A DNA stretch of 64,000 bases from positions 744,001 to 808,000 of the forward strand of contig NZ_JANRMI010000002.1 of the NCBI RefSeq assembly GCF_029531655.1, written 5' to 3'. The translations under genes and the position numbers were made by a program. Under the pieces are notes generated by a model. The model saw only the letters and a program-made list of their open reading frames with translations. It ran no database searches and was not told where the DNA came from. The stretch comes from Bdellovibrio svalbardensis (GTDB taxonomy: Bacteria; Bdellovibrionota; Bdellovibrionia; Bdellovibrionales; Bdellovibrionaceae). Shown piece by piece: positions 1 through 64,000 of the stretch; the first letter of the stretch is position 1; every line of letters begins with the position of its first letter.

Positions 1-667
1 CGCGCTCTGCCATCACATCGCCCTTGTCGGTTTGATTGTAAATGAATGCCAGCATCTTCTTTGGCGGAGTCTCATCTAAGACGATCTTAAAGAATTGATT
101 TGGAATCGGTAGGCCGCTCTTAAGAGTTTTCAGGTTTTTCCCTAGAATTGGTCCTGTGATGACTTTCACTTCTTCCTCACCGCAAGCCCATTTTCTCACC
201 TGATCTTCCAGTTTGAGCCATGCATCGCGGTTCAGATTTGGTTTCTGCGGCGCCATATTCGACATCACAAAGGTCTCATCCTGCGCCTCTTGGTTAAAGC
301 CAAAGTCTTTCGAATTCGCCAAATGTCCTTGATCGTAGCCGGTCTTTAGATATTCGCTGGGCTTAACTATTAGCTCTTTGTAGTCGGCAAGCAGAGGGTC
401 TGCTTTGAACTTGTTAGAGCGAGTGGCATTCGCGGAGTTTTTTAGTTGGGTGGCAGTGAGGGAGTAGGTGACGTGGCGGGCGAGGCGGGTGGGGCGGTCG
501 TAGGTTACCACGAAGTACTTATGATCGAGGATTAGCACAGAAGGAGGAGATTTCGCCAGAGGGGCGAGGCCAACCGTATCTGAAGGGAGAGAGAGCTCTT
601 GCTTGGGAGGAGAAGTTTGGCAAGAGATGATCAGCGTCGACAGGGCAACTAACAAAATGTACTTCAT
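1..667 (-). CDS. DNA/RNA non-specific endonuclease lipoprotein (NucA/EndA-like), partial
   Basis: The gene runs off the left edge, so its C-terminus is missing. The ATG at 667 has AAGGAG upstream. The N-terminus is a lipoprotein signal ending in LIISC, so the enzyme should be anchored outside the cytoplasm. The body has the beta-beta-alpha metal nuclease pattern: TGYDQGHLANSKDF matches the family DRGHxxP(S/A)xD motif, and MSNMAPQKPNLNRDAW matches the metal-binding asparagine region. Odd point: the usual Arg of DRGH is Gln here, which may lower or alter activity. Family members degrade extracellular or periplasmic DNA and RNA, which would suit scavenging of foreign nucleic acid. The family call is fairly firm; the role is inferred. 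Confidence 0.8.
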   Translation of the reverse strand, partial: MKYILLVALSTLIISCQTSPPKQELSLPSDTVGLAPLAKSPPSVLILDHKYFVVTYDRPTRLARHVTYSLTATQLKNSANATRSNKFKADPLLADYKELIVKPSEYLKTGYDQGHLANSKDFGFNQEAQDETFVMSNMAPQKPNLNRDAWLKLEDQVRKWACGEEEVKVITGPILGKNLKTLKSGLPIPNQFFKIVLDETPPKKMLAFIYNQTDKGDVMAER

Positions 668-683
668 GGTGTCTCCTTGATGG

Positions 684-804
684 GGTTGATGAAAAGAAGC
701 AATCTGCTTCGTTGTCGGCACTTCGACTGTCCTCGACGTATTCTTAAATACGCCTGTGGGAATCAAAGTGCCTCCGCCTCGCATCTCACTTCTTTTGAAC
801 AACC
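684..804 (+). repeat. Family A palindromic repeat, copy A1
   Basis: Imperfect ~120 bp palindrome. The outer arms GGTTGATGAAAAGAAG and CTTCTTTTGAACAACC pair almost perfectly. Inside are GGCACTT/AAGTGCC and a central GACGTATTC/AAATACGCC hairpin tip. The block CTGCTTCGTTGTCGGC is shared with the other copies. It lies just upstream of the endonuclease gene start. Confidence 0.9.
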
Positions 805-851
805 CTGGATGGGTGGGGCTTTGTAAATTCCTAAATGAAAAACTCCAAAAC

Positions 852-960
852 CTATCGTAAACCGTATCTGTCTGAGCTGGCCTAGTTCACGTCAGCGAAC
901 CCGTCCTACATATGCCATAGCTCTAGCGAGCTATGGCATATCGTCGACCATTTGGTAAAT
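852..960 (+). repeat. Family B structured intergenic element, copy B1
   Basis: It begins TATCGTAAAC, contains CGAACCCGTCCTACATATG and a perfect hairpin (GCCATAGCTC tctagc GAGCTATGGC type), and ends ATATCGTCGACC. Other copies share the CGAACCCGnnCTACATA box, a variable hairpin, and an ATCGCCAAC box. It follows A1 by about 50 bp. It could be a mobile repeat or a structured RNA. Confidence 0.7.
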
Positions 961-968
961 CATTGCTA

Positions 969-2579
969 TTATAATGTTGTTTCCGCAGTGGCAGGTTCTG
1001 GTTTCACAGCAATTGTTGTTGCAGTGTGCGGAGTCAACTTGTCAGGCTCCCAGCTATCTAGTGCAAGACGTTTAAATCCAGAGACTCCTTCTTGATAGAT
1101 GCGTGCTGCATGAACTTTGTCAGTAATCAACTTTTCTGGATTCAAGAATACAAAGTTTCGGTTCGTATAGAATTGGTTAGGTACGGCTTCGATTAGCACC
1201 TCACCTGATTGAATCCTAATATAAGTTGATTCCTTCAATAGACCTTCTGCAATTTTAGGCATTGGATAGTAACCAATAGGTGAGGAGACAATGATAGGTA
1301 CAGTGAACCTTGTACTGCTTGTCGTCACCATCATTTCCACAGTACCACCTGTGTGAATGTCGCCAGTTAGAATTGTATAGTTGGTACCTTTAGCCGCCTT
1401 GGTGGACATAGCGGTCAAGAGTTCGGTGAAGAACGGCAGGCCACTATCTGATGTCAAACCATCCTCGAGATCATCTTCGCTTTCGGCGATAAAGGAGATC
1501 AGCTCCCCAAGTTTCGGGTGAATCTTAGAAAACCAATTTTGAACGCTTTTAAGTTTGCAGAGCTTTGCAAGTCCCGTAAGTGCACCTTCCAATTCCCTAG
1601 AGCTGCGTGCAGGAACAACAGGAATTAAAAGCATGACATTCTTGTGTGGAAGCGCCTGAATGGCTTCAAAAACTGCAGCCTTATGATCGTTCTCCATGAG
1701 TTTCTTTTTCATGGAATTCTTTTCGGTTCGTAAGTCCAGAACGACGAGTGCCGAGTTTCCGAGATCGAGGATACAGCTGTATCCGGATCCCGATTTCTTG
1801 ATAAGCGGACTTGGATTTCTTGATGCCTGAAATGCTTCAAACACTTCAATCAAAATCGGTGCATAGTTTAAGTACTTTTTCTCAAACTCATTGCCTACAA
1901 AAAGTCTACCACCTGCGCCGTCGGTAATATCATGGTCGTCAAGCATTGCAATAGACGGAATTTGCGCCATGAGTTTTCTGTATGATAGGTCGGACGTCTG
2001 TTCGAATGCGCGTTTGATAGCTGCCATCTTTACTTGAAGTCGGAGTTCTGGAGTAACTTCGCCCTTAAGTTTATCAATGAATTCTTTTTCAGTCGCATCT
2101 TGATAGTACTGGTCGCCACCAAGGATTAAAAGTTTTGGCTTTTCTGTAGCTGTAATAGCAGTATTATGGAGTCTGCGCCACATCTCCCATTTAAGGGTAG
2201 GTTTCTTAAATTCATCAACTCCATTGCAACTCACGAGGACAACTTCAGAAGATGAAGACAGAGTCTTCCAATACGTGAATTTCAAATCGTCATTGGCAAG
2301 GCCGCCACCAAGATCAAGAATCTGATTGTTGGCTTCGAAGTTGTAAGTGTATTCTACATCAACAAGTAGGTTTTCAAATTCAAAGATGAAGTTGCGAACC
2401 TCTTTGTCCTTAAATCCTGTAGTTTTCGAAGCGACCTTAATTCCATTTTGAAAGAGGTTGCAAGTCGCGGTGGCGAAGTTGGTGTGATAGGGCGCTAGAA
2501 GTACGATCTTCTGCGTTCCATTTTCTCCGCGTCCTAAAAACGCGTGGATAAAATTGATGGTCTTGCCGTCCTGGGTCAT
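969..2579 (-). CDS. PhoD-like metallophosphatase
   Basis: 536 aa from the ATG at 2579, chosen because AAGGAG lies 8 bases upstream; the ORF stays open further but without such a site. Metal-binding motifs of the PhoD/calcineurin-like phosphoesterase fold are in order: LLILGGDQYYQDATEKEF (about residue 150), IPSIAMLDDHDITDGAGG (about 230) and NYTILTGDIHTGG (about 430). An N-terminal beta-rich region precedes the catalytic part. No signal peptide is visible, unlike classical Tat-exported PhoD, so a cytoplasmic phosphodiesterase or phosphatase is likely. The substrate is unknown. It stands alone, downstream of A1/B1. Confidence 0.8.
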   Translation of the reverse strand: MTQDGKTINFIHAFLGRGENGTQKIVLLAPYHTNFATATCNLFQNGIKVASKTTGFKDKEVRNFIFEFENLLVDVEYTYNFEANNQILDLGGGLANDDLKFTYWKTLSSSSEVVLVSCNGVDEFKKPTLKWEMWRRLHNTAITATEKPKLLILGGDQYYQDATEKEFIDKLKGEVTPELRLQVKMAAIKRAFEQTSDLSYRKLMAQIPSIAMLDDHDITDGAGGRLFVGNEFEKKYLNYAPILIEVFEAFQASRNPSPLIKKSGSGYSCILDLGNSALVVLDLRTEKNSMKKKLMENDHKAAVFEAIQALPHKNVMLLIPVVPARSSRELEGALTGLAKLCKLKSVQNWFSKIHPKLGELISFIAESEDDLEDGLTSDSGLPFFTELLTAMSTKAAKGTNYTILTGDIHTGGTVEMMVTTSSTRFTVPIIVSSPIGYYPMPKIAEGLLKESTYIRIQSGEVLIEAVPNQFYTNRNFVFLNPEKLITDKVHAARIYQEGVSGFKRLALDSWEPDKLTPHTATTIAVKPEPATAETTL

Positions 2580-3045
2580 GTGTGCTCCTTGGCAAAAAAA
2601 TCCTTTTGCCTTTTTAGAGCTGCCTCCAGTACGCTTTCTTTTACAACAAAGAAAAAGCAACTAAGAGTAAACAGCTCAAGTTAATTTTTTTGGCTCTCGT
2701 GTCTGTTAGCGCAGTCGCGAGAGCGTCTTCGACTCTGTATCATAACAAATCAGAGTATTTTTCAGTATCAATTTGTCAGAAATCTTCAGATTTTTTTATT
2801 TCTGTGGATATGTCTTGCCGTGTTATCTGCGCATGTCTTTATTTTTCTGGCTGAATTCAAATGAGTGCTTCACAGAAGGTTGTATTGCCGCAGTTTGTCG
2901 AGTTTTATTGAATGCTTAACATTTGGGCGAAGCATTTATGGGATTCTCTATGGATCAATTTTTTATGCAAATAGTGAGTCGAAGGGGAGGGGATTTTTGG
3001 AGTTGAAGTCGTCATAGATTTTAACGTGAGAATGTTGCTTAAGAG
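2580..3045. other. 466 bp without a recognisable gene
   Basis: Upstream region of the PhoD-like gene. It contains the Shine-Dalgarno site of that gene and an imperfect inverted pair, GGCTCTCGTGTC and GTCGCGAGAGC, near 2691-2725. No convincing ORF, RNA gene or terminator is seen; T-rich stretches dominate. Confidence 0.4.
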
Positions 3046-3456
3046 TTATGTAAGGAACTTCAAAAAAACTTCCTCTACTATCTTAACTTCCTGAGTCCCC
3101 GAATAAGATTCCATTTTTGGTCGTGTCTTTTGAATCCTGAAATTGGCATCAAACTTTTTATATGTCCGTGATTTGTGGATATACGAGATACAGTCTTCGA
3201 ATAGGCAAGACCATCCTTTATACTTCCATTTTTGGGTTCTTGCGACTTGCTTTAGGCTGCGAATTTTTGGAAAAAAGTGAACGTGATGCGTTCCCTTGAC
3301 GGAAGAAATGACATTGATAATTAGATTGTTAACATCCTTTGTATTTCTGATTGTTGGGTGGGCCCACAAATAAAGCCACAAATAGTTGTTATTTGAAGAT
3401 TTCAGAAGAACGACTTTAAAGAGATTCTTTCTGTAAATTACATAATATCGTTTCAT
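3046..3456 (-). CDS. Hypothetical basic protein
   Basis: 136 aa, ATG start only two bases after the stop of the 2TM beta-rich gene (3459-4040), so the two are probably co-transcribed. It is rich in Lys, Arg, Tyr and Trp, has no signal peptide or clear TM helix, and shows no motif I recognise. The segment THHVHFFPKIRSLKQVARTQ is predicted soluble. The coding sequence is AT-rich compared with the core genes at the right end, suggesting acquired DNA. Function unknown. Confidence 0.5.
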   Translation of the reverse strand: MKRYYVIYRKNLFKVVLLKSSNNNYLWLYLWAHPTIRNTKDVNNLIINVISSVKGTHHVHFFPKIRSLKQVARTQKWKYKGWSCLFEDCISYIHKSRTYKKFDANFRIQKTRPKMESYSGTQEVKIVEEVFLKFLT

Positions 3457-3458
3457 AG

Positions 3459-4040
3459 TTATTTTTTAATCCATCGAGCTTTGCCAACCAGCGGATTTGT
3501 CGGTGAAGTTAATGGATCCATATAAAGATAAGAACCCTCAATTGTAGTTCCATGGCCATCTATCACCATAAAAAATGAAGCAAATCGCCTTCGAAGGGGA
3601 TTTTTAGACTCAACATAAGTTCCAATAAGATATGCTTCTTTAACGAGACTGCCGGTACCATCAATCGTACAATCTCCTGTATGATTAGTTAGTTTGAACT
3701 CAAATTTTTGCAAGAAGGGGTGAAACTTAATTTCTAATCTGCCCCAAGTTATATATTTCTGCTGAGTTTGATCATAGTCAAAAGCCTCATATGTTCCTGC
3801 GGCCATTATTTTGAATCTAAACTTATATATGGTGACTAGAGCTACTACAGTTAGGACTGCCCATACTGCGCTACTAACTAAGTTGATCACAATTGCCAAA
3901 AGATTGGAATCTATTGGGCCTAGGGATTTTGGGTCATAGTGAAGAACCGTAAAACAAAACGAAGCTAAACGGAAAAAGAAGTATCCCGAAAGGGCCATAA
4001 AAAATATTGTTTGCCATGTCCAATACAATTTTTTAAACAT
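3459..4040 (-). CDS. 2TM, beta-strand-rich membrane protein (possible defence effector)
   Basis: 193 aa from the ATG at 4040, preceded by GGGAG; an upstream in-frame ATG at 4067 has a poorer site. Two TM helices (about residues 8-28 and 40-63) are followed by about 125 residues of beta-rich domain with small-residue and aromatic turns: AAGTYEAFDYDQ, ITWGRLEIKFHP, GTGSLVKEAYLIGTYVES and a final VGKARWIKK. This two-TM plus beta-barrel layout resembles the S-2TMbeta (Cap15-type) effectors of CBASS anti-phage systems. No CD-NTase is seen nearby, so the resemblance is structural and unproven. It is transcribed divergently from 4198-5857. Confidence 0.6.
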   Translation of the reverse strand: MFKKLYWTWQTIFFMALSGYFFFRLASFCFTVLHYDPKSLGPIDSNLLAIVINLVSSAVWAVLTVVALVTIYKFRFKIMAAGTYEAFDYDQTQQKYITWGRLEIKFHPFLQKFEFKLTNHTGDCTIDGTGSLVKEAYLIGTYVESKNPLRRRFASFFMVIDGHGTTIEGSYLYMDPLTSPTNPLVGKARWIKK

Positions 4041-4197
4041 CAATTTCTCCCGGTTTCTCTTCGGCATCTCTGAATATGTTTTAACTAATAGTGTGTTTAT
4101 AATTGAGACTTGTTACATAAGTGTTGGTGAAATTATTTTGATTAAACTTAAGTCTGTGTATGGCCGTATGCTTAAGTTCTTCGGAGTGAGGTTTGTG

Positions 4198-4356
4198 ATG
4201 TCTGATACGGTGGTTTGGGGTTTAGCAGGTATAATAATTTCGATCCTTCTAGCTTTTCTCGGTGCTAAAAGGTTAACGATTGGTGGAAAGAAAATTGTTA
4301 ATAAAGGCAAAGTTGATGGCGATATTTTTATCGGAATAAAGAATAAAGAAGAGTAG
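4198..4356 (+). CDS. Small single-TM protein with GDIFIG tail
   Basis: 52 aa from the ATG at 4198 (GAGG upstream). It has an N-terminal TM helix (VVWGLAGIIISILLAFLG) and a short cytoplasmic tail, KKIVNKGKVDGDIFIGIK. The tail resembles the first residues of the next protein (NAQILGDVFIGEK), which starts 8 bases later, so the two are likely an operon whose products share a motif. The motif looks like one turn of a beta-solenoid, as in bactofilins, but this is only a visual impression. Function unknown. Confidence 0.55.
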   Translation: MSDTVVWGLAGIIISILLAFLGAKRLTIGGKKIVNKGKVDGDIFIGIKNKEE

Positions 4357-4363
4357 GAATTCA

Positions 4364-5857
4364 ATGTTTGATAAGAAGAGTATTGAGATCGCATCAAATG
4401 CCCAGATCTTGGGTGATGTTTTTATTGGTGAAAAAAGAACAGAAATTTCTATAACAGTTAATGCTGTAGAATCGTTGGATCAGCTTATCGATGTGTTAAA
4501 GAATACTGATGGTATTGATGGAGTTACTTCAGTTTTCGATAAAGTTCTGAAAGACCCTGAGTTGAGGAAAGTTCTTCATTCTTCATTAGCCAGAGAGTTT
4601 GGGAAAGATCTAAAGGCAAGTATTGATCTACTCGTAACTGATCTAAATTCGTTTGGTCTAGATGGGTTAGACCTAACGAAATTAAATTCTCTCCTTGCTG
4701 AAGCGCGTGATAGGAACGATTTAGAAAGTACAATTTATATTTTAATGTATGTTCTTCAGTTCGTTCAAAACACACCGGGTATAGAAAGTTTGTATAAGGA
4801 TTATGCTGAGGAAATTATTGGGTCATCTTCTAAGACTGCAAATGGTTTGGCGGCTAAGGCTGTGGCATATTCCTTTCGAGCAAAACAAAAATTTTATGCA
4901 TTTAACTCTCATAGAAACATCAACTATATTTCATTCAAAGGGATTAAAGATTGTTCTGGCGAGTATTCAGTAGGGGCTTTGAAAGTTATTACTAGTGAGT
5001 TATTGGAGCTAAGACTTTCATATTATGAAGATATTCTTACTGCTGTAGCAATGTCAGTTGCATCTGGCTCCAGAGAAGCGTTTTTGCTAGTTTTCAATAC
5101 ATTTCTTTTTACCTTCGAGATGGACGCGACTTTTTTAAAAGTTACAGGGGAAGTCAGTTTTAAGGCAATTAAGGAAGATATTGAGAAGATTTACGATGAT
5201 TTTGAATCTATGTTGAATGATTGGAATCTTTTAGGGGTAGAACTAGCAGATTTAAATAATAATAAAGCAACCTTTTATCTTTTGATTGAGGAATTTGAAG
5301 CCGGTAAAAAATTTGCCAGCGTTGCTATGGACCTGTATCTGGAAAACGGTAGAGCGTTTTCTGCCAAGATGGCGAAGCAAACTCTCGATGAAGCTGGTAA
5401 GAAAAAATCGTTTGAAGTTGAATTGGAAGAATCACCAATTGAAGCAAGTATTGAGGAATTTGTTAAATTTGCTGAAGATAATGCGAGGCGAATGTTGAGG
5501 ATGAAAGGCATTGATTTAGATTCCGACATTAAGTTAAAAAAAGATTTTGAAAGGGCATTAAAAAATATGCAGCCTTCAATTGCGTATAAACACTGCGAAT
5601 ACATTATTGTCAGTGCAGTCAATACGCCGAAGATTGGGGAGGAGCTTGGTTTGGTATCCATGGGTGAGATGTTGGTTACATGTCGAAAAAAAGATGTCCA
5701 AACACGTGCAGCTGACATTGAAGATGCTTTTAACCAAATGAGATGTTTTTGTTGTTTGGGATGCCGAGATCATCGGCCACGGGCTAAAGACTGGGTATAT
5801 ACGCCTCAATTTGAGATAGAGCTATTTAGCGGCCTGGATGCAAAATCTAAGAAATGA
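4364..5857 (+). CDS. Large helical hypothetical protein
   Basis: 497 aa, starting 8 bases after the small TM protein. The N-terminus carries ASNAQILGDVFIGEK, matching the tail of its neighbour. The rest is almost entirely predicted alpha-helix with no signal peptide or TM, and includes VESLDQLIDVLKNTDGIDGV and repeated acidic/Lys helices. A C-terminal cysteine cluster, FCCLGCRDH, is notable. No catalytic motif is recognised. It may be a cytoplasmic partner docked on the small membrane protein; with the divergent 2TM beta-rich gene it could form a small unknown system. Low G+C by eye. Confidence 0.6.
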   Translation: MFDKKSIEIASNAQILGDVFIGEKRTEISITVNAVESLDQLIDVLKNTDGIDGVTSVFDKVLKDPELRKVLHSSLAREFGKDLKASIDLLVTDLNSFGLDGLDLTKLNSLLAEARDRNDLESTIYILMYVLQFVQNTPGIESLYKDYAEEIIGSSSKTANGLAAKAVAYSFRAKQKFYAFNSHRNINYISFKGIKDCSGEYSVGALKVITSELLELRLSYYEDILTAVAMSVASGSREAFLLVFNTFLFTFEMDATFLKVTGEVSFKAIKEDIEKIYDDFESMLNDWNLLGVELADLNNNKATFYLLIEEFEAGKKFASVAMDLYLENGRAFSAKMAKQTLDEAGKKKSFEVELEESPIEASIEEFVKFAEDNARRMLRMKGIDLDSDIKLKKDFERALKNMQPSIAYKHCEYIIVSAVNTPKIGEELGLVSMGEMLVTCRKKDVQTRAADIEDAFNQMRCFCCLGCRDHRPRAKDWVYTPQFEIELFSGLDAKSKK

Positions 5858-5880
5858 CTTACATATAATTTACATATCTG

Positions 5881-5909
5881 TTGACAGCGCCTTTTTTTGG
5901 CCCTATTTT
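5881..5909 (+). promoter_or_regulatory. Sigma70-like promoter for the tiny-ORF/nitrilase operon
   Basis: TTGACA at 5881-5886, a 17-base spacer, and TATTTT at 5904-5909. It reads towards the operon starting at 6093, with a family C repeat lying in the would-be 5' leader. Confidence 0.5.
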
Positions 5910-5922
5910 TGTTTTTAAGGGG

Positions 5923-6032
5923 CGCGGATGCGCACAGAGTGGAAGGCCGCAGGGCCTGGGAACTGAAGTAACTCCCGAAGTGAGCTGGTGAGTCCTGCAG
6001 GGAATCGCTGGTCGCGAATTTCGGGTGAATTA
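5923..6032 (+). repeat. Family C hairpin-rich repeat, copy C1
   Basis: It contains GCGCACAGAGTGGAAGGCC, GGCCGCAGGGCC and GAACTGAAGTAACTCC. Related strings occur near 24050 (minus), 26620 (plus), 32870-33005 (minus, in virB4) and 37230 (plus, in virB10). Several short GC-rich stems can form. It sits between the promoter and the first gene of the operon, so it would be transcribed. Confidence 0.65.
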
Positions 6033-6092
6033 AACAAGTGGACACAAATTTACAGTGCTTTGACTGTGGCGTTTTGCCGTGGAGGGATTTCT

Positions 6093-6293
6093 ATGTCTTT
6101 AACTAAAGAGTTTTTTGATCATGACGTTTATCTGCCGGAAGAACCAACTAACCAATTAGAGTTGGTTGGGTTGCTTGACGTCCTGGCAGGCCCGCTGTTG
6201 AGTTCTACTGATGCTGGTGATGTTAGCGAGAAGGCGACGCCTATCAGTCCGTTAAAGGCTGATTCCGTTGTTCGGTTTTTCCCACTAACTTAG
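6093..6293 (+). CDS. Small acidic peptide, first gene of nitrilase operon
   Basis: 66 aa with a strong GGAGG site before the ATG at 6093. It has no TM helix or signal peptide. The sequence is acidic and rich in Leu, Pro and Ser, with LELVGLLDVLAGPLLSST in the middle and a hydrophobic end VVRFFPLT. It is followed closely by a 75 aa protein, a nitrilase-superfamily enzyme and a 203 aa protein. A short, well-translated leading ORF before an amide-active enzyme could be a peptide substrate, but it could equally be a small structural or regulatory protein. Not recognised. Confidence 0.5.
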   Translation: MSLTKEFFDHDVYLPEEPTNQLELVGLLDVLAGPLLSSTDAGDVSEKATPISPLKADSVVRFFPLT

Positions 6294-6307
6294 TTTCGAG
6301 TTCTAAC

Positions 6308-6535
6308 ATGCATTATTTTATTTTTGTGGAGAATCTCCCGGCGGAGTTTCGCGGGCAGGTTTTGCGCGTGCTCATTCCCGATACTTTGAAGCATCTTAAG
6401 CTTCATCTGGCCGACATTGCTTCTAATGAAGAGGATGTCGTGATGAAACTAATTAGCTGTATTCAAAGGTATCGTAATACTACCTTGTCGGTATGGAATG
6501 AGCTTGGCGAATGTCTTGATGATAGGTTTTTCTAG
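6308..6535 (+). CDS. Small hypothetical protein in nitrilase operon
   Basis: 75 aa, 14 bases after the preceding gene and 9 bases before the nitrilase ATG. It is predicted to be a compact alpha/beta protein: a beta start MHYFIFVENLP, then helices LKHLKLHLADIAS and VVMKLISCIQRY. The size recalls small peptide-binding or carrier domains, but I see neither a PqqD signature nor a phosphopantetheine serine motif. The tight spacing says it works with its neighbours. Function unknown. Confidence 0.55.
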   Translation: MHYFIFVENLPAEFRGQVLRVLIPDTLKHLKLHLADIASNEEDVVMKLISCIQRYRNTTLSVWNELGECLDDRFF

Positions 6536-6544
6536 GGATTGATT

Positions 6545-7327
6545 ATGATTAAAATCGGAGTGGCTCAAATTGCAAATACGACAAGTGTTGAACGGAATTT
6601 CACTGCGGTTAAGCGCATGCTTGCGCGGTTTGAGAATAAAGAGGTTGATGTTGTTCTTTTTCCTGAATGTGCGCTTTCTGGCTTTTCGGCTCGCATGAAG
6701 GAGTGCACCGAGAGTGTTGTTAGGCCTTATCTGGAGGAGATCCATAATTGGAGCTTTCAAACGGGTATTCACGTGGTTTTGCCCACGGCGATTGTCCAAG
6801 AAGGCCAGGTATTCAATTCGGGTTTTTGGATTTCGCCGAGGAATAAGACTCAGTTCTATAAGTTGGGACTTACTGATTCTGAAAAGAAGTTCTTTTCCGT
6901 TCCGGAGGAATCAACGCCTAAAGTATTCTCTGTCAAAGGCTATTCATTCGGAGTTCTTATTTGCATGGAAGCACAGCTTCAGCCTTGGAGTTATTTTGCC
7001 AGGGAAGAAGTGGATGCGATTTTATGGCCTGGATATTGGGGTTGGACAGCCACGTGCCAGTGGGCGGCGAATAATGAGGAGAAAGAAAACCTTGTTCATC
7101 GGAATGTGAAAGAGTGGCAGAAGCCCTTGATTCAATCGAATTTTGCATTCAATGATCTTGAAGGACATTCCGGTGCGGGTCCCGAGGGTTTGAGCTTTGT
7201 GGTAAATTCTAAGAATGAGCTGATCCATAGAGGCCGTCATCTGTTAGAAGAAGGTTTTATTGTTCAGCTCAGTAAACTGAATGGTCAAACTGAAATAGTC
7301 AGTTGTTCTGAATCTGTATTTAGTTAG
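6545..7327 (+). CDS. Carbon-nitrogen hydrolase (nitrilase superfamily amidase)
   Basis: 260 aa from the ATG at 6545 (GGGA upstream). The Glu-Lys-Cys triad is visible: Glu in LFPECALSGF (about residue 41), Lys in FYKLGLTDSEKKFF (about 110) and Cys in VLICMEAQLQPW (about 145). Length is normal for the superfamily. No signal peptide, so cytoplasmic. Enzymes of this family hydrolyse amides, carbamoyl groups or nitriles; the Cys-region wording departs from the usual C(Y/W)D, so the substrate cannot be guessed. It is third in an operon of four with two tiny proteins and a 203 aa unknown. Confidence 0.85.
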   Translation: MIKIGVAQIANTTSVERNFTAVKRMLARFENKEVDVVLFPECALSGFSARMKECTESVVRPYLEEIHNWSFQTGIHVVLPTAIVQEGQVFNSGFWISPRNKTQFYKLGLTDSEKKFFSVPEESTPKVFSVKGYSFGVLICMEAQLQPWSYFAREEVDAILWPGYWGWTATCQWAANNEEKENLVHRNVKEWQKPLIQSNFAFNDLEGHSGAGPEGLSFVVNSKNELIHRGRHLLEEGFIVQLSKLNGQTEIVSCSESVFS

Positions 7328-7374
7328 TTTTGTTATTTGTATCTATTTATCCTGGAGCAGGATTTGCTCTTGAA

Positions 7375-7986
7375 ATGAGTTTGCCAGTGGAACCGTTCCG
7401 CTGCTTTGAACTTCTCATCGAACATGCGAAGAAGACGGAAATGCCTGCGGCTTTCCGTTTAGAAGTCATTCGACAACTTGAATACTTTAAAGCGCAATCG
7501 CTTTGTGATCTGGATCGAAGAGATCCGCCACTTACCTTGCGTGAAAACTGGCGCATCGTAAAAGGGCAGACTAGGGGCTTGAAATTTCTAGAGAGCTATA
7601 AAGCCGATGAGCATTTCTGGCGAATCGTGCAGGCCTTTGTTTATGAGGTTGAACCTTGTTCGGTCATTATTCCTCGCCCTGAGAAGCCGCCGAGACCTGC
7701 TTCTAAGTGCGATAACTGGAAGCCTTTTGATTTCTTTAATCATCTGATCAATCAGCTGGATTCTAGAGTGCAGTTCTCGGAAGAGGAAAAGTATATGATT
7801 CTTCATGGGTTGTATTTTCTTCGAGCGGAATCGGAGAGGGCGCCGGGATTGCGAGATGAGGTGAGGATGCGGCAGGTTTGGGCGCGCGTTCACAGATACT
7901 TGGAGCGCGTGGGGTTGATGGCGGAATTTAAGGAAGAGGAGAAGCTTAAATCTGCCATCAGATACTTCATTGACCGCGCTCTTTAG
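7375..7986 (+). CDS. Hypothetical protein, last gene of nitrilase operon
   Basis: 203 aa from the ATG at 7375; an upstream in-frame TTG at 7330 would nearly touch the nitrilase stop, so the start is uncertain. It is a soluble helical protein, charged, with a Pro-rich linker (VIIPRPEKPPRPASK) dividing two helical halves; the second half ends KEEEKLKSAIRYFIDRAL. No recognised domain. The stop codon is directly followed by repeat A2. Its position suggests it belongs with the nitrilase and the two small proteins. Confidence 0.6.
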   Translation: MSLPVEPFRCFELLIEHAKKTEMPAAFRLEVIRQLEYFKAQSLCDLDRRDPPLTLRENWRIVKGQTRGLKFLESYKADEHFWRIVQAFVYEVEPCSVIIPRPEKPPRPASKCDNWKPFDFFNHLINQLDSRVQFSEEEKYMILHGLYFLRAESERAPGLRDEVRMRQVWARVHRYLERVGLMAEFKEEEKLKSAIRYFIDRAL

Positions 7987-7988
7987 GT

Positions 7989-8113
7989 GGGGTGATGAAA
8001 AGCAGCCATCTGCTGCGTTGAAGAACCTTCTCCTTCACTTTGACGTACTACTTGTACGCCTGCGATCAGTCGAAGAACCTCCGCCTTGCATCTGTCTACT
8101 TTTGATCATCCTC
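7989..8113 (+). repeat. Family A palindromic repeat, copy A2
   Basis: It starts 2 bases after the stop of the upstream gene. Arms GGGGTGATGAAAAG and CTTTTGATCATCC; centre GACGTACTACTTGTACGCC. The GATGAAAAG...CTTTTGATC frame is as in the other copies. No B element follows here. Confidence 0.9.
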
Positions 8114-8161
8114 GATAATTTGGAAAATGGAAAAGTTCAGAGAATTGGTGCGAGTGAAAAA

Positions 8162-8428
8162 TTAGTCGCACCGACCAGTGAAAATTCTTGGTTTCTCTTC
8201 GCAAACTAAATCATTGCTGGTGGTATTTAATTTTTTAGTGCAGTCGTCGTAGCTGTACAGTTTTCTATATCGTTCGCAGGTTTGAATCGTTGAAAATCTA
8301 GCGTCTAGCACGCATCCATTTCCATCGGCCTCGCACACATAAAATTTGTATTTCGGCTGATATAGAAAATAGACAATGAAAGATAGGCCGAGAGCAATAG
8401 TTGCTAATAGTAGAGTCTTATATTTCAT
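8162..8428 (-). CDS. Small Cys-rich membrane-anchored protein
   Basis: 88 aa. One N-terminal TM or signal anchor (TLLLATIALGLSFIVYF), then about 60 residues outside the membrane with six cysteines, including YVCEADGNGCVLDAR and CERYRKLYSYDDC. The cysteine spacing suggests disulfides in the periplasm. It resembles in style the two-TM Cys-loop proteins at 16.4-18.9 kb and the Cys-rich anchor at 41579-41803. Function unknown. Confidence 0.6.
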   Translation of the reverse strand: MKYKTLLLATIALGLSFIVYFLYQPKYKFYVCEADGNGCVLDARFSTIQTCERYRKLYSYDDCTKKLNTTSNDLVCEEKPRIFTGRCD

Positions 8429-8644
8429 AATAACTAATTAGAGGAATGCATCGATTATCTGTCAAGAACAATGCGCCTGCAGGATGTAGAGTTTGAAGTG
8501 AAGTGCCGTGTCTTCAGCACTTCTTTGACCGAAGTTTGATTGTGTAACAATAAACAGATCTAAATTGAGATTTTTGAATGTGTATATACGATATCGTTTA
8601 GAACAATAGCAGAATTCCGATTAGAGGTTTGGTGGAGGTATCCC

Positions 8645-9703
8645 TTGAATCTTCTTTCTAAGTTTTTTGCATTTTGCGGAGTCATAATCTTCGGAATGGG
8701 CTCTCTCGTCTCTTTTGTCTGGATGTTTAAGGAAGGTTTCGTCGGTGGACTCATCTGGTTGATTATCTGTTTAGGTTTTACTGGATACTGCCTAAATGTA
8801 TTAAAAGCCAAAGTGCAGAATGTGTCCCCAAATGTTCCGTATGAGCCGCTTGGTTTTAAAAATGAAAATGACAAAAAGTTTGAGAAACTGGCCGACTACT
8901 ATATTAAAGACTCAATGAGATATATTCTGTCTAACGTGACTGCGAACAACTTCGCAACGTCAGTTTCTAAGATAGAAAAAGTATATGAAAATTGTGAAAA
9001 GTGCGGTGTAAGTTATCCGACAAGCCATATGAAGGAGAATGTTTCTGAAATCAAAGAAAGATTCGCTGCTGAAGTCAAAAAGGCTGAATTGAAAGAGCAA
9101 CAAGCTCGTATTAAGGAGCAAATCCGTGAAGAGCAGCGGGCTGAGAAGGAAAAAGAGGTTGTTCTCAAACGACTTGAAAATGAACAAAAGTCTATTGAAA
9201 GAGCTTTGGAGATTGCTTTAAAAAACACCAATGATGCTCACTCAGCTGAGATCGAAAAGCTCAAAGCTGAGTTGGTGGAAGCTCAGGCGAAAACAGAGCG
9301 TACAAAATCTCAAGCTCAGCTTACTAAGTCGGGAAATGTCTATGTGATCTCCAATATTGGTTCATTCGGTGAGCATATCTATAAGGTTGGTATGACCAGA
9401 AGGCTTGAGCCTTATGATCGGGTAGATGAGCTTGGTGATGCTTCTGTTCCATTCCCTTTTGACGTTCATATGATGATTCCTTGTGACGATGCTCCAGCTC
9501 TAGAGTCAGTGCTGCATGATGCATTAGAGTCTCATCGATTAAATAAAGTAAATTTAAGAAAGGAATTCTTCAAAGTTGAACTTTCTAAAATTAGCGAACT
9601 GGTAGAAAAGCATCACGCGAAGGTTGAGTGCTTGGAAATTCCGGATGCAATTGAATACAGAGAAACCGTTCTCGTTTCTAAAAAAGATGGTAGTGCTGCT
9701 TAG
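8645..9703 (+). CDS. T5orf172 (GIY-YIG-like) coiled-coil membrane protein
   Basis: 352 aa, TTG start with GGAGG 6 bases upstream. Two N-terminal TM helices (about residues 4-24 and 31-50) are followed by a long Lys/Glu coiled coil (about 125-215), then a C-terminal T5orf172 domain: GNVYVISNIGSFGEHIYKVG, then RVDELGDASVPFPFDVH. This domain is a GIY-YIG nuclease relative found in phage proteins and with DUF4041 in accessory loci. The next gene, 27 bases on, is also a membrane coiled-coil protein. A defence or DNA-cleavage role is possible but not shown. Confidence 0.8.
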   Translation: MNLLSKFFAFCGVIIFGMGSLVSFVWMFKEGFVGGLIWLIICLGFTGYCLNVLKAKVQNVSPNVPYEPLGFKNENDKKFEKLADYYIKDSMRYILSNVTANNFATSVSKIEKVYENCEKCGVSYPTSHMKENVSEIKERFAAEVKKAELKEQQARIKEQIREEQRAEKEKEVVLKRLENEQKSIERALEIALKNTNDAHSAEIEKLKAELVEAQAKTERTKSQAQLTKSGNVYVISNIGSFGEHIYKVGMTRRLEPYDRVDELGDASVPFPFDVHMMIPCDDAPALESVLHDALESHRLNKVNLRKEFFKVELSKISELVEKHHAKVECLEIPDAIEYRETVLVSKKDGSAA

Positions 9704-9730
9704 ATAATGATTTTGCTTTAGAGGAATATT

Positions 9731-10642
9731 GTGGAAGTAAAGCTTAGTAAAGGTGTCGATGATTTAATGCCCGAGGCTCTTAAGAACCGCTTTGGTGACC
9801 CCATTCTTGGGACATATAGTGTTTCTTTCATTATATATAACTGGAGAATATTCGTTCTACTTTTGTCCGATAAAAATGTTGATCAGAAAATTGGTGATAT
9901 TGGGCGTCTGTTGCACCCATCATTTGCATGGGGGAGTCCGGTATATGAGTTCATTTTTCCGAATATATGGACTTTTATTTGTCATCCTTTTGTAACGCCA
10001 TTGATTTTTGCGGCATGGATTTTATTTGGAATGCCATACTATTTTAGACGCTTGTATCAATGGCTTTTAAAAAGAAAGGTTTTGGCAACTAATGATCGGT
10101 ATTCTGAGGAAACGAAACTTAGCCCAATTGCGAAAAAGATTTCTGATCTTGAGGAAAGGCTTAATAAAGAATTGCAACGGAATGGCGAGTATATTGTTTC
10201 TACAAATAACCAACAAGATCTGCTTGATAGATTGAAGCAACAGGTAGCTTCCTTAGAAAAACAAAAATCAGAGTATGATCAGACTGTAGCTGCTTTGAGA
10301 AGTGAGCTATCAGAGAACTTGAAATTCAACAAAGAATTAATTAAAGACCTAAAGTCAATAGGTGATGGTGAGGCAGATGAAGGTGAAAAAGATCCAGTTT
10401 CGAAAATCGTTGATTTGTTTCGTAAGCAGCCAGATCTGGCAGAGTCTTTTGTTGAGATAACTGATCAAATAATTAGTAGTAATATTCGTACTTCTTCTGC
10501 GTTTGCATCTTCCCGAGCTAAGAGTATCGCGAGCTCTGCAAAATTAGGACTTATAGAGAAGAATGAACGGTTTAGTAGGTGGGAAATAACCAAACTCGGT
10601 AACGAAGTTCTAAAGGTATTAAGTTTTGCAAATTCAAAATAG
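9731..10642 (+). CDS. Membrane coiled-coil protein with winged-helix-like end
   Basis: 303 aa, GTG start with AGAGGA upstream. One or two hydrophobic segments occur in the first 110 residues (PFVTPLIFAAWILFGMPYY is the clear TM). A coiled coil follows (LLDRLKQQVASLEKQKSEYD), and the last 60 residues look like a small winged helix: SSAKLGLIEKNERFSRWEIT, then KLGNEVLKVL. It is probably co-transcribed with the T5orf172 gene. The membrane plus coiled-coil layout is shared by both, suggesting they act together. No family recognised. Confidence 0.6.
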   Translation: MEVKLSKGVDDLMPEALKNRFGDPILGTYSVSFIIYNWRIFVLLLSDKNVDQKIGDIGRLLHPSFAWGSPVYEFIFPNIWTFICHPFVTPLIFAAWILFGMPYYFRRLYQWLLKRKVLATNDRYSEETKLSPIAKKISDLEERLNKELQRNGEYIVSTNNQQDLLDRLKQQVASLEKQKSEYDQTVAALRSELSENLKFNKELIKDLKSIGDGEADEGEKDPVSKIVDLFRKQPDLAESFVEITDQIISSNIRTSSAFASSRAKSIASSAKLGLIEKNERFSRWEITKLGNEVLKVLSFANSK

Positions 10643-10652
10643 CGAGGCAGTC

Positions 10653-10775
10653 GGTTGATCAAAAGTAGGGAAGATTAAGGCGGAGGTTCGAGGTCACGAC
10701 TGAGGCGTATGTGTCTATACGTCGTGGGAGTGGACTCGTGCTGACAACGAAGAGGTTACCTGCTTTTCATCAACC
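10653..10775 (-). repeat. Family A palindromic repeat, copy A3 (reverse)
   Basis: Outer arms GGTTGATCAAAAGTAG and TGCTTTTCATCAACC; centre GGCGTATGTGTCTATACGTC. It begins 11 bases after the stop of the forward gene ending at 10642, in the opposite orientation to that gene. Confidence 0.9.
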
Positions 10776-10780
10776 GAAAA

Positions 10781-10817
10781 AGGGGACTGGTTAAAGGAGA
10801 ATAAAACCAGCCCCCTC
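10781..10817 (-). terminator. Rho-independent terminator
   Basis: Read on the minus strand: stem AGGGGGCTGGTT with AACCAGTCCCCT, followed by TTTTT. It would end transcripts coming from the 11034-11687 gene through repeat A4. Confidence 0.6.
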
Positions 10818-10913
10818 CGGTAGAAAACACGTGAATGATTTAATTTACTAGTCCCCGCAAACCTCCCATCAATCTTTATTTCATTTTTTATCTTGAGAAT
10901 CCCAACTATCAAA

Positions 10914-11033
10914 TCGAGCAAAAGGGCGAGTATACGAGGCGAAGGCTTTGAGGCTGTGACCAAGGCGTACGAGTCAGTACGTTGCGGGATCAGATCAAAG
11001 TCTTTTACGAAGTAGGTTCGCCCTTTTCATCGA
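10914..11033 (-). repeat. Family A palindromic repeat, copy A4 (reverse)
   Basis: It abuts the stop codon of the minus-strand gene at 11034, and in that gene's orientation reads CGATGAAAAGGGCG...CGCCCTTTTGCTCG. Centre AACGTACTGACTCGTACGCC. Sense orientation with the gene, like most copies. Confidence 0.85.
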
Positions 11034-11687
11034 TTACCGAAGGCTTGTGATTCGCTTGGTTCTAGCCTTCGGATGAATTTTCAATTCGTTTGTGTAGTCG
11101 ACCTTTGGTCTCACCAAAGCCCTCTCTGCATAAACTTCGCGCTCGTTGCCTTTTTGTTCGTCTTGGCCTTCAGAGCTTTCAACCTTCGTCATTACGTCAT
11201 ACTGTTTAACTGCGTAGCTGATGATGACCTCGCCGTTTCTGATGGCGTCTACTCTAAAAACCAAAACACCTCTTGCTACTGTTGTGTTTAAAATCACCGA
11301 GTAGGTGTGATTCACTTGAAGAAGTACAGCTTTGCTGAAGTTGTGAGTTCTACCTGTGATCAGGTCCGGAACAATGGCGTTCTTAAGAGTGATATTCTCC
11401 AGATTTGTGTCGCCGATATCTGCTAAGAACGAAAGATTTGGTCCTTGATATCCAGACTGCATCACCACGAAGTCAGTTTTATTTGTCGTAAGAACCAACT
11501 CCGGATCGTTTCCCTTATAAGCGTAGCTAGACAAATACAAACGGAAGTTCTTTGTCTGATCTTCGTCTCTTGATCCTGAAAGGGCGACGGTCTTGATTGT
11601 GTTGAGGGTGGGTAGGTTTTCGGCGGCCTTTACGGAAATAGTCAATAAAGAGGCCATTAAAAAAGAGATTGTGATTGGGAGTTTCAT
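11034..11687 (-). CDS. Secreted hypothetical protein
   Basis: 217 aa with a clear signal peptide (ITISFLMASLLTISVKAAEN, cleavage after AA). The mature part is predicted all-beta, with segments such as VALSGSRDEDQTKNFRLYLS and HTYSVILNTTVARGVLVFRV, and a basic C-terminal tail (HPKARTKRITSLR). No catalytic motif seen. It stands alone in the minus orientation, closed by repeat A4 and the terminator at 10781-10817. Probably periplasmic; function unknown. Confidence 0.65.
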   Translation of the reverse strand: MKLPITISFLMASLLTISVKAAENLPTLNTIKTVALSGSRDEDQTKNFRLYLSSYAYKGNDPELVLTTNKTDFVVMQSGYQGPNLSFLADIGDTNLENITLKNAIVPDLITGRTHNFSKAVLLQVNHTYSVILNTTVARGVLVFRVDAIRNGEVIISYAVKQYDVMTKVESSEGQDEQKGNEREVYAERALVRPKVDYTNELKIHPKARTKRITSLR

Positions 11688-11858
11688 ATAGAGGTCCTTG
11701 TCTGTGGGATGTGGTCGTCCCGGTTAAAGTTCGTGACGGACCCATAGAGCAGGAGTGGTGCCGGGCTGGAGGGCGGTTATATTGGAGATGGGGGTGTTTG
11801 GGCGGGGAATTTATCGGATTTAGGACTTTATTCTCAGACCAGAGACCGCCCGGCACAA
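11688..11858. other. Short upstream region; no gene supported
   Basis: Upstream of the secreted gene ending at 11687. A G-rich stretch and an imperfect inverted pair (GGTTATATTGGAGATGG region) are present. An open frame on the plus strand continues into repeat A5, but its composition is repeat-like and I do not call it. Confidence 0.4.
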
Positions 11859-11980
11859 GGATGGTGAAAAGGGCTCATTTGCTTCGTTGTCGGCTCGAGT
11901 CCTCTCCCGCAACGTACTACTCGTACGCCTTGGTCGTGAACTCAAAACTCCGCCTCGCACCTGAATCCTTTTGATCATCC
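11859..11980 (+). repeat. Family A palindromic repeat, copy A5
   Basis: Arms GGATGGTGAAAAGGG and TCCTTTTGATCATCC; centre AACGTACTACTCGTACGCC. The inner block CTTCGTTGTCGGCTCGAG matches the family. Followed by B2. Confidence 0.9.
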
Positions 11981-12009
11981 TGGGGAATGTGCAGTGATAA
12001 ATACAGCTC

Positions 12010-12118
12010 ATCGTAAACTCCGAAAAGGTTTGAGGGCACGGCCAAGCCTGTGTGGTCGAACCCGCTCTACATAAGAACATATTCAAGGCATTGAGTATGA
12101 TCTTATCGCCAAACATGA
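12010..12118 (+). repeat. Family B element, copy B2, with downstream promoter-like box
   Basis: It begins ATCGTAAAC, has TCGAACCCGCTCTACATAAG, a hairpin, then TTATCGCCAAACATG. Just downstream is TAGACAATCCTTTATTTAC, identical to the sequence following B3, and then TATAAT. B plus this box probably drives the gene at 12223. Confidence 0.75.
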
Positions 12119-12222
12119 TTTCCCCGTTCTGTAGTCCGAGGTAGACAATCCTTTATTTACAACACAATATAATCTTAAATGAGTTTCGCCAAAGGATTTT
12201 GAGCTAGTCACGGGATTTCTGA

Positions 12223-12834
12223 ATGATTAAAGTATCGCCGAAAATATTGGCCTCTTCTTACTTAGTATACCTGTTTCGGCGGTTTCGATATTGTGGTGGC
12301 TGGTCGGCAATTACATGGCTAAAGGCATATAGCGTAACCATCGCGTTGGCTTTTTTAACTGCGAAGGTTAGTCCATCGAGTATTGGGGTGGGACTTTCTC
12401 AAGTTGTACTTAATGCTCTTCTTTTTGGTTCGTTGTTTTTTGTGACCATATTTTTAGTGGGTGGAATTACGCTTTATCTTTTTCTCTGGAATACTTCTTG
12501 GCAATATGGCGATAAAGCGGTTCTAGTGAAAAGCATTTTTGGTTCAAAGGAATATCAATATTCTCAAATTAAGAAGACTACATTAGAGTCTCGTTATATG
12601 GCCATTTTAACAATTGAACTGCCGGATGCTACGTTTCACCGCACAACACACTGGTTTGGACGAGATCGTACTGATTGGAATGAGTTTGTGAATTTCTTGT
12701 CTCGGCAAAATGGAGAGGTTCGAGAAAATATTTTTGTTTCCTACTTCAGAGGATTTAAACAGTTTGAAAAAAAGCTTTCAGCAGATGAAGCCTATTCGTT
12801 CTTTGAGGATGGCTTTCCAAAGATTGGGTTTTAG
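12223..12834 (+). CDS. Membrane protein, possible PH-like domain
   Basis: 203 aa. Two TM helices (about residues 25-45 and 58-82, FGSLFFVTIFLVGGITLYLF) are followed by about 110 cytoplasmic residues with a bacterial PH-like pattern: SIFGSKEYQYSQIKKTTLES. The layout resembles the 121 aa protein at 17678. Located downstream of an A-B pair, which probably supplies its promoter. Function unknown; the PH-like reading is tentative. Confidence 0.6.
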   Translation: MIKVSPKILASSYLVYLFRRFRYCGGWSAITWLKAYSVTIALAFLTAKVSPSSIGVGLSQVVLNALLFGSLFFVTIFLVGGITLYLFLWNTSWQYGDKAVLVKSIFGSKEYQYSQIKKTTLESRYMAILTIELPDATFHRTTHWFGRDRTDWNEFVNFLSRQNGEVRENIFVSYFRGFKQFEKKLSADEAYSFFEDGFPKIGF

Positions 12835-12961
12835 TCGTCGGATGCACGATACCGCCTTGGCGATCCCCATTTTGTATTCAAGAAATTGATTGATTGTGGA
12901 CACACTTTGCTGGTTCAATATCTTTACTGGGTTTTGATGTTTTGCTTTTGAGAGGTGTTCT

Positions 12962-13231
12962 TTGGCTTCCAAGAAAATGTTTCGGGATTATATTCGTGAT
13001 GCGCGCATCTCCTCTGGTCTCTCTCAAGGCGATGTTGCTTCTAAACTTGGCTATTCCACTCCGCAGTTCATTAGTAATTGGGAGCGTGGGGTTAGTATGC
13101 CGCCGATTGATAGTTTGAAGACGATTGCGAAGATGTACCAAATTTCCCCCGAAGAACTATTCGAAACGATGGAAGCTGAGATCGTTAAAGATCTTAAACT
13201 AAGCCTACACAAAAAGTTTAAAACGGCTTAG
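12962..13231 (+). CDS. XRE-family HTH regulator
   Basis: 89 aa, TTG start with GAGAGG 6 bases upstream; an in-frame ATG at 12977 is the alternative. A typical Cro/C1 helix-turn-helix spans about residues 8-62: YIRDARISSGLSQGDVASKL, then WERGVSMPPIDSLKTIAKMY. Short acidic/basic tail and no effector domain, so probably a small DNA-binding repressor. It could control neighbouring accessory genes; no operator was identified. Its stop is followed by repeat A6. Confidence 0.85.
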   Translation: MASKKMFRDYIRDARISSGLSQGDVASKLGYSTPQFISNWERGVSMPPIDSLKTIAKMYQISPEELFETMEAEIVKDLKLSLHKKFKTA

Positions 13232-13235
13232 TCAG

Positions 13236-13358
13236 CGGGAGCTGATAAAGCTCCATCTGCTTCGTTGTCGAGAACCTTCCTTCACTGCGACCTACTGACC
13301 AGTAGGCCTCGCTTCGAAAGAACCTCTCCGCCTCTCATCTGAAGCTTTCTTAGCCCCC
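13236..13358 (+). repeat. Family A palindromic repeat, copy A6 (diverged)
   Basis: It starts 5 bases after the HTH gene stop. Outer arms are changed (GGGAGCTGATAAAGCT / AGCTTTCTTAGCCCC) but still pair. The inner CATCTGCTTCGTTGTCGAG block and the centre CCTACTGACCAGTAGG fit the family. The arm changes are partly compensatory. Confidence 0.8.
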
Positions 13359-13385
13359 TTGGTGTGTAGTCGCTAATCAAATTCA

Positions 13386-13500
13386 ATATCGTAAACAATC
13401 CTAAAAGTCTGAACGGATGCCGCAGGCTTATCCGTACACCCGATCTACATATGATCTAGCTCAAAGCCTTGAGGTAGATCATATCGCCAACCGTTTGTTC
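13386..13500 (+). repeat. Family B element, copy B3, with downstream promoter-like box
   Basis: It begins ATCGTAAACAATCC, has ACACCCGATCTACATATG, the hairpin GATCTAGCTCAA...TTGAGGTAGATC and ATATCGCCAACCG. TAGACAATCCTTTATTTAC follows, as after B2. It precedes the gene at 13644. Confidence 0.75.
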
Positions 13501-13643
13501 TCTTTTTCTTGGCTATAGACAATCCTTTATTTACCCCTCAATATTATCTCATGAGGTGGATTAAGTTAAGGGGTTCAGGTCATAGCCACTCCTGGAGGGT
13601 CAATTCAAATGAACAATGGTGGAAGAGTTATAAAGGGATTAAT

Positions 13644-14027
13644 ATGTCCTCTATGAGTAAATTTGCGATTATTTTATGTGCTATGATCAGCCTTGCCTAT
13701 CCGGATGTTTTTGCCACGAAATGCCTTAAGGCTCAGACGATGGAAGAGTTAAAGAACGATTTTCCAGTTGTTATTCGCGGAAAAGTATCAAAGAGAGTAA
13801 AGATTAATGAAAGCTCATTTGCTCTGAAGATAACAGTACAAAAGCTCCTTAAAGGTATATTGAAACAGAAAGAGGTAAATGCTGTTGAGGTTCATTACGG
13901 AAGGGGTTTTTGGAGAACTTATGAAGTTGGCAATGAATATACTTTCCCGATTGATACAGAAGGTAAAAGCGGTACTTATGAAGTAGTTGTGCCTGGCGAT
14001 GGATGTCCTGCCTTGCCTGCAAATTAA
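13644..14027 (+). CDS. Secreted protein, possible TIMP/NTR-like
   Basis: 127 aa from the ATG at 13644 (AAGGGA upstream). Signal peptide FAIILCAMISLAYPDVFATK, then a mature domain that starts close to Cys and has a beta-rich body: FPVVIRGKVSKRVKINESSF, VEVHYGRGFWRTYEVGNEYT and a C-terminal VVPGDGCPAL. An early Cys, one long beta-barrel and a late Cys resemble bacterial NTR/TIMP-like domains, but this is by eye. Strong terminator downstream at 14084. Confidence 0.6.
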   Translation: MSSMSKFAIILCAMISLAYPDVFATKCLKAQTMEELKNDFPVVIRGKVSKRVKINESSFALKITVQKLLKGILKQKEVNAVEVHYGRGFWRTYEVGNEYTFPIDTEGKSGTYEVVVPGDGCPALPAN

Positions 14028-14083
14028 GTTTTAAAAAACTTGGTAAAGTTTCCATCAAAAGAAACAAATTGAGACTTCTGCTA

Positions 14084-14112
14084 AACAGGCCCGGTGGGCC
14101 TGTTTTTTTATT
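14084..14112 (+). terminator. Rho-independent terminator
   Basis: Stem ACAGGCCC / GGGCCTGT with loop GGT, followed by seven Ts. It ends the 13644-14027 gene. Confidence 0.9.
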
Positions 14113-14141
14113 TGAGCGCGAACTGCTCAATCCTGGGATAT

Positions 14142-14230
14142 CGCTTCATAATCTTCGAATCCTCCATTTGGCGGAGGTCCAGTCTCTTTAAGTAACTTGT
14201 TCTGTGGGAATACATAGAATAGTGTTTATA
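14142..14230 (+). repeat. Duplicated leader D1
   Basis: About 89 bp nearly identical to 16315-16403 (D2). The shared core includes GGCGGAGGTCCAGTCTCTTT and CTTGTTCTGTGGGAATACAT, and both copies end GTGTTTATA just before a start codon. Probably a duplicated promoter/leader. Confidence 0.85.
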
Positions 14231-14233
14231 TTG

Positions 14234-15265
14234 ATGATTGCGAATATCTTCTTTGTCATTCTTGGAATCTTCAGCGCTTCTCATGCTGAGCCCAACTTCA
14301 ACCGTGAGCCGCTAATGCTCAACATTGGGGATTCTTTCTGTCGGGGTGACTTTGAGCAATTTGATCGGTACATTAAAGACGTTCCTCCTGACAATCCTTT
14401 CTATTTGCAATATCAGCTCGCGGGCTTAAATACTCCAAATGGTCTTGCTCTAGTCACTCGGCGGATGCAAGAGTCCCCAAAAGATCTCAGTCAAATTTCA
14501 AATCTGGATCGATTGCTCTTTGGGGTGGCGATGACACAATTTGAAAATCCAGATAAATCGAGGATAAGGCAGTTTTTGGATTTTAAATCAAATAACCGCA
14601 TCCTAGAGATTTATCGCCAAGAGATCCTGGGCCTCATTGATTCTGATGCTGGGAAGAGTTTGGCGATCTCAATTGATGCTTTCGCGGCACTGCCATATCT
14701 GGACAGTGGCATTCTTAAAAGTATCTATAATCTAGGAATTAGATATAAAGACCGAGAGAGAATCTTAGGTCAGTTTTCACAGTTCGTCGATAAATTCCCT
14801 GACAACTCCTCTGAGAAATATGTTCTTATGGCTTACCGTGAGCTTGTTCCATTAAATCAGAAAGACAAATTAGCTTACTATGAATACTCAAAGAAAGCTT
14901 TTGAGCTTTGTAAGTATGATTCAGAAATAGCAATCTTACATATTGGAAGTCTCATATCCCAAAACAAGTTGGGTGAAGCTGAAATGGTGCTCAGAGAGCA
15001 AATAAAGATTCGTCCAAATTATAGCGCTTATTTTGACTATTACCTAGGAAAGATTCTTTTAGAGAAAGGTTCCAAGGCAGAAGCTTTGAGTTTTCTTAAT
15101 GAAGCCAATCGCAAACGGGGAATGCTGGCCAGCGACTATCAATCTAAACTTGATGATCTCATCTCAAAGGCAAATGGTTTTAACTGGTTCTATCCAGCAA
15201 TTGCTCTGGTTCTTATTGTGGCAGGTGGGGTCGTGATTAGTCTCCGAAGAAGGAAGATCGAATGA
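14234..15265 (+). CDS. TPR-like periplasmic protein with C-terminal TM
   Basis: 343 aa from the ATG at 14234, which matches the position of the start after the duplicated leader D2; a GTG at 14204 lies inside the leader. Signal sequence IANIFFVILGIFSASHAEP, then a long helical body with TPR-like pairs near the end (YLGKILLEKGSKAEALSFLN), then a TM helix (AIALVLIVAGGVVISLRRRK). Mostly periplasmic with a short cytoplasmic tail. The stop overlaps the ATG of a truncated gene copy (ATGA). Function unknown. Confidence 0.7.
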   Translation: MIANIFFVILGIFSASHAEPNFNREPLMLNIGDSFCRGDFEQFDRYIKDVPPDNPFYLQYQLAGLNTPNGLALVTRRMQESPKDLSQISNLDRLLFGVAMTQFENPDKSRIRQFLDFKSNNRILEIYRQEILGLIDSDAGKSLAISIDAFAALPYLDSGILKSIYNLGIRYKDRERILGQFSQFVDKFPDNSSEKYVLMAYRELVPLNQKDKLAYYEYSKKAFELCKYDSEIAILHIGSLISQNKLGEAEMVLREQIKIRPNYSAYFDYYLGKILLEKGSKAEALSFLNEANRKRGMLASDYQSKLDDLISKANGFNWFYPAIALVLIVAGGVVISLRRRKIE

Positions 15266-15315
15266 CCAGAATCCTACTTAAATTTGCTAGTGCCTATCAG
15301 TGGTTGGCTTTATGA
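15262..15315 (+). pseudogene. Truncated copy of the 16617-17129 membrane gene
   Basis: The first 16-17 codons (MTRILLKFASAYQWLAL) match 16617 onward at all but one or two bases, then a stop follows at a new junction. Like the intact copy, its ATG overlaps the stop of the gene before it. It marks the breakpoint of a segmental duplication. Confidence 0.85.
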
Positions 15316-15659
15316 TGTTGGCTTTGACTCCAGACTTACCGACTGGGGGGCTGTTTGAGGGCTTAACTTTTAAGGAATCTTTTGCCGTTACTTCTTCAGT
15401 AAGCGCGATTGTAAAAGGGTCTGCGAAGGACGGAAGCTTTTTGAACAACTTCTATGATTTTTATATCAATGATTACGGGATGAGTTTAGGATTTGCCGCA
15501 GCTGGAACAGTGCTTCCAAATGCGATACCAGAGGTGTATGATTATGTGAAATATCCAATATATGCAATTGGAGCTGCGAGTTGGTATAGTGGTTATCAGA
15601 ACGTAAACTGTGACCCTAAAACTGGTGGTGATCCTAGGAGTGCTGAGTGCAGAAAATAG
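15312..15659 (+). CDS. Hypothetical protein at a duplication junction
   Basis: 115 aa from the ATG at 15312; a GTG at 15300 lies inside the truncated duplicate, so the present start may have been created by the rearrangement. It is Gly/Ala-rich with a hydrophobic middle (YGMSLGFAAAGTVLPNAIPE) and ends in a Cys pair (NVNCDPKTGGDPRSAEC). It could be the surviving C-terminal part of a longer gene. It overlaps the next gene by 13 bases. Function unknown. Confidence 0.45.
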   Translation: MMLALTPDLPTGGLFEGLTFKESFAVTSSVSAIVKGSAKDGSFLNNFYDFYINDYGMSLGFAAAGTVLPNAIPEVYDYVKYPIYAIGAASWYSGYQNVNCDPKTGGDPRSAECRK

Positions 15660-16255
15660 TAGCGATTGTTATGATGATTGTTGTAGGTGGTTGTGTATCG
15701 ATTCCAAAAGAGTCTGTATTAAAGCCGACTAGCAATCCCACGAAATATTGTGTCGCCGTAGATTTTGATCGGCTTCGCGAGGGGCCTGTGTCTAGGGAAA
15801 TTGAACCGCTGCCAATGGATCCGACTTTGGTGGCGATGTATCGCAAAGGCTTGCGAAAATTTGGAATTGAAACTGAATGCTCAAATCCTTCAGACTCTTT
15901 TAGGTTCACCTACATAGTTAAAGGCGGTGCTAAGATACCGTCTTTTGAAATGGTGATGTACATGGTTTCAATTGTCACCCTTGGGATAGTGCCAGCGAAA
16001 GCAGACATGATTGTGGATATGACATACCACCACGAACGAGCCGGTAGAAATGTTGGTTCCGTGAACTACCTGGTTCCAGTTACGCAGTGGATGTCAATTT
16101 TTACGATCCCAAAAGAGATTTCGCAAAACAAGGAAGCCAGAGAAGTTTATGATATAAGCAACTACTGGGATAGTATCATCGTCGCCAAGACAGCGAGTGC
16201 TATTCTTGGTGAGTTGGAGATTGAATCAACGCAGAGTCGGCGTGATGCGCATTAA
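15647..16255 (+). CDS. Lipoprotein, hypothetical
   Basis: 202 aa, GTG start with AGGAG 9 bases upstream, overlapping the preceding stop. Lipobox VVGGC at residues 12-16, so exported and lipidated. The mature part is mixed alpha/beta with a hydrophobic stretch (MVMYMVSIVTLGIVPAKADM) that may be a TM or amphipathic segment. No recognised motif. Followed by duplicated leader D2. Confidence 0.65.
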   Translation: MQKIVAIVMMIVVGGCVSIPKESVLKPTSNPTKYCVAVDFDRLREGPVSREIEPLPMDPTLVAMYRKGLRKFGIETECSNPSDSFRFTYIVKGGAKIPSFEMVMYMVSIVTLGIVPAKADMIVDMTYHHERAGRNVGSVNYLVPVTQWMSIFTIPKEISQNKEAREVYDISNYWDSIIVAKTASAILGELEIESTQSRRDAH

Positions 16256-16314
16256 GGAAGTGGAAGAATTTCTTTGATATTCTTTCATTCACGCATCCTG
16301 AACTCGGACCCGAT

Positions 16315-16403
16315 CGCTTCGTGATCTTCGAATCTTCCGCATGGCGGAGGTCCAGTCTCTTTAAGTAACTTGTTCTGTGGGAATACATAGAATAGTGTTT
16401 ATA
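16315..16403 (+). repeat. Duplicated leader D2
   Basis: Near-identical to D1 at 14142-14230. It precedes the small-membrane-protein operon that starts at 16405. Confidence 0.85.
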
Positions 16404-16404
16404 T

Positions 16405-16620
16405 ATGAAGGAAAGCGTAAAACCTGGAGAGGTCATTTTAAGTGTTACGTTTGTTGTGATCGCTTGCTGGCAGATTATTGAATACGCCACGACAGATTGT
16501 TTTACTGCCTTCGCTGAGCTTCCAATGGTTTGTGTTCAAAATAGACCATACGTTTTGGTTCTACTTATTGCCGTTGAGCTCCTATATCCAATTCTAATTT
16601 TGCGGAAGAAGTTTCAATGA
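16405..16620 (+). CDS. Small two-TM protein with Cys...Cys loop (member 1)
   Basis: 71 aa. TM1 (VILSVTFVVIACWQII), an external loop with two cysteines (DCFTAFAELPMVCVQ), TM2 (YVLVLLIAVELLYPILIL) and a short basic tail. First gene after leader D2; its stop overlaps the ATG of the next gene. It shares the layout of the proteins at 17119, 17343, 18121 and 18655. No known family recognised. Confidence 0.6.
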   Translation: MKESVKPGEVILSVTFVVIACWQIIEYATTDCFTAFAELPMVCVQNRPYVLVLLIAVELLYPILILRKKFQ

Positions 16621-17129
16621 CCAGAATCCTACTTAAGTTTGCTAGTGCCTATCAGTGGTTGGCTTTGGTGGTGTTGGTCTTGTCACACCTAACTTTCAAT
16701 GTGATGAAGATAAGCTTTGGGGCAACAATATTCTTCTCAGACGTTGCTGTAGGCGTTTTAAACTTTGTTATGAATCTGGCTCTCGCTCAGTTCTATTGGA
16801 AAGCTCAGATGAGCTTGGCAGGGCTTCAAGGTGCTAACTCACAGAACCGTAAGTTAAAATTCTGGGGGTTGCTGTCGATTTTCTCTGTGGGGCTAAATCA
16901 GTTCGGAGAAGTTGTTATGAAGGTCAAGAAAAGACCTTCAATTGAATCAATGAATACTGGTGCCCTAGATGTACTGTCTCAAGTGCTTTTATTTGCAAAT
17001 AGTTTGAAGCCGATTTTATACAAAATCATCTACATTTCCGGTTCGACAGCGAACTTGTTTTTTATATTACTGCTGTACTCTGTGTTCGTCGTTAAGAATC
17101 AAGATGGAGTCGTTGTCGATGAAAATTAA
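16617..17129 (+). CDS. Polytopic membrane protein
   Basis: 170 aa, ATG overlapping the previous stop. Four hydrophobic segments (LALVVLVLSHLTF; DVAVGVLNFVMNLALAQF; FWGLLSIFSVGLNQF; ANLFFILLLYSVFVV). No recognised motif. A truncated duplicate of its start lies at 15262-15315 behind a different gene, showing that this operon was partly duplicated. The next gene starts inside its last codons, so translation is probably coupled. Confidence 0.6.
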   Translation: MTRILLKFASAYQWLALVVLVLSHLTFNVMKISFGATIFFSDVAVGVLNFVMNLALAQFYWKAQMSLAGLQGANSQNRKLKFWGLLSIFSVGLNQFGEVVMKVKKRPSIESMNTGALDVLSQVLLFANSLKPILYKIIYISGSTANLFFILLLYSVFVVKNQDGVVVDEN

Positions 17130-17346
17130 GAAAATGGTATTCTTACTAGTGCTTTCTTCTGTTGTTCCGGCAGCGTACCTTTTTGATTATTACACTCAAG
17201 GATGTGTCTATAGCTTTGGTTCGGGGAGCGTTCGGACCTGTGGGGCTGAAGCTAAGAGCTTGGTGCTTTCGAGCTTTGCTGTATTTGGTTTGTTGGTGTT
17301 GGGCTTTCTGGTTGTTCTGTTTTTTGGTAAACGGAGAGTAAAGTGA
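17119..17346 (+). CDS. Small two-TM protein with Cys...Cys loop (member 2)
   Basis: 75 aa from the ATG at 17119 (GGAG upstream), inside the end of the preceding gene. TM1 (MVFLLVLSSVVPAAYLF), loop QGCVYSFGSGSVRTCGAE, TM2 (SFAVFGLLVLGFLVVLFF), basic tail KRRVK. The two loop cysteines and the following Gly are the family mark. It overlaps the next start (GTGA). Confidence 0.6.
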   Translation: MKIKKMVFLLVLSSVVPAAYLFDYYTQGCVYSFGSGSVRTCGAEAKSLVLSSFAVFGLLVLGFLVVLFFGKRRVK

Positions 17347-17543
17347 AGAAACTTAAGCAAACCGTTTTTCTTAGTTTTATCGTGTGGCTAATTACATTCA
17401 TTGATTATTTGGATGATGGATGTATTGATTGGCCGGGTGCCGCCAATGTGTGTGGTGGTCAGGCGAGTTTGGTTTTTTATTTGGTATCAGGTGTTTTTAT
17501 CGGCATTCCTTTTTGTTTGATGTTGGTGAAATACTTAAGGTGA
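17343..17543 (+). CDS. Small two-TM protein with Cys...Cys loop (member 3)
   Basis: 66 aa, GTG start overlapping the stop of member 2. TM1 (TVFLSFIVWLITFIDYL), loop DGCIDWPGAANVCGGQ, TM2 (LVFYLVSGVFIGIPFCLMLV), short basic tail. Cys-x10-Cys-Gly spacing, close to member 2. Last gene of the overlapping set that starts at 16405. Confidence 0.6.
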   Translation: MKKLKQTVFLSFIVWLITFIDYLDDGCIDWPGAANVCGGQASLVFYLVSGVFIGIPFCLMLVKYLR

Positions 17544-17677
17544 TGATTGTTTTTAGTAAATAGCAATATCTGCACGGGATGTAGGTTTTGAAGAACAAAA
17601 AAACTCTTTTTAGTTGAAAACTTGAAGATAGAGCCTGACGAAGTGCATGTGTCTATTTTTTCCAACAGAGGTCGATA

Positions 17678-18043
17678 GTGGAAAATGAGAGTGCTCGCGG
17701 ATATGCGCCAATTGGAACTAAAGGTGGCTTATATATTTATAAGTTTAACTTTGTGAAATGGGATCAAATTCAAAGTGCAAAGAAGCTCTCATTTTTTGGC
17801 CTTCCGTATTTGATTTTGCGACTTAGTGTTCGACGCCCACCGTTTTGGATAAAAACCTGGTGGGTGCCGATGTGCCTAGGTGATCTTTCCTCATCGGTTA
17901 TCAAGTACTGTCCGAATGGCAATCCACTTCGCGGTCAATTTGAAGGCGAGGGTACTCGAGTATCTTTTATTGAAGGAGTTTGGCTATACCTGCAAGCAAC
18001 TCTTATCATAGGAATTATGCTGTACTTAATTTCCATTATCTAA
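17678..18043 (+). CDS. Small membrane protein, possible PH-like
   Basis: 121 aa, GTG start with AGAGG upstream. A soluble beta-rich N-terminal region (GGLYIYKFNFVKWDQIQSAK, then LPYLILRLSVRRPPFW) precedes one C-terminal TM helix (LYLQATLIIGIMLYLISII). The strand-rich block recalls bacterial PH-like domains, as in the 12223 protein. Function unknown. Confidence 0.5.
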   Translation: MENESARGYAPIGTKGGLYIYKFNFVKWDQIQSAKKLSFFGLPYLILRLSVRRPPFWIKTWWVPMCLGDLSSSVIKYCPNGNPLRGQFEGEGTRVSFIEGVWLYLQATLIIGIMLYLISII

Positions 18044-18120
18044 GTTTTATATGAATTTATGGACTCGTGAGGAGTCTTTGTTAAGTTATAAATAGTAATA
18101 TATTTGATGGAGTTTGAACG

Positions 18121-18618
18121 TTGTTAAACTTTCTTATGGCTCTAGTGGCACTCTTAGTAGGCTATTTGTCTTTACGGACTTATAATATTTATGAGTGTTT
18201 GGAATATAAGCATATGGTGGTTTGTGGACCTCCAGCTAAAGTAGCCCTTGGAGTCGTCTTAGTTGCTTCTTTCGCAATAGCAATTCTTCTTATTCTTACT
18301 CAGCTTAAAATTATTAAGTTTCCAGAGGGCCCAGACGTAACCGACTTTCAGAAGAAAATAGAAGAGCGAGTAAATAACCTAACAAAGAAACATAATCTTT
18401 CTATCGACGATAGGTGGCGTAAGTACAGATATCATTTTTTATTCCTTAAATTGGATGGCTGCTCGATCTGGATATTTGATAACGGAAACATAGATTTTGA
18501 ATGTGATTCGGAAAAGCAAAAAATTATAGCTGAAAAGTTTGAGTCTGAGCAAGCGTTAGCAGATTACTTTCAAACAGTCTTGGAAAACTATCTTAATAGG
18601 AAAGCAAAGGAATCATAA
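18121..18618 (+). CDS. Two-TM protein with Cys...Cys loop and soluble domain (member 4)
   Basis: 165 aa, TTG start with GGAG about 8 bases upstream; an ATG at 18136 is possible. TM1 (FLMALVALLVGYLSL), loop YECLEYKHMVVCGPP, TM2 (VALGVVLVASFAIAILLIL), as in the short members. It adds a cytoplasmic domain of about 100 residues with a helix-rich start (DFQKKIEERVNNLTKKHNLS) and a strand pair (WRKYRYHFLFLKLDGCSIWI). It may be the ancestor or partner of the short forms. Confidence 0.55.
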   Translation: MLNFLMALVALLVGYLSLRTYNIYECLEYKHMVVCGPPAKVALGVVLVASFAIAILLILTQLKIIKFPEGPDVTDFQKKIEERVNNLTKKHNLSIDDRWRKYRYHFLFLKLDGCSIWIFDNGNIDFECDSEKQKIIAEKFESEQALADYFQTVLENYLNRKAKES

Positions 18619-18654
18619 TGCATATTGTCCCTGGAAGTAGTTTTGAAAGGCGCG

Positions 18655-18935
18655 ATGAAAGAAATTAACAAGGTTGAAAAATCGGGGCTTGAAGAGGCGG
18701 TCTATGGGCCGATTCTGTTTGGGTGTTTTTGGTAGGCTGTATTGGCTATTGCATCAGTCAGTCCGATGATAACTGCATGGTTTATTTCGGGAGAGGTTTT
18801 AAGACCGTTTGCGGATCTGAGCGCAATGATGCCTATCCTTCGCTTGCGATTGTGGGTGTTATGGCTGGTGGATTTTTAATCATTGGTCTTCGAAATCTTA
18901 AGAAGAAGCTAAAAGCGGAAGCAGATGAGAAGTAG
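18655..18935 (+). pseudogene. Two-TM Cys-loop protein (member 5), frameshifted
   Basis: ATG at 18655 with GAAAGG upstream; the frame reads MKEINKVEKSGLEEAVYGPI, LFGCFW and then stops at 18733. One base more in the five-T run at 18726-18730 would join it to the downstream frame, giving GCFLVGCIGYC and the loop DNCMVYFGRGFKTVCGSE, then TM2 and a Lys-rich tail. So it is either a broken gene, a slippage site, or a sequence error. An independent start at 18723 (GTG) is possible but has no good ribosome site. Confidence 0.6.
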
Positions 18936-18957
18936 CAAATACCTCGAGGGTAAATGA

Positions 18958-19407
18958 ATGAAAAAAAATCTAATTATAATTTTGATTTTAACTGTAGGTA
19001 CTGTTGCGGTGATTCGCATTTACGTTAACAAACAGAAAAACGACCAACTTATGGCTGAGGCACACCAGGCTTTGGAAAATGGTCGATATGTCGATGCATT
19101 TGAGATGTACAATGAGATAAGTAAGAAGGGCGTAGATGCTGCTCACTATTGGTTGGCATATATGTATGTTTTAGGACTTGGCACTAGTGAAAATAGAAAT
19201 TTGGCAATGGAAGAACTAAAACAAATTAAACATTTACCCACTGATCGATCTTGTTTGGTGGGAAATAACTTAATTGCATTGAATATTGCTGGATTAGTGA
19301 GGGATATTGCTCGTGTCGCTAGTACAGAGACTGTGGATTGGTGGAAGCAGGAGGCGAGAAGGAACGGATTCGATGATCAAAAATGTTCAAAATATTACGA
19401 AGATTAG
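18958..19407 (+). CDS. Sel1-like repeat protein, membrane-anchored
   Basis: 149 aa. N-terminal TM anchor (LIIILILTVGTVAVIRIYV), then helical pairs of the TPR/Sel1 type: AHQALENGRYVDAFEMYNEI and DAAHYWLAYMYVLGLGTSEN, the latter a good Sel1 repeat. Probably a periplasmic scaffold. Starts 22 bases after the frameshifted member 5, so possibly the same transcript. Confidence 0.7.
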   Translation: MKKNLIIILILTVGTVAVIRIYVNKQKNDQLMAEAHQALENGRYVDAFEMYNEISKKGVDAAHYWLAYMYVLGLGTSENRNLAMEELKQIKHLPTDRSCLVGNNLIALNIAGLVRDIARVASTETVDWWKQEARRNGFDDQKCSKYYED

Positions 19408-19608
19408 TGTATTTTTTCAGATCATAAATAAGTAGATACCGACCCATCTGAATCGTTCGTTATAGTTCAGATAGTTAAAGTTCAATTGAATTAATCATTG
19501 CGTTTATTCGGTTTAGCTGAAGAATATCCGATTTTCGAATATTTTAGGTAAGAAACTTTGGTAGGATGAATGCCTGTTTTTTGCTTCTCCCGGTTTTAGG
19601 GAGGAGCG

Positions 19609-20850
19609 ATGGCTCTTAAAGTTTTTATTCTTGTTATTTCTATTTTGTTTGTGGCTTGTTCGGAGGAGCTTAGTAAAAGGGCTGAAGAGGCTAAGGCTCT
19701 GGAGAGTTTGCCGCCTAAGGTGACTATTCAGAGTTCGGCTTTGGCTGAGGCTGTGAAGGTGGTGATCACGGGGGCTGATCCGGAAAAGTATACGGTGCAG
19801 TTTTCTTGGCCTCATCTTGAGAAGGATAAAATACTTCGTATTCGCCTTGGAACCGTCCTACAGGAAATTCTTTCAAGCCAAACATTCTTTACTCATACGG
19901 TGGGGCACAATCAGATTCTCAATTATTCCTTCGATATTTTAGATTCCAATCGGAAGCCGGAAATGACATTCCGAAAGACGGTCATTATTCCTTATGACTT
20001 TGTTGTTCGCGAGGGTACTGGCGTACTTTTATATAATACAAAGATTGAAGCTAATCGCGTCTTCTTAAGCGATAAAATTCCACTCACCACCAACGGCACA
20101 ACCTTAGATATTGCCGCCAATGAACTTCATGCTGCCAATGGCAGCATCCAAACTTTCCCTGAAAGTATTAAAATCAAAAACTCTCAAGGGTTTGAAGAGG
20201 AACTTCCTCCAACAGCGCCTGATGGGGTGAATGGAAGATCTGGCGGGGCTATTTCAATTAGTGCAAAGAAACTCTACGGCAGATTGCATGTCTACATGCG
20301 CGGAGAAAAGGGCGGACGAGGACTTAAAGGTGATCCCAAGCCGCAGGCCTCGGCTGGCGTTCCAGCAGAAAGTGCGAAGCCTGAGTGTTTGAAGGACTCG
20401 CCCGTTAGATTTTCACTCTCTCAATGCTCTTGCCCAAGTGATCTAAGACCCGGAGGTCAGGGCGCTGACGGTGAAAAAGGGAATCCCGGAAGGCAAGGAA
20501 TGAGTGGCGGAGATTCCGGAAGTGTCCGAATCATGATCCAAGAGTACATCCCGAGCGAGGGGATTGACTCGATTTTACCGACAGATGGCGTTGGCATTGT
20601 CGATGTTGTTCAATTGCCGGGCGTGGGTGGAGATGGTGGTTTCGGTGGTGATGGGCAGGCCGGCGGCGCAGGAGGGCCTGGCCGTAACATCGCCGGGAGG
20701 TTGGAGTGTAGGGGGGATGGGGGAATGTCAGGCAAGGATGGACCTGTGGGCGATGCTGGAGGGGCGGGTCACCCGGGGGTGCTCGGCATGAAATGCGTCT
20801 ATATTGGTTCAGAGAACCAAAACGACTGCTCGCAGGGTGACGGGCGATGA
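19609..20850 (+). CDS. Glycine-rich, collagen-like surface lipoprotein
   Basis: 413 aa. Lipobox LFVACS (Cys about residue 17). The first 200 residues are beta-rich and end in a Gly-rich sheet-like part (GAISISAKKLYGRLHVYMRG). From about residue 230 there are collagen-like Gly-x-y runs (GEKGGRGLKGDP; GQGADGEKGNPGRQGMSG; GGDGGFGGDGQAGGAGGPG; GKDGPVGDAGGAGHPG). Cys residues near the end may cross-link. Likely exposed on the cell surface. The stop codon TGA is itself part of the GATGAAAAG start of repeat A7. Confidence 0.8.
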   Translation: MALKVFILVISILFVACSEELSKRAEEAKALESLPPKVTIQSSALAEAVKVVITGADPEKYTVQFSWPHLEKDKILRIRLGTVLQEILSSQTFFTHTVGHNQILNYSFDILDSNRKPEMTFRKTVIIPYDFVVREGTGVLLYNTKIEANRVFLSDKIPLTTNGTTLDIAANELHAANGSIQTFPESIKIKNSQGFEEELPPTAPDGVNGRSGGAISISAKKLYGRLHVYMRGEKGGRGLKGDPKPQASAGVPAESAKPECLKDSPVRFSLSQCSCPSDLRPGGQGADGEKGNPGRQGMSGGDSGSVRIMIQEYIPSEGIDSILPTDGVGIVDVVQLPGVGGDGGFGGDGQAGGAGGPGRNIAGRLECRGDGGMSGKDGPVGDAGGAGHPGVLGMKCVYIGSENQNDCSQGDGR

Positions 20851-20963
20851 AAAGGATCCATCTTCTTCGTTGGCAGAACCTGTCTTTCTCTCCAACGTAC
20901 TATTCGTACGCCTTCGTGGCAGACAGAACCCGCCGCCTTGAATCTGAATCCTTTTGATCACCC
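20842..20963 (+). repeat. Family A palindromic repeat, copy A7
   Basis: It overlaps the last codons of the collagen-like gene; CGATGAAAAGGATCC supplies the stop TGA. Right arm GAATCCTTTTGATCACCC; centre AACGTACTATTCGTACGCC. Followed by B4. Confidence 0.9.
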
Positions 20964-21084
20964 ATGATTTTTGAAACTAGCAGAAAGAAACAGTATTGAA
21001 CCCATTTTATCAAGCCAGGACTCGGGTAGTGAAGGTCGAATCTCTTAAGATTTTGATCAACCCCGGGCACGGGCAGAGTGAAAC

Positions 21085-21212
21085 TCAAGTAAATCCTCAA
21101 ACATCGGAAAACTCCTCGTTTGAGTGGATCGTAGTGCATCCACGAACCCGTGCTTCATATGCGCTTTCTCGCGGAGTGAGGAAGAGTATATCGCCAACCG
21201 CTTTTCCCAAGT
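21085..21212 (+). repeat. Family B element, copy B4
   Basis: Contains CACGAACCCGTGCTTCATATG, the GCGGAGTGAGGAAGAG segment also found in B5, and ATATCGCCAACCG. The 5' part has a CAAACATCGG...CGTTTGAG stem. It precedes the membrane-protein gene at 21301. Confidence 0.75.
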
Positions 21213-21300
21213 GTTGGGTCTAAGAGTATTTGGGTGCAGTTTTGGGTGTTAAGGGTATTTCCTTGGTGACCGAGCCTTGTTCGAAATTTATATTTGAGAA

Positions 21301-21909
21301 ATGGAACTTGAAGATCCGCTCTCGTGGCTTGCTCCGTTACCACTTCGAATTGCCTTTGGACTTTGTGTATTGTCTCTGTACGCATATATAGATTGGCGAA
21401 AAAACGGGAAGAACGCGACACGTTTCAAAGAATATTCATTTGTCATTCTTGTTTCAATGCTTACGGTCTTATTCGCGATCCTGCATGATTTCATAACCGT
21501 GACAATTTCCAAAGACTATTTCGTTATCGGCAAAGGGCTTGATGAATCGCGCCTTTATTCGCAAACAGCTTGGCTAGCAATTCGTGCTGCCTATGGGCCT
21601 GGTCTACTAATAGGTGCGGTCTATGTTTTTCTAAATAATCCTTCAAGAAATCTTCCGCAACTTAGCTATCGGCAATTGCTTTCAAATTTGCGATGGCCAC
21701 TTTACTTCGCAATAGGGATGGCAATTGTTTTCGGCATTCTTGGCTATTTGGACGTCTTAATTAGAAAATCAGATTTTCAAAATGTGGTTTCAAATCCCGA
21801 TCTATTTTTAGCAGTCTGGGGAATACATTGGGGAACTTATGTAGGTGGAGGCATTGGGTTTGTCTTTGGCGGCTTCCGCATTCGCTCTGCCAGACGGCGA
21901 AATGTTTAA
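21301..21909 (+). CDS. Polytopic membrane protein
   Basis: 202 aa, ATG start with a weak ribosome site. About five hydrophobic segments, including LRIAFGLCVLSLYAYIDW, FVILVSMLTVLFAILHDF, GPGLLIGAVYVFL, LYFAIGMAIVFGILGYLDV and GTYVGGGIGFVFGGF. It ends in a basic tail (RIRSARRRNV). No transport or enzyme motif recognised. Downstream are the terminator/leader modules of the secreted cassettes. Confidence 0.6.
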   Translation: MELEDPLSWLAPLPLRIAFGLCVLSLYAYIDWRKNGKNATRFKEYSFVILVSMLTVLFAILHDFITVTISKDYFVIGKGLDESRLYSQTAWLAIRAAYGPGLLIGAVYVFLNNPSRNLPQLSYRQLLSNLRWPLYFAIGMAIVFGILGYLDVLIRKSDFQNVVSNPDLFLAVWGIHWGTYVGGGIGFVFGGFRIRSARRRNV

Positions 21910-21960
21910 TCAAAGGTGCGGAAGATAAATCACTAGGTTTTAATTTGAAGGAACATCATG

Positions 21961-21991
21961 AAGGCACTGAATAAAAGTTCAGTGCCTTTTT
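21961..21991 (+). terminator. Rho-independent terminator of cassette type 1
   Basis: AAGGCACTGAATAAAAGTTC with AGTGCCTTTTT. The same hairpin recurs at 22638 and 23843. Confidence 0.9.
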
Positions 21992-21992
21992 C

Positions 21993-22092
21993 CTTTTGTG
22001 TGAAACTTAGTTGGTTTGACGGAGCAATACGGAGAGAAATTTCGATTGAGTGTGGTCAGATGATCAGTGCGATCTTGATTGAATTGTTAATT
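21993..22092 (+). repeat. Duplicated leader S1 (cassette type 1)
   Basis: About 100 bp nearly identical to 22672-22770. Shared strings include TTGGTTTGACGGAGCAAT and TGTGGTCAGATGATCAGTGC. It follows the terminator and leads into the next secreted-protein gene, so it is probably a copied promoter region. Confidence 0.85.
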
Positions 22093-22154
22093 GAAAACAT
22101 TTGGCTTTGGACATTGAGAAATATCTGTGCTGAACTTCCTTGATCGAGGTGATC

Positions 22155-22607
22155 ATGAAGACCATTGGAATCATAGTTATATTTTTCTTCAACATCAGTT
22201 TAGCCGCTGCAGCCATAACTGGAGAATTCACTGTGCAACAAATGCCAGGCTGCACGCACCAATTGAATGCGTCAGCTCCAATGGCCGAAGACTTCACCTA
22301 TACGGGCGTCTCCATTCAAACAAATGTTCCAAATAGTATCCACATCACTCTGAACCCAAACTCAAGCCCTTTTAAGCCACAAATATATATTTGCGATTCG
22401 CAAGAACATAAGGGCGATGGTGTTAATACTGGTGATACCTATTTAGCAAGCTGTAGCGATGATTCAATCCATATTCGTAGAGTATTTCACCAGCTCAAAT
22501 ATTCGTTGATTGCAAATTATAGACAGACTTCTCTCGGATTAACCTACACTGAAACATTCGATGGCGACCAATTCACTCGCACATGCGAGTTTATATCTGT
22601 TCATTAA
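22155..22607 (+). CDS. Small secreted protein (cassette 1a)
   Basis: 150 aa from the ATG at 22155 (GAGGTG upstream). Signal peptide IGIIVIFFFNISLAAAAITG, then a beta-rich mature protein with four Cys: QMPGCTHQLNASAP, YICDSQEHKGDG, LASCSDDSIH, RTCEFISVH. Likely two disulfides in the periplasm or outside. No recognised family. It sits between duplicated leader S1 and a duplicated terminator, as a self-contained unit. Confidence 0.65.
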   Translation: MKTIGIIVIFFFNISLAAAAITGEFTVQQMPGCTHQLNASAPMAEDFTYTGVSIQTNVPNSIHITLNPNSSPFKPQIYICDSQEHKGDGVNTGDTYLASCSDDSIHIRRVFHQLKYSLIANYRQTSLGLTYTETFDGDQFTRTCEFISVH

Positions 22608-22637
22608 TCCCTAGGTTTTAAGCAAGATACGAATCAT

Positions 22638-22671
22638 AAAGGCGCTGAATAAAAGTTCAGTGCCTTTTTCT
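22638..22671 (+). terminator. Rho-independent terminator of cassette type 1
   Basis: AAAGGCGCTGAATAAAAGTT with CAGTGCCTTTTTC; second copy of the 21961 hairpin. Confidence 0.9.
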
Positions 22672-22770
22672 TTTTGTGCGAAGCTTTGTTGGTTTGACGG
22701 AGCAATGCGGAGAGAAATTTCGATTGAGTGTGGTCAGATGATCAGTGCGATCTTGATTGAATTGTTAATC
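22672..22770 (+). repeat. Duplicated leader S2 (cassette type 1)
   Basis: Second copy of S1 with only a few substitutions, leading into the gene at 22841. Confidence 0.85.
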
Positions 22771-22840
22771 GATAATATTTCTTTCCTTTAAAAAAAATGA
22801 AAGTCTTATCGAATACGTGGAAATATACGGGAGATACGCC

Positions 22841-23308
22841 ATGAAGAAGACAATTTTTCTATCGCTTCTATGTTTATTATCGAGTAGTGCATTCGCTAAC
22901 GAACAACCAGTCATCGCACAACTACACCCAGCTGTGGTTGATGGTGCACCTATGTTTAGTACATTCTGGAGTGAAAAAAACAAGGTAGGATTCATTCAAA
23001 TGGGCCTAGCTTGGAGTGTTTTCGATCCTACCGTACATGGCCATGGTTTTAAATTTGCCAATGAGATTGTAACTTCAGTTAACCCGGTCCTGTCCGTTGG
23101 TTGCCAAATTAAGAATGTTAAAGGTACTTTCAATTATATTGGGGGAGCTAACGGACCCAACAATCCTCTCGTCATTAATTTGGCTGGAAATTGTGCTGGC
23201 GATATCGCAGAATTTGAAAATAATCAAATTCACTTGAGCTTCAAAAATGTATCATCACTTGATGGATTAATGTATGCGCCTGAACTTGATGTGGTAATTA
23301 GTCACTAG
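22841..23308 (+). CDS. Small secreted protein (cassette 1b)
   Basis: 155 aa from the ATG at 22841 (GGGAGA upstream). Signal peptide IFLSLLCLLSSSAFANEQ. The mature part is beta-rich with two Cys (VLSVGCQIKNVKG; LAGNCAGDIAEF) that could pair. No similarity to its cassette neighbours seen by eye beyond size and export. Preceded by leader S2. Function unknown. Confidence 0.65.
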   Translation: MKKTIFLSLLCLLSSSAFANEQPVIAQLHPAVVDGAPMFSTFWSEKNKVGFIQMGLAWSVFDPTVHGHGFKFANEIVTSVNPVLSVGCQIKNVKGTFNYIGGANGPNNPLVINLAGNCAGDIAEFENNQIHLSFKNVSSLDGLMYAPELDVVISH

Positions 23309-23375
23309 AAGCCTCAGGTTTTTTGATCTTCAAACACTAGGTTATGTTTATAAATTACTTTGAATGGAGAATTTT

Positions 23376-23786
23376 ATGAGAATTTTGGGAGTTATCTTAG
23401 TTTTGGTTTCATCATACGCAAATGCTGGAACTGATGTAGTAGGAGTTTGGTCTTCTCAAACTGGCACTCTTTGTGAATCTTCTGGTGAAACTATTGAGCG
23501 TTGGGAGTCTTTAAGTTTCAAAAGCGAAACTGAATATACACAAACCTTCTCCTTTGGATTCACAGGTAGTATATGCCAAAGTTCATTCAGCGGACAATAT
23601 ACCTATACTCAAAACGAGATTACATTTGGAGCATCTGCTGGTTACACAGGATGTAACGGAAAAACTGAAAGTATGAATGTTAGCCAGCGTAAAGCTGTGT
23701 TTTCATTAGCCGGTGACAGTTTAATTATTACGATCCCAAGTGAGAATTGTGGCAACTTGAAAACTACTTACAAGAAAGTTCAATAG
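23376..23786 (+). CDS. Small secreted lipocalin-like protein (cassette 1c)
   Basis: 136 aa from the ATG at 23376 (GGAG upstream). Signal peptide LGVILVLVSSYANAG. The mature part begins VVGVWSSQTGTLC and continues as alternating strands (FSGQYTYTQNEITFGASAG; DSLIITIPSENCGN), the pattern of a small lipocalin-like META/'copper resistance' barrel with four Cys. It follows the previous gene at 67 bp and is closed by the third copy of the cassette terminator. Confidence 0.65.
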   Translation: MRILGVILVLVSSYANAGTDVVGVWSSQTGTLCESSGETIERWESLSFKSETEYTQTFSFGFTGSICQSSFSGQYTYTQNEITFGASAGYTGCNGKTESMNVSQRKAVFSLAGDSLIITIPSENCGNLKTTYKKVQ

Positions 23787-23842
23787 CCGTTTAGAATTAA
23801 AAATAAGATCATCAAACCAGGATTTAAGTTGAATGCAAATCA

Positions 23843-23878
23843 TAAAGGCGCTGAATAGATTGTTCAGTGCCTTTTTCT
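23843..23878 (+). terminator. Rho-independent terminator of cassette type 1
   Basis: AAAGGCGCTGAATAGATTGT with TCAGTGCCTTTTTC; third copy of the hairpin. Confidence 0.85.
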
Positions 23879-23971
23879 TTTTGTGGGTCCGATGCAATGA
23901 TGGATTTTCCGGACGTCTTTCTCTTTCAATTCTTATCTGTCGCTGGAATACAATTCGCTACTCCCAATTTT

Positions 23972-24589
23972 ATGGAAAGTTTTAAAATTGGCTTATATCC
24001 CTCATTAGTTATCCCAAGGTTGATAAAAAGAGCACGGACGGCTGGCGGAGTTACTTCAGCTTTCAAGCCTCCGGCTTTGCAGCACTGTTCGCGATTTACG
24101 GTAGTTACTTCAGTTTTCGCACGAGGAACCGCTGCTGCAACACTGTGCCTTGCGGCCGGTTGTGCGACGACGACTTCTGGCAAGGTCTATCAGAATATGG
24201 TGCTCGGGGGGGCGGCTGGAGTTGCTTATGGGTCGTCGCAGTCTGACTATAAAGGAACACAAGCTGCTTTGTATGGATCGCTAGGGGCGGCTATTGCGGC
24301 GGCTACTACGATCTATTTTGAAGATCCCGATAAGACTGAAATCAAACTCCGAAATGAAGTGAATACTCTGAAAGCTAAGCTTGATCACATTAGTGAGCCG
24401 AAGCTTGTGGGATCAGTGCCGGCCACCTTCGGCGCGAGAATTCCGGTAAAGTATCGTCAGCTTGTTCAACCCGGAGAGTGGAAAGTCTATGAAACAGATA
24501 CTTGGGTAGAGGAGTCCGAAAACAGACTTATTCATCAAGATAAAATTATGGAACTAATACCCCCGGTTTTGATACCAGGAGGAACGTAA
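23972..24589 (+). CDS. Lipoprotein next to the T4SS locus
   Basis: 205 aa from the ATG at 23972; the true start is uncertain because a family C repeat covers the N-terminus. Lipobox LCLAAGC, then VLGGAAGVAYGSSQS and LYGSLGAAIAAATTIYF (glycine-zipper helices), a coiled region, and ARIPVKYRQLVQPGEWKVYE. A lipidated glycine-zipper protein upstream of virB2 could play a VirB7/TraV-like role, but there is no firm match. The signal region appears partly rebuilt from repeat DNA. Confidence 0.55.
   Translation: MESFKIGLYPSLVIPRLIKRARTAGGVTSAFKPPALQHCSRFTVVTSVFARGTAAATLCLAAGCATTTSGKVYQNMVLGGAAGVAYGSSQSDYKGTQAALYGSLGAAIAAATTIYFEDPDKTEIKLRNEVNTLKAKLDHISEPKLVGSVPATFGARIPVKYRQLVQPGEWKVYETDTWVEESENRLIHQDKIMELIPPVLIPGGT
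24047..24130 (-). repeat. Family C repeat, copy C2, inside a lipoprotein N-terminus
   Basis: On the minus strand it reads AAAGCCGGAGGCTTGAAAGC then TGAAGTAACTCC, matching C1 and C3. The TTACTTCAG string occurs twice here, at both ends of the segment. It encodes part of the leader of the 23972-24589 lipoprotein. Confidence 0.65.
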
Positions 24590-24613
24590 TTAGGCCTACG
24601 ATGCTGTTGAGTT

Positions 24614-26119
24614 CTATGCAGATTCTGGCTCAAAAAGCTTGTCGAGGTCTATGAAGCCTTGTCTTCCAAGTTGTCCATATCTAATTGTTGAAAGTTCTTC
24701 TTCCAGCTCATTTGATTTATCAATGAGACATTCCGCAGTTACTGCGGGTGGTTCAGTGGTGATTGATTGAAAGTCAACTCCAACTCTAGTTACACGATTT
24801 ATTAATGGTGGGTGTGAATCAAAGGGATGCATTTGATCTTCATCATTCACTAATATTCTAACGTCTTCCGAATTCACAGTGCTAAATAGATTTCTTAATG
24901 CCAAGGGAATATTAGAGAGAACTCGTTTTTCTTCAGCAAGACTCTTGATCTTGTCATGGATTGGTGACCAGAATGCTCCAATAGCGACGCTTTTAATTAG
25001 TGCGCTGGCAAAAATTCGATTGCTAGTTAAGTTAACCGCTAAGTCATCAGCAGACTCTTCTCTAGTTCTATTGTGGTGAGCGTGTGAAGATCTAAAGCAA
25101 AGGTTGAAAAATGAAACCATGATCGTGGTGGGCAAAGCCGCAATATACCCAACGTTGTTGTTGATGTTCTGGCCGGCCGATTCCAAAAGGCTTTGTGTAT
25201 TTTCAAGGCGCTTGAAAATAGGACTGTAGTGGATAGAAAACAGAGTATCCAGGCCTTTAAAATGGCCAAATTCATGGAGTAATATAGATTTAAATTCGTC
25301 CAAGGATAGGGATTTGACTATTGATGCTGAAATGAAGAGGCTTCTTCCTTTGCATAAACCATCCAAAGTATTCACGCTGCATTCAGTGACGAAGAAGTTT
25401 GGCTCAAGGCCGATTAGAATGTTATTAGGAGGTTGGACTCCAGCTTCAATAGCTATTTTGCGTACCTCCTCCCATAGTTTTGGCTGCTCTGAAGGAAACA
25501 TCCTTTTTGCCACTACAGTTAGGGTTGAGCTTCGGATTAAACCCAATGAGTTTTTGCAAATTTGAAAAACCAAATATGCGGCACCGAGTGCGAGAATTCC
25601 TGTGAGTTTAGGTAGATAGTATCCAATAAAATATGATGGGATAAAGTATGAAGCAGAGACTAAAATTGCAGCATTTGCAATTACGGATCCGCAAACTAGG
25701 AATGTAAAAGCGAATATTCCGAACTTAAAACTTAGTAGATGCAGCATTCGGCTAAACTTTGTAGCCCAGCCCATGACTGCAAATAACAAGAGGGTAATGA
25801 ACAAGGTTCCAGAAACTATAATGCACGCGATTTCGAAATTTTCCAAGTCATTGTCAAGAGTGCAAACTTGCTGTAGAGCCTGTCCAAGTTCAGAATTGTT
25901 TAAAGTCGAAACTTTGGGGCAGAGACTAGTTAACTCTAAGTCGTAATCATTAAGTTCAGATTGGGTTACGCCTGACTTTTCAAGAAGCGTTGTTAAGCTT
26001 TTTTTTGTCTTCGTCGCACTGTATGACTTCATTGCTGCTGAACCCATGAGTCCCAAGATAGGGATGGTGCTGCAAATAAGAAAGGTAACAATAAATCTTT
26101 TAAACAAGTATTTGGTCAT
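24614..26119 (-). CDS. M48-type membrane zinc metalloprotease
   Basis: 501 aa. Zinc motif HEFGH in ILLHEFGHFKGLDT (about residue 288), with a downstream ESADD (about 357) as probable third ligand; the M48 family uses HExxH plus Glu. Several TM helices in the first 200 residues (FIVTFLICSTIPILGLMG; IVSGTLFITLLLFAVMG; FAFTFLVCGSVIANAAIL; LTGILALGAAYLVFQI). The C-terminus is cytoplasmic with a HPFDSHPPLINRV segment typical of HtpX/Ste24-like proteins. Probably membrane protein quality control or peptide processing. Confidence 0.85.
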   Translation of the reverse strand: MTKYLFKRFIVTFLICSTIPILGLMGSAAMKSYSATKTKKSLTTLLEKSGVTQSELNDYDLELTSLCPKVSTLNNSELGQALQQVCTLDNDLENFEIACIIVSGTLFITLLLFAVMGWATKFSRMLHLLSFKFGIFAFTFLVCGSVIANAAILVSASYFIPSYFIGYYLPKLTGILALGAAYLVFQICKNSLGLIRSSTLTVVAKRMFPSEQPKLWEEVRKIAIEAGVQPPNNILIGLEPNFFVTECSVNTLDGLCKGRSLFISASIVKSLSLDEFKSILLHEFGHFKGLDTLFSIHYSPIFKRLENTQSLLESAGQNINNNVGYIAALPTTIMVSFFNLCFRSSHAHHNRTREESADDLAVNLTSNRIFASALIKSVAIGAFWSPIHDKIKSLAEEKRVLSNIPLALRNLFSTVNSEDVRILVNDEDQMHPFDSHPPLINRVTRVGVDFQSITTEPPAVTAECLIDKSNELEEELSTIRYGQLGRQGFIDLDKLFEPESA

Positions 26120-26271
26120 AAAACATATATCGGTTTATCCATATTTTTCTTTAAGAGATCATGTCTTTAAACTGGGATGCTTTTCGAAACTCGGACATGG
26201 ATTTGCTTTTAGTTGATTTATAAGTGCGCATGTATTTGGTACAGAAGTCACTGGAGTGAGGTCATTTATAT

Positions 26272-26559
26272 ATGAAGCTATCCTTGTGTCTTATAATAGG
26301 AATTATTTGTTTGATCTTTGTTGAACCTGTGCTTGCTCGGGATCTTGTGGATGCGGCGGCTTCGGCGCAGGCGTCGTTTACGCGCATTGGGATTGCGGCG
26401 ATTAGTATCGGCATCACTATCGGAGGAATTTTATTCGCCATAGGAATGGGGATGTGGGGACGCCTTGTTTTGGTGAGTGGGTTTATTGGGGCATTGGCTA
26501 TATTAGGTGGGCCAGCAGCGATTTCACTAGTAGCAAGATTCTTCGGCGTCGGCTTGTGA
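26272..26559 (+). CDS. virB2: VirB2/TrbC-like T4SS pilin subunit
   Basis: 95 aa. A signal-like helix (LCLIIGIICLIFVEPVLA) is followed by the mature pilin with two TM helices (AAISIGITIGGILFAIG; GRLVLVSGFIGALAILG) and a Gly-Ala-rich end. This size and layout fit VirB2/TrbC major pilins. It is separated from virB3 by about 4.3 kb of cargo genes and repeats, whereas in intact systems they are adjacent. Stop followed directly by repeat A8. Confidence 0.8.
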   Translation: MKLSLCLIIGIICLIFVEPVLARDLVDAAASAQASFTRIGIAAISIGITIGGILFAIGMGMWGRLVLVSGFIGALAILGGPAAISLVARFFGVGL

Positions 26560-26754
26560 GGTCGATGAAAAGCGGTCGTCTCCTTTGTTGTCAGCACTCC
26601 GACTGTCCTCGACGGGCCGGACGGCCACAGAGTGGAAAGCCGGAGGCTTGCAACTGAAGTAGCTGGTTCAACTACGTTCTCCTCGGCTCCCGCCGCAATA
26701 CGCCTGCGGGAATCGGAGCGCCTCCGCCGCGGATACAACCGCTTTTGATCAACC
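26560..26754 (+). repeat. Family A repeat, copy A8, with nested family C insert
   Basis: It starts next to the virB2 stop (GGTCGATGAAAAGCGG) and ends CCGCTTTTGATCAACC. The loop is interrupted: between CTCGACG and AATACGCC lies about 80 bp of family C (GCCACAGAGTGGAAAGCC; GCAACTGAAGTAGCTGG), at about 26609-26690. About 30 bp further on is an extra right-arm end, GGGCTTTTGATCATCC (26785-26800). Confidence 0.85.
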
Positions 26755-26835
26755 TGCGTAAATAAGGGCAGGAGAAAATAAAGGGCTTTTGATCATCCTC
26801 GGGTATTTGTGGGAAAGAATAAAATAAACCTATAG

Positions 26836-26943
26836 TAAAAAATCCGGAAAGGTCTGAGGACGCGTCGAAGACTGTGGACGAACCCGAGTTTCATGTCCTT
26901 TTATTCGCGGAGTGAGGAAGAGGGCATCGCCAACAGTTTTGTC
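26836..26943 (+). repeat. Family B element, copy B5
   Basis: Starts CTATAGTAAAAAATCC, then GGTCTGAGGACGCG, GACGAACCCGAGTTTCATG, GCGGAGTGAGGAAGAG and GCATCGCCAACAGTTTT. Followed by promoter-like box P1. Confidence 0.75.
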
Positions 26944-26958
26944 CTCGTTGTCATGTTG

Positions 26959-26998
26959 TCAGTACGTTTATGAGCATTTAGGGTTCTAAAAGCATTAC
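26959..26998 (+). promoter_or_regulatory. Promoter-like box P1
   Basis: CAGTACGTTTATGAGCATTT then GGGTTCTAAAAGCATTA. The same box recurs at 27555 (P2), 28878 (P3), 29585 (P4) and 43366 (P5); four of the five lie 35-80 bp upstream of a forward gene start. Confidence 0.55.
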
Positions 26999-27034
26999 TT
27001 TGTTGCTCGCGCGAAAGAATTTTGTGAAACTTAA

Positions 27035-27445
27035 ATGATGAGCGATATACATACAGGTTCGTGCCAATGTAAAAATGTTTATTACGAAATCAATGGTAGC
27101 TTCGAGTCCTTCTATCTATGCCACTGCTCGTATTGCCAGAAAGATTCGGGTTCTGCTCATTCGGCCAATTTATTTTCGACAGCAGCTGCGCTTAAGTGGA
27201 TAACCGGGCAAGATAAAGTTAAAACTTTTAATATCCCCTCTACTAGACATGTAAAAAGTTTTTGCGTTGAATGCGGATCTGCTTTGCCGAACCTACAGAT
27301 GGAGGGAAAACTCTTAGTGGTTCCGGCAGGAAGCCTTGATTCAAAAATTTCTTTAAAACCCAATGCACATATCTTTTGCGCTAGCCGTGCTAACTGGGAC
27401 GTTGATTTAGAAACCGTGAAGAAATTTGAAAATTTTCCGTCGTAG
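27035..27445 (+). CDS. GFA-like zinc-binding protein
   Basis: 136 aa. Zinc-ligand pattern of the glutathione-dependent formaldehyde-activating (GFA/CENP-V) fold: GSCQCKNVYYE, LCHCSYCQKDSGS and SFCVECGSALP (Cys-x-Cys, Cys-x-Cys-x2-Cys, Cys-x2-Cys). Length is typical. Cytoplasmic; substrate unknown, and GFA members are often misnamed, so no reaction is claimed. It is cargo between virB2 and virB3. Confidence 0.85.
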   Translation: MMSDIHTGSCQCKNVYYEINGSFESFYLCHCSYCQKDSGSAHSANLFSTAAALKWITGQDKVKTFNIPSTRHVKSFCVECGSALPNLQMEGKLLVVPAGSLDSKISLKPNAHIFCASRANWDVDLETVKKFENFPS

Positions 27446-27504
27446 TTTCTGATATAAAATACTGGATTTCGTTGCAGCAAATTGTTTAAATAGCTCTGAC
27501 TTAA

Positions 27505-27600
27505 AAGCAGCGTTTCCTTAACAGTATCGCCAACAGTTTTTCCTCGGAATCAGGTAGTAAGTGCATTTATTGACGTTTTGGAGTCTAAAAGTATTAGACT
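27505..27600 (+). repeat. Partial B element (B6) plus promoter-like box P2
   Basis: GTATCGCCAACAGTTTTTCCTC is the 3' end of B5, then TAAGTGCATTTATTG and GGAGTCTAAAAGTATTAG match P1. It lies between the ends of two converging genes, so it drives nothing obvious and is probably a remnant. Confidence 0.65.
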
Positions 27601-27606
27601 TCTGAC

Positions 27607-28143
27607 TTATTTTCGGTATTTTCCATCTTGGAGTTTGATCAGCCCACCGCTGGTCATCTCAGTAATAAGCAGTCCTGGATCTGGATAAATTTCTGCGAGC
27701 AAGTCCTTCAGCTCCAACTGAGTGTAAGACTTGTTCGTGGCAAGACTTTCAGAGACGCGAGTGAGAACCCATTCGCGTTTCATTTTTTGTGAAGGAATTT
27801 TGATCAGTTTTCCGTACTTGAAGAAAGACTTTAGAACTTTATCTTTATATTGCTCTTCGACCTTGTCTTGCTCTTTGAGTTTTACCCCAGCTTCAAGTAC
27901 CAACTCTTTGAGTGTCATTTCTGCAAAGTCAGAGACCGCAGAATAAATCGTATAGTATTGATCTTTCTTAGATGAAACCAGTCCCGCTTCCACCAACTTT
28001 TTTAAGTGAAACGATACAGTGGAAGGGGCGAGTTTTAGGCGCTCAGAGATTACTTCAATATAGGCATCTCTTTCCAACAAAAGTCGAAAGATATTGATGC
28101 GTGATTCATCCGAGAGCGCTTTGAGAATATTGAGACTTTGCAT
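27607..28143 (-). CDS. ArsR-family regulator with DUF2087 domain
   Basis: 178 aa. Winged HTH in the first 80 residues: LSDESRINIFRLLLERDAYI, then LKLAPSTVSFHLKKLVEAGL. The C-terminal part (LIKIPSQKMKREWVLTRVSE) fits DUF2087, a pairing common in small transcription regulators. Its start overlaps the stop of the upstream gene (28143-28529), so one operon. Two copies of a 16 bp palindrome in the operon promoter are probable operators, implying autorepression. Confidence 0.85.
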   Translation of the reverse strand: MQSLNILKALSDESRINIFRLLLERDAYIEVISERLKLAPSTVSFHLKKLVEAGLVSSKKDQYYTIYSAVSDFAEMTLKELVLEAGVKLKEQDKVEEQYKDKVLKSFFKYGKLIKIPSQKMKREWVLTRVSESLATNKSYTQLELKDLLAEIYPDPGLLITEMTSGGLIKLQDGKYRK

Positions 28144-28529
28144 TAGTGAGTGCGAGCTCCATGAAGACTACGACGAACGTGATCTAAAAAGGCAATTTGA
28201 ATTTTGCCAATTTCAACTTCATTCGTGACATCATGTTTAAAGCTAGTCACAAGTTTTTGAGTAAAGTCCAATTCCATTTTCTCAAGCAAGTTCTTCAAGG
28301 CAAAATACGCGCGATCCTCTTGGGGATGATCTTCAACTTCGGCAAGAGCGGGGAAGTTGACGCCACTTCTTACAGCATCAGCGTACTTGTCAGCCATTGT
28401 AAGATAGATATTTGAAAGCGAATCGATAATTTTTCCTTCCACCGTGGAATCCAATTTTCCGCGAGAGAAAGACTTCATGTCAGTCTGAACCTTTTTGATG
28501 CGTTCTTTAAAAACATCCTTATTAAACAT
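28143..28529 (-). CDS. Helical hypothetical protein in ArsR operon
   Basis: 128 aa, first gene of the operon; the ATG has AGAGG upstream. Predicted all-helical soluble protein (FKERIKKVQTDMKSFSRG; YADAVRSGVNFPALAEVE; MELDFTQKLVTSFKHDV). Translation is coupled to the regulator gene that follows. It may be a ligand-sensing or antagonising partner, but I see no known family. Confidence 0.65.
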   Translation of the reverse strand: MFNKDVFKERIKKVQTDMKSFSRGKLDSTVEGKIIDSLSNIYLTMADKYADAVRSGVNFPALAEVEDHPQEDRAYFALKNLLEKMELDFTQKLVTSFKHDVTNEVEIGKIQIAFLDHVRRSLHGARTH

Positions 28530-28547
28530 AACAACCTCTTTGTGTGA

Positions 28548-28563
28548 TTCGATAAGTATCGAA
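28548..28563. promoter_or_regulatory. Operator 1 of the ArsR operon
   Basis: TTCGATAAGTATCGAA, a near-perfect palindrome overlapping the expected -10 of the minus-strand promoter. Confidence 0.75.
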
Positions 28564-28590
28564 ATAAAGATTGGTTGTCAATGGGTATAA
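28564..28590 (-). promoter_or_regulatory. Promoter of the ArsR operon
   Basis: On the minus strand TTGACA lies between the two operators, followed after 17 bases by TACTTA inside operator 1. The arrangement fits repression by a dimer at both sites. Confidence 0.55.
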
Positions 28591-28606
28591 TTCGACACTT
28601 ATCGAA
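28591..28606. promoter_or_regulatory. Operator 2 of the ArsR operon
   Basis: TTCGACACTTATCGAA, 15 of 16 bases identical to the reverse complement of operator 1, just upstream of the -35. Confidence 0.75.
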
Positions 28607-28656
28607 TTAGTTTTACAGCCCCTTGAAAAGAAATTGGCTCCCTATGGCATGCGGCG

Positions 28657-28697
28657 AGGTATATATTTGTCCTCAATCCGAGCACAAATATATACCT
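28657..28697. other. Long perfect AT-rich hairpin
   Basis: AGGTATATATTTGT and ACAAATATATACCT form a 14 bp perfect stem around a 13-base loop. No T-run follows; it lies in the gap between the divergent ArsR operon and the cargo gene at 28977. It may be a binding site or repeat end. Confidence 0.55.
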
Positions 28698-28790
28698 CTT
28701 AGCTCTTATTCGAGTTCACGGTTTCTGAAATTGAGATCAACTGAAAAGCGCCTCTTTTGTACTTGTTTTTAAACTAGCAAATGCTCAGAA

Positions 28791-28822
28791 ACACGGTGAC
28801 TAATAATCACCGCGTTTTTTTT
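28791..28822 (+). terminator. Rho-independent terminator of cassette type 2
   Basis: ACACGGTGACTAATAATCAC with CGCGTTTTTTTT. Recurs at 29499 and, diverged, at 30674. No intact forward gene lies immediately upstream of this copy, so it is probably a remnant of a lost cassette. Confidence 0.85.
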
Positions 28823-28837
28823 ATGATTGGAGCTGCT

Positions 28838-28916
28838 TCAGTTTCCGCAATGTTCCGCATGGCGGGTGTCTGGTGGTCAGTGCGTTTATGGTCAATTTAG
28901 AGCCTAAAAACATTGG
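28838..28916 (+). repeat. Duplicated leader L1 with box P3 (cassette type 2)
   Basis: GTTTCCGCAATGTTCCGCAT then CAGTGCGTTTATGGTCAATT. About 80 bp nearly identical to 29553-29625; leads to the gene at 28977. Confidence 0.85.
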
Positions 28917-28976
28917 GTTATTGACAACATAGCAAGCTGGTGCAAGCATCCCGCAAAATTATGAAAGGGAATCAAA

Positions 28977-29465
28977 GTGAAGTCATTATTAGTACTGAGC
29001 TTATTATTTTTCGCAGTTTCCGCGAATGCATCACCCACAAACAACTTCTTCGCAAAGTGCTCCTTAAATTTACGTCTAAAAAACACCGATGCACTTGAGC
29101 TTCGCTATAACGGCCTTAATCACATCAAGGTGAATATGATTAAGATCGATGATTTCAGATATGAATTAAATTTTGAAGTTCCTCTTGATGCTGATGAGAC
29201 CGGAGTGAGCTTTCGTATCATCCAAAATCAGAAGGCGGTCTTATGGATGAGCTCCAAGCCAGCACCTTATCTTGATGCTCCTGTATTCAATAACGGCACA
29301 GAGAATGTTTGGACAATATATTCAGAAATTTCATCAATCGAGGGAGACACTTTTTATACTTACTCTCCTGTAACAACTGCAGATATCGCAAATTCGTTAC
29401 CAGCTGCATTTAAGTTACCTAGTGCAGGTGTAAATTATGCTACATTGGCTTGCTATCACGATTAA
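28977..29465 (+). CDS. Small secreted protein (cassette 2a)
   Basis: 162 aa, GTG start with AAGGGA upstream. Signal peptide LLVLSLLFFAVSANASPT. The mature part has two Cys (FFAKCSLNLRLKN and LACYHD at the very end), is beta-rich, and includes DADETGVSFRIIQNQKAVLW. Flanked by duplicated leader and terminator. Unknown function. Confidence 0.65.
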   Translation: MKSLLVLSLLFFAVSANASPTNNFFAKCSLNLRLKNTDALELRYNGLNHIKVNMIKIDDFRYELNFEVPLDADETGVSFRIIQNQKAVLWMSSKPAPYLDAPVFNNGTENVWTIYSEISSIEGDTFYTYSPVTTADIANSLPAAFKLPSAGVNYATLACYHD

Positions 29466-29498
29466 AAGCACTTGTTTTTAAACCAATAAACATTCAGA

Positions 29499-29531
29499 AG
29501 CGCGGTGACTAATAATCACCGCGTTTTTTTA
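29499..29531 (+). terminator. Rho-independent terminator of cassette type 2
   Basis: AGCGCGGTGACTAATAATC with ACCGCGTTTTTTT; a perfect stem identical in design to 28791. Confidence 0.9.
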
Positions 29532-29552
29532 TGATTCGATCTGCTTCAGTTT

Positions 29553-29625
29553 CCGCAATGTTCCGCATGGCGGGTATCTGGTGGTCAGTGCGTTTATGGT
29601 CAATTTGGAGTCTAAAAGCATTGGA
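29553..29625 (+). repeat. Duplicated leader L2 with box P4 (cassette type 2)
   Basis: Second copy of L1; ends GGAGTCTAAAAGCATTGG about 50 bp before the start at 29674. Confidence 0.85.
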
Positions 29626-29673
29626 TTTAGAGTCGAGCAGGTCTTGGGTACGACTATTGCACAAGGAAATAGT

Positions 29674-30633
29674 ATGTTGAAAAGAAACCTTCAATCTCAG
29701 AAATACATCGCTGGGGTGTCAATAGTATTGGCACTTATATGCCCATCTTGGGCCTATGCTATTAATGAGATTTCTGCAAGGGACATACTCTCAAAAGAAT
29801 TTCTCACTGAGACCGACACGCGTACTGTTGGCGAAGGCCTTGCAAACTATATTTTTAATGCAAATGATAAAGGAAGTACAGCTGGCGAGGTTGAGTATGA
29901 TTTCCTCAAAAAATCAGAACTCTTGATTATTTTCAGATCTGAACACCTTGAGCCTATTCTTCGGGAAGGTTTTCTTAATATCCATGATACCCAAGTTTCA
30001 AGTTTAGGTTATCCATTATTTCTTGAAGAACTTCCAAGACAGAGAGCCAAACATGAAGATGCTTTGCTTGGATTGAAGATTGAACGAAGTTATAAGTTAA
30101 AACCTGGAAATCCCATTAATAAAATCAGGCCTAAGTATGCATTACTTCAGCTTACAGATTCCGTAGAACTTGGAAAATGGCAAACTTCGGGTTCGATGTA
30201 TGGGGATATAATAGCAGTGCTAAAACCAGAGACGAAACGTCGGGCAACTTGGACTTATGCCGATACTCTCGCCAATAAAAAGCTGCGACCAAGTTCATTT
30301 AATCGAAAATCTATTCAACCGCAAACATCTGGTAGCAATCAGTGCTACTTGGAAGCCCAAATTTGGGGAGAATTGGACATTAAAGATGTTTCTCATTTTC
30401 TAGTGGATGCCGCCACTATGAGTAACCAAACGCTCGAGCTTCTAAAGTCGACAGGACTTCCAATCTATCAACGAACTCGTGTGGTAGAGTACAATAGAAC
30501 GATGTTTAAAAAAGACCGTTTATTACACCCTGGTGACGCGACTAAAATTGCATCGTTGCAAAACCAACTCAGAGAATCTTGGAAGGGTTTGAAAAATAGA
30601 TTGAATCTACGATGCGAAAAGGTTTTCAACTAG
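29674..30633 (+). CDS. Secreted protein, possible ADP-ribosyltransferase-like fold (cassette 2b)
   Basis: 319 aa from the ATG at 29674 (AAGGAAA upstream); the frame is open upstream only through the leader. Signal peptide YIAGVSIVLALICPSWAYA. Mature features: LLIIFRSEHLEPILREGFLN, then GDIIAVLKPETKRRATWTYA, then CYLEAQIWGELDIKDVSHFL. The last segment resembles the late E-x-Q/E region of DUF3626 and other ART-like proteins, and the early FRSEHLEPIL their entry helix. This is a motif impression, not a match. It could be a toxin aimed at another cell. Confidence 0.55.
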   Translation: MLKRNLQSQKYIAGVSIVLALICPSWAYAINEISARDILSKEFLTETDTRTVGEGLANYIFNANDKGSTAGEVEYDFLKKSELLIIFRSEHLEPILREGFLNIHDTQVSSLGYPLFLEELPRQRAKHEDALLGLKIERSYKLKPGNPINKIRPKYALLQLTDSVELGKWQTSGSMYGDIIAVLKPETKRRATWTYADTLANKKLRPSSFNRKSIQPQTSGSNQCYLEAQIWGELDIKDVSHFLVDAATMSNQTLELLKSTGLPIYQRTRVVEYNRTMFKKDRLLHPGDATKIASLQNQLRESWKGLKNRLNLRCEKVFN

Positions 30634-30673
30634 CTGAACAAAACCACTTGTTTGTGAAATATTAAAAAACCTA

Positions 30674-30709
30674 AATAGCGCTGACTAATAATCAGTGCTA
30701 TTTTTTTTG
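30674..30709 (+). terminator. Rho-independent terminator of cassette type 2 (diverged)
   Basis: AATAGCGCTGACTAATAATC with AGTGCTATTTTTTTT. Confidence 0.85.
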
Positions 30710-30790
30710 TCCGAATTCTGAAGGTGCAAAACTTAATATCTTCTTTATGGCCTTGCATGAAATTCGCTAAAGCCTCTGTTTGGAGGTTTT

Positions 30791-30908
30791 ATGAAAGTAC
30801 ATAGTGCAAGGTTCTTAACGATCGGCGTAGCAGGATGCTACCCCGAAGTGACAACCCGAAGGGGAGAGGGCAGGAGCCCGATCCAGCTAAAGCGAGTTGA
30901 GGTGGCGT
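30791..30908 (+). repeat. Insertion that duplicated the start of virB3
   Basis: The first copy of the virB3 start (ATGAAAGTACATAGTGCAAG, at 30791, behind GGAGG) is followed by about 90 bp of hairpin-rich DNA (GTAGCAGGATGCTAC; CCCGAAGTGACAACCCG) and then a second start (ATGAAGGTGCATAGTGCACG) at 30909. The first ATG opens a 43 aa ORF ending at 30922 inside the second start. Confidence 0.75.
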
Positions 30909-31298
30909 ATGAAGGTGCATAGTGCACGCCTCCTCAACGAGCGAACCGGCTGGTTCGGCCTTTCAGTTTTGGATTTAGCGATTGTAGGTTATTCGCTCAT
31001 TTTTTCCGATTCGATTCTTCGACCATTTGGTTTTGAGCTTGGGGCCTTTCTGATTGCGGGGGGCGTCTTTCTAGTTCTGTTGAATATTCGTCTTCGAAGT
31101 CGTCCGAAAACTATTAGGGACTTTCTGCGATTTAAGTTTTCTCCTTCACTTCTAAATCCCCAGATTGATCAAAAGGTGGCGGGTGCGCGGCGCAGGGCTT
31201 TTTCCGAAACGGAGTCGTATGTACAAATACGTCAAAGTGAAGGAGAAAGCCCTGCAACAAAGCAGACGCCATCTTTTCATCACACGAGCACTCGATGA
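30909..31298 (+). CDS. virB3: VirB3-like inner-membrane T4SS protein, with repeat-encoded C-terminus
   Basis: 129 aa from the ATG at 30909 (GAGGTGG upstream). Two adjacent hydrophobic helices (VLDLAIVGYSLIFSDSIL; AFLIAGGVFLVLLNIRL) and a short cytoplasmic part give the VirB3/TrbD layout just upstream of virB4. From about residue 86 the frame runs into repeat A9 (antisense), giving a tail of about 45 residues made of repeat (AGARRRAFSETESYVQI). The stop overlaps the virB4 ATG. Normal VirB3 lacks such a tail. Confidence 0.75.
   Translation: MKVHSARLLNERTGWFGLSVLDLAIVGYSLIFSDSILRPFGFELGAFLIAGGVFLVLLNIRLRSRPKTIRDFLRFKFSPSLLNPQIDQKVAGARRRAFSETESYVQIRQSEGESPATKQTPSFHHTSTR
31162..31283 (-). repeat. 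Family A repeat, copy A9, inside virB3
   Basis: On the minus strand TGATGAAAAGATGGCG...CGCCACCTTTTGATCAATC; centre GACGTATTTGTACATACG. It lies within the open frame of virB3 and is translated in antisense. Confidence 0.9.
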
Positions 31299-33589
31299 TT
31301 CCAATTCTATCGGAGATAAAAACTTATAAAGAGCTCATCATTTGGAAAACAACTGATGGAATCATCGGGTGCGGCTTCGATCTGGTCAGTTGTGATCCCG
31401 AGTTGGATGATGTTGCTTCATTTCAAAAGAGGTTGAATCAGGCGCTAAGGCAGCTCGATCCAAGTATCGTTTGTCGATTGGAGCTGTCGTCGGAGGAGTC
31501 CTATGATTTGGATAAAGCTTATCCGAGGGCGCTGGCTTTGAATGAGTTGGGTTTTGTTCGAAATCGATTGCGCCTTTATTTGGATGTGGTTCCTGGGTTT
31601 CGGCTTTTTAGGAAAAGCCGGGGGATGGACCCGTTTGAGGTTTTGCATGCGGCCTATTTGAATCTCAAAGGCTTTGGTATCGAGGCGGTAGGCCTCAGCA
31701 AGAATGAAATCGTTACGCTGTTTGATCGCGGGTCCAGTGATTGGGTGCTGTCCGGTCGGTCTATCGAAACGGGAACGGAAAGTATCGGCGTGGTCCGGCT
31801 AAAGAAACAGCCGGATTCTGAATTCGATTGGGCCGATTTCATGGAAGTCGTTGAAGAGTTGCCAAGGCCTTTTAGCTTAAGCACTTCGTTTGCTAGACTG
31901 TCGGAGGCGTCAGCCAAGATCTTGCTTGAGAAGAAGCTCAAGCAGCTTGAGGGGGCGAAAGATGTGGGTTCAAGCGTTCAGCGCGAAAGCGCTTTGCTTG
32001 CGTTGAAGGAAAACTTTAAGTCTGGGGTGCAGTTCTTTGAAATGGAAGTCCTAGTTACTTTAAAAAGACCTAGCCCTGAAACTTTAAGTGCTTCTTTAAG
32101 AGAAGCTCAATCAACATTGTCGCTCTTCTCCGAAGCTCAGATTGAAACTTTCGGGGTTCTGCCGAGCTTTGTAGCTTCGCTTCCCGGGAGTCGGCAACAC
32201 GTAGTTCTCGTGGAGAATGAGGCAGCACTTCTCAATCAGTTGCCGATGTATTCATGTTCTACTTTAAGTTCAGTAAACCCAGCGAGATCGCTTAGTTTGC
32301 TTCGGTCGAACAACTCACTCTTCCATTTTGATCTATTTGATCCTCAGTTCAATGCATTTAATTCAATTATCGTTGGACCTAGTGGTCGGGGGAAGTCGGT
32401 CTTGGCGGGGATGCTTTCGACGGCTTTACTTAACGACAATAATGTCCATGTCATCAAAATCGACGTGGGTGGTTCGCACTCAAAAGAGTGCGAACTTCTC
32501 GGAGGACAAGAGTTTTCATTGAGTTTAGATAAGAGCTCCGGATTGAACCCTCTCTCGGTGATCGCGTTACATAATCGCGCGTCAGCGAGCAGTGTTGGAG
32601 GGGCGGTAGTCACGGAAACTGAAGCAGCATCCGACAACGACAAGTTGGCCATCGTATCCAAATTCCTCATGGTCTTGATTCAAGAGCAGGGGGAGGTCAC
32701 TTTAAGTAAAGACCTTCGATCTCAAGTTGAGGAGTGCGTAAGGGCTTATATTGATTTAAAACCCGAAGCTCCGTGTCTTCAGGATTTCTACGACAAGATA
32801 TCTAATTTCCCGCGCCGAAATCTTTTAAGGCGCTGGGTACGTGGTGGACTCTATGAGAGGGCGTTCGCCGCGGATGCGGGGAGAATGAACGACCACCGGG
32901 AGGGAATTGAACCAGCGGAGTTGCTTCAGTTTCGCGCCGACGGCGCTTCGCTCTGCTCCCATCCGGGCCTTCAGCTTCCGACCTCTGGAACTCCACACTG
33001 CGCGCGTTTGCGGTATTTTAACTTCTCTCAAGTATTTCAGGCAAGTGACCCGGAGTTCGCGGTCGCGGGCTTTGCCGCACTTTTAGCGGAACTCAATTCT
33101 CAAGTCTTGATTCAAGACGAAAGAAGAATAGTTCTAATGCTCGATGAAGTTCCATTCTTTATTAAGTATTGCTTTGAGCTGATTAAGTTTACGGCGGCTA
33201 ATATGCGGAAATATGGCCATGCGGTGGTTTGTATCTCGCAATTGCTGGGGGATCTTATCGTAAATGGAGATAGAGGGATTATTGAAAACAGCCCACAGCG
33301 TTTTCTATTCGCCGTAGATGGCGACACGAAGGAGTTTCAGGAGGCAACCGGGTTGCAGGAGCACCACATGGATGTGGTGAACGGACTTCAGAGTATTCCT
33401 GGCGTTAAATCCGAAGTATTTTTCAAGACTGATGCGGGAGGAGTGAAGTTGGTGAGCAAGATCACTCGACAGGAGTATTGGGAAAAAACCTCATCGAAAA
33501 CCGATAAGGAGAAAATGGCACAGCTTTTAAGGGCGGTGCCGGGGTTGACGATGAGGGAGGCGATCTACTGTCTTTCTATAGAAAAGTAA
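31295..33589 (+). CDS. virB4: VirB4-like T4SS ATPase with an inserted repeat
   Basis: 764 aa. The N-terminal VirB4 domain is followed by Walker A at IIVGPSGRGKSVLAGML (about residue 355) and Walker B at RRIVLMLDEVPFFI (about 610). TraC/VirB4 proteins power pilus assembly and substrate transfer at the inner membrane. Between them, at about residues 520-570, a family C repeat (minus) is read through in frame (RAFAADAGRMNDHREGIEP; FRADGASLCSHPG), just before the family's YFNFSQ-like strand. Start overlaps the virB3 stop (ATGA). Confidence 0.9.
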   Translation: MIPILSEIKTYKELIIWKTTDGIIGCGFDLVSCDPELDDVASFQKRLNQALRQLDPSIVCRLELSSEESYDLDKAYPRALALNELGFVRNRLRLYLDVVPGFRLFRKSRGMDPFEVLHAAYLNLKGFGIEAVGLSKNEIVTLFDRGSSDWVLSGRSIETGTESIGVVRLKKQPDSEFDWADFMEVVEELPRPFSLSTSFARLSEASAKILLEKKLKQLEGAKDVGSSVQRESALLALKENFKSGVQFFEMEVLVTLKRPSPETLSASLREAQSTLSLFSEAQIETFGVLPSFVASLPGSRQHVVLVENEAALLNQLPMYSCSTLSSVNPARSLSLLRSNNSLFHFDLFDPQFNAFNSIIVGPSGRGKSVLAGMLSTALLNDNNVHVIKIDVGGSHSKECELLGGQEFSLSLDKSSGLNPLSVIALHNRASASSVGGAVVTETEAASDNDKLAIVSKFLMVLIQEQGEVTLSKDLRSQVEECVRAYIDLKPEAPCLQDFYDKISNFPRRNLLRRWVRGGLYERAFAADAGRMNDHREGIEPAELLQFRADGASLCSHPGLQLPTSGTPHCARLRYFNFSQVFQASDPEFAVAGFAALLAELNSQVLIQDERRIVLMLDEVPFFIKYCFELIKFTAANMRKYGHAVVCISQLLGDLIVNGDRGIIENSPQRFLFAVDGDTKEFQEATGLQEHHMDVVNGLQSIPGVKSEVFFKTDAGGVKLVSKITRQEYWEKTSSKTDKEKMAQLLRAVPGLTMREAIYCLSIEK
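32850..33005 (-). repeat. Family C repeat, copy C4, in frame within virB4
   Basis: On the minus strand it contains GCGCGCAGTGTGGAGTTCC, GGCGCGAAACTGAAGCAACT and CGGTGGTCG-type ends, parallel to C1. Its stem CGCCGACGGCG is internal. About 50 residues of VirB4 come from it. Confidence 0.7.
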
Positions 33590-33779
33590 GCGTCATTTAT
33601 CAAGCGGTATCAACCGGAAGGCCAGAGCTGATTATCCAATAAATACAGGGGTGTAAATATTTTGGGCACTGGACGATCTCTCACATAGGGCTTAAGTGAA
33701 TAGGCATCGTTTTTTATAAGGTACGAATCTTGTAAAGTAGATCGCGCATAACAAATGGTCTAATTATTTTGGAGCTTCT

Positions 33780-34532
33780 ATGACGGTCTCATTTAAATTG
33801 TTTGCATTGTTTCTATCAACTTCGATTATCGCCGGTTGTAATGTGGCGAAGGTTCCAGACGTTAAGGTTCCTGATGTTAAACTAGACGCCGACACCGAGA
33901 AACTTCTTAGTTCTATGTATACATGTGATAAGAAAGATTCAGAACTGGATCTTTCGAGATTTGATCAAAGAGATGCTTTGATTGTTAGAGATAAAATTGA
34001 AAGCAAACAGCTTGTGTTTGTTGATTGCAAAGGTAATAAAACTGCATTTGGCATGGCGCCTACTCGCAAGTTAAATCAGTTCATTACAGTTGAAGCTCCT
34101 TCTGAATTGAAGGAAAAAGTTAACTTCGTTCAAATCGAGAATTCAAGAACTTGTTCGGTTCAAAAAGTCGATGCAAAGGATGATAGTCTTCTTGAAGAAC
34201 AAATCATTGAAGTTTCTGGTCAAGATCCAATTAAATTGCCAGGTCCAACCTCTACAGCTTTGGGTATCTCTGGAAAAATGAAGATTCTCTTATCTGACGA
34301 TACGATGAAGTTTGCTTCATTGTATCTAAATGTTCATGACAATAATAATACACTTAAGATTAGTTACTATGGCAAATGTCTAAAATACAGAGACGTGAAG
34401 AACGAAAAGCTGGGTGAATCATACAACTGCTTAGAAGCTGATCTTCTTGGTGAAACGCAAATGTTGGTTTCAGTTAAAATTGAACGTCCCGAGGTTGCTG
34501 GGACTGTAGAACGAAACACCTGCACTAAGTAA
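33780..34532 (+). CDS. Lipoprotein cargo between virB4 and virB5
   Basis: 250 aa. Lipobox IIAGCN (Cys about residue 20), a short repeated linker (VPDVKVPDVKLD), then a beta-rich domain with several Cys (YTCDKKDSELDL; VFVDCKGNKTAF; YYGKCLKYRDV; NCLEADLLGETQ). It has its own terminator at 34608, so it looks like a self-contained unit inserted into the T4SS operon. No T4SS lipoprotein signature seen. Confidence 0.65.
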   Translation: MTVSFKLFALFLSTSIIAGCNVAKVPDVKVPDVKLDADTEKLLSSMYTCDKKDSELDLSRFDQRDALIVRDKIESKQLVFVDCKGNKTAFGMAPTRKLNQFITVEAPSELKEKVNFVQIENSRTCSVQKVDAKDDSLLEEQIIEVSGQDPIKLPGPTSTALGISGKMKILLSDDTMKFASLYLNVHDNNNTLKISYYGKCLKYRDVKNEKLGESYNCLEADLLGETQMLVSVKIERPEVAGTVERNTCTK

Positions 34533-34607
34533 ATTTCTCGGACGGTGTTGTAGAACAAGGTTCGGACATCAATTAAGAACAAATCAAATTTAAAGTTAGA
34601 ATGGAAA

Positions 34608-34640
34608 GTGCTTCCGATGAAAGTCGGAGGCATTTTTTAT
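34608..34640 (+). terminator. Rho-independent terminator
   Basis: TGCTTCCGA tgaaag TCGGAGGCA followed by TTTTTT. It closes the lipoprotein gene and separates it from the virB5-like gene. Confidence 0.85.
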
Positions 34641-34641
34641 T

Positions 34642-35304
34642 TTGAGCACACTCAAGGCTGAAAGTTGTTTAGATATTAGGACATATTTATGTCTATTTCC
34701 CAGCCGCTGGTGGCGGCTCTGCATTTGTTCGACCGCGAGTCTAACCATTTCATTGTCGGGATCAAAGGGTCTTGCCTTTGACCCAACTACTTTGGCGAGC
34801 GGTCTCACTGGTGCCTTCGGCACCATAGACGAAACTATTGGGGTAGGCTTCGCCTTGTCTGACTTACTGGGGGAGTTGGATGTATCTCCGGAGAGTGAGG
34901 AGGAGGTGCGGAAGGCGGTTGGAGAGTTGGAGAAACTTAATTCGCGGGTGGGGGAGGTGAATGCCAACTCGCGCGAGGTGCATCAACTGCTTCAAGCTGA
35001 CCTTTCCCGCGCTAAATCCCTACAGGAAAAACTTCGTGCTATTAAGACTATGATTGCGGCCTCTAAACGGATTGCCGAAGTCATGGGCTTTCGGCCCAAG
35101 GCGGGGTCGTACGCGGCACAGGTGCAGCAACTAAAAATCAACTCCATGATCCTCGATGAACTCCAAGCCATCCGCCGCCAGATGTTTCTCTCTTCGCTCG
35201 AAGAGCGTCAGAACAAAGCCCGAAGGTCTATTCTGCTTGAAAGCATTGTTGAGCAAGAGAGAGAGAAAAGCTTAACGCCTTCGGGCTTGCGTGGGGTGCT
35301 GTGA
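34642..35304 (+). CDS. VirB5-like coiled-coil T4SS protein, N-terminus of repeat origin
   Basis: 220 aa with a TTG at 34642; the start is uncertain. The first 55 codons cross hairpin-rich DNA (AGCCGCTGGTGGCGGCT; GGTCTTGCCTTTGACC; GGTGCCTTCGGCACC), and CICSTASLTISLSGSKGLA may serve as the signal peptide. The rest is helical coiled coil (VRKAVGELEKLNSRVGEVN; QLLQADLSRAKSLQEKLRAI; ILDELQAIRRQMFL). Its place just before virB6 and its helical exported nature fit VirB5/TrbJ; sequence alone is not decisive. It overlaps virB6 by 4 bases. Confidence 0.6.
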   Translation: MSTLKAESCLDIRTYLCLFPSRWWRLCICSTASLTISLSGSKGLAFDPTTLASGLTGAFGTIDETIGVGFALSDLLGELDVSPESEEEVRKAVGELEKLNSRVGEVNANSREVHQLLQADLSRAKSLQEKLRAIKTMIAASKRIAEVMGFRPKAGSYAAQVQQLKINSMILDELQAIRRQMFLSSLEERQNKARRSILLESIVEQEREKSLTPSGLRGVL

Positions 35305-36008
35305 GCCCAATGGACAATCTACTCCTTGAGGAGAGCCTTAAACTGTTCACGCAGACTTCTGTGATTGTGTCTTCCTTTGTGGGAGTTGTCTTTATAATGC
35401 GAACAGTGTTTTTGTCTGCGACCATTTCAGGGGCGCATGAATATTCAGCTCTGTTTAAAGATGTCATAACTTTCTTTGGTTTGATCGCGCTTTTTCCTAT
35501 GCTGATCAAACTTCTGCTTGGATCAGTGGCAATTCTATCCGCTAAGATCTCCTACACTCAAATCGATGGCGTGCAAAGTACACTTGAGAAGTTTCTAAAA
35601 GAGCTTAACGGCGATTCGGTGATCTTTGAAGTTCTAGGAAAGATCGGCGACATCGCCATTCAAATCTTCGTGCAAAGCATTTACTCAGTGCTGATTGCAG
35701 TATTGCTGGCCGTTGCGCCAGTGTTTATATTTACGAGCACTATCTTAAAACTCTCAAACGGCATTCAAGCCTACTTTCAAAGTCTACTCGCTATGGCTCT
35801 CTGGCCGGTCTTGTGGAATCTCCTAGGAGTTTTGGGAAAGGCTCTATGGCCCCATTTCCAGGAGTCCCCAATTCGGACGGTGATATTCTGGGGAGTGATT
35901 CAACTGTTACAACTCCTGTCACCCATCTTTTGCATAGTATTGTTCCGCAGTATGAGCTCGACCGGCGTAATTAGCGCCGCCGTTAAAGCCGTAGGAATGG
36001 GATTATGA
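35301..36008 (+). CDS. virB6: VirB6/TrbL-like polytopic T4SS protein
   Basis: 235 aa, GTG start overlapping the previous stop. Five to six TM helices: TSVIVSSFVGVVFIMRTVFL, VITFFGLIALFPMLIKLLL, SIYSVLIAVLLAVAPVFIF, SLLAMALWPVLWNLLGVLG and ILFRSM-type ends. The central WPVLWNLL region is typical of VirB6/TraG-N-like proteins. Forms the inner-membrane channel in T4SS. Stop overlaps the virB8 ATG. Confidence 0.75.
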   Translation: MSPMDNLLLEESLKLFTQTSVIVSSFVGVVFIMRTVFLSATISGAHEYSALFKDVITFFGLIALFPMLIKLLLGSVAILSAKISYTQIDGVQSTLEKFLKELNGDSVIFEVLGKIGDIAIQIFVQSIYSVLIAVLLAVAPVFIFTSTILKLSNGIQAYFQSLLAMALWPVLWNLLGVLGKALWPHFQESPIRTVIFWGVIQLLQLLSPIFCIVLFRSMSSTGVISAAVKAVGMGL

Positions 36009-36565
36009 TCAAGTTACTCTATAAATCCAAACTCTTAAGAGAAAGCATTCTCTATTGGCTGTCTTTCATTGCATTGTTGTTGTGGGCCGTAACGGCAACT
36101 GCATGGGCAGTGCTCAAGAGTGACAAAACAGTTCTCATTGGTATTGATGAGGCTGGGACGAGAATAATCACTACTAGTAGTGACCGCTTAGTTCAATCAG
36201 AACTGAAGGCATTTCTTAAATACTTCTTTGAAATGTACTATAGCTACAATGAGCTCAACTTCAACGAGCGTATGAGTCTTTCCACTGATCTATTTAGTAA
36301 TGACCTGTGGGCATTACAGCGGGATAAAATTGCTCAGCTAGGAGTAAATCTAAAGAAAACACCGCTCTCTCAAAGTGCTGAGATTCAGTCCATAGATAGA
36401 ATAGACAATTCTAAAATCGAAGCAATCTTGCTGTTAACGATTCGCTCGAGAATGAGTGAGCAGAAAGTAAGGCTAAAGGTCATTCTTTCTTATAGGAGAT
36501 CAGAAAGAACTGAGAAAAACCCTTGGGGTTATGAAGTGGATGAACTGTCAGATGCGACTCTCTAG
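36005..36565 (+). CDS. virB8: VirB8/TraE-like T4SS protein
   Basis: 186 aa. Single N-terminal TM (SILYWLSFIALLLWAVTATA), then a periplasmic alpha/beta domain with FLKYFFEMYYSYNELNFNER and LDRIDNSKIEAILLLTIRS-like strands. Size and one-TM layout fit VirB8 or the TraE relatives. It is the assembly hub linking inner and outer membrane parts. Order virB6-virB8-virB9-virB10 supports the call. Confidence 0.75.
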   Translation: MIKLLYKSKLLRESILYWLSFIALLLWAVTATAWAVLKSDKTVLIGIDEAGTRIITTSSDRLVQSELKAFLKYFFEMYYSYNELNFNERMSLSTDLFSNDLWALQRDKIAQLGVNLKKTPLSQSAEIQSIDRIDNSKIEAILLLTIRSRMSEQKVRLKVILSYRRSERTEKNPWGYEVDELSDATL

Positions 36566-37169
36566 CGCTTATAAAATGACTGGGGCTTTTGTTGCTCGGT
36601 CGAGCCGCTTGTGCGAAATACTCTTAGTATTCCTCCGCGCAACTCTCCCTCGCGTCGCGGCCTCAGCCATTTTCTTGCTCGCTATGGGATTGGGGAATGA
36701 TTCAAGCGCAGGACAAAAAGAAATCAAAAGAATTTCATCTATCAGCAAGGATTTAAGTCAGGTGAAGAAGATCTATCTTCATGCAGGTTTGGTGAGCACG
36801 GTGGAGTTTAAGCAAGCGGTCATTGGAGTGAAGGTGGGGAATACTGATAGCATTAAGGCAGAAATATCACCAAGTAATCCTAAAGAAGTGACGTTGAGGC
36901 TTAAACATCAGAATGCAGAGCCGACCAATATGATCGTAAGAGTCGATAGACACGTCTATGTGTTCGACTTAATTCCGAGTAAAACGAGCCACCAGGACTA
37001 CGTCCTGATCAGGGGTAGTTTTGGATTTCCACAATCCGAAACTGCCAAGGAACGTTCCAAGATAAGCGCGGGACTGAATGCCAGCGAAGCGCACGACAGA
37101 GGAGTTATAATTCAGTCCCGCGCTCCGAAATCAAAATTAATAGAATCAGTAAAATTAGGAGACGAATAA
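36531..37169 (+). CDS. virB9: VirB9/TrbG-like T4SS outer-membrane-complex protein, altered
   Basis: 212 aa from the ATG at 36531, overlapping virB8 by 35 bases; an ATG at 36573 would start closer to the signal peptide VAASAIFLLAMGLGNDSSAG. The VirB9 N-terminal beta domain is clear (SISKDLSQVKKIYLHAGLVS; KAEISPSNPKEVTLRLKH; EPTNMIVRVDRHVYVFDL). The C-terminal part is short and crosses a hairpin insert (37068-37125). The signal-peptide region also lies on a diverged A-like palindrome (centre GAAATACTCTTAGTATTC). Confidence 0.75.
   Translation: MKWMNCQMRLSSAYKMTGAFVARSSRLCEILLVFLRATLPRVAASAIFLLAMGLGNDSSAGQKEIKRISSISKDLSQVKKIYLHAGLVSTVEFKQAVIGVKVGNTDSIKAEISPSNPKEVTLRLKHQNAEPTNMIVRVDRHVYVFDLIPSKTSHQDYVLIRGSFGFPQSETAKERSKISAGLNASEAHDRGVIIQSRAPKSKLIESVKLGDE
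37068..37125 (+). repeat. Inverted repeat in the 3' end of virB9
   Basis: GCGGGACTGAAT and ATTCAGTCCCGC, a perfect 12 bp inverted repeat about 34 bp apart, within the coding frame. Related in style to family C. Confidence 0.75.
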
Positions 37170-37945
37170 TGGGTATCATAATTTTTCTGATTTCAATTTC
37201 CTTTGCTCGAGAGAGTTTATTTCGCGCTACACCGCGCACAGAGGTGAGTGTGCCATCAGCACGCGGAAATGAAGTAGCTCAAAAGCCAGTACCGAAGCAG
37301 CCACCGCGAAAGGCAGTATCTACTTCGGTGAGAGGTAATTTAGATAAGGAGATCCTTGTGATCTCCAAATATAAAGTAGAAGACTCTGCCGAAATCACCC
37401 CCAAAGAGCGAGTAGGCCTGAAATTTAAGGGCCTAAGAGTAGGCGAGGTGCTAAGCGCTGAGATCACGGAAGAAGTGACAGTCTATCCAGACAGCAAGAC
37501 GCCCGTCAGAGCTACGGTTTCGAGTGGCAAACTCAAAGGCGCCATCCTAGTAGGCGAAGCGACCTTGGAGAAAAACTCTAAAAAAGTTCTTATCAACTTT
37601 AAACAAATCCGCCAAAACAAGGGCGAAGACCTCTATCAACTCGCCGGGTATTCGCTCATAGAAGGCGAATATCACAGCAATGAAAAGAAATTCTTCATAG
37701 CAGAATTCTTAAGTGCGGCAGCTGCAGGTATCGCCGATGCCAGTATCAACAGGTCGCAAAATGTCTTGGGCAATTATGTGGAAGAGCCGAGCTTAGATAC
37801 CACAGGGAAGAAGGCGTTGGGGGCGGCACTTAATAAGAGTGCCGAACGGTTGGCGGAGAAGCAACGAAGTGCGCCGGAGTTTACGGTGGTTGGTGAGGTG
37901 ACGGGGATCTCAATCCTAATCACCGACCAACCAAGCACTCTTTGA
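37169..37945 (+). CDS. virB10: VirB10/TrbI-like T4SS protein, shortened N-terminus
   Basis: 258 aa, ATG with AGGAG upstream. The C-terminal TrbI/VirB10 domain is recognisable (KFKGLRVGEVLSAEITEEVT; VRATVSSGKLKGAILVGEAT; KVLINFKQIRQ). It is shorter than usual VirB10 proteins (often 350-450), and the N-terminal region has a weak TM (GIIIFLISISFARESLF) followed by a segment over family C-like DNA (GTEVSVPSARG-type). The stop is immediately followed by repeat A10. Function: spans inner and outer membranes in the T4SS core. Confidence 0.8.
   Translation: MGIIIFLISISFARESLFRATPRTEVSVPSARGNEVAQKPVPKQPPRKAVSTSVRGNLDKEILVISKYKVEDSAEITPKERVGLKFKGLRVGEVLSAEITEEVTVYPDSKTPVRATVSSGKLKGAILVGEATLEKNSKKVLINFKQIRQNKGEDLYQLAGYSLIEGEYHSNEKKFFIAEFLSAAAAGIADASINRSQNVLGNYVEEPSLDTTGKKALGAALNKSAERLAEKQRSAPEFTVVGEVTGISILITDQPSTL
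37215..37290 (+). repeat. Family C-like repeat, copy C5, in virB10
   Basis: GCGCACAGAGGTGAGTGTG then GGAAATGAAGTAGCTC, matching the order of C1 (GCGCACAGAGTGG ... GAACTGAAGTAACTC). Read in frame in VirB10. Confidence 0.6.
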
Positions 37946-38066
37946 GGTCGATGAAAATGGGTCATCTGCTTTGTTGTCGGCGCTTCGGCTATCCTCGACG
38001 TATTATCAAATACGCCTCTGGGAACCAAAGCACCTCCGCCGCGCACCTAACCTATTTTGATCAACC
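37945..38066 (+). repeat. Family A repeat, copy A10
   Basis: It begins at the virB10 stop (GGTCGATGAAAATGG); ends CCTATTTTGATCAACC. Centre GACGTATTATCAAATACGCC. The outer-arm change G to T (AAAAT / ATTTT) is compensated on both sides. Confidence 0.9.
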
Positions 38067-38223
38067 GGGACTACAGTTATCTCAAATTGAGACGTCGATA
38101 GTTTGATCCCGGGAAGCAATATTCGTCACAGTACTAAACATTTGAAGCTAAATCTAAATCTAGTTTAGTTGGAGTGGTGTGCGCTTTGCAGTTGATATAA
38201 AAGTGCAGACCAAGGAGCTGATA

Positions 38224-39435
38224 ATGTATCAAATTCCATTTTACCTGCTGATGCTAGCGATAAGATTTCCCTATATATCTCTACCAGTCTGCGGAATTTT
38301 ATTGGGAGCATCTTACTTTTTTAAGTTGAATACAATTGAACTGGTATTTGTAGGGGGAATTTCCCTTGGAGTGTATGTTGGAGCATTTGTATTTTTCGGA
38401 TCTATAGTTAGATATTGCAATCGACGATTTTCTAAGATTTCGGGATTTTGTGTGGTGTTTGGAGCATTCGTGGGTTCCTTATTTTTCTCTTCACTTTTTA
38501 TTGATAAATGGAGGAGCGAGCTATCACCTGAAGCGCGTCAAACTGCGGCAGAAGACCTGTATCTGCAAAAATATATTCCATCAGCAAAAATAAAACGCAT
38601 TGTTGAATCGACTGGTATGACTGAATACTCAAAAAGGGTGTTCTTTCTTGCGGATCCAATGCTTGTTAAGGATCGCATTCAACTGAATGCGTTTTGCGGC
38701 AGTGATACCCAAGGGCAAATGACATTGGGTTGTTATGATAAGCGTTCTGGGCGAATATTTATATTAGATGTTAACGATGAGCGGTTGTTTGGGTTAACTG
38801 AGTCTGTTGCTGCTCATGAGCTTTTACATGCTGTGTACTCAAAATATAAAACGGAAGAAATATTAGAAATAAAGCACCTGCTTGATCAGGTTGCGAGAGG
38901 AGGTGCATCTGAAGAGGTTAGTCGACGCATTAGTTTGTATGGCGACCAGAGTGTGCGCGATCGAACCAGTGAATTGCATTCTATCATTGGAACTGAAATT
39001 TCATCATTGCCAATAGAACTTGAAGAATATTATTCGAAATACTTTGTAATGAGAAAGCAGATTGTTCAATTGTCTCGGCATTCTGAAGAAGAATTTGAAT
39101 GGAGAAAGAAATTTATTAGATCTTATAGTGATAAAATGAAAAAAGTCAAAGTTGAGATTGTACGAACGCAGGCGGAAATTGAAAATTGCACCGACACGAT
39201 TTCAAGTTTGAATAAGCAGATGCTTAAGCTTAAGGCCAACGGAGAAATAGAGGAATATAATCGCCTAGTACCAACTATTAATACCAAAATTGGTAAACTT
39301 GCTGGACTTCAGAAGGCTATGAAAAAGCTAGTGCAGAAATATAATATCTTTGTAAATGATAGCAATATCATTGTAGGCGAAACTCAAGAGATGAATGAAG
39401 CTATCGATTCTGGTGGTCAATCTGCATCTTTGTGA
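38224..39435 (+). CDS. Membrane protein with zinc-protease-like HELLH motif
   Basis: 403 aa from the ATG at 38224 (AAGGAG upstream). Three TM helices (LLMLAIRFPYISLPVCGILL; LVFVGGISLGVYVGAFVFFG; VVFGAFVGSLFFSSLFIDKW), then a domain with HELLH in SVAAHELLHAVYSK (about residue 215), a classical HExxH zinc site. A long coiled coil follows (about 290-385). A third ligand is not obvious. Likely a periplasmic-side metalloprotease; family not recognised. It is the first gene after the T4SS locus. Confidence 0.7.
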   Translation: MYQIPFYLLMLAIRFPYISLPVCGILLGASYFFKLNTIELVFVGGISLGVYVGAFVFFGSIVRYCNRRFSKISGFCVVFGAFVGSLFFSSLFIDKWRSELSPEARQTAAEDLYLQKYIPSAKIKRIVESTGMTEYSKRVFFLADPMLVKDRIQLNAFCGSDTQGQMTLGCYDKRSGRIFILDVNDERLFGLTESVAAHELLHAVYSKYKTEEILEIKHLLDQVARGGASEEVSRRISLYGDQSVRDRTSELHSIIGTEISSLPIELEEYYSKYFVMRKQIVQLSRHSEEEFEWRKKFIRSYSDKMKKVKVEIVRTQAEIENCTDTISSLNKQMLKLKANGEIEEYNRLVPTINTKIGKLAGLQKAMKKLVQKYNIFVNDSNIIVGETQEMNEAIDSGGQSASL

Positions 39436-39447
39436 TTCGAGTATCTT

Positions 39448-40317
39448 TCAATGGTAAGAGAAGAGGAAGTCGGTGTGGTTGGTGAGGTTATCAGTATACA
39501 TGATGTAGCCGCCGCGGTTGTAGCGGCTGACTTGGAAGATGAGTTCTGAATTCCCATCATTGTCATAGTCGCCAGCGTCTACTAGGGTCATACCTGAATC
39601 TAAGTATTCAATATTCCCATTTCGTTTAATCAAATACCAGGCTCTTGAATATGCTACTTCAGGTGGGCCATCACAGTTGTAAGGGCCAAGATCCAAACCT
39701 ACGACTTTTAGATCGTTGGTATTCTTATAAGCCTTAACGATCTTTAGATCTTTATCTGTGTATTTCCAGTCCTTGTAAGGGCTGCTAGGATCTTCGCAAT
39801 TCTTTACGTCTGGGAAGTTCTTTCGAAACTGCTTTCGAACGTCTACCTCTAACTCTTTCGTGAGCTTCGCTGGTTTCCATTTCTCAGGATCATTATTGAA
39901 TTTGCCAGTCGTAAGAACAAGTGGAAGATAGACCCTTTGGTCTGTCCAGGTACTAAATTCGTCTGAGAGCTTTCCAATTGAAGGAGTTTTATCAACGGGG
40001 CTTGTGATCTTTTGTAAACCAATTCGCGAAATTGAAGTGGCAGTCTTATCATCATTATCAGTTGTGACTTCACCGATGTTCTTCCCATCAAAGGTTACAG
40101 TCCAAGTGGTCTTTTTAAAAGCCTGATTGTCAGTAGTCCATTTTCCATTTTTTTTATAAAAGACCGCTCTCACGGTTCTAATCTCTTTAGACTCCTCCCC
40201 AGGTGAAGCTGGAGTTTTGGAATACTCAAGAATTCCAATTTTTGCGCTATTTTCAGCAAGAGCAGAAATTACAAATAGAATTGAGAAAGTAAAAAGAGAC
40301 AAAGCCAAATTAGTCAT
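39448..40317 (-). CDS. Secreted protein with calcium-binding-like loop
   Basis: 289 aa. Signal peptide LALSLFTFSILFVISALAEN. Near the C-terminus VDAGDYDNDGNSELIFQVS is a typical D-x-D-x-D-G calcium loop, as in FG-GAP/VCBS-type repeats. The rest is beta-rich without further motifs. It converges with the HELLH gene with only 12 bases between. Periplasmic or secreted; function unknown. Confidence 0.65.
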   Translation of the reverse strand: MTNLALSLFTFSILFVISALAENSAKIGILEYSKTPASPGEESKEIRTVRAVFYKKNGKWTTDNQAFKKTTWTVTFDGKNIGEVTTDNDDKTATSISRIGLQKITSPVDKTPSIGKLSDEFSTWTDQRVYLPLVLTTGKFNNDPEKWKPAKLTKELEVDVRKQFRKNFPDVKNCEDPSSPYKDWKYTDKDLKIVKAYKNTNDLKVVGLDLGPYNCDGPPEVAYSRAWYLIKRNGNIEYLDSGMTLVDAGDYDNDGNSELIFQVSRYNRGGYIMYTDNLTNHTDFLFSYH

Positions 40318-40380
40318 ACCTTAATGTTAGACAAGGTAATTTGACATGACAAGATATTGTTTATAGGTGAGCATTTTGGG

Positions 40381-40857
40381 ATGCGGAATGATGGGAATGA
40401 ACCGAAGGAATCTAGATTAACTTATGCTGCGATTGTGGTCTTAGTGGCTTTGCTTTTGCCGTTAGGGCAGTGGCTAAAGTCGGAAATATGGTCTTCGGAA
40501 GTCGCTTCAAAATTGGATCAAGACAAGGAACTTAGAAAAGCCAAGGTCACAGCGAATTTCAAAGAAGGTGACTTAGTATCTGTGGCAGATCTTCTGGTAT
40601 TCCATAAAGAGCTGGTTGGGAAGAGAGTCAGAGTTAGAGGGGATCTACAAAAGGTGGATCTGACTCAAACATATCTGTCAGATCTGCCATGTGGTCGAAA
40701 ATTTACAAATGACATTCACGTGATAGAACAATCCGGAACTCCCGGATTTGGATTAAAAGGCCTCGTTGAGATCGAAGGCAACCTAGAAGGCCTCTCAGTA
40801 CTTGTTCCCAAATCAATAAAGCAAATCAATAAACTCGACCCCAAAGACTGCGAATAG
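40381..40857 (+). CDS. Single-TM protein with OB-fold-like domain
   Basis: 158 aa from the ATG at 40381; a TTG at 40357 is the longer option. One TM near the N-terminus (YAAIVVLVALLLPLGQWL), a short acidic/basic helix, and a beta-barrel-like part (VGKRVRVRGDLQKVDLTQTY; LKGLVEIEGNLEGLSVLVP) that resembles small OB-fold modules of membrane proteins. Unknown role. Confidence 0.55.
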   Translation: MRNDGNEPKESRLTYAAIVVLVALLLPLGQWLKSEIWSSEVASKLDQDKELRKAKVTANFKEGDLVSVADLLVFHKELVGKRVRVRGDLQKVDLTQTYLSDLPCGRKFTNDIHVIEQSGTPGFGLKGLVEIEGNLEGLSVLVPKSIKQINKLDPKDCE

Positions 40858-40916
40858 AATGAAGATTTCTTTATTGGAGAAAATCAGCAGATAAACGAAT
40901 CAGGACTGAGTAAGTA

Positions 40917-41483
40917 ATGTCTTTTAGATTTCAAATATTTACTTTCGGAGCTTTAACTCTAATTGGCCTCGGTTCAATTGCTATTGGTGTATTTAGAACG
41001 AGAAAGTCTGCTCAAGGAGCTAAGGTATATTTGACTATAGGTGTATTTGCACTTTTGGGTGGAGCTTATTTTTTCGTAAATCCTCCGGGAATCCACGAAG
41101 GACCCGGTCCAATGGAGCGCTGTATTTCAGAATTCAGTAAAGCTGTGGCGAATTCAAAACTTTTCGCTGGCGATTTAAAAGAAAAAACGGCTTGTTTAAA
41201 TGACTCGGTCAGTGAATTTAAGAACGAAGATCTTTTAGTTGATAATATTATCGACGTGGCGGTGGCTAATCAAAGTAAAGTCGATGAAGACTTCCAATAC
41301 CTGGTGGGCACCGTATTTATCTCCTCAACAGAAAGCTTTGCTAAGAAACTCAAAGTACAAAAGCCAGCTGACCAAAAGTACCTTTGTAATATAGTAACCA
41401 ATACAATCCCTGATCATCCAATTCCTGGTGACGACCCTAGGGTTTTAATTCTCGAGTCTCTTTGCAAATTAAGTGATGAGTAA
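40917..41483 (+). CDS. Two-TM hypothetical protein
   Basis: 188 aa. TM1 (FGALTLIGLGSIAIGVFRTR), TM2 (YLTIGVFALLGGAYFFV), then about 120 residues outside the membrane, helical, with Cys residues (ERCISEF; KTACLNDSV; YLCNIVTN; ESLCKLSDE) likely forming disulfides. Located 59 bp after the OB-like gene, probably the same transcript. No recognised family. Confidence 0.55.
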   Translation: MSFRFQIFTFGALTLIGLGSIAIGVFRTRKSAQGAKVYLTIGVFALLGGAYFFVNPPGIHEGPGPMERCISEFSKAVANSKLFAGDLKEKTACLNDSVSEFKNEDLLVDNIIDVAVANQSKVDEDFQYLVGTVFISSTESFAKKLKVQKPADQKYLCNIVTNTIPDHPIPGDDPRVLILESLCKLSDE

Positions 41484-41578
41484 TAGGTAGTAGGGGCACT
41501 GTTCACTACCATGCCGGTGAGATTTGTTACATAGTTCTTTGGGCATAGGATTCCTGTTTGATATGTTTCCCGTGTGGG

Positions 41579-41803
41579 CTACTTCAGCTTGCAAGCCTTT
41601 GGCTCTTTAGGACTGTCGCCGCGGGCGTTTCTGCAGGTGCGGTTGGAGTAGTCCCAGCAGCCGCCGTTGTCTTGGCAGCGGTCGATGAGATAGTAGTCGC
41701 GGCTAAATCCGTGGCTTGCGAAAATAAATAACTCATGACCAACTAGCGGTACTGATACTAAAGTAATAATCCCAGCAATACCGATAAATATCTTGTTTCT
41801 CAT
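41579..41803 (-). CDS. Small Cys-rich anchored protein
   Basis: 74 aa. N-terminal TM anchor (KIFIGIAGIITLVSVPLVGH), then an external region with CQDNGGCWDYSNRTCRNAR and a final Cys. Six-residue-scale spacing of the Cys suggests a tight disulfide knot. Similar in style to the 8162-8428 protein. Last island gene before the tRNA remnant. Confidence 0.55.
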   Translation of the reverse strand: MRNKIFIGIAGIITLVSVPLVGHELFIFASHGFSRDYYLIDRCQDNGGCWDYSNRTCRNARGDSPKEPKACKLK

Positions 41804-42339
41804 CTAAGTAGTATCGGGAAAGTGATCCCACCTCTCAATGCCAAACCGATCTGTAAAATTAAATTGTCAGCTCGTGACGACAAGTGTTTTCAAAATATAA
41901 AAAACAATCTCCACCCTCCGGCGAAGTTGCTATTTCAGTTTTAAATTGAAGTGCAATCTAATCTTTTTGATGTAGTTGGCTCTAGGTTTCTTGGAACTAA
42001 ATTTATTGTGGGAGGTATAATGACAGTCGGGCATTTTTAGGCAAAAAATCAATTTTCAAAAGTTGCAGATGGCAAATTCAAGGCTAACTTTTGAAATTTA
42101 AAAAATAGATATTTGCGCTTTTTCATAGCGTTTGACGCTATTTAGGAAGTTAGCTTTTGAAAGGGTTAGGCAATTTGAAATGTGAGGAAGTAGGGGCGAC
42201 GAGGGTCCACGGAGGGTCCACGAGCTCTCGAAAAGCACCGAAATTGATCGAAAAATTCCGAACTGAAATTTCAAGTAAGTGTACGTTATTGTTGGTAAAT
42301 ACTAATAAAACTAAGATGTTACAAATTTGCCTGTTGCGT
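41804..42339. other. 536 bp AT-rich island end, no gene called
   Basis: Contains the imperfect direct pair GGCTAACTTTTGAAA (42083) and GTTAGCTTTTGAAA (42150), the small hairpin TAGCGTTTGACGCTA, and the direct repeat GGGTCCACGGAGGGTCCACG near 42200. An open frame on the plus strand crosses the tRNA remnant and has no ribosome site, so it is not called. The layout (short direct repeats near a tRNA end) would suit recombinase arm sites. Confidence 0.4.
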
Positions 42340-42385
<46 letters not shown>

Positions 42386-42423
42386 ATTTTCTTAAAATTT
42401 TCTAAAACAGAAAAGTTCGAATT

Positions 42424-42457
42424 AAAAGGCCAACTCAAACAAGTTGGCCTTTTTTAT
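42424..42457 (+). terminator. Rho-independent terminator after the tRNA remnant
   Basis: AAAAGGCCAACTC aaac AAGTTGGCCTTTTTT. It belongs to the original tRNA transcription unit. Confidence 0.9.
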
Positions 42458-42523
42458 TTTTAACTTCACTTGCGGCGCCGGTGGCGCATTGCATTTCAGA
42501 CTCACAGTTGTCTAATGTAAACA

Positions 42524-42658
42524 ATGACTGCCCCCGTTAGTGATTTAGAGCCGGTTCAAAGCGCATTCCTGATCTCACGAGGTCGTATTCCTACTAAAAA
42601 TGAAGTTCATCCGTTTTTGCGCGAAATTTCAAGTATTGGTAACGTTACGACTTCCTAA
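42524..42658 (+). pseudogene. Short gene fragment beside the island end
   Basis: An ATG at 42524 opens a 44-codon frame with normal-looking coding (VSDLEPVQSAFLISRGRIPT) that overlaps the end of the SRPBCC gene on the other strand. No full domain. It may be the start of a gene cut by rearrangement at the island boundary. Confidence 0.3.
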
Positions 42659-43177
42659 ATAAGCTTCGAGCTTATCAAACATTTCGGTCCATCCTTGAAT
42701 GCAGTCTTTTTTCATTTCAGCCGGAATTCCTTCTTGAGTAAACAGGATACGACTCTTCTTTTCGTCTACTGAATCAAATTCGAAAGTGATATAACCAAGT
42801 TCCGGCCAGTCTCCGGGCATCTGTGCTTCTTGAGCTGAAATAGCTCGCCCATTTTTATCGGCGAACTGATCTGTCAAGACGATACGTTCATTTTCAATGA
42901 TTTCTTCAAACAGACCAGTCATTCCATCTCCGCCACCCTGATTAGAGCCCTTCATATTAATGAAGTATTTCCCGCCCTTACGAAAATCTATATCGACTCG
43001 GTCAGCATAAAGCCCTTTGGGCCACCACCAAGCTTTAAGAGCATCAGAAGTTTTGAATGCCTTAAAAAGTTGATCGACGGGCACATTGAAAGAGTGTTCC
43101 ATTTCAATCAAGGGAGATTGAGATGTAGAATTTTTGTGAACTGTTGAATGAGTGCTTTTTTCCGTCGATGTTTGCAT
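42629..43177 (-). CDS. SRPBCC/AHSA1-family protein
   Basis: 182 aa from the ATG at 43177 (AAGGAG upstream). Typical AHSA1-like START-superfamily start: SFNVPVDQLFKAFKTSDALK followed by AWWWPKGLYADRV, and the usual late pattern FTQEGIPAEMKKDCIQGWTE. Ligand-binding fold; function in bacteria mostly unknown, often with ArsR-type regulators, but none is adjacent here. Normal length. Confidence 0.85.
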   Translation of the reverse strand: MQTSTEKSTHSTVHKNSTSQSPLIEMEHSFNVPVDQLFKAFKTSDALKAWWWPKGLYADRVDIDFRKGGKYFINMKGSNQGGGDGMTGLFEEIIENERIVLTDQFADKNGRAISAQEAQMPGDWPELGYITFEFDSVDEKKSRILFTQEGIPAEMKKDCIQGWTEMFDKLEAYLGSRNVTNT

Positions 43178-43254
43178 GGAAACTCCTTCTGTAAAATTAG
43201 GATGGTAGTACAAAATATCAGACTGTAAATGATCGAGTTAGTGTATATATACAA

Positions 43255-43353
43255 CTACGAAGGGGCTAAGGTAGGAACCTGAGATAGCCCGCGCTACATA
43301 TACCCTACCTCATGGAATGGGGAAGGGGATATCGGCACCAGTTTTTTCCCTGG
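43255..43353 (+). repeat. Family B element, copy B7
   Basis: GCCCGCGCTACATATACCC, hairpin CCCTACCTCAT...ATGGGGAAGGGG, then ATATCGGCACCAG. Diverged but in the same order as the other copies. Confidence 0.6.
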
Positions 43354-43365
43354 TGTTAAGTTTGC

Positions 43366-43405
43366 CAGCACGTTTGTAGACGTTGTTGGGATTAAAAGCA
43401 TTAGA
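43366..43405 (+). promoter_or_regulatory. Promoter-like box P5
   Basis: CAGCACGTTTGTAGACGTTG then GGGATTAAAAGCATTAG, about 40 bp before the start at 43445, again directly after a B element. Confidence 0.5.
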
Positions 43406-43444
43406 ATTGTGGACTAACTGCCTGTCGTGATATAGTAGCTCTTC

Positions 43445-43906
43445 ATGGAACACACTGATTCAGTAAAAAAAATGTGGCTGAAGTATCACGAGGCACTTGG
43501 AGTTCCAGCTCCATTCGAAATCGTAGCCGACTTTTTTTCGGATAACGACAAGGAAGCGACCGAACTTTCTATCCTCGTAGATCAAGGTATCAAACGTGCC
43601 ACGGCATCCGCTCTTTGGGCTTTTGAAAAAACTGGAACTCAAATTCCCGTAGTTGGCGGAATTTTTTTAGTCGTTGATGGACGGGGTGAAGCGGTTTGCA
43701 TCGTGAAAACGACAAAGGTGTCTATTATCTCCTTCAATGAAATTAGCGAAGAAAATGCCTTTAGAGAAGGAGAGGGTGATCGCACTCTCGAATATTGGCG
43801 TCGAGTTCACGTCGAGTATTATAAAAGACAGTTTGCGCCATTGAATCTCAACTTCGAAGAATCGATGCCTATAGTATTCGAGGAATTCGAAAAGATTTTT
43901 CCCTAA
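43445..43906 (+). CDS. ASCH-domain protein
   Basis: 153 aa. ASCH pattern: QGIKRATASALWAFEKTG near the middle, then FLVVDGRGEAVCIVKTTKVS and EENAFREGEGDRTLEYWRRV, with the terminal VFEEFEKIFP. ASCH domains bind RNA and some hydrolyse acylated cytidine. Normal length for stand-alone ASCH proteins. Preceded by B7/P5. Confidence 0.85.
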   Translation: MEHTDSVKKMWLKYHEALGVPAPFEIVADFFSDNDKEATELSILVDQGIKRATASALWAFEKTGTQIPVVGGIFLVVDGRGEAVCIVKTTKVSIISFNEISEENAFREGEGDRTLEYWRRVHVEYYKRQFAPLNLNFEESMPIVFEEFEKIFP

Positions 43907-43927
43907 GCGATCAAAAACTAAGACAAT

Positions 43928-45172
43928 CTATTCGTGATTTTCTAGCGAAGAACTAAAAGGCCCGCTTTTTTGACCATTCAGAACTTTCTTCGTTACTTCA
44001 TAGGCGTCGTCACCCTCTGACACTTTTATTTCTGGTTTAAGACCAATTCTTTCTATGAAACGATGGTCATAATATTCGCTATACTGGGTCGGAATACTAA
44101 CTTTGATTTTACTATTGGGTAAAACCACCATTCCTGCATTTGAAAAATGAAAGGTTCCATTGGTGTTTTCACCAACTTTTGTTACATATTTGTTCCATTC
44201 AAAAGCTGCGATCGTAAATTCACAACTTGAGCTACAGGCGCGATCCATTAGAATGTAAATCGGCTTTTTGAAACCGGTAACAGGATCCGATCTTTTTCCG
44301 CCGCCCTTATCGGTGCGAATATACTCTGGTGGTAGCTGACCACTTAAAGCCAAGTTGTATTGCTCTTTAGTATTATCGAGGCCATTCTCAAGATATGGTG
44401 GGATTTGCAATTTTTGTATTTTCTTATTGATTATTTGAACCTTATTTTTAGTGACAGCTAAAGCCAAGGTTTCTGCGGTTTGACTACGATACTGCTTAGA
44501 AATCGGATGCTCAAAGGGATGACCAAATAATAATTGTGCTAGCTCCATCCCCTTGGTGTCGTCGCCCCCGATATTACCTCTAAGATCTATGACAATCGCA
44601 TCTGCATTCTTTTTCAATGCAGATGCTGAAGGAATAAATCCCGTCCATTCTTCGCTTTGTCTGTCAGGAAATTCGGTAATCGAAATGTATAGGACTTTTT
44701 TCTTGCCGACGCGGTCAATTCTAGTTTCCCAGAATTTATTAGGATCTTTAATGTTATTTGCGCCAACATGCCCAACATCTAATTGCTTTTGCTCGCTACG
44801 CTTCTTGCTGACGTTACCCATGTAATAGGCCGCCATATGATTGTCAGGAATTATAAAAAGAGATTCATCAATGCGGTCATGAAATTCAGCCATCGTCGCC
44901 TGTTTAGAAATATCTTTCAAAGCCGTGATCGCTTTAGAAAAAGAATCGCCAGGGACGTACTTGCGACCGCCATATCCATTTGAGAGAGCAAAAATAAGAA
45001 AATCAATATCTTCAGCAGCTTGATTTGCAGATAATTTTTCAGCGAAATTCAATGATACCTGATCTGAAATAATAAGATCATCAGAAGTCCATTTTTTCGG
45101 TTTCGTCTGGCATGAGCAAAGAACAAAAATGGTGATCAAAACGAATTTGAATTTTAAACAATTACTCGACAT
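43928..45172 (-). CDS. S41-family protease lipoprotein
   Basis: 414 aa. Lipobox LCSCQ (Cys about residue 21). The S41/TSPc domain is seen in VIDLRGNIGGDDTKGMELAQ (about residue 200) and ILMDRACSSSCEFTIAAFEW (about 310), the latter carrying the probable catalytic Ser. No PDZ domain is evident, so it is of the short C-terminal-processing type. Probably degrades envelope or prey proteins in the periplasm. Confidence 0.8.
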   Translation of the reverse strand: MSSNCLKFKFVLITIFVLCSCQTKPKKWTSDDLIISDQVSLNFAEKLSANQAAEDIDFLIFALSNGYGGRKYVPGDSFSKAITALKDISKQATMAEFHDRIDESLFIIPDNHMAAYYMGNVSKKRSEQKQLDVGHVGANNIKDPNKFWETRIDRVGKKKVLYISITEFPDRQSEEWTGFIPSASALKKNADAIVIDLRGNIGGDDTKGMELAQLLFGHPFEHPISKQYRSQTAETLALAVTKNKVQIINKKIQKLQIPPYLENGLDNTKEQYNLALSGQLPPEYIRTDKGGGKRSDPVTGFKKPIYILMDRACSSSCEFTIAAFEWNKYVTKVGENTNGTFHFSNAGMVVLPNSKIKVSIPTQYSEYYDHRFIERIGLKPEIKVSEGDDAYEVTKKVLNGQKSGPFSSSLENHE

Positions 45173-45269
45173 GGAACTAGCTTCACATCATGAAATTCGC
45201 TGGTCATCATTTTAGGCTTTCTATAGACTTAAGACTTACTCCGCGCATCGAAACCAAATGGTTTGCGGC

Positions 45270-45908
45270 CTAGCCTCGTTCCTCCATGAAGGCTTCAAAA
45301 TCTTTAAAGAGATCTTTTGAAGACTCAACCTGCATAATTACTAAATCAACGTTTTGCGCTAGCTTTCGGATCAGCGAGTCAGGTGGCAAGGAACGCTGAT
45401 CGGTGATCAAGAAAAAGCGGTAACCAAAGATACAAGATTCAATGGCATTGAGATTTTTGATGCGAACTCGTTGCGGAGCTGACAAGGTAGCCACATATTC
45501 GGGTTGATAGGCAGCCCAAAATTGATAGTCGTTTTCTTCAAGAAAGCGGCCGTTGTAATCCTGGGCTAGGCGCTCAAAACTGCCGCCCAATAAGTCCTCA
45601 TCCTGTGAGGCCAAGATCAAATGCTGCTTAAGTGCTAAACCCACCATGAAATATAACAATGCCGCGCGGGCAATCTTGTGATGGTGTTCAGCGCCATAGA
45701 AAGTTTCGTAGTAATCAGGTTCAGTGGTTTTCTTCAAAAATTTTCGATCTTTAAAAAACTCGATGGTGAAGGCTGCGTTGCGTTCAAAGCGCTTTTGACA
45801 AACTTCACAAAGCATTAGCGTCGGATTTTGGGGTGCTGCCATCCAAACGGGAAATAAATGTTCAGAATGAAGTGACGCTTTTTTAGAACAAAGAGGGCAG
45901 GTTTGCAT
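45270..45908 (-). CDS. HNH-like zinc protein
   Basis: 212 aa from the ATG at 45908. The N-terminal motif TCPLCSKKASLHSEHLFPVW followed by CEVCQKRFERN gives the C-x2-C ... EHxxP ... C-x2-C layout of HNH endonuclease-like zinc proteins. The remaining 160 residues are alpha/beta without recognised motifs. The frame is open upstream into repeat-like DNA, but the first Met near the motif is the natural start. Nuclease activity not certain. Confidence 0.65.
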   Translation of the reverse strand: MQTCPLCSKKASLHSEHLFPVWMAAPQNPTLMLCEVCQKRFERNAAFTIEFFKDRKFLKKTTEPDYYETFYGAEHHHKIARAALLYFMVGLALKQHLILASQDEDLLGGSFERLAQDYNGRFLEENDYQFWAAYQPEYVATLSAPQRVRIKNLNAIESCIFGYRFFLITDQRSLPPDSLIRKLAQNVDLVIMQVESSKDLFKDFEAFMEERG

Positions 45909-46146
45909 TTTTAAAAAAATAGCACAGGGCTTTAGCGCTGCCAAGCAAGTGATGGCTCTGCTTCTACCAGCCCCGCCAGGCCTATGGCTTTGTAGCCACC
46001 ATTGGGGCCACACTATCTTCACGTGCACCGCTTAATGCTACCAGTTTCGTACGTATATAGTTCTTCGCAGACCTCATTCTTCATGGTAGTTTTCCAACCT
46101 CCAAACCACACTTTATTCTAAGTGGTTTGACAAAAATTGAGGTCCT

Positions 46147-46686
46147 ATGAAAATGAATTTAGCTGCATTTGTTTCGATTTTCTTTGTTCTTATCACAACA
46201 GCCAAAGCGGATTATCCAACGGCACTTCGGCAAGCTAAGATCACCGTTTTAATCAAAAAATCTATTTTTAAACCGACCGAAAGTGGGATTCCCGCATTTG
46301 ACGTCAGTGACGTTTGTACAAAGGAAAGCCTGATTAATGTCTATCAAGATGTTTTGTCGATCACCCCAGAGGATCTTTCGTTGGTAAGATGCGATGGCGA
46401 GCTACAAGGTCAAAAGGTATCGGTTGTAGCCGGCGGAGCCGTGCTCCTTTATCAAGACACAAGCTTAGACCGGACGTTGAAATCTGTCACTTTGGCTTTA
46501 AGCTGGGGTCCAGCTTATTATGAAACTCCAATGCTCACACACTCTGCATCCTCAGATCCTTGGCTGAGTTACCAAGCTGTGCTCTCTCCGGTCTCTGTAG
46601 GAAAAATAGTCGACAATGTTCCACAGCCACCAGAACCCTCTGAATACTTTTCTGCCATAGTGATGATTCAAGATCAGAGTCGATAG
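46147..46686 (+). CDS. Secreted hypothetical protein
   Basis: 179 aa. Signal peptide LAAFVSIFFVLITTAKADYP. The mature part is beta-rich, with VSDVCTKESLINVYQDVL and VRCDGELQGQKVSVVAG showing a Cys pair. Ribosome site GAGGTCCT before the ATG. No domain recognised. Probably periplasmic. Confidence 0.6.
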   Translation: MKMNLAAFVSIFFVLITTAKADYPTALRQAKITVLIKKSIFKPTESGIPAFDVSDVCTKESLINVYQDVLSITPEDLSLVRCDGELQGQKVSVVAGGAVLLYQDTSLDRTLKSVTLALSWGPAYYETPMLTHSASSDPWLSYQAVLSPVSVGKIVDNVPQPPEPSEYFSAIVMIQDQSR

Positions 46687-46785
46687 ATTTAAAGAGGCGA
46701 GGCGGTGAAGGTGTTTAATTCATAAAAATGAGCCTGCCTCCAGGCAATTCTCAACGCTATGATTTTCAATAAATGAAATCAGGCG

Positions 46786-46955
46786 TGGAGTGGTGAAAAG
46801 CGGCAAACTGCGTCTTTGGCAGGTCTCTCCTTGCTCTGGCGCAGGCTCATGCCTCTGTCCCTTAAGGCTGTCGCTCAAAAATACCGTCATGGCATTTTCT
46901 CTAACGTAGCCTATGCATACGCCTCCGTGGCAGGAAAGACCCTTCTTCTCGATAA
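46786..46955 (+). repeat. Family A repeat, copy A11, expanded
   Basis: Starts GAGTGGTGAAAAGCGG, has AACGTAGCCTATGCATACGCC in the middle and ends near CTTCTTCTCGATAAT. About 60 bp of extra sequence (CGCAGGCTCATGCCTCTGTC) lies within the left arm, so it is another interrupted copy. It lies well outside the tRNA boundary of the island. Confidence 0.65.
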
Positions 46956-46988
46956 TTTAGGTCCATTGTTTTCTAATTAATATAATCT

Positions 46989-47023
46989 AAAGCCGCGTTG
47001 AGTACTATCAGCGCGGCTTTTTT
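46989..47023 (+). terminator. Rho-independent terminator
   Basis: AAAGCCGCGTTGAG ... CAGCGCGGCTTTTTTC. No gene is seen between the A11 repeat and this hairpin. Confidence 0.85.
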
Positions 47024-47297
47024 CTTTCCGAAGGATGTTTTCGGAAAATGCTATTTGTGATTCTTGTAGAACACGCACCGTTTCTGACGGTGGCGTAAGT
47101 TTTCGGGTTCAATTTTGTTTTGGAGAGAGTTGAAACAGGTAATAAAATATTAGCAGCAGGGCGAAGATAAATTGAACTGAATTTCCGCATTACGAATGCT
47201 TGAAATCTTTATTAAAACAGAAAACTAACAATACAAAGAAGAGTGAGTTGATTTAGAAGAGTCCAACCAAAAACGGCAATCGCCAGAAGGAGATACT

Positions 47298-47591
47298 ATG
47301 AAAACTTTAGTGTTCATTTCCCTTGTCGCATTCTCAAACATGTCTTTCGCTGCTGAGTTAAATTTAAGCGAGACCCAAGTAAATGCTTTGGAAAACATCG
47401 TGAAAGCAAACTTGGGTGAAGAGAGAGCTATGGAGGGGGCTGGCTATTGTGAAGAAATTGAAAACAATCAAGTCCAATGCTCTTGGTACATCGAAGGTAC
47501 AGGAAGAACACCTGATACCATGAATGGTGTTTTCGAAGTGATTGATGGAGAGTTTAAGCTAGTAGAGGCCTTCGAAGAGTACGGTTGCTAG
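47298..47591 (+). CDS. Small secreted protein
   Basis: 97 aa with AAGGAG before the ATG. Signal peptide LVFISLVAFSNMSFAAEL. The mature part is acidic, with Cys residues (GYCEEIENNQVQCSWYIEG and a final EEYGC), suggesting a disulfide. Closed by the terminator at 47630. Function unknown. Confidence 0.65.
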   Translation: MKTLVFISLVAFSNMSFAAELNLSETQVNALENIVKANLGEERAMEGAGYCEEIENNQVQCSWYIEGTGRTPDTMNGVFEVIDGEFKLVEAFEEYGC

Positions 47592-47629
47592 TCCGATCTT
47601 ATTTTAAAATTCTTTAATAATTAGTGAGA

Positions 47630-47661
47630 AGCCAGAAGTCGTAAAGCTTCTGGCTGTTTAA
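47630..47661 (+). terminator. Rho-independent terminator
   Basis: AGCCAGAAG tcgtaaag CTTCTGGCT followed by GTTTAATT. Confidence 0.75.
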
Positions 47662-47720
47662 TTATCGTTCCGGGAATCATTTTCTAAGGTCCCGGGCCAG
47701 AGATGTAATGTTGGTATTCT

Positions 47721-47885
47721 TTATTCTTGGATGCGCAACCACTGACGGTTTTTAGAGTTGCGCGCTTCATTTATGATTTGATAGAGATTTGCGTCAACTT
47801 TAGATCGAGATGCTTTAACTTTCCCAGCTCTGATTCGTTCAATTTCGGCGATAAGATTCTTATAAAGTAGATTGGAAAAAATGTT
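47721..47885 (-). pseudogene. Short coding-like remnant
   Basis: On the minus strand a 54-codon frame reads like protein (LIAEIERIRAGKVKASRSKV ... INEARNSKNRQWLRIQE then stop) but has no good start and follows a stop in the same frame. Probably the 3' end of a decayed gene. Confidence 0.35.
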
Positions 47886-47908
47886 TTACTGAACCTGGGC
47901 CGTAAGTT

Positions 47909-49159
47909 CTATTTCGAGGTCAGACTAATATTTGGGCCTCGCCATTCGAGATGATTCTTTGTCAGCTTGAGTGGCTTGGTCCCCAGGGCTTTCGTGAGTT
48001 TTTCGTTGGTCCGAATTACAAACACCCTGAGGCGATCAAAGTGACTTAGTGAATAGGACTCTTCATAAAAAGCGATGCAGAATTGTTCAACTTCAAATTG
48101 AGGGTTTGAAGTTAGAAGCTCTAACATTTTATAAATATTTGTTTTGATCTCTACTTCCTGTCCAGCATAGAAAAGCTTTGTGCGTGATAGACTTAAAGAG
48201 TTGATTTCTTGATTGGTCTGTAAAAATCTATTGTGGATCAATGTCCGGTCTTCCTGAGGAAGAGATAGCGCCTTAAAAGAAATAATTCTTTGAGCTTCTG
48301 TTTTTATTTTCGGATCAGGGGAGATGTGTGCAATTAAATCCAGTAGTCTAATTTGATTAAATAAATAGATCTTATTTTGCATGAAATGAAATAGTTCGAA
48401 AATATTTTCAGACGATGGGTCTGCGTGTTGATGTTTTGTAGCCATTTCGAAAATGAATCTTTCAAAATGATCTGCTTCCTCAAGGTTTTCTTGGCCCTTA
48501 TTTACCAAGGACTGCTCGATGGGTAGATTGAATCTGAGGCACTCTGCAAGATAGTCTGCAACGATGAGTCTCTCATCGGATACATTCTGTTTGTTTTCGA
48601 GGGCTCGAAGCATTCTATGCTTTGCGAAGTTGTGTCCAAAGAGCGACAGCTCTGCCAACATTAGGGAATGTTGCAGTTCTGTGATGAGATTTTCATTTTC
48701 TGTTTTTGCATGAACTAAAGTTTCATAAACTAACGACAAAGTTTCGTCAGGTGCTATATAGGATTTCAACCTGAGGATCTGGCAAAGGGATCTGATTTTA
48801 GTGTCACGATCGATGCCTGGCAGTTCGCTTGCTTTTTGGTAGTAAAATAGGCTTTTGCTCAAATAGGCTTTCTCTTCATACATTTTGCCCAGAAAGATCA
48901 GTGTACAGGCTTTGGATCTTTCGGAAAGTGAAGATTCTGCTTTGCTATACTCTTGTTCAAGTCGTTTGAGGGTGAAATCTGCATCATCGATTCGTCCCAT
49001 GAGATAGTAAGTTGCTACCATATCTGAAAGCAAGCCGACATGAGGTCCATAGTTTTCAATGGCCTCGACAAAAACATCCAGGCCATCTAGGTATTGCCCC
49101 TTTTCCACGAGCGTCCAGGCCTGGCTGTGCATTTCCATTCGCTTTGCGGCATTACTCAT
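47909..49159 (-). CDS. Helical repeat (TPR-like) protein
   Basis: 416 aa, starting 4 bases inside the end of the preceding gene (ATGA-type overlap), so translationally coupled. Repeated helix pairs with TPR character: AWTLVEKGQYLDGLDVFVEA, YYLMGRIDDADFTLKRLEQE, SKSLFYYQKASELPG. No signal peptide. Likely a cytoplasmic scaffold or partner of the exported protein encoded upstream. Confidence 0.65.
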   Translation of the reverse strand: MSNAAKRMEMHSQAWTLVEKGQYLDGLDVFVEAIENYGPHVGLLSDMVATYYLMGRIDDADFTLKRLEQEYSKAESSLSERSKACTLIFLGKMYEEKAYLSKSLFYYQKASELPGIDRDTKIRSLCQILRLKSYIAPDETLSLVYETLVHAKTENENLITELQHSLMLAELSLFGHNFAKHRMLRALENKQNVSDERLIVADYLAECLRFNLPIEQSLVNKGQENLEEADHFERFIFEMATKHQHADPSSENIFELFHFMQNKIYLFNQIRLLDLIAHISPDPKIKTEAQRIISFKALSLPQEDRTLIHNRFLQTNQEINSLSLSRTKLFYAGQEVEIKTNIYKMLELLTSNPQFEVEQFCIAFYEESYSLSHFDRLRVFVIRTNEKLTKALGTKPLKLTKNHLEWRGPNISLTSK

Positions 49160-50427
49160 GGATGAACCTCAGTTCTCTCGAATGATGGTTTTAAGTTATT
49201 TAGGGTTGCTTCTTTAATATCGTTTTTGGGAATCTTAATGTTTGGCTTTGGTTGCATTAAGGGAGCTTGATCCAAGTTCCACTGGGCTGGTAAATTTCTG
49301 TCGTTGATCAGGATTGAAGACTGTTGTTCTTTCGCCCAACCACCGCCAATGCGAGGTCTTGGGCCGGATGTAAAGAATTGGCCATGAGGTCCGAGTGCTG
49401 GTTTTGAGAGCAATTCGAGAAGTGAATACCTGCGGGAAGAAACGTTGAAAGAGGCCCCAGAGGTTTCCATACGTTTAACAAGTTGATGAGCTTCCTGTTC
49501 GTTTAGATATAAGGATGAGAACAACGACATTCGTTCATCATATTTTTCGATAAGATAATTAAACGGTAAAATAAACGATTGAAGTGGAAGCAATGAATCT
49601 GAAACAAGCAAAGCGGCCTTAGCGTATTCATTTTGCTGGAGAAGGGTGATCAAAGGATAGCTTTCTAGTTTCATCGTGGCCTGTAGCCCAAAGATCTCAG
49701 AAACAACCTGCGCTTCAAATTGCACGCCTCGGATGGAAGCAAAAGTCATTCTCAAAAGCGGATACCCCAAAGCATCTATTGCTGTGGAGTAGCTTTCTTT
49801 TGAAGAGGATTTGATTTTAAAAAAGTCAAAAATATCGGCAGTGTTGTTTCCGCCCAGGAATAGAAATGAATCATAAGAAATATAGAGTTCGTGAAAAATT
49901 CGGGCGTAAAACTCTTCTCGACTTGTTTTCCCATCGACAAAGATGATTGAGTTGTTGAAAGTTCCCGTCCAACTTTGAAAAGGCGTGGGATTTTCGGAGA
50001 CGGCAATATGCCAGGTTTTTGAGGCTTTATGTGGCCTTTCTAAATTTCCAAGACGGGGATTTTCCTGACGACAGTTTTCAGAGATCTGTTTGGAAATGTC
50101 TGCCGAAACTCCAAATGAGATTTTGACTAATTCGGCTGTTGATCCACCAAGGCTGCAAAGTGAATTCTTATAGCTGCTCGTAAACATTTGGAGCACGGCC
50201 TCGTCTATAAGGCGTTGCGAACGACTGTTTTCCGCTACCTTGTAAACCATGGTGCTGGGTCCAAAGATATTATCAATGAGAAGAAATCGTTCATCCGTGA
50301 TCGGAGTGATAGTGGAGGCGTCGATCCCATTCAGATCTCCGAAGACTCGGTCCCAATGAAGATCCTCAGCTAATGCCCAGGGCGATCCTAATATTAAATA
50401 TATCAGTACAGATAAAAACAACTTCAT
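49156..50427 (-). CDS. Exported hypothetical protein
   Basis: 423 aa. Signal peptide LSVLIYLILGSPWALAED. A mixed helical body follows, with EEFYARIFHELYISYDSFL near the middle, which carries a HELY sequence but not a full HExxH zinc site. The C-terminal region is Pro-rich (LMQPKPNIKIPKND). First gene of a two-gene operon with the TPR-like protein. Unknown. Confidence 0.65.
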   Translation of the reverse strand: MKLFLSVLIYLILGSPWALAEDLHWDRVFGDLNGIDASTITPITDERFLLIDNIFGPSTMVYKVAENSRSQRLIDEAVLQMFTSSYKNSLCSLGGSTAELVKISFGVSADISKQISENCRQENPRLGNLERPHKASKTWHIAVSENPTPFQSWTGTFNNSIIFVDGKTSREEFYARIFHELYISYDSFLFLGGNNTADIFDFFKIKSSSKESYSTAIDALGYPLLRMTFASIRGVQFEAQVVSEIFGLQATMKLESYPLITLLQQNEYAKAALLVSDSLLPLQSFILPFNYLIEKYDERMSLFSSLYLNEQEAHQLVKRMETSGASFNVSSRRYSLLELLSKPALGPHGQFFTSGPRPRIGGGWAKEQQSSILINDRNLPAQWNLDQAPLMQPKPNIKIPKNDIKEATLNNLKPSFERTEVHP

Positions 50428-50628
50428 AAGCCTTCTTTCATCAAGAGCTATGCCGCTTGGAGTCTGCTACTTTTATTCTGAAAAGGCTGTTTTGGGGGCA
50501 GAGCTTAATTTGCTAGACGGCTGTCAAACTTTTAGACAGCTTTTGTTCTTCCTTGTTCGTGGATTCTAAAAATGGCCTCTGATAGTTTGCGTTCAGGAAA
50601 CAATAATTCAAATTAGGAGAATAGGTTT

Positions 50629-51120
50629 ATGAAAAAATTAATTCTTGGTTTAGCTCTGCTCTTGGTGACGACCTCTGCTTCGGCTTCGGTCATGATGATC
50701 ATTCAGTATACTGATAGCTTTAAGCTGACCTTTGAGCGCGGTGATGACGGTGATTTCTATTTAAAAGAAGGTGTTATCAAAAGATCAGGCACGGTAATTT
50801 TGAACAACATTGGAAGTCGTGATCTGTCTCAAGAATTTCATGTTGGTTATAATGATTATAAAATGAGTATATCCTTGGCAAATAATGAGCTTGTGTATGA
50901 ACAAGACAATAGCGTCAGTGTGTCTAGTCTAAATCCAACGAATCAAAAAGGTGTTTTTGTTGTAAAAGCGCAGGATTTCACTGGTTACAAAAAAGGCGTT
51001 GGCGAATCTACCTATGGCAACGCGGATGCAAGAATTTCGCATTCTGATCTGAAATGCACGGTCTTGAAGAATCGTATTTTGTGCTTCGGATCGAGAGAAG
51101 CGTACTCTCAAGCTGATTAG
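50629..51120 (+). CDS. Secreted hypothetical protein
   Basis: 163 aa, ATG with AGGAGA upstream. Signal peptide LILGLALLLVTTSASASV. The mature part is beta-rich with a Cys pair near the end (DLKCTVLKNRILCFGS). No domain recognised; probably periplasmic. Confidence 0.65.
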   Translation: MKKLILGLALLLVTTSASASVMMIIQYTDSFKLTFERGDDGDFYLKEGVIKRSGTVILNNIGSRDLSQEFHVGYNDYKMSISLANNELVYEQDNSVSVSSLNPTNQKGVFVVKAQDFTGYKKGVGESTYGNADARISHSDLKCTVLKNRILCFGSREAYSQAD

Positions 51121-51199
51121 GAGCTGTGCCTTCACACATCAAGTATTAGAAGGTTGAAGTCGAGGTGCATATATTCGAGGATTTTGTTCAGGAGGATGT

Positions 51200-51517
51200 A
51201 TGCATTTTTTAACTAAGATTTCCATACCCAATGAGGCCGGCAATAAGTTTATAAGTAGCAAAGATTTTAACCAGAAGATGGACGGTTTAATCTCGAACCT
51301 TAAACCGGAGGCGACATATTTCTGCGTGGAAAACGGAGTCAGGACGATCTTTGCCTTCGTCAATATTGAAAACAGTTATGAAATACCAGCAAAGGCAGAA
51401 CCTTTTTGGTTGGCTATGAGCGCGAATGTTGAATTCATTCCAGCTATGAATGCCCAGGATTTTTCAAAGGCCGCTGCTGGTATTAAACAAAGCGTAGAAA
51501 AATACGCCCATCCTTAG
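51200..51517 (+). CDS. Small alpha/beta protein (DUF3303-like dimeric barrel)
   Basis: 105 aa with AGGAGG before the ATG. The pattern FCVENGVRTIFAFVNIENSY then EPFWLAMSANVEFIPAMNAQ resembles the small ferredoxin-like DUF3303-type proteins. No catalytic residue can be assigned. Terminator follows at 51551. Confidence 0.6.
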   Translation: MHFLTKISIPNEAGNKFISSKDFNQKMDGLISNLKPEATYFCVENGVRTIFAFVNIENSYEIPAKAEPFWLAMSANVEFIPAMNAQDFSKAAAGIKQSVEKYAHP

Positions 51518-51550
51518 TCTGTAAGATCGAGTCACTGTTAGTTGACTCTG

Positions 51551-51583
51551 GATATTCCGCCATTCAGTAATGGCGGATATTCT
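51551..51583 (+). terminator. Hairpin terminator
   Basis: GATATTCCGCCATT cag TAATGGCGGATATTC. A nearly perfect stem with a weak T tail. Confidence 0.65.
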
Positions 51584-51606
51584 TAACTACAGCGGAGGAA
51601 GATTTT

Positions 51607-51756
51607 ATGAAAAATCAAAGACGCTATAAAAGAAGCGAATCAAAGAAAGCTGCTCAACGGGGGCTCGTGAGTGGCCGTAAACCTAAAAAAGCCAGTTTAA
51701 AACTCGGGGCGCATCATTTTCATGAAACTAAGAAATCAAGCAAAGTGAAACACTAG
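51607..51756 (+). CDS. Small very basic protein
   Basis: 49 aa, ATG with GCGGAGGA upstream. Extremely rich in Lys, Arg and His (RRYKRSESKKAAQRG; KPKKASLKLGAHHFHETKK). It could bind nucleic acid. Short but with a strong ribosome site and no overlap with other genes, so probably real. Confidence 0.55.
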   Translation: MKNQRRYKRSESKKAAQRGLVSGRKPKKASLKLGAHHFHETKKSSKVKH

Positions 51757-52042
51757 AGATAATATAAATATGTATTTAACCAGTTGATTGCCTAATCGGT
51801 TTTCCAGAGGGTAGATCGTCGTCTTTCTGAAATCCAAAAATTAATAGAAACATGAGAAATGATGTTCGGAAAATTCGTGGGGGCAATGGACTGCTCCCAC
51901 AGATTTGTCGAACGCAGTAAATTGATAATTGTACGTCAGGTTTTTCAACATGTATGAAAAACTGAACGTGAAAAAGCCGTGGGTTCTTTTTGAGCTGGTG
52001 CCTGGTTTGCAGTAAAGACCTCATAGACTCAGGGAGGTTGTT

Positions 52043-53770
52043 ATGAACTGCACAAGAGATTTCAAAAAATCCATACTAGTCTGTCTAGGTATTCTTTTTT
52101 TGAACACGCATACCGTGGCCGCGCCCTCGGCGCCTTATGCGCTTGGTGAGCAAAAAACAATTGTTCTGATGGTCAACTTTCAGGACAACGCAAGTCAGCC
52201 CATGTCCCTCGCTCAAGCCAATGATGTTGTATTTGTAAATGCGAACAACTTTTTTAAAGAAAATTCTTTTGGAAAAACGTGGCTGACCGGCAGTGTTTTT
52301 GGCTGGTACACGTTGCCCTTGTCACAGGTGAATTGCAGTGTGAATAATATTGCCGCGTACGCGCAGCAGGCGGCGACCGCAGCGGGTGTGGATCTTTCTC
52401 AATACAATCGCTATGTCTATATCGTACCTTACAGTGACACCTGTCATCCCGCGGTTGGAGCTACAGGAGGCCAGAAGTCCAGCCTGTGGCTGAGCACTAG
52501 CACCTTAAATCTTGGATATTTTACTCATGAAATGGGTCATAATCTGGGCTTGTTGCATTCATACAACCTTGATTGTGGAGCGACGATCTTAGGTAGCAAC
52601 TGTACTCGCAACGCCTACGGAGACTATTTCGATACAATGGGTGGCCCTAATGCTCGTCACTACAATGCCTATCAAAAAGAGCGGCTTGGTTGGCTGAACT
52701 ACAACAATACTCCGCCCATTATGACAATCACAAGCTCAGGCACCTATACAATTGAAGCTTACGAAACCAACACCATGGGTAACAAAGCCTTAAAAATCTT
52801 AAAAAGTGTTGATCCTGTCTCTGGTGGAAAAACCTACTATTATGTGGAGCTTCGTCAGGGGATTGGTTTTGATGCAAGCATTGCGACTTATGCACCAGCC
52901 ATTGTAAATGGGGTTTTAATCCATATGGGGAAAGAAGATAATCCGGACAGTAGTGATCTTTTAGATATGACTCCTGGGTCTGCCGCGGATTTTAATGATT
53001 GGCAAGATGCGGCTCTCGCAGTGGGTAGGACCTATACCGACTCAGCGGCCGGAATTTCAATCAACCTGGTGTCTTTGCAAAATGGTATTGCGACAGTGGA
53101 TGTTTCTATTGGAAGCACAATTCCTTGTATTCGCGCCAATCCGACAGTCATCATGTCGCCATCCACAAGTGCTGCGGTGAAGCCGGGTACTTTGGTAGCA
53201 TACACTGTGAGTGTTAAGAATAACGACAGCACCGGTTGTGCCGCTTCGATTTTAAATTTGGAGGGAAGTGTGCCGAGTGGTTGGATTTCAAATCTTTCAA
53301 GTGCGTCTTTAAATCTTAGCCCTGGAACCACAGCGTCTAGCATTCTGAGTGTAACATCGAGTTCGACGGCGGCGGCAGGACTTTACAATGTGTCTGCTAA
53401 GGCTGTGAATAGTGGAGCGAACTTATATAGTGCGATGGCCTCAGCCAGTTATTCTGTGGCTTCGGTGAGTATACTCAGTGCGGCGGTGAAGACCGATAAG
53501 TCGGTCTATCTTAAGAGCAGTACAGTGATTGTGACTTCTACGGTGATGTCAGGAGGAGTTTCGGTTGCTGGTGCCTTGGTTAGTGTGTCAATCACGAAGC
53601 CCAATGGAAGCATCTCTTCATTATCGGCTGTGACGGATTCTCAAGGGCAGGCGATCGTGACATTGCAGATTCCCAAAAACAAAATGGCAGTTGGATCTTA
53701 CCGGGTGAACATAAGCGCCGTGAGTGGGGCTCAATCCGCAAGTGCTTCGACTAGCTTCATAGCGCAATGA
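52043..53770 (+). CDS. Secreted M11-type (gametolysin-like) metalloprotease
   Basis: 575 aa. Signal peptide ILVCLGILFLNTHTVAAP, then a protease domain with zinc site HEMGHNLGLLH in YFTHEMGHNLGLLHSYNLD (about residue 168) and FDTMGG (about 204) as the Met-turn, both as in the metzincin M11 family. The C-terminal 200 residues are Ser/Ala-rich Ig-like domains (LEGSVPSGWISNLSSASLN; SITKPNGSISSLS). Likely released to attack prey or matrix proteins. Terminator at 53794. Confidence 0.85.
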   Translation: MNCTRDFKKSILVCLGILFLNTHTVAAPSAPYALGEQKTIVLMVNFQDNASQPMSLAQANDVVFVNANNFFKENSFGKTWLTGSVFGWYTLPLSQVNCSVNNIAAYAQQAATAAGVDLSQYNRYVYIVPYSDTCHPAVGATGGQKSSLWLSTSTLNLGYFTHEMGHNLGLLHSYNLDCGATILGSNCTRNAYGDYFDTMGGPNARHYNAYQKERLGWLNYNNTPPIMTITSSGTYTIEAYETNTMGNKALKILKSVDPVSGGKTYYYVELRQGIGFDASIATYAPAIVNGVLIHMGKEDNPDSSDLLDMTPGSAADFNDWQDAALAVGRTYTDSAAGISINLVSLQNGIATVDVSIGSTIPCIRANPTVIMSPSTSAAVKPGTLVAYTVSVKNNDSTGCAASILNLEGSVPSGWISNLSSASLNLSPGTTASSILSVTSSSTAAAGLYNVSAKAVNSGANLYSAMASASYSVASVSILSAAVKTDKSVYLKSSTVIVTSTVMSGGVSVAGALVSVSITKPNGSISSLSAVTDSQGQAIVTLQIPKNKMAVGSYRVNISAVSGAQSASASTSFIAQ

Positions 53771-53793
53771 GATTGGATTATAGTATGAAGAAA

Positions 53794-53826
53794 AAAACCG
53801 CTGGGAGAATTCTCTTAGCGGTTTTT
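53794..53826 (+). terminator. Rho-independent terminator
   Basis: AAACCGCTGGGAG aattc TCTTAGCGGTTTTTT. Confidence 0.9.
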
Positions 53827-54005
53827 TGGAATATGAAGATCTTCATATTCCCATTCAGATTCCCTGCCTTTCGCCAAGTTTCTTGGCGATCAAAGGAACT
53901 TCGACAAAATAAAAAAGTCTAGACAGCGTGAAATCCGCTAGGGATAGCACGTTCATTGCTATACTCCTTTTCAATATCGAGCTTTTAAGCTGAAAGAGTC
54001 ATTCA

Positions 54006-54830
54006 ATGAAATTAACAAAATTATTTTTCGTTGCTGGATCCCTCGCACTTTTAACTTCCTGTTCGCAAGGTCTATTTAATTCCAGCTGGGAGAGCAGTCT
54101 GCCTGGAACTTCTTCCGCAACAGATACCAACTCATCACAGAGTCTGACGAATCCTTATGCTGACCAAGCCTTAGGCATTTTGCAGACAAATTGTTCCTCC
54201 TGTCATGGTTCCACGGGTGGATCTGGGAATGTTTATGGTTTAACGGATATTTCGCATATGGTTTCTGCGGGACTGATTGTGCCGGGAAGCCCAAGTCAGT
54301 CATTGATTTACAATGAGATTGTCAGTAATTCGATGCCACCGGGAAGTCCGTTGACTAGCTCTGAAAAGCAGGTGATTCAGCAATGGATCGCAAGTGGAAG
54401 TGTAAGCACTCCAACACCATCACCGAATCCGACTCCTGCGCCGGCGCCTTCTCCAACGCCTACGCCACGTCCATCACCGGTCCCAACGCCAGCGCCAACT
54501 CCGGTTCCAACCCCTGCGCCTTCGCCAACACCAACTCCCGTTCCCACACCAGCTCCAACGCCAGTACCCGCTCCGGCACCGTCCAACCCCAATGCGACCT
54601 ATTCGTATATCAGTAAAAACATCCTGCAGGTTCATTGCACAAGTTGCCACAGCAGCAGCTTCAAAACTTACAGCGGTACGATGGGATATGTTTCAGCGGG
54701 AAAACCAGGATCGAGTTCATTGTACACCGCCACCAATTCAGGCAGCATGCCTCGCGGTTCAAGCAAGTTAAGCAGTGCTTCCATTCAGGCGATCAAGGAT
54801 TGGATTACGGCTGGGGCGAAAAATAATTAA
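54006..54830 (+). CDS. Lipoprotein with two c-type haem motifs and Pro-rich linker
   Basis: 274 aa. Lipobox LTSCS (Cys about residue 19). Two CxxCH haem sites: [11 protein letters not shown] (about residue 63) and [11 protein letters not shown] (about 216). Both modules have the same following pattern, a late Met region ([22 protein letters not shown]) that may give the haem ligand. They are joined by a Pro-Thr-Ala-Ser repeat linker of about 60 residues ([16 protein letters not shown]). Planctomycete-type cytochrome style. Probably electron transfer at the outer face of a membrane. Confidence 0.8.
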
Positions 54831-54858
54831 AAAAAAGGGAGGCTGTGAAAAGCCTCCC
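54829..54858 (-). terminator. Rho-independent terminator of trhO
   Basis: On the minus strand GGGAGGCTTTTCACAGCCTCCC then eight Ts, just downstream of the trhO stop. Confidence 0.85.
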
Positions 54859-54866
54859 GATTCACT

Positions 54867-55913
54867 TTAACGTTTGCTGATAGTTTCAGCTTCGCCTTTG
54901 GCATTGATCTGAACGACTTTAGTTTTAGTCACTTGAATCGTTGGCAGCTTTTCCGGCTGCACGCCTTGGGCCTTCAGTTTTTCAACTTCAAAGGGCACAA
55001 TCTGCTTCGCGCCTTTTTTGCCGGGGTGAAGTTTCCATTGGTGAGCGCAGTTTTTAGAGCAAGTATCTTGCTTGAATTCAAGTTTCGCACAATCCACGCA
55101 GATCAATTCTTCAGAGTCGCAGCGTTTACAGTCGATTTTGATTTCAGAAGGCTGACCGCAGTGTGGGCACAGTCCATATTTCGTCGATGGCTGAAGGTTT
55201 TGATCCAAAGCCACGCGATGATCGAATACGAAGCATTCTCCTTCGTACTGATCGTTCGGATACTCATTGAGATAATTGATGATGCCGCCATCCAATTGAT
55301 AAACATTGTCATAGCCTTGCTTTTGCAATTCCAGAATTCCTTTTTCACAACGAATTCCGCCCGTGCAGAAGATGAGCATTTTCTTATCTTTGGAAATCCC
55401 TTGAGACTCGATGTATTGAGGGAAATCGGTGAACTTTTCGATATTAGGATTCAAAGCGCCCTTAAAGGTTCCCACTTTATACTCGTACCAGTTGCGAGTA
55501 TCGATCATCACATAGTCCTTTTCTTCCTTCATGACGCGATTCCATTCAGAAGGTGAGAGGTGATGATTGATGCCTTCCGGTGGAGTCATTTCAGGAACGC
55601 CCGCGGTAACAATCTCTTCACGGATTTTTACTTTAAAGCGTCTGAAAGGAGCTTTTTCAGAATAAGAGTCTTTAAAAAATTGTTGAGGCTGATTGAAATG
55701 ATCGCGAATGAACTGTTTCCAGGCCTCGAAAGAAGCTTCGGATTCAGCGGACACTGTGGCGTTAAAGCCTTCATGACCGATAATTATGAGACCTTTGACG
55801 TTGAGCTCTTCAGCTTTATTTTCGAGATCTTTTTGGGTTTGCTCTGGGTTTGGGAGAGTCAAAAACTTATAGAAAGTTGTAACATAATGCTTCGTCGCAT
55901 TTGTATTGGCCAT
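54867..55913 (-). CDS. trhO: tRNA uridine 5-oxyacetic-acid hydroxylase (rhodanese family)
   Basis: 348 aa, usual length. N-terminal acylphosphatase-like part (FYKFLTLPNPEQTQ; GHEGFNATVSAE), then the rhodanese domain with catalytic Cys in LIFCTGGIRCEKG (about residue 187), then a zinc-finger-rich end (CPHCGQPSEIKIDCKRC). TrhO hydroxylates U34 of tRNAs using oxygen. No clear operon partner. Confident call from the family-specific FCTGGIRCEK. Confidence 0.9.
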   Translation of the reverse strand: MANTNATKHYVTTFYKFLTLPNPEQTQKDLENKAEELNVKGLIIIGHEGFNATVSAESEASFEAWKQFIRDHFNQPQQFFKDSYSEKAPFRRFKVKIREEIVTAGVPEMTPPEGINHHLSPSEWNRVMKEEKDYVMIDTRNWYEYKVGTFKGALNPNIEKFTDFPQYIESQGISKDKKMLIFCTGGIRCEKGILELQKQGYDNVYQLDGGIINYLNEYPNDQYEGECFVFDHRVALDQNLQPSTKYGLCPHCGQPSEIKIDCKRCDSEELICVDCAKLEFKQDTCSKNCAHQWKLHPGKKGAKQIVPFEVEKLKAQGVQPEKLPTIQVTKTKVVQINAKGEAETISKR

Positions 55914-56202
55914 ATCAGCACCTCAGTTGTCCCAGAGCTGCGTTTTACGAAACAACAGCTCGCATCCGGCTCCAAACCAGTGGGAGTTGAAATTATATTT
56001 AACCCCAGCAGGGCCAGGGTGAAAATTGCATATGACTCTGGAATAGCCAGAGATCAGTGAGGCTCGTTATAAGGGGCCTCGTTAAAAACCGCAACAAAGA
56101 AAGCGACAGTCAGCGTTAAATCCACCCTGAAAGGGTAAAAACTTGCAGGTCCCGCGCTGGGCGGATTAAATACGGTTTTTACAGTCAATCTAAGGACTTA
56201 TC

Positions 56203-57810
56203 ATGCTGGCAACTCCGCAAATTCAAAAAGAAATCCAAAGACGTCGCACCTTCGCGATCATCTCGCATCCCGATGCTGGTAAAACCACGCTGACCGAAAA
56301 ACTTCTTTATCATGGCGGTGTGATCCACGAAACGGGTGAGGTTAAAGGAAAGTCTGGAACCAAAGCCGTCACTTCGGACTGGATGGAGCTTGAAAGACAA
56401 AAAGGGATCTCTATCACGTCTTCTGTGATGACCTTTGATTACGATGGTCTTCGCGTTAACTTGCTGGATACTCCGGGCCATAAAGACTTCTCAGAGGATA
56501 CTTACCGTGTCTTGATGGCGGTGGACTCTGCGGCGATGCTGATCGACGTAGCGAAGGGCGTGGAAGAGCGTACCAAAAAACTTTATGAAGTTTGCCGCCT
56601 TCGTAAAATTCCTATTTTCACCTTCGTCAATAAGCTCGATAGAGAAGGTAAAGACCCGCTGACTTTGATTGATGAAGTTGAAAAAACTTTGAACATGCAA
56701 TGTTACCCGGTGACTTGGCCTTTGGGTATTGGTCAGCGTTTCCGCGGTATTTACAATCGTTTGACAAAGGAAATCTGGATCTACGATCAGCGTCGTGAGG
56801 AAGTGGAAGACTATAAAATCATTCCTTTCGAAAAAGGCAAAGACGACGCGATCTTGTATGACTACCTTGATAAAGAATCCGCCGACCAAGTCATCGAAGA
56901 GCTGGATTTGATCGAAGGCGCCTTGCCGCCATTTGATGTGAATGAATTCTTGAATGGTCAAATTTCACCAGTGACTTTTGGTTCTGCGAAGCAAAATTTC
57001 GGGGTGGACACTTTCCTTCAATTCTTTACAAAGTATGCTCCGGGCCCTCAGCCTCGCCATACCAAGGATGACAAAGAGATTGATCCTTTGGATGCTAAAT
57101 TCACGGGTTTTGTTTTTAAAATCCAGGCGAATATGGATCGTCGCCACCGTGACCGTATTGCCTTTATTCGCATTTGTTCTGGAAAGTTTGAGCGCGGTAT
57201 GAAGGTGCAGCATTCACGTTTGGAACGTGAGCTTCGTCTGTCTTACTCATCTCAATTCGTCGCGGCCGATAAGGAAACCGTCGATGAAGCCTACGCTGGG
57301 GATATCGTCGGCGTTGGTGACACTGGAAACTTCGCTATCGGGGACTGCGTTTCGACATCGGGTAAAGTTCAGTTCGAAGATATTCCTAAATTTGCGCCGG
57401 AGCTTTTCGGCAGACTTTCTGTGCGCGATGCTTTGAAACGTCAAAAGATGCAAGAGGCTTTGCAACATTTGTCTGAGGAAGGCGCAATTCAATTGTTTAT
57501 TGAACCCCATGTTGGCGCGCAAGATCCTATCATCGGTGCGGTCGGTGAACTTCAATTCGAAGTTTTGATGCATCGTTTGAAGGATGAATACAATCTTGAA
57601 GTGAAACTCAACCGCTTGCCTTACAGTGTGGCTCGTTGGCCACGCACAGCCGATGGTAAGCCTGTGACTGAGCTTAAAGGTGGCGCGAATATGTTCCGCG
57701 ACTTGATCGATAATCCTGTGGTTTTGGTGAATCAAGAGTGGGATTTGAACTGGTTGAAGCGTGAAAATCCAGATGTGGAATTCCAAACAAGTATTTCAAG
57801 AGCGAGATAA
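56203..57810 (+). CDS. prfC: Peptide chain release factor 3
   Basis: 535 aa, full length. GTPase motifs: AIISHPDAGKTTLTEKLL (G1), LLDTPGHKDFSEDTYR (G3), TFVNKLDREGKDP (G4). RF3-specific stretches such as GTKAVTSDWMELERQKGISI and the C-terminal VARWPRTADGK are present. RF3 recycles RF1/RF2 on the ribosome. ATG overlaps nothing upstream; the stop abuts the ABC ATPase gene. Confidence 0.95.
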   Translation: MLATPQIQKEIQRRRTFAIISHPDAGKTTLTEKLLYHGGVIHETGEVKGKSGTKAVTSDWMELERQKGISITSSVMTFDYDGLRVNLLDTPGHKDFSEDTYRVLMAVDSAAMLIDVAKGVEERTKKLYEVCRLRKIPIFTFVNKLDREGKDPLTLIDEVEKTLNMQCYPVTWPLGIGQRFRGIYNRLTKEIWIYDQRREEVEDYKIIPFEKGKDDAILYDYLDKESADQVIEELDLIEGALPPFDVNEFLNGQISPVTFGSAKQNFGVDTFLQFFTKYAPGPQPRHTKDDKEIDPLDAKFTGFVFKIQANMDRRHRDRIAFIRICSGKFERGMKVQHSRLERELRLSYSSQFVAADKETVDEAYAGDIVGVGDTGNFAIGDCVSTSGKVQFEDIPKFAPELFGRLSVRDALKRQKMQEALQHLSEEGAIQLFIEPHVGAQDPIIGAVGELQFEVLMHRLKDEYNLEVKLNRLPYSVARWPRTADGKPVTELKGGANMFRDLIDNPVVLVNQEWDLNWLKRENPDVEFQTSISRAR

Positions 57811-58748
57811 TGTCAGACCTTCTCAGTCCACTGAAAATTAATAGTCTTCGCAAGACCTATAAAGGCGGCCAACAGGCCGTCAAAGGGGTTTCTTTCGACG
57901 TTAAGCCTGGAGAAATCTTTGGACTTCTCGGGCCAAATGGCGCAGGCAAGACGACGATTATCTCAACGATTACAACTCTCGAGCAGCCGTCTAGCGGAAC
58001 TGTTGAGGTGTTTGGGAAAGATGTTTCACAACATCCAAACTTCACCAAAAAGCAATTGGGAGTGGTTCATCAAGAAGTTATTAATTCCGGCTTCTTTGAT
58101 GTGGAAGAGATTTTGAATTTCCAATCTGGATATTACGGAATTCGCAAAAACAAAGAGCGCATAGACTTTCTGTTACATAAGCTTTCCTTGTATGAGCATC
58201 GCCGTAAAAAGGTAAAACAGCTTTCCGGCGGGATGAAAAGACGCTTGATGATTGCAAAAGCTTTGGTGCATACACCGAAGCTGCTTTTGCTCGATGAACC
58301 GACGGCAGGTGTGGATATTGGATTACGTGAAACTCTGTGGCAGTTCGTCCGTGAATTGCGTGCAGAAGGCATGTCGATCTTGCTCACAACTCATTATTTG
58401 CAGGAAGCGGAAGAGCTTTGTGATCGTATTGCGATTATCAATCTGGGTAATTTGGAAACTGTGGGTGAGACAAAGGCTTTGGTTCAGCAGTACACGCAAA
58501 AGAAGATTCGTCTGACTTTGACTGAGAAATTCCCGATCAAAACTTCCTATGTCTTTTTCCAGGAAGGTTCTGACTATTCTTTCTTGGTTCCACCGGGAAA
58601 ACCTATGGGCGAGTTCCTCAATGAACTACAGATTCCATTAAGCCTTATTGCCGATGTCAAAATTGAAGAGGGAAATCTGGAAGAGGCCTTTATGAAGGTG
58701 CTCCGAGCTCCCAATCAGTCTTCGGCGGTAAGTGGAGGAGCTAAGTAA
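57810..58748 (+). CDS. ABC-2 type exporter ATPase
   Basis: 312 aa. Walker A GLLGPNGAGKTTIIST, signature QLSGGMKRRLMIAKAL, Walker B LLLLDEPTAGVD, and switch His in ILLTTHYLQEAEELCD. The length and C-terminal extension are usual for ABC-2 type multidrug/antibiotic-like exporters. Coupled by overlap with the permease gene at 58748. The substrate is unknown; a lipoprotein gene follows. Confidence 0.9.
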   Translation: MSDLLSPLKINSLRKTYKGGQQAVKGVSFDVKPGEIFGLLGPNGAGKTTIISTITTLEQPSSGTVEVFGKDVSQHPNFTKKQLGVVHQEVINSGFFDVEEILNFQSGYYGIRKNKERIDFLLHKLSLYEHRRKKVKQLSGGMKRRLMIAKALVHTPKLLLLDEPTAGVDIGLRETLWQFVRELRAEGMSILLTTHYLQEAEELCDRIAIINLGNLETVGETKALVQQYTQKKIRLTLTEKFPIKTSYVFFQEGSDYSFLVPPGKPMGEFLNELQIPLSLIADVKIEEGNLEEAFMKVLRAPNQSSAVSGGAK

Positions 58749-59521
58749 TGTTTGCCTTCTGGACTCTTTTTAGACGTGAGATCGCTCGTTTTCTGAAGGT
58801 GATCGTTCAAACTGTAATTACACCCTTTATTTCGTCATTCCTTTACCTTTTGATTTTCGGGGTGTCGTTGGGAAGAAAAATGCCAAGTCATCAAGGTGTT
58901 GAGTACCTGGCTTTCTTAATTCCGGGTTTGATGATGATGGGCTTAATGAATAATGCCTTTCAAAATTCTTCATCTTCTATCGTGTCATCGAAGTTTTCAG
59001 GAGACTTGGAAGACCTGCGAGTAGCACCGCTTTCCAATCAGCAAATCATTTGGGCGATGGGCCTGGGTGCATTGGTTCGCGGCTCCTTGGTGTCAGTCAT
59101 CACTTTTACGGTGGGCTCGCTATTCTGTTACTATCAATCGGGCTCCATTCTGCAGATTTCCCATCCTTTGTTTGTATTTTATTTTATCGTCATGGGTGGG
59201 TTGATTTTCGGTCTGCTTGGAATTTCTGTTGCCTTCTGGGCGACCAGCTTCGATCAGCTCTCCGCTTTTTCGGCTTTCATTCTTTTGCCTTTGACCTACC
59301 TGGGTGGTGTGTTTCTTTCTATCGAGAACCTTCATCCCATTTGGCAGATGATTTCGAAAATGAATCCACTCTTATATTTGATCAACGGCTTAAGATACGG
59401 CGTGGTGGGGGTTAGCGATGTTCCTATGGAGCTGGCAATTCCGGTGTCTCTGGTTGGATTTGTCTTCTTCTATGGGCTGGCATTTTTCAGTTTGAAAAAG
59501 GGCTCTTTCCAACGTTGGTAA
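58748..59521 (+). CDS. ABC-2 type exporter permease
   Basis: 257 aa with six predicted TM helices (for example VIVQTVITPFISSFLYLLIF, YLAFLIPGLMMMGLMNNAF, LFVFYFIVMGGLIFGLLG). The conserved ABC-2 region ILLPLTYLGGVFLSIENLHP is present. Start overlaps the ATPase stop. The pair makes a complete exporter by dimerisation. Confidence 0.9.
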   Translation: MFAFWTLFRREIARFLKVIVQTVITPFISSFLYLLIFGVSLGRKMPSHQGVEYLAFLIPGLMMMGLMNNAFQNSSSSIVSSKFSGDLEDLRVAPLSNQQIIWAMGLGALVRGSLVSVITFTVGSLFCYYQSGSILQISHPLFVFYFIVMGGLIFGLLGISVAFWATSFDQLSAFSAFILLPLTYLGGVFLSIENLHPIWQMISKMNPLLYLINGLRYGVVGVSDVPMELAIPVSLVGFVFFYGLAFFSLKKGSFQRW

Positions 59522-59532
59522 AAGGTTGTTTC

Positions 59533-59982
59533 ATGCGTTTGATCGCTATCTTGATGGCAAGTTTTGTGTTGAATGGCTGTGCTTTCTTTAAAGAACGCTA
59601 CGCTCAAAAGCCAGATGTCTCTTTGCAAGAGGTTCACTTTCAAGATCCGCAGTTTTTATCAGCGACGCTGGTTTTCGTTCTGCTTGTGAAGAACCCCAAT
59701 AAAATCGATCTTAATGTCAGTGAGATCACCTATGAGATTCAACTTGATGGCCAGTCCTTCGCCAAAGCCAAGATTGATAAAAAGATAACGATTGCCGCTG
59801 AAAGTTCTAACAAAGTGGCTATTCCATTGCGTGTGGAATATCTAAAGGTTTTTCATGGCATGAAAGAGATTCTGTCAGGAAAAGACCTCAGCTACCTCAT
59901 TGTGGGGGAGGCGAAAGTTTCGGGTTTCTCAGTTCCCTTCAAAGAGGAGGGGCGGGTGAGTTTAAAGGATTTTGAAAAGTAG
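59533..59982 (+). CDS. LEA14-like lipoprotein
   Basis: 149 aa from the ATG at 59533, overlapping nothing; a TTG at 59515 lies inside the permease gene. Lipobox VLNGCA (Cys about residue 16). The mature part has the water-stress/LEA14 (WHy) pattern: LVKNPNKIDLNVSEITYEIQ and KITIAAESSNKVAIPLRVE. Adjacent to the exporter, so possibly part of an envelope lipid or surface function. Confidence 0.8.
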   Translation: MRLIAILMASFVLNGCAFFKERYAQKPDVSLQEVHFQDPQFLSATLVFVLLVKNPNKIDLNVSEITYEIQLDGQSFAKAKIDKKITIAAESSNKVAIPLRVEYLKVFHGMKEILSGKDLSYLIVGEAKVSGFSVPFKEEGRVSLKDFEK

Positions 59983-60097
59983 TTTTTAGTTTTTCAGCAA
60001 ACAGTTACCTCATTTGGAGTGACTGTTGGCATTTCTGACTGTCTCAAATACCATTCAAACCTCTCGGCCCTTACTCTCGATCAAAGGGGGCTGTGGA

Positions 60098-61846
60098 GTG
60101 AAATCACATTTCTCAAGACGATCCTTTCTTAAATCCAGTTTTGGAGTCGGAATACTAGGACTTCTTCGTTCGCAAAGGTCTCAAGCCGAACCAAAGACCC
60201 GCAGGGTTGATCTGCAGATGGATTACTCCCCTCTCGCCAACTCATTTGTAGAATTAAAAAGCTCCTATGAGGTTTTGATTATTGGCTCAGGCTATGGAGG
60301 TGCCGTAATGGGTGCACGCCTCAGTCGCAATCGTGAAGTTGCAATTTTAGAGCGAGGGCGCGAGTGGACTCCCGGTGAATATCCTGAAACTTTGCAGGAA
60401 ATGAAAGAGCATATTTATTGTGAAAGTCATCCTCTGGGGCTTTTTGCTTATCACACTCACAGGGAAATAGATGTTCTGAGTGGCAGTGGGCTTGGAGGAA
60501 CGTCCCTCATAAACGCAGGGGTTGTCATTCCTCCTGATCGGGATCTGTTTCAAAAGACCGGTTGGCCGGAAGAAATTTCGCGTGAAGCGTCGAGGGGAGA
60601 TTTCGAGAAATACTATCAAAAAGTCGGGAAGATGCTTAATGCTCAAGCCTACAATCCTCGCACGATGAATATCGCAAAAGCTGAAAATCTGCGCCAAAGC
60701 GCCGAGGCTCTTAAGAGTCGTTTTAGCTGGGCAAAGATCGCTGTGAATCTTCACGGTCCCCATGTGAATCCAGCGGGCGATAAGCAACCCCGCTGTCATA
60801 TGTGCGGCAATTGCGTCACTGGCTGTAATACGGGCGCTAAAAATACTTTGAATATGAACTATTTGCCTTTAGCAAAACGAAACGGCGCCAAGATCTTTAC
60901 TCAAATGGCCGTCAGTCATGTTGAGAGGCTTTCCAATGGGAACTATCTTGTCCGAGGAACTTATATTTCTGAATCTGGTAAGAAAGAGTTTCGGATCGAG
61001 GCGCGCAATGTGATTGTTTCCGCCGGAACGATGGGGTCGACGCAGATTTTACTTCGCTCTCAAAAACTTGGTAATTTAAAATTCTCTTCTCAACTGGGTA
61101 AACATTTTTCTGGAAACGGGGATCTGCTGGGTGTGGGGTTTAATGGAGTGACCCCAACAAATATGGTCGGTAATAGCTCCGCAAAGATCTATCGCCCTGA
61201 AATGTTGGCGGGGCCCACAATACTGGGTATCGCCGATTATCGTGCGAGTAAAAATATTTTTGAAAGATTCTTGATTGAGGAAGGTGATATTCCCGGTGCT
61301 TTGGTGAATCTGCTTCGTCGTCTGACATCTCTGATCCCATTTCAAAAAACACCAACGAAAATCTATCGGGCATGGTTAGATTTTATCGATAGCAAAGATA
61401 TCGAGAAGGGGGCCTTGAATTATTCCATGATCTATTTCGGAATGGGACATGACAAAGCCAATGGAAAAATTGTTTTGGATAGTCAAAACAGAGCCGTGGT
61501 CAGTTGGCCAGGTGTGATGGCTGATCCTATTTTTTCCCGCGTGACTCAAAAGATTAAACAACATGTCGCATGGAATGGCAGTACTTACGTAAAAAACCCA
61601 CGCTCGACTTTGTTGATGGGGGATAATCTCATCACGGTCCACCCCCTCGGTGGTTGCGCCATGGGGTCCTCGGTTGATAGCGGAGTGGTGAATCATCTGG
61701 GACAGGTGTATGGGATCGGCGGCGCTCTGCAGGAGGGGTTGTTTGTGATGGACGGCTCCGTGATCCCGACGGCTATTGGTGTAAATCCTCTTCTGACTAT
61801 TTCCACTTTGGCAGAGAGATCCGCAGAGAGAATTTCTTTGCGTTAA
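60098..61846 (+). CDS. Tat-exported GMC-type oxidoreductase (cholesterol-oxidase-like)
   Basis: 582 aa from the GTG at 60098, chosen because it opens the Tat signal SRRSFLKSSFGVGILGLL; the frame is open upstream. FAD motif VLIIGSGYGGAVMGARLSRN (about residue 55), then SGSGLGGTSLINAGVVIPP. A Cys cluster CHMCGNCVTGCNTGAKN (about 225) is typical of the GMC-like subgroup near cholesterol oxidases. C-terminal HPLGGCAMG and GVNPLLTISTLAERSAERI are family marks. The substrate is likely a sterol or alcohol. Confidence 0.88.
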   Translation: MKSHFSRRSFLKSSFGVGILGLLRSQRSQAEPKTRRVDLQMDYSPLANSFVELKSSYEVLIIGSGYGGAVMGARLSRNREVAILERGREWTPGEYPETLQEMKEHIYCESHPLGLFAYHTHREIDVLSGSGLGGTSLINAGVVIPPDRDLFQKTGWPEEISREASRGDFEKYYQKVGKMLNAQAYNPRTMNIAKAENLRQSAEALKSRFSWAKIAVNLHGPHVNPAGDKQPRCHMCGNCVTGCNTGAKNTLNMNYLPLAKRNGAKIFTQMAVSHVERLSNGNYLVRGTYISESGKKEFRIEARNVIVSAGTMGSTQILLRSQKLGNLKFSSQLGKHFSGNGDLLGVGFNGVTPTNMVGNSSAKIYRPEMLAGPTILGIADYRASKNIFERFLIEEGDIPGALVNLLRRLTSLIPFQKTPTKIYRAWLDFIDSKDIEKGALNYSMIYFGMGHDKANGKIVLDSQNRAVVSWPGVMADPIFSRVTQKIKQHVAWNGSTYVKNPRSTLLMGDNLITVHPLGGCAMGSSVDSGVVNHLGQVYGIGGALQEGLFVMDGSVIPTAIGVNPLLTISTLAERSAERISLR

Positions 61847-61870
61847 TATTAAAACAAAAGGAGTTTTACA

Positions 61871-62206
61871 ATGTCAGGTTTCAGCAAGGTATTTGTATTG
61901 GCAATAGGCATGGTCTGTTCGTCATCTTTTGCATCGATCAAGTCGAACAGTTCCACCGAAAAATACTGCGGAAAACTGCGTAGTGATTTTAAATACATTT
62001 ATGATGAAAGTTCCGAGGATGCACAAAAATCCAGAGTCGAACTCTGTCTTGATATTGTCGACCATGGAGTACAATGTGGTGTTTCTTCAGATCCCTTATT
62101 GATGTCCTCGTTGAACGTCCTTCTTTCTCAAAAAGTTTCTGAAATCTGCATGAAATTTGATGATTCAACAAATCCCAGAACCATAGTGGGAGTCGAGGGT
62201 CGTTAA
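61871..62206 (+). CDS. Small secreted protein
   Basis: 111 aa with AAGGAG upstream of the ATG. Signal peptide VFVLAIGMVCSSSFASIK. The mature part is helical with four Cys (EKYCGKLR; VELCLDIVDHGVQCGVSS; SEICMKFD). Function unknown. Confidence 0.65.
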   Translation: MSGFSKVFVLAIGMVCSSSFASIKSNSSTEKYCGKLRSDFKYIYDESSEDAQKSRVELCLDIVDHGVQCGVSSDPLLMSSLNVLLSQKVSEICMKFDDSTNPRTIVGVEGR

Positions 62207-62412
62207 ACTCTGGCCTGAAAAGTCATTATTGAGGTGAGTAAATTGCTAAAAAACTTAGATGGACTGTGGTCTGTTAATCTTTTGTGGAGGCGCGTGCTTT
62301 TGACGCTCCTCGACGCCACGAGTTAAGTCCCAATCTTTGTCATTCTCTCAGGGATAGGTTAATAAATCCTGTCTATACTCCGGCGAAGTCGGAGCAGCTC
62401 GGGAGTTTCACA

Positions 62413-63744
62413 ATGTTTGAAAACTTATCAGATAAAATCATGACAAGCCTCAAGAAGGTTCGTGGTCAAAGTAAGATCAGCGAAGCCAATATTGAAGAGG
62501 TTATCAAAGAGATTCGCTTAAGCTTGCTTGAAGCGGACGTGAACTTCAAAGTCGTCAAAAACTTCATCGACAAAGTAAAAGCGAAAGCTCTGGGAGCGGA
62601 AGTTCTTGCGAACATCAATCCCGGCCAGCAATTCGTTAAAATTGTGCATGACGAACTCGTACAAACTTTGGGCGGTGGTGCCGTTGATATCAATGTGCGC
62701 GAAAATCCCAGCGTGTTGTTCTTGGTGGGCTTGCAAGGGGCGGGTAAGACGACTTCCGCGGCAAAATTAGCTCTGTATATCCGTCAGAAGCTTGGTAAAA
62801 AACCAGGACTTGTTCCTGCGGATATCTATCGTCCGGCAGCGATTGATCAACTTCAAGTTCTTGGAAAGCAAAACAATATTCCGACATTCCCAACTCCATT
62901 GGGAATGAAGCCTGAAGAAATTTTGGAAAAATCAAAACAATGGGCCCGCGACAATATGGTCGACGTGGTTATTGTGGATACAGCGGGTCGTTTGCAAATC
63001 GATGACGAACTGATGGGGGAGCTTGGACGTCTGAAAGAGATCTGGACTCCGCAGGAAATTCTTCTTGTTGCCGATGCGATGCTCGGTCAGCAATCCGTCA
63101 ATGTGGCTGAGGGCTTCCATAAGCGTTTATCGCTGACGGGCTTGGTTCTGACGAAGGTGGACGGTGATGCTCGTGGCGGTGCTGCGCTCTCAATCCGCGA
63201 AGTCACAGGCATTCCTATTAAGTTCTTGGGTGTGGGTGAAAAAGTAACGGCTCTTGAGGTTTTCCATCCAGACCGTTTGGCTGGACGTATCCTCGATATG
63301 GGTGACGTCTTGTCTTTGGTTGAGAAGGCTCAGGAAGTGATCGATGAAAAATCGGCTCGTGACTCTGCAAAGAAGCTCATGAAGAACGAATTCACTCTGG
63401 AAGACTTCTTGACGCAAATCCAGCAGCTTAAGAAAATGGGCGGGTTTGAATCTATCTTGAAGTTTTTACCTGGTATGGGAGAGATCTCCAAGCAGCTCAA
63501 AAACATGACCCCTCCGGATGCGGAAATGAAGAAGATTGAAGCGATCATTCACTCTATGACGATCCAAGAACGTCAGAATCATAAGATTTTGAACGCCTCG
63601 CGTCGTCAAAGAATTGCAAAAGGTAGCGGCACTCAAGTTCAGGACGTTAACAAGCTTATTAAGCAGTTTGAAGACGCAAAGAAGATGATGGGCGGCCTTA
63701 TGAAGATGGGAATGGGTCGAGGTGGGATGAAGCTCCCATTTTAA
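62413..63744 (+). CDS. ffh: Signal recognition particle protein Ffh
   Basis: 443 aa from the ATG at 62413 (GGGAG upstream); longer in-frame starts are poorly placed. NG domain: VLFLVGLQGAGKTTSAAKLA (P-loop), VDTAGRLQIDDE, LTKVDGDARGGAALS, FLGVGEKVTALEVFHPDR. M domain: Met-rich MGGFESILKFLPGMGEI and the Met/Gly tail MMGGLMKMGMGRGGMK. SRP54 targets membrane proteins. Followed by rpsP, a common neighbour. Confidence 0.97.
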   Translation: MFENLSDKIMTSLKKVRGQSKISEANIEEVIKEIRLSLLEADVNFKVVKNFIDKVKAKALGAEVLANINPGQQFVKIVHDELVQTLGGGAVDINVRENPSVLFLVGLQGAGKTTSAAKLALYIRQKLGKKPGLVPADIYRPAAIDQLQVLGKQNNIPTFPTPLGMKPEEILEKSKQWARDNMVDVVIVDTAGRLQIDDELMGELGRLKEIWTPQEILLVADAMLGQQSVNVAEGFHKRLSLTGLVLTKVDGDARGGAALSIREVTGIPIKFLGVGEKVTALEVFHPDRLAGRILDMGDVLSLVEKAQEVIDEKSARDSAKKLMKNEFTLEDFLTQIQQLKKMGGFESILKFLPGMGEISKQLKNMTPPDAEMKKIEAIIHSMTIQERQNHKILNASRRQRIAKGSGTQVQDVNKLIKQFEDAKKMMGGLMKMGMGRGGMKLPF

Positions 63745-63822
63745 GACACGATATTTAGCTTGATATTTAATTGAGACCACAGTACACACTTGGTCTTACT
63801 GTTTTGAACAAGAGGTTTAGAA

Positions 63823-64000
63823 ATGGCAGTTGTAATTCGTTTGGCTCGTATGGGCGCTAAGCATGAACCTAAATACCGCATCACTGTTGCGGATTCTCGT
63901 CGTTATGTGACTGGTAAATTCCTTGATATTCTTGGAACTTACATTCCATCTCCAAAAGGCAACGACAAGAAAGTTGAAATTGATCTAGCTAAAGTTGAAG
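63823..64000 (+). CDS. rpsP: Ribosomal protein S16, partial
   Basis: 59 codons, cut by the right edge. Start MAVVIRLARMGAKHEPKYRI, then VADSRRYVTGKFLDILGTYI, an unmistakable S16. ATG preceded by AGAGG. The ffh-rpsP order is common in bacteria. Confidence 0.97.
   Translation, partial: MAVVIRLARMGAKHEPKYRITVADSRRYVTGKFLDILGTYIPSPKGNDKKVEIDLAKVE

Follow-up and report, generated by a model that had tools for sequence, protein, structure and literature searches.

Small two-transmembrane proteins with a cysteine loop in Bdellovibrio svalbardensis: a divergent family with a likely role in immunity to Rhs toxins

Introduction

A cluster of very small genes in the genome of Bdellovibrio svalbardensis encodes proteins in which two predicted transmembrane (TM) segments enclose a loop with two cysteines. 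Are these proteins related to one another, and what could they be for? The window, by which we mean the whole stretch of 64,000 nucleotides that was analysed, corresponds to C2:744001-808000 of the 3.9-Mb genome. An earlier note on this DNA, made from the sequence, had described five such proteins as a possibly undescribed family, with sensing, immunity to a toxin or membrane assembly as conceivable roles.

Gene models of the cluster

The genes of the cluster are as follows; E values are those of the held-out profile described in the next section, except for p5.

16405..16620, forward strand: p1, family member, 71 aa, Cys32/Cys43, CV replacing CG; E 2.7e-6
16617..17129, forward strand: gene 16617, overlapping, 170-aa multi-TM protein without a Cys loop, not a member
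17119..17346, forward strand: p2, family member, 75 aa, Cys29/Cys41; E 8.7e-11
17343..17543, forward strand: p3, family member, 66 aa, Cys27/Cys37, GTG start; E 1.5e-11
18121..18618, forward strand: p4, TTG start, family domain in residues 1-61, Cys26/Cys35; E 1.5e-4
18723..18935, forward strand: p5, TM1 truncated, Cys18/Cys30, GTG start; E 0.008 in the genome search with p2

Four of the five proteins counted in the earlier note are intact (p1–p4), and p4 carries an extra soluble tail of about 105 aa beyond the family domain. The fifth had been assigned to an ORF at 18655, whose ATG is out of frame: the frame that it opens ends at TAG 18733-18735, and the Cys loop of p5 lies in a different frame, open from GTG 18723 to 18935. 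Because the Cys-loop frame opens only at that GTG, TM1 of p5 is cut short. The region 18655-18935 thus contains an apparent frameshift between an ATG-started TM1-like stretch and the p5 Cys loop, and p5 may be either a frameshifted gene (through decay or sequencing error) or a short GTG-started form.

The genes of p1, gene 16617, p2 and p3 form one head-to-tail run with overlaps of 4, 11 and 4 nt. An operon of three overlapping family genes had been proposed; p1, p2 and p3 do belong to one run, with gene 16617 bridging the junction between p1 and p2. Gene 16617 is possibly a partner of the family members.

Homology, conserved plan and distribution

As judged from their sequences, the Cys-loop ORFs of the window are homologous, beyond sharing a similar plan. 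A search of the whole genome with p2 as query matched only p2, p5 and p3. Since profiles that include window proteins recover them by construction, we used a held-out profile, built from 15 outside members and zero window sequences, on a 464-kb test set of about 3700 ORFs, drawn from the window and from background DNA. The profile placed p3, p2, p1, p4 and p5 at ranks 1–5, with E values of 1.5e-11, 8.7e-11, 2.7e-6, 1.5e-4 and 0.42; the best background ORF reached E of about 0.3–0.5, and p5 is not significant in this test. We regard p1–p4 as family members because the held-out profile ranks them above background, whereas p5 counts as one by virtue of the p2 search and its intact motif. The wide sequence divergence under a constant plan, remarked on from the outset, is accordingly that of a true family, detectable in p1–p4 by a profile that had not seen them.

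The family plan spans about 70 aa and consists of TM1, a Cys-x(8-11)-Cys-Gly loop and TM2. Nine residues separate the cysteines in 11 of 21 members (range 8–11), and the second cysteine is followed by glycine in 19/21. Across members, the residue preceding the first cysteine is polar or Gly, and Lys/Arg lie close to the termini. As a control, 2483 ORFs of 40–200 aa were taken from 400 kb of this genome: none showed a TM-C-x-CG-TM plan and five showed the looser TM-C-x-C-TM plan, all spurious in appearance; the window holds three ORFs with the CG plan, plus p1 (CV).

Relatives were gathered by searches and then by iterated profiles, and every sequence was read. Profile searching, the check that the earlier note had proposed, extended the family beyond the cluster: the genome itself carries two further, nearly identical copies (C2:541883 and C2:740774), and 13 other genomes contain members (G023, G001, G017, G005, G012, G075 with two, G098, G140, G051, G184, G185, G349 and G357). 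In the final scan of the phylum, 18 of 369 genomes matched at E 0.01. When the frames were read, the matches in G035, G039 and G213 were dropped as spurious and G070 proved to hold a degraded copy at most, leaving the family in 14/369 genomes, or about 4% of the phylum. Reading likewise eliminated the weak early matches, among them TatA/B-like proteins, enzymes and frames with stops. Scans of phage, plasmid, viral-contig and genome-contig sets with single members, which reach close relatives only, returned no relatives.

The duplicated pair at C2:541883 and C2:740774 has a dN/dS of 0.22 (0.041/0.186), and the protein is therefore under purifying selection. This bears on whether the window ORFs could have arisen by chance and not be genes at all. 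Their pairwise identity is 15–34%, three of the five start with GTG or TTG, and the frame of p5 is broken, all of which chance ORFs would display; held-out E values down to 1e-11, the empty set of 2483 controls and the dN/dS ratio speak against it. A chance origin is refuted for p1–p4 and hardly credible for the set, although p5 is possibly a dead gene.

Association with Rhs toxin genes

We searched for Rhs_assc_core in the 14 member-bearing genomes, in which the members had been found independently of Rhs. At 7 of 17 member loci, the member's own strand carries an Rhs core no more than 3.3 kb upstream, where 0.02 would be expected (P about 6e-17). The G184 member overlaps a 1855-aa Rhs ORF, one of the G075 members (G075b) overlaps a tip ORF, and the G185 and G140 members are the next gene after a core/tip fragment; in total, a same-strand position directly downstream of or overlapping the Rhs gene is found for G184, both G075 members, G185 and G140. 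Window protein p3 itself matches a G075 member located behind an Rhs tip (tblastn, E 8e-7). The window copies do not occupy a direct downstream position, the nearest Rhs core being 21 kb upstream.

The tips concerned are of a distinct kind. The five tips that a member directly follows are all hydrophobic and rich in Gly and Ala (26–41% G+A; highest 19-residue hydropathy 1.7–2.5), against 5 of 20 other tips, a contrast with a Fisher P of 0.005, or 0.012 if the G075 pair is counted once, for tip boundaries that were set visually and include some short orphan fragments. The five other tips concerned reach a hydropathy of 1.57, and each of their followers (5/5) has at least two predicted TM segments. 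Followers of the remaining 15 tips have 0–5 predicted TM segments. A hydrophobic tip thus goes with a membrane follower, but a membrane follower does not imply a hydrophobic tip. The homologous hydrophobic tips at G000 739047 and in G005 (E 1e-13) have followers that are alike in length and plan, each with a soluble tail in addition to two TM segments. The predicted location of the members also fits the site of action, with two predicted TM helices in the members and hydrophobic character in 5/5 adjacent tips.

We consider it likely, from gene neighbourhood and tip character, that the family comprises inner-membrane immunity proteins against Rhs toxins with a hydrophobic, Gly/Ala-rich, membrane-inserting C-terminal tip. 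Of the three roles initially suggested, the Rhs neighbourhoods of the relatives thus speak strongly for immunity to a toxin, whereas sensing and membrane assembly find no support. Against immunity stand the six member loci with no Rhs core nearby (G023, G001, G017, G012, G098 and G349), as well as G051 and C2:541883, where a non-hydrophobic Rhs tip is separated from the member by other genes.

The same gene position beside a tip would equally be expected if the members were small accessory membrane proteins acting in the producing cell, where they would help to deliver hydrophobic Rhs tips, shield them or serve as their chaperones. We regard this as unlikely: arrays and lone copies far from Rhs (the window cluster, G023, G001, G012) resemble orphan immunity genes, and directly behind each adjacent tip only the member or its multi-TM neighbour is available. 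A general membrane redox or stress sensor that hitch-hikes in variable islands would agree with the conserved Cys pair and with the several lone loci without Rhs. Yet the patchy occurrence in 14/369 genomes, rapid divergence and tandem paralogues are unlike a housekeeping sensor, and the linkage to Rhs greatly exceeds chance, which makes a sensor quite improbable.

Multi-TM genes like 16617 overlap members in G075 and G140, and in G017 such a gene is fused to a member; the N-terminal part of this fusion protein is similar to p1 (E 1.3e-4). No homology was detected among these multi-TM neighbours (16617, G075, G140 and the G017 fusion). Pairwise overlap of a small hydrophobic protein with a multi-TM gene would also be compatible with the opposite assignment, in which the members act as small membrane toxins or as bacteriocins and a multi-TM neighbour (16617, for example) provides the immunity. 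However, p3, p4 and the G184 and G185 members have no multi-TM partner, and the complete Rhs toxin gene that precedes members would be left without an immunity gene; we rate members as toxins very improbable and retain immunity as the preferred role.

Two further sets of small membrane proteins were seen beside Rhs-linked loci. In G005 (L130:1263-1998), a hydrophobic Rhs tip is succeeded by three tandem paralogues of 73–76 aa that have two TM segments and lack the Cys loop; they probably form a further family of small membrane immunity proteins and have a relative at G000 C2:740246. In G140 (L126:2444-2665), a 73-aa two-TM protein behind the member seems to follow the family plan with both cysteines replaced (loop GMAATKWGRMSGDSA).

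The window cluster within an Rhs island

Upstream of the window and on the same strand lies a 1341-aa Rhs gene (C2:733713-737738), followed by two orphan core-plus-tip modules, both of which share an overlap with a small TM gene, and then by a family member. Hydrophobic tips of this genome lie at C2:737k, 738k and 739k. The window cluster is about 21 kb downstream of the last Rhs core, and the interval between the Rhs locus and the cluster contains ordinary-looking genes in either orientation, so that the array is not continuous, a point against immunity.

Between 12.2 and 19.4 kb in the window, the five homologous genes and several further candidates, all with a presumed immunity role, share a single orientation. 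One of these candidates is the following.

14204..15265, forward strand: gene 14204, 353-aa secreted/membrane protein with a weak TPR match and an Rhs-linked homologue

This homologue (30% identity over 349 aa, E 3e-40) follows the genome's second Rhs gene at a distance of 12 nt, and gene 14204 is probably another immunity type. Moreover, genes 7330 (64%), 11034 (30%) and 12223 (32%) have relatives in a G005 stretch between two Rhs cores that also contains a family member, and gene 19609 is similar to one in the vicinity of the other Rhs tip of G005. We read the window cluster, as its best interpretation, as an orphan (polyimmunity) array downstream of a same-strand Rhs locus, with no recognised toxin adjacent.

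Upstream of the cluster, the ORF at 15300-15659 (119 aa) is moderately hydrophobic (1.34) with two cysteines near its end. It could be an orphan toxin tip, and it is similar to none of the tips compared.

Repeats and apparent exchange of cassettes

Several repeated sequences accompany these genes.

16313..16404, forward strand: 92-nt repeat before p1, with a copy at 14140-14231 (93%)
15253..15321, forward strand: 70-nt copy (90%) of the start of gene 16617 (16608-16677), directly behind gene 14204
13237..13510, forward strand: spacer repeat of about 270 nt, recurring along the Rhs island
L052:1411-1708 and L053:1399-1696 (G000 C2:541.8k and 740.7k): 298-nt duplicated segment

The 92-nt repeat has only two copies in the genome, the one at 14140-14231 preceding gene 14204 and overlapping its start, and the 70-nt copy reads immediately into a stop. 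The unrelated genes 14204 and p1 are thereby enclosed by the same pair of flanks (92 nt at 93%, 70 nt at 90%), as if the gene between them had been exchanged, a single gene swapped between fixed ends. On a similar scale, the 298-nt segment, barely more than one family gene, occurs at two Rhs loci separated by 200 kb, with 93% identity between the copies; the left edge of the segment falls within the ATCGCCAACC end of a spacer repeat. Together, the flank-enclosed genes and the 298-nt duplication look like the exchange of single-gene cassettes.

Further copies of the spacer repeat (70–77% identity) lie at about -10570, -3520 and -1975 from the window start and at L054:8734-8820. The repeat is found along the Rhs island and near the second Rhs locus, with one copy in an ordinary intergenic stretch on C3; it is absent from 400 kb of control DNA and has no match in Rfam. 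An integron reading of these repeats was considered and set aside, given the empty Rfam result and a length of about 270 nt, which is long for an attC site. Separately, an intergenic unit is repeated at 21925-22102, 22603-22780 and 23816-23885 (89% over 180 nt), with a terminator-like hairpin inside and genes for small secreted proteins around it.

Structural model and proposed mechanism

The AlphaFold model of p2 consists of a helix (2-27), two strands (29-32 and 38-41) and a second helix (43-74), so that the loop is predicted to form a short β-hairpin between two helices with a Cys at each end, in line with the hairpin that the earlier note had envisaged. The model was computed from a five-sequence alignment with a pLDDT of 77.8 and a pTM of 0.49, and trust in it is therefore confined to secondary structure.

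On this basis, we propose the following mechanism. Hydrophobic Rhs tips would probably insert into the inner membrane, by analogy with Tse5 (PMC9637101). Both termini of a member would lie in the cytoplasm, because the Lys/Arg-rich ends are expected inside, which would place the Cys loop in the periplasm, where a disulfide could close it. The helices and loop would then bind the incoming tip in the membrane and block its insertion or the assembly of a pore. The multi-TM neighbour (16617, those in G075 and G140, and the G017 fusion) may be a second component, comparable to ExiC and ExiD, which act together against EsxX (PMC12744356). An orphan array such as that of the window would protect against the tips of relatives or against tips once used by the strain.

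More tentatively, these proteins might represent a new immunity superfamily in which a disulfide-closed periplasmic β-hairpin recognises the tips, with or without a multi-TM partner, and which travels as single-gene cassettes in Rhs islands of this phylum against membrane-inserting tips of many sequences; we hold this broader proposal to be possible, though doubtful.

If the immunity role is correct, a function would be assigned to a family that the annotation libraries searched do not recognise, and this phylum, to which the predatory Bdellovibrio belongs, would maintain orphan immunity arrays against membrane-attacking Rhs tips. The G184 and G075 loci would then offer compact natural toxin/immunity pairs for studying how two helices block a pore former.

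Comparison with known systems

Searches of Pfam, NCBIfam, PHROGs, PADLOC, PDB sequences and Foldseek gave no meaningful match for the family, which upholds the suggestion that it had not been described. Proteins that give immunity to polymorphic toxins are a known kind, as are polyimmunity loci (PMC3482391), and the family itself is new to the annotation libraries searched. KwaA of the Kiwa anti-phage system was considered and rejected: one of 18 members matches positions 2-63 of the 193-position model (E 8e-4), no window protein matches it, and a genome search with the KwaA model returns no members. A TonB-like neighbour in G001 and G023, an idea based on a single TonB_C match, was also dropped.

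Imm17 and Imm-CdiI resemble the family in having two TM helices, and Imm17 is found in heterogeneous polyimmunity loci (PMC3482391). Imm17 comes closest in plan. However, it is defined (PMC3482391) by a WxW motif and an Arg between the helices, which are absent here; the WxW hallmark is absent from the member alignment, and none of 18 members matches the Pfam Imm17 model at E up to 1.

The closest functional parallel may be Tsi5. Tse5 of Pseudomonas aeruginosa is described as a type VI secreted Rhs effector with a membrane-depolarising, pore-forming tip, and Tsi5 as the two-TM inner-membrane protein that confers immunity to it (PMC9637101, PMC10684867). By plan and context, the terms on which the two are compared, both pair a gene for a two-TM protein with an Rhs gene, and the family most likely works like Tsi5; the passages considered mention no Cys loop in Tsi5, unlike the family (PMC9637101, PMC10684867).

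Small polytopic membrane proteins also counter glycine-zipper membrane-damaging toxins elsewhere: ExiCD acts against the type VII toxin EsxX, and CdzI against the type I toxin CdzC/CdzD (PMC12744356, PMC5380434). Orphan copies of ExiCD are found in antitoxin islands, and its two proteins work as a pair (PMC12744356), as a member and its multi-TM neighbour possibly do here. In contrast to the family, TM numbers differ (CdzI has three), and the passages considered report no Cys loop (PMC12744356, PMC5380434).

At the level of gene arrangement, polyimmunity loci are same-strand runs of paralogous and unrelated immunity genes that lack toxins of their own (PMC3482391). The window array is likewise same-strand and without recognised toxins of its own. 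It differs from these loci in its position downstream of an Rhs locus, its spacer repeats, the ordinary genes interspersed and the undescribed families that it brings together.

Follow-up and report, generated by a model that had tools for sequence, protein, structure and literature searches.

The VirB4 ATPase of a type IV secretion system (T4SS) in Bdellovibrio svalbardensis has very probably been invaded at two sites by a small repeat whose units form two hairpins and whose copies are scattered over the genus; this invasion is the best explanation for the findings as a whole. The window, that is, the whole stretch of DNA analysed, comprises 64,000 nucleotides (C2:744001-808000). The original prediction had placed one in-frame, repeat-derived insertion in this conserved ATPase, at 32850-33005 between Walker A and Walker B. 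Repeat origin, reading frame, host and position relative to the two motifs were all confirmed. The insertion itself stands with corrected bounds (32868-33013, three units), and it is not the only one: a second site, at residues 427-443 (unit 32577-32625), had been overlooked.

The host open reading frame (ORF) matches P-loop_TraG in Pfam (E 5e-14), and the top PDB match of its AlphaFold2 model is TrwK/VirB4 of R388 (8rtd; Foldseek E 1e-29). A phmmer search against PDB chains gave nothing significant, whereas the fold search did match. Homologues were found in 72 of the 147 genomes searched, its own genome counted. An alignment (A5) of 20 sequences, the query and 19 homologues, was drawn from 21 homologues after exclusion of the truncated L029 and L032. 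Residues G361, G364, G366, K367 and S368 are invariant in A5, as are D617 and E618; these are taken to be Walker A and Walker B respectively. Both the fold and the Walker motifs are those of a VirB4 ATPase. The adjoining genes gave weak VirB8, CagX/VirB9 and TrbI/VirB10 matches in Pfam, all under cut-off, and a pattern search of the genome contig collection returned 23 matches, none of them VirB4 relatives. The start of virB4 is overlapped by ORF 30897-31298, most of the last third of which is a copy (31165-31282) of a longer palindromic repeat, so that a second repeat family may contribute coding sequence there.

The repeat unit is 46 nt long in four copies outside virB4 (alignment A2) and 46-49 nt across the family; its parts, in order, are ACTTCAGTT, a hairpin (5 bp, 3-nt loop), TCCACTCTGT and a second hairpin of 4 bp. 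Two covariance models were used: R1 was built from A2, and R2 from A4, which holds 41 strong copies from other genomes, with own-genome sequences excluded. The family is real, and both of its hairpins are kept by covariation. In A4, 98.4% of 365 cells are paired and all nine pairs have changed on both sides. Alignment of A4 to the model biases it towards the structure, a bias guarded against by slid and shuffled controls, in which slid pairing reached 35-52% and none of 500 shuffles was as good. In its own genome, blastn recovered the query alone at E ≤ 0.001 and only fragments at E ≤ 10; the family is therefore undetectable from sequence alone and needs structure models. No Rfam family matched in the window at gathering thresholds. 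The suggestion that the repeat is open in all frames, and so pre-adapted for reading, was rejected by low antisense openness: of 128 copies, 92-96% have open sense frames (82% of shuffles) and 39-55% have open antisense frames (73% of shuffles).

The VirB4 inserts coincide with repeat units and are missing from nearly all homologues. The only residues with a counterpart in no more than 20% of the 19 homologues are 427-443 (site 1) and 529-531, 536-547 and 558-570 (site 2), and both sites fall between the two Walker motifs. Over 410-465 the query spans 56 residues and the homologues 35-39; over 505-585 it spans 81 and they span 44-64. Since the homologues do without the insert residues, the insert is not a segment that repeat-free homologues share. 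The site 1 insert of 17 amino acids is coincident with its unit (Table 1), and the repeat-derived segment at site 2 covers residues 525-573 and holds one certain and two degenerate units, one reversed and two direct. With filters off, the four best R2 matches inside virB4 all land on the two insert sites. Mean pLDDT of the AlphaFold2 model is 85, and residues 102-109, 428-441 and 528-567 are the only ones under 50; the insert residues thus occupy loops that are predicted to be disordered.

By score, only the unit at 32923-32968 is certain. It forms the 5-bp hairpin with the 3-nt loop, followed by a second hairpin with three of four pairs, and was recovered both by R1 (genome E 9e-9) and by R2 (E 5e-11 over 3.9 Mb), a model built only from other genomes. 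R2 gave an E of 0.004 within the gene for the abutting unit and of 0.0004 within the gene for the site 1 unit. The reversed unit at 32868-32913 has the frame of other reversed intragenic copies, and its peptide starts with AADAG. As two of the three site 2 units are degenerate, it is mainly their position that speaks for them, and the three remaining VirB4 units (7-16 bits) would not stand without their coincidence with the insert sites. Folded as RNA, the whole insert did not exceed shuffled sequences in strength (z -0.81 for one strand, +1.41 for the other), so that one long hairpin across it is unsupported; the folding signal resides in the unit hairpins.

Table 1. The virB4 gene and copies of the two-hairpin repeat in the window (positions in the window)
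Feature	Position	Strand	Evidence
virB4, type IV secretion system, host of the inserts	31295-33589	+	764 aa; Pfam, Foldseek, homologues
Site 1, degenerate reversed unit, residues 428-444	32577-32625	-	R2 14.6 bits
Site 2 unit 0, degenerate, reversed	32868-32913	-	R1 16.2, R2 7.3 bits
Site 2 unit 1, certain copy	32923-32968	+	R1 43.4, R2 48.5 bits
Site 2 unit 2, degenerate, abuts unit 1	32969-33013	+	R1 11.5, R2 11.4 bits
Intergenic copy	5922-5969	-	R2 52.9 bits
Degenerate copy in ORF 23867-24589 (putative coding)	24053-24094	+	R1 20.6 bits
Possible degenerate copy beside 24053-24094	24107-24157	+	R1 9.5 bits, E 0.59, weak
Copy within a copy of the longer palindromic repeat (26545-26754)	26615-26660	-	R2 57.0 bits
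Degenerate unit near start of virB10/TrbI-like gene 37169-37945, in frame	37224-37275	-	R1 19.9, R2 17.4 bits
Possible degenerate copy, intergenic	41581-41627	+	R1 15.9 bits, weak

Elsewhere in the window, the possible copy at 41581-41627 had no R2 match at E ≤ 0.05. The gene that holds the unit at 37224-37275 has a TrbI match under the Pfam cut-off, and this unit may be extragenic if the true start codon lies further in. In the whole genome, R1 matched 14 places at E ≤ 10, the best 11 of which all lie within C2:732809-785627; few copies occur beyond this one stretch of ~53 kb, as judged with R2 from the 150 of 931 first-look candidates that were scored. Eight of the nine best R2 matches among these fall in C2:732809-781275, together with T4SS genes, and the ninth is on contig C4. 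The family may have arrived with a mobile region. Among 147 relatives, R2 was positive at E ≤ 0.001 in 21, namely 19 of the 24 genomes of the genus (its own among them) plus two from other genera of the same family, and R1 at E ≤ 0.1 likewise gave matches in 19 of the 24 genomes of the genus. A strict sequence pattern matched a single contig, of Bdellovibrio sp., in the contig collection.

Placement was surveyed for 128 copies of at least 30 bits in other genomes, relative to ORFs of at least 100 aa defined without a gene caller. These copies represent 86 of 94 and 42 of 61 listed rows; rows below 30 bits, from its own genome or repeating a place already represented were left out. The majority of copies are intergenic, and many of these follow a stop codon directly and with a constant orientation; a minority lie in frame in genes. 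An automatic rule classed 10 copies as intragenic candidates and 118 as others. Among the 122 copies that remain when six intragenic ones are subtracted, the reversed element starts no more than 2 nt past the stop codon of an opposite-strand gene in 61; the same-strand count is one of 122. Of the candidates, L144, L202, L193, L140 and L141 were accepted, L177, L081 and L083, which are only 5-7 codons away from the end of an ORF, were set aside, and L191 and L195 are outside the accepted set. Inspection, rather than the automatic rule, added L106/L145 (ScpB N-terminus), L146 (C-terminus), a second copy in L193 (26.1 bits), L178 (25.1 bits) and L216 (26.5 bits). In a hand-made list of intragenic copies, all eight reversed ones, including two from VirB4 and one from the VirB10-like gene, are read in one frame; of the seven direct ones, six are read in a second frame.

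The in-frame copies occur in unrelated proteins. The E2 component of a 2-oxoacid dehydrogenase in genome G006 has two (residues 99-115 and 169-185), located between its lipoyl (4-76), E3-binding (121-155) and catalytic (189-417) domains, and the E2 of G020 has one at 77-93. Others are found in a thioredoxin/TPR protein (116-132), a TPR protein (446-461), ScpB (19-35) and a FlgJ-like protein (148-164), the last touching the start of an M23 match at 158. The in-frame copies in the N-terminal part of ScpB (L106/L145) and in the thioredoxin/TPR protein (L141, G020) are from another genome of the genus. For E2, 22 of 23 full orthologues were aligned, with G004 and the G010 fragment left out. In linker 1 the copy is direct in G006 and G016, partial in G002 and reversed in G020, and G023 lacks one; in linker 2, G006 and G002 have the copy and G016 and G023 do not. 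In every orthologue the linkers vary and are rich in Ala and Pro, and in most their length differs little, so the change resembles replacement as much as clean insertion. Since the genus includes genomes that have a copy at a given linker and genomes that lack it there, both the neutrality of the insertions and their route of entry are directly testable.

Candidate units also turned up in VirB4 of other lineages. When 18 homologue loci, 79,322 bases in all, were searched with R2 unfiltered, six matches reached E ≤ 5, and two of these exceed 8 bits. These two, L020 (14.0 bits) and L018 (8.2 bits), represent two other genera, and both lie in the site 2 loop of their own VirB4. The best R2 match in virB4 of G005 (7.0 bits, E 0.068) also maps to this loop by coordinate arithmetic. 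These matches suggest that the loop was hit, or a unit kept, in more than one lineage; those of L018 and L020 may go back to one shared event.

The same search bears on the reading of the VirB4 segment as a hypervariable loop of the ordinary kind, lengthened by slippage or small duplications and similar to the repeat by chance. The homologues do vary in length in the aligned region (44-64 residues), and blastn found no second copy at E ≤ 0.001. Against this, the certain unit scores 48.5 bits (E 5e-11) with a model blind to its own genome, the remaining units coincide with both insert sites, and the background of 79,322 bases reaches at most 14.0 bits, with its top two matches in this very loop. 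Chance likeness is very unlikely for the unit at 32923-32968, and growth of an ordinary loop is an extremely improbable account of the segment as a whole. The proposal that the family is a GTAG- or CGTC-type repetitive extragenic palindrome (REP) moved by a Y1 (RAYT) transposase was considered unlikely. Such REPs share its habits according to the part of the literature considered, being short palindromes that are intergenic, near stop codons, grouped and in some cases intragenic (PMC3733652), and Y1_Tnp genes are present in 21 of the 24 genomes of the genus. However, GTAG or CTAC stands at the ends of only 35 of 128 copies and CGTC/GACG of three, so that most members are without an unpaired end motif of this type. 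None of the eight Y1_Tnp loci searched (L119-L126) carries a copy, which leaves these loci without a flanking or linked repeat, and copy number does not follow Y1 number over the 24 genomes (rho -0.10, p 0.65). A RAYT mover is thus not supported.

The family might instead be primarily a functional mRNA element, the hairpin pair behind stop codons shielding or processing 3' ends in operons and the intragenic copies being by-products. This reading is compatible with invasion of VirB4 by repeat units and is considered possible, if less likely than not. The strict pairing and the fixed orientation just past the stop codon (61 against one of 122) speak for it. Five of the 24 genomes of the genus, however, have no copies at E ≤ 0.001, which argues against an essential role, and tandem, nested and reversed copies look selfish. 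It is possible that the intergenic copies act at mRNA 3' ends.

Under the preferred explanation, invasion of VirB4 by units of a dispersed repeat, the element would be non-autonomous and REP-like and would spread as a single-stranded hairpin, either as DNA or as an RNA copy. Neither a target duplication nor an empty/filled pair at single-base resolution was found for its movement, and base profiles of the flanks of the 128 copies revealed no clear target consensus. Within genes, only insertions whose overall length preserves the reading frame and whose peptide becomes flexible would survive; the surviving peptide would be a linker or loop, mostly rich in Ala, Pro, Gly and Glu. The VirB4 loop near residue 525 appears to be such a tolerant site, probably hit repeatedly. 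For VirB4 the consequence is most likely neutral, a longer loop with ATPase function kept. A bolder version would make the repeat a mobile, stop-codon-targeting hairpin that is inserted one way behind coding sequences, builds portable disordered linkers in genes, has colonised the same VirB4 loop independently in several genera, and has been repeatedly gained and lost in enzymes like E2; taken together, these claims are possible yet rather doubtful. In any case, the one-way orientation anchored at stop codons is a rule that every model of the element must meet.

The behaviour foreseen from Rickettsia palindromic elements (RPEs) was borne out, as other genes of the genus also have in-frame copies; the likeness does not extend to sequence or structure. 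RPEs are palindromic, inserted in frame in unrelated genes and tolerated by the host protein (PMC10969869), and in-frame insertion in unrelated protein genes is likewise seen here, in VirB4, E2, thioredoxin/TPR, ScpB, FlgJ-like and TPR proteins. According to the portion of that paper considered, RPEs are ~150 bp long and nearly half lie within genes (PMC10969869). The units described here, in contrast, are 46-49 nt long, form two separate short hairpins instead of a single palindrome of ~100-150 nt, differ in sequence and are mostly intergenic, which sets them apart from RPE families by description. The intragenic habit thus holds for an in-frame minority of a family that lives mainly between genes, beside stop codons. 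From Rickettsia, an operon is described that has a palindromic element along with a T4SS gene; in the passages considered the element is not inside VirB4 (PMC2653234). Nor is the parallel unique, because intragenic in-frame REPs have been described in several phyla, with linkers or loops as the proposed site (PMC3733652, in part).

In the broad sense the family is a REP, that is, a short repeated stem-loop that is intergenic and near gene 3' ends. It shares short hairpins, grouping and some in-frame copies with the GTAG and CGTC types, but has no conserved tag, two hairpins per unit and one orientation to the upstream stop codon. In the GTAG super-family, by comparison, the terminal motif is conserved in more than 90% of members (PMC3733652, in part). 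Bdellovibrio is absent from the main text of that paper. MITEs and ERIC-type repeats are also small, non-autonomous and able to give in-frame fusions (PMC10969869, in part); the present unit is shorter than the 70-300 bp of MITEs, and neither terminal inverted repeats nor target duplications were shown for it. In open-licence papers no description of this repeat in Bdellovibrio was found. Novelty appears to lie in the family as such, with two hairpins per unit and without a GTAG/CGTC tag, in the genus that hosts it, in the single orientation it takes behind stop codons and in the probable reuse of one VirB4 loop, whereas in-frame palindromic insertions, including those outside Rickettsia, are already known (PMC3733652, in part). 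A predatory lineage thereby joins the cases in which short palindromic repeats turn into protein; one loop of a secretion motor and the linkers of an enzyme of central metabolism were probably hit repeatedly.

The window also contains a second repeat family, a longer imperfect palindrome of ~105-135 nt on both strands, with copies at 668-804, 7979-8111, 10653-10787, 11859-11980, 13237-13341, 20841-20963, 31165-31282 and 37943-38066. The stretch at 26545-26754 is nested, a copy of this longer family being split by a stretch that contains the two-hairpin unit 26615-26660, the flanks of which match 668-738 and 747-804. Near-identical direct repeats (28761-28919/29470-29627, 21925-22102/22603-22780 and 14140-14231/16313-16404) surround small ORFs and look like cassette-style duplications; the first pair contains a terminator-like hairpin. 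A third repeat family of ~115-230 nt is present at 11968-12128, 21051-21275, 26787-27012, 26883-26997 and 43288-43403 and sometimes adjoins the longer palindrome.
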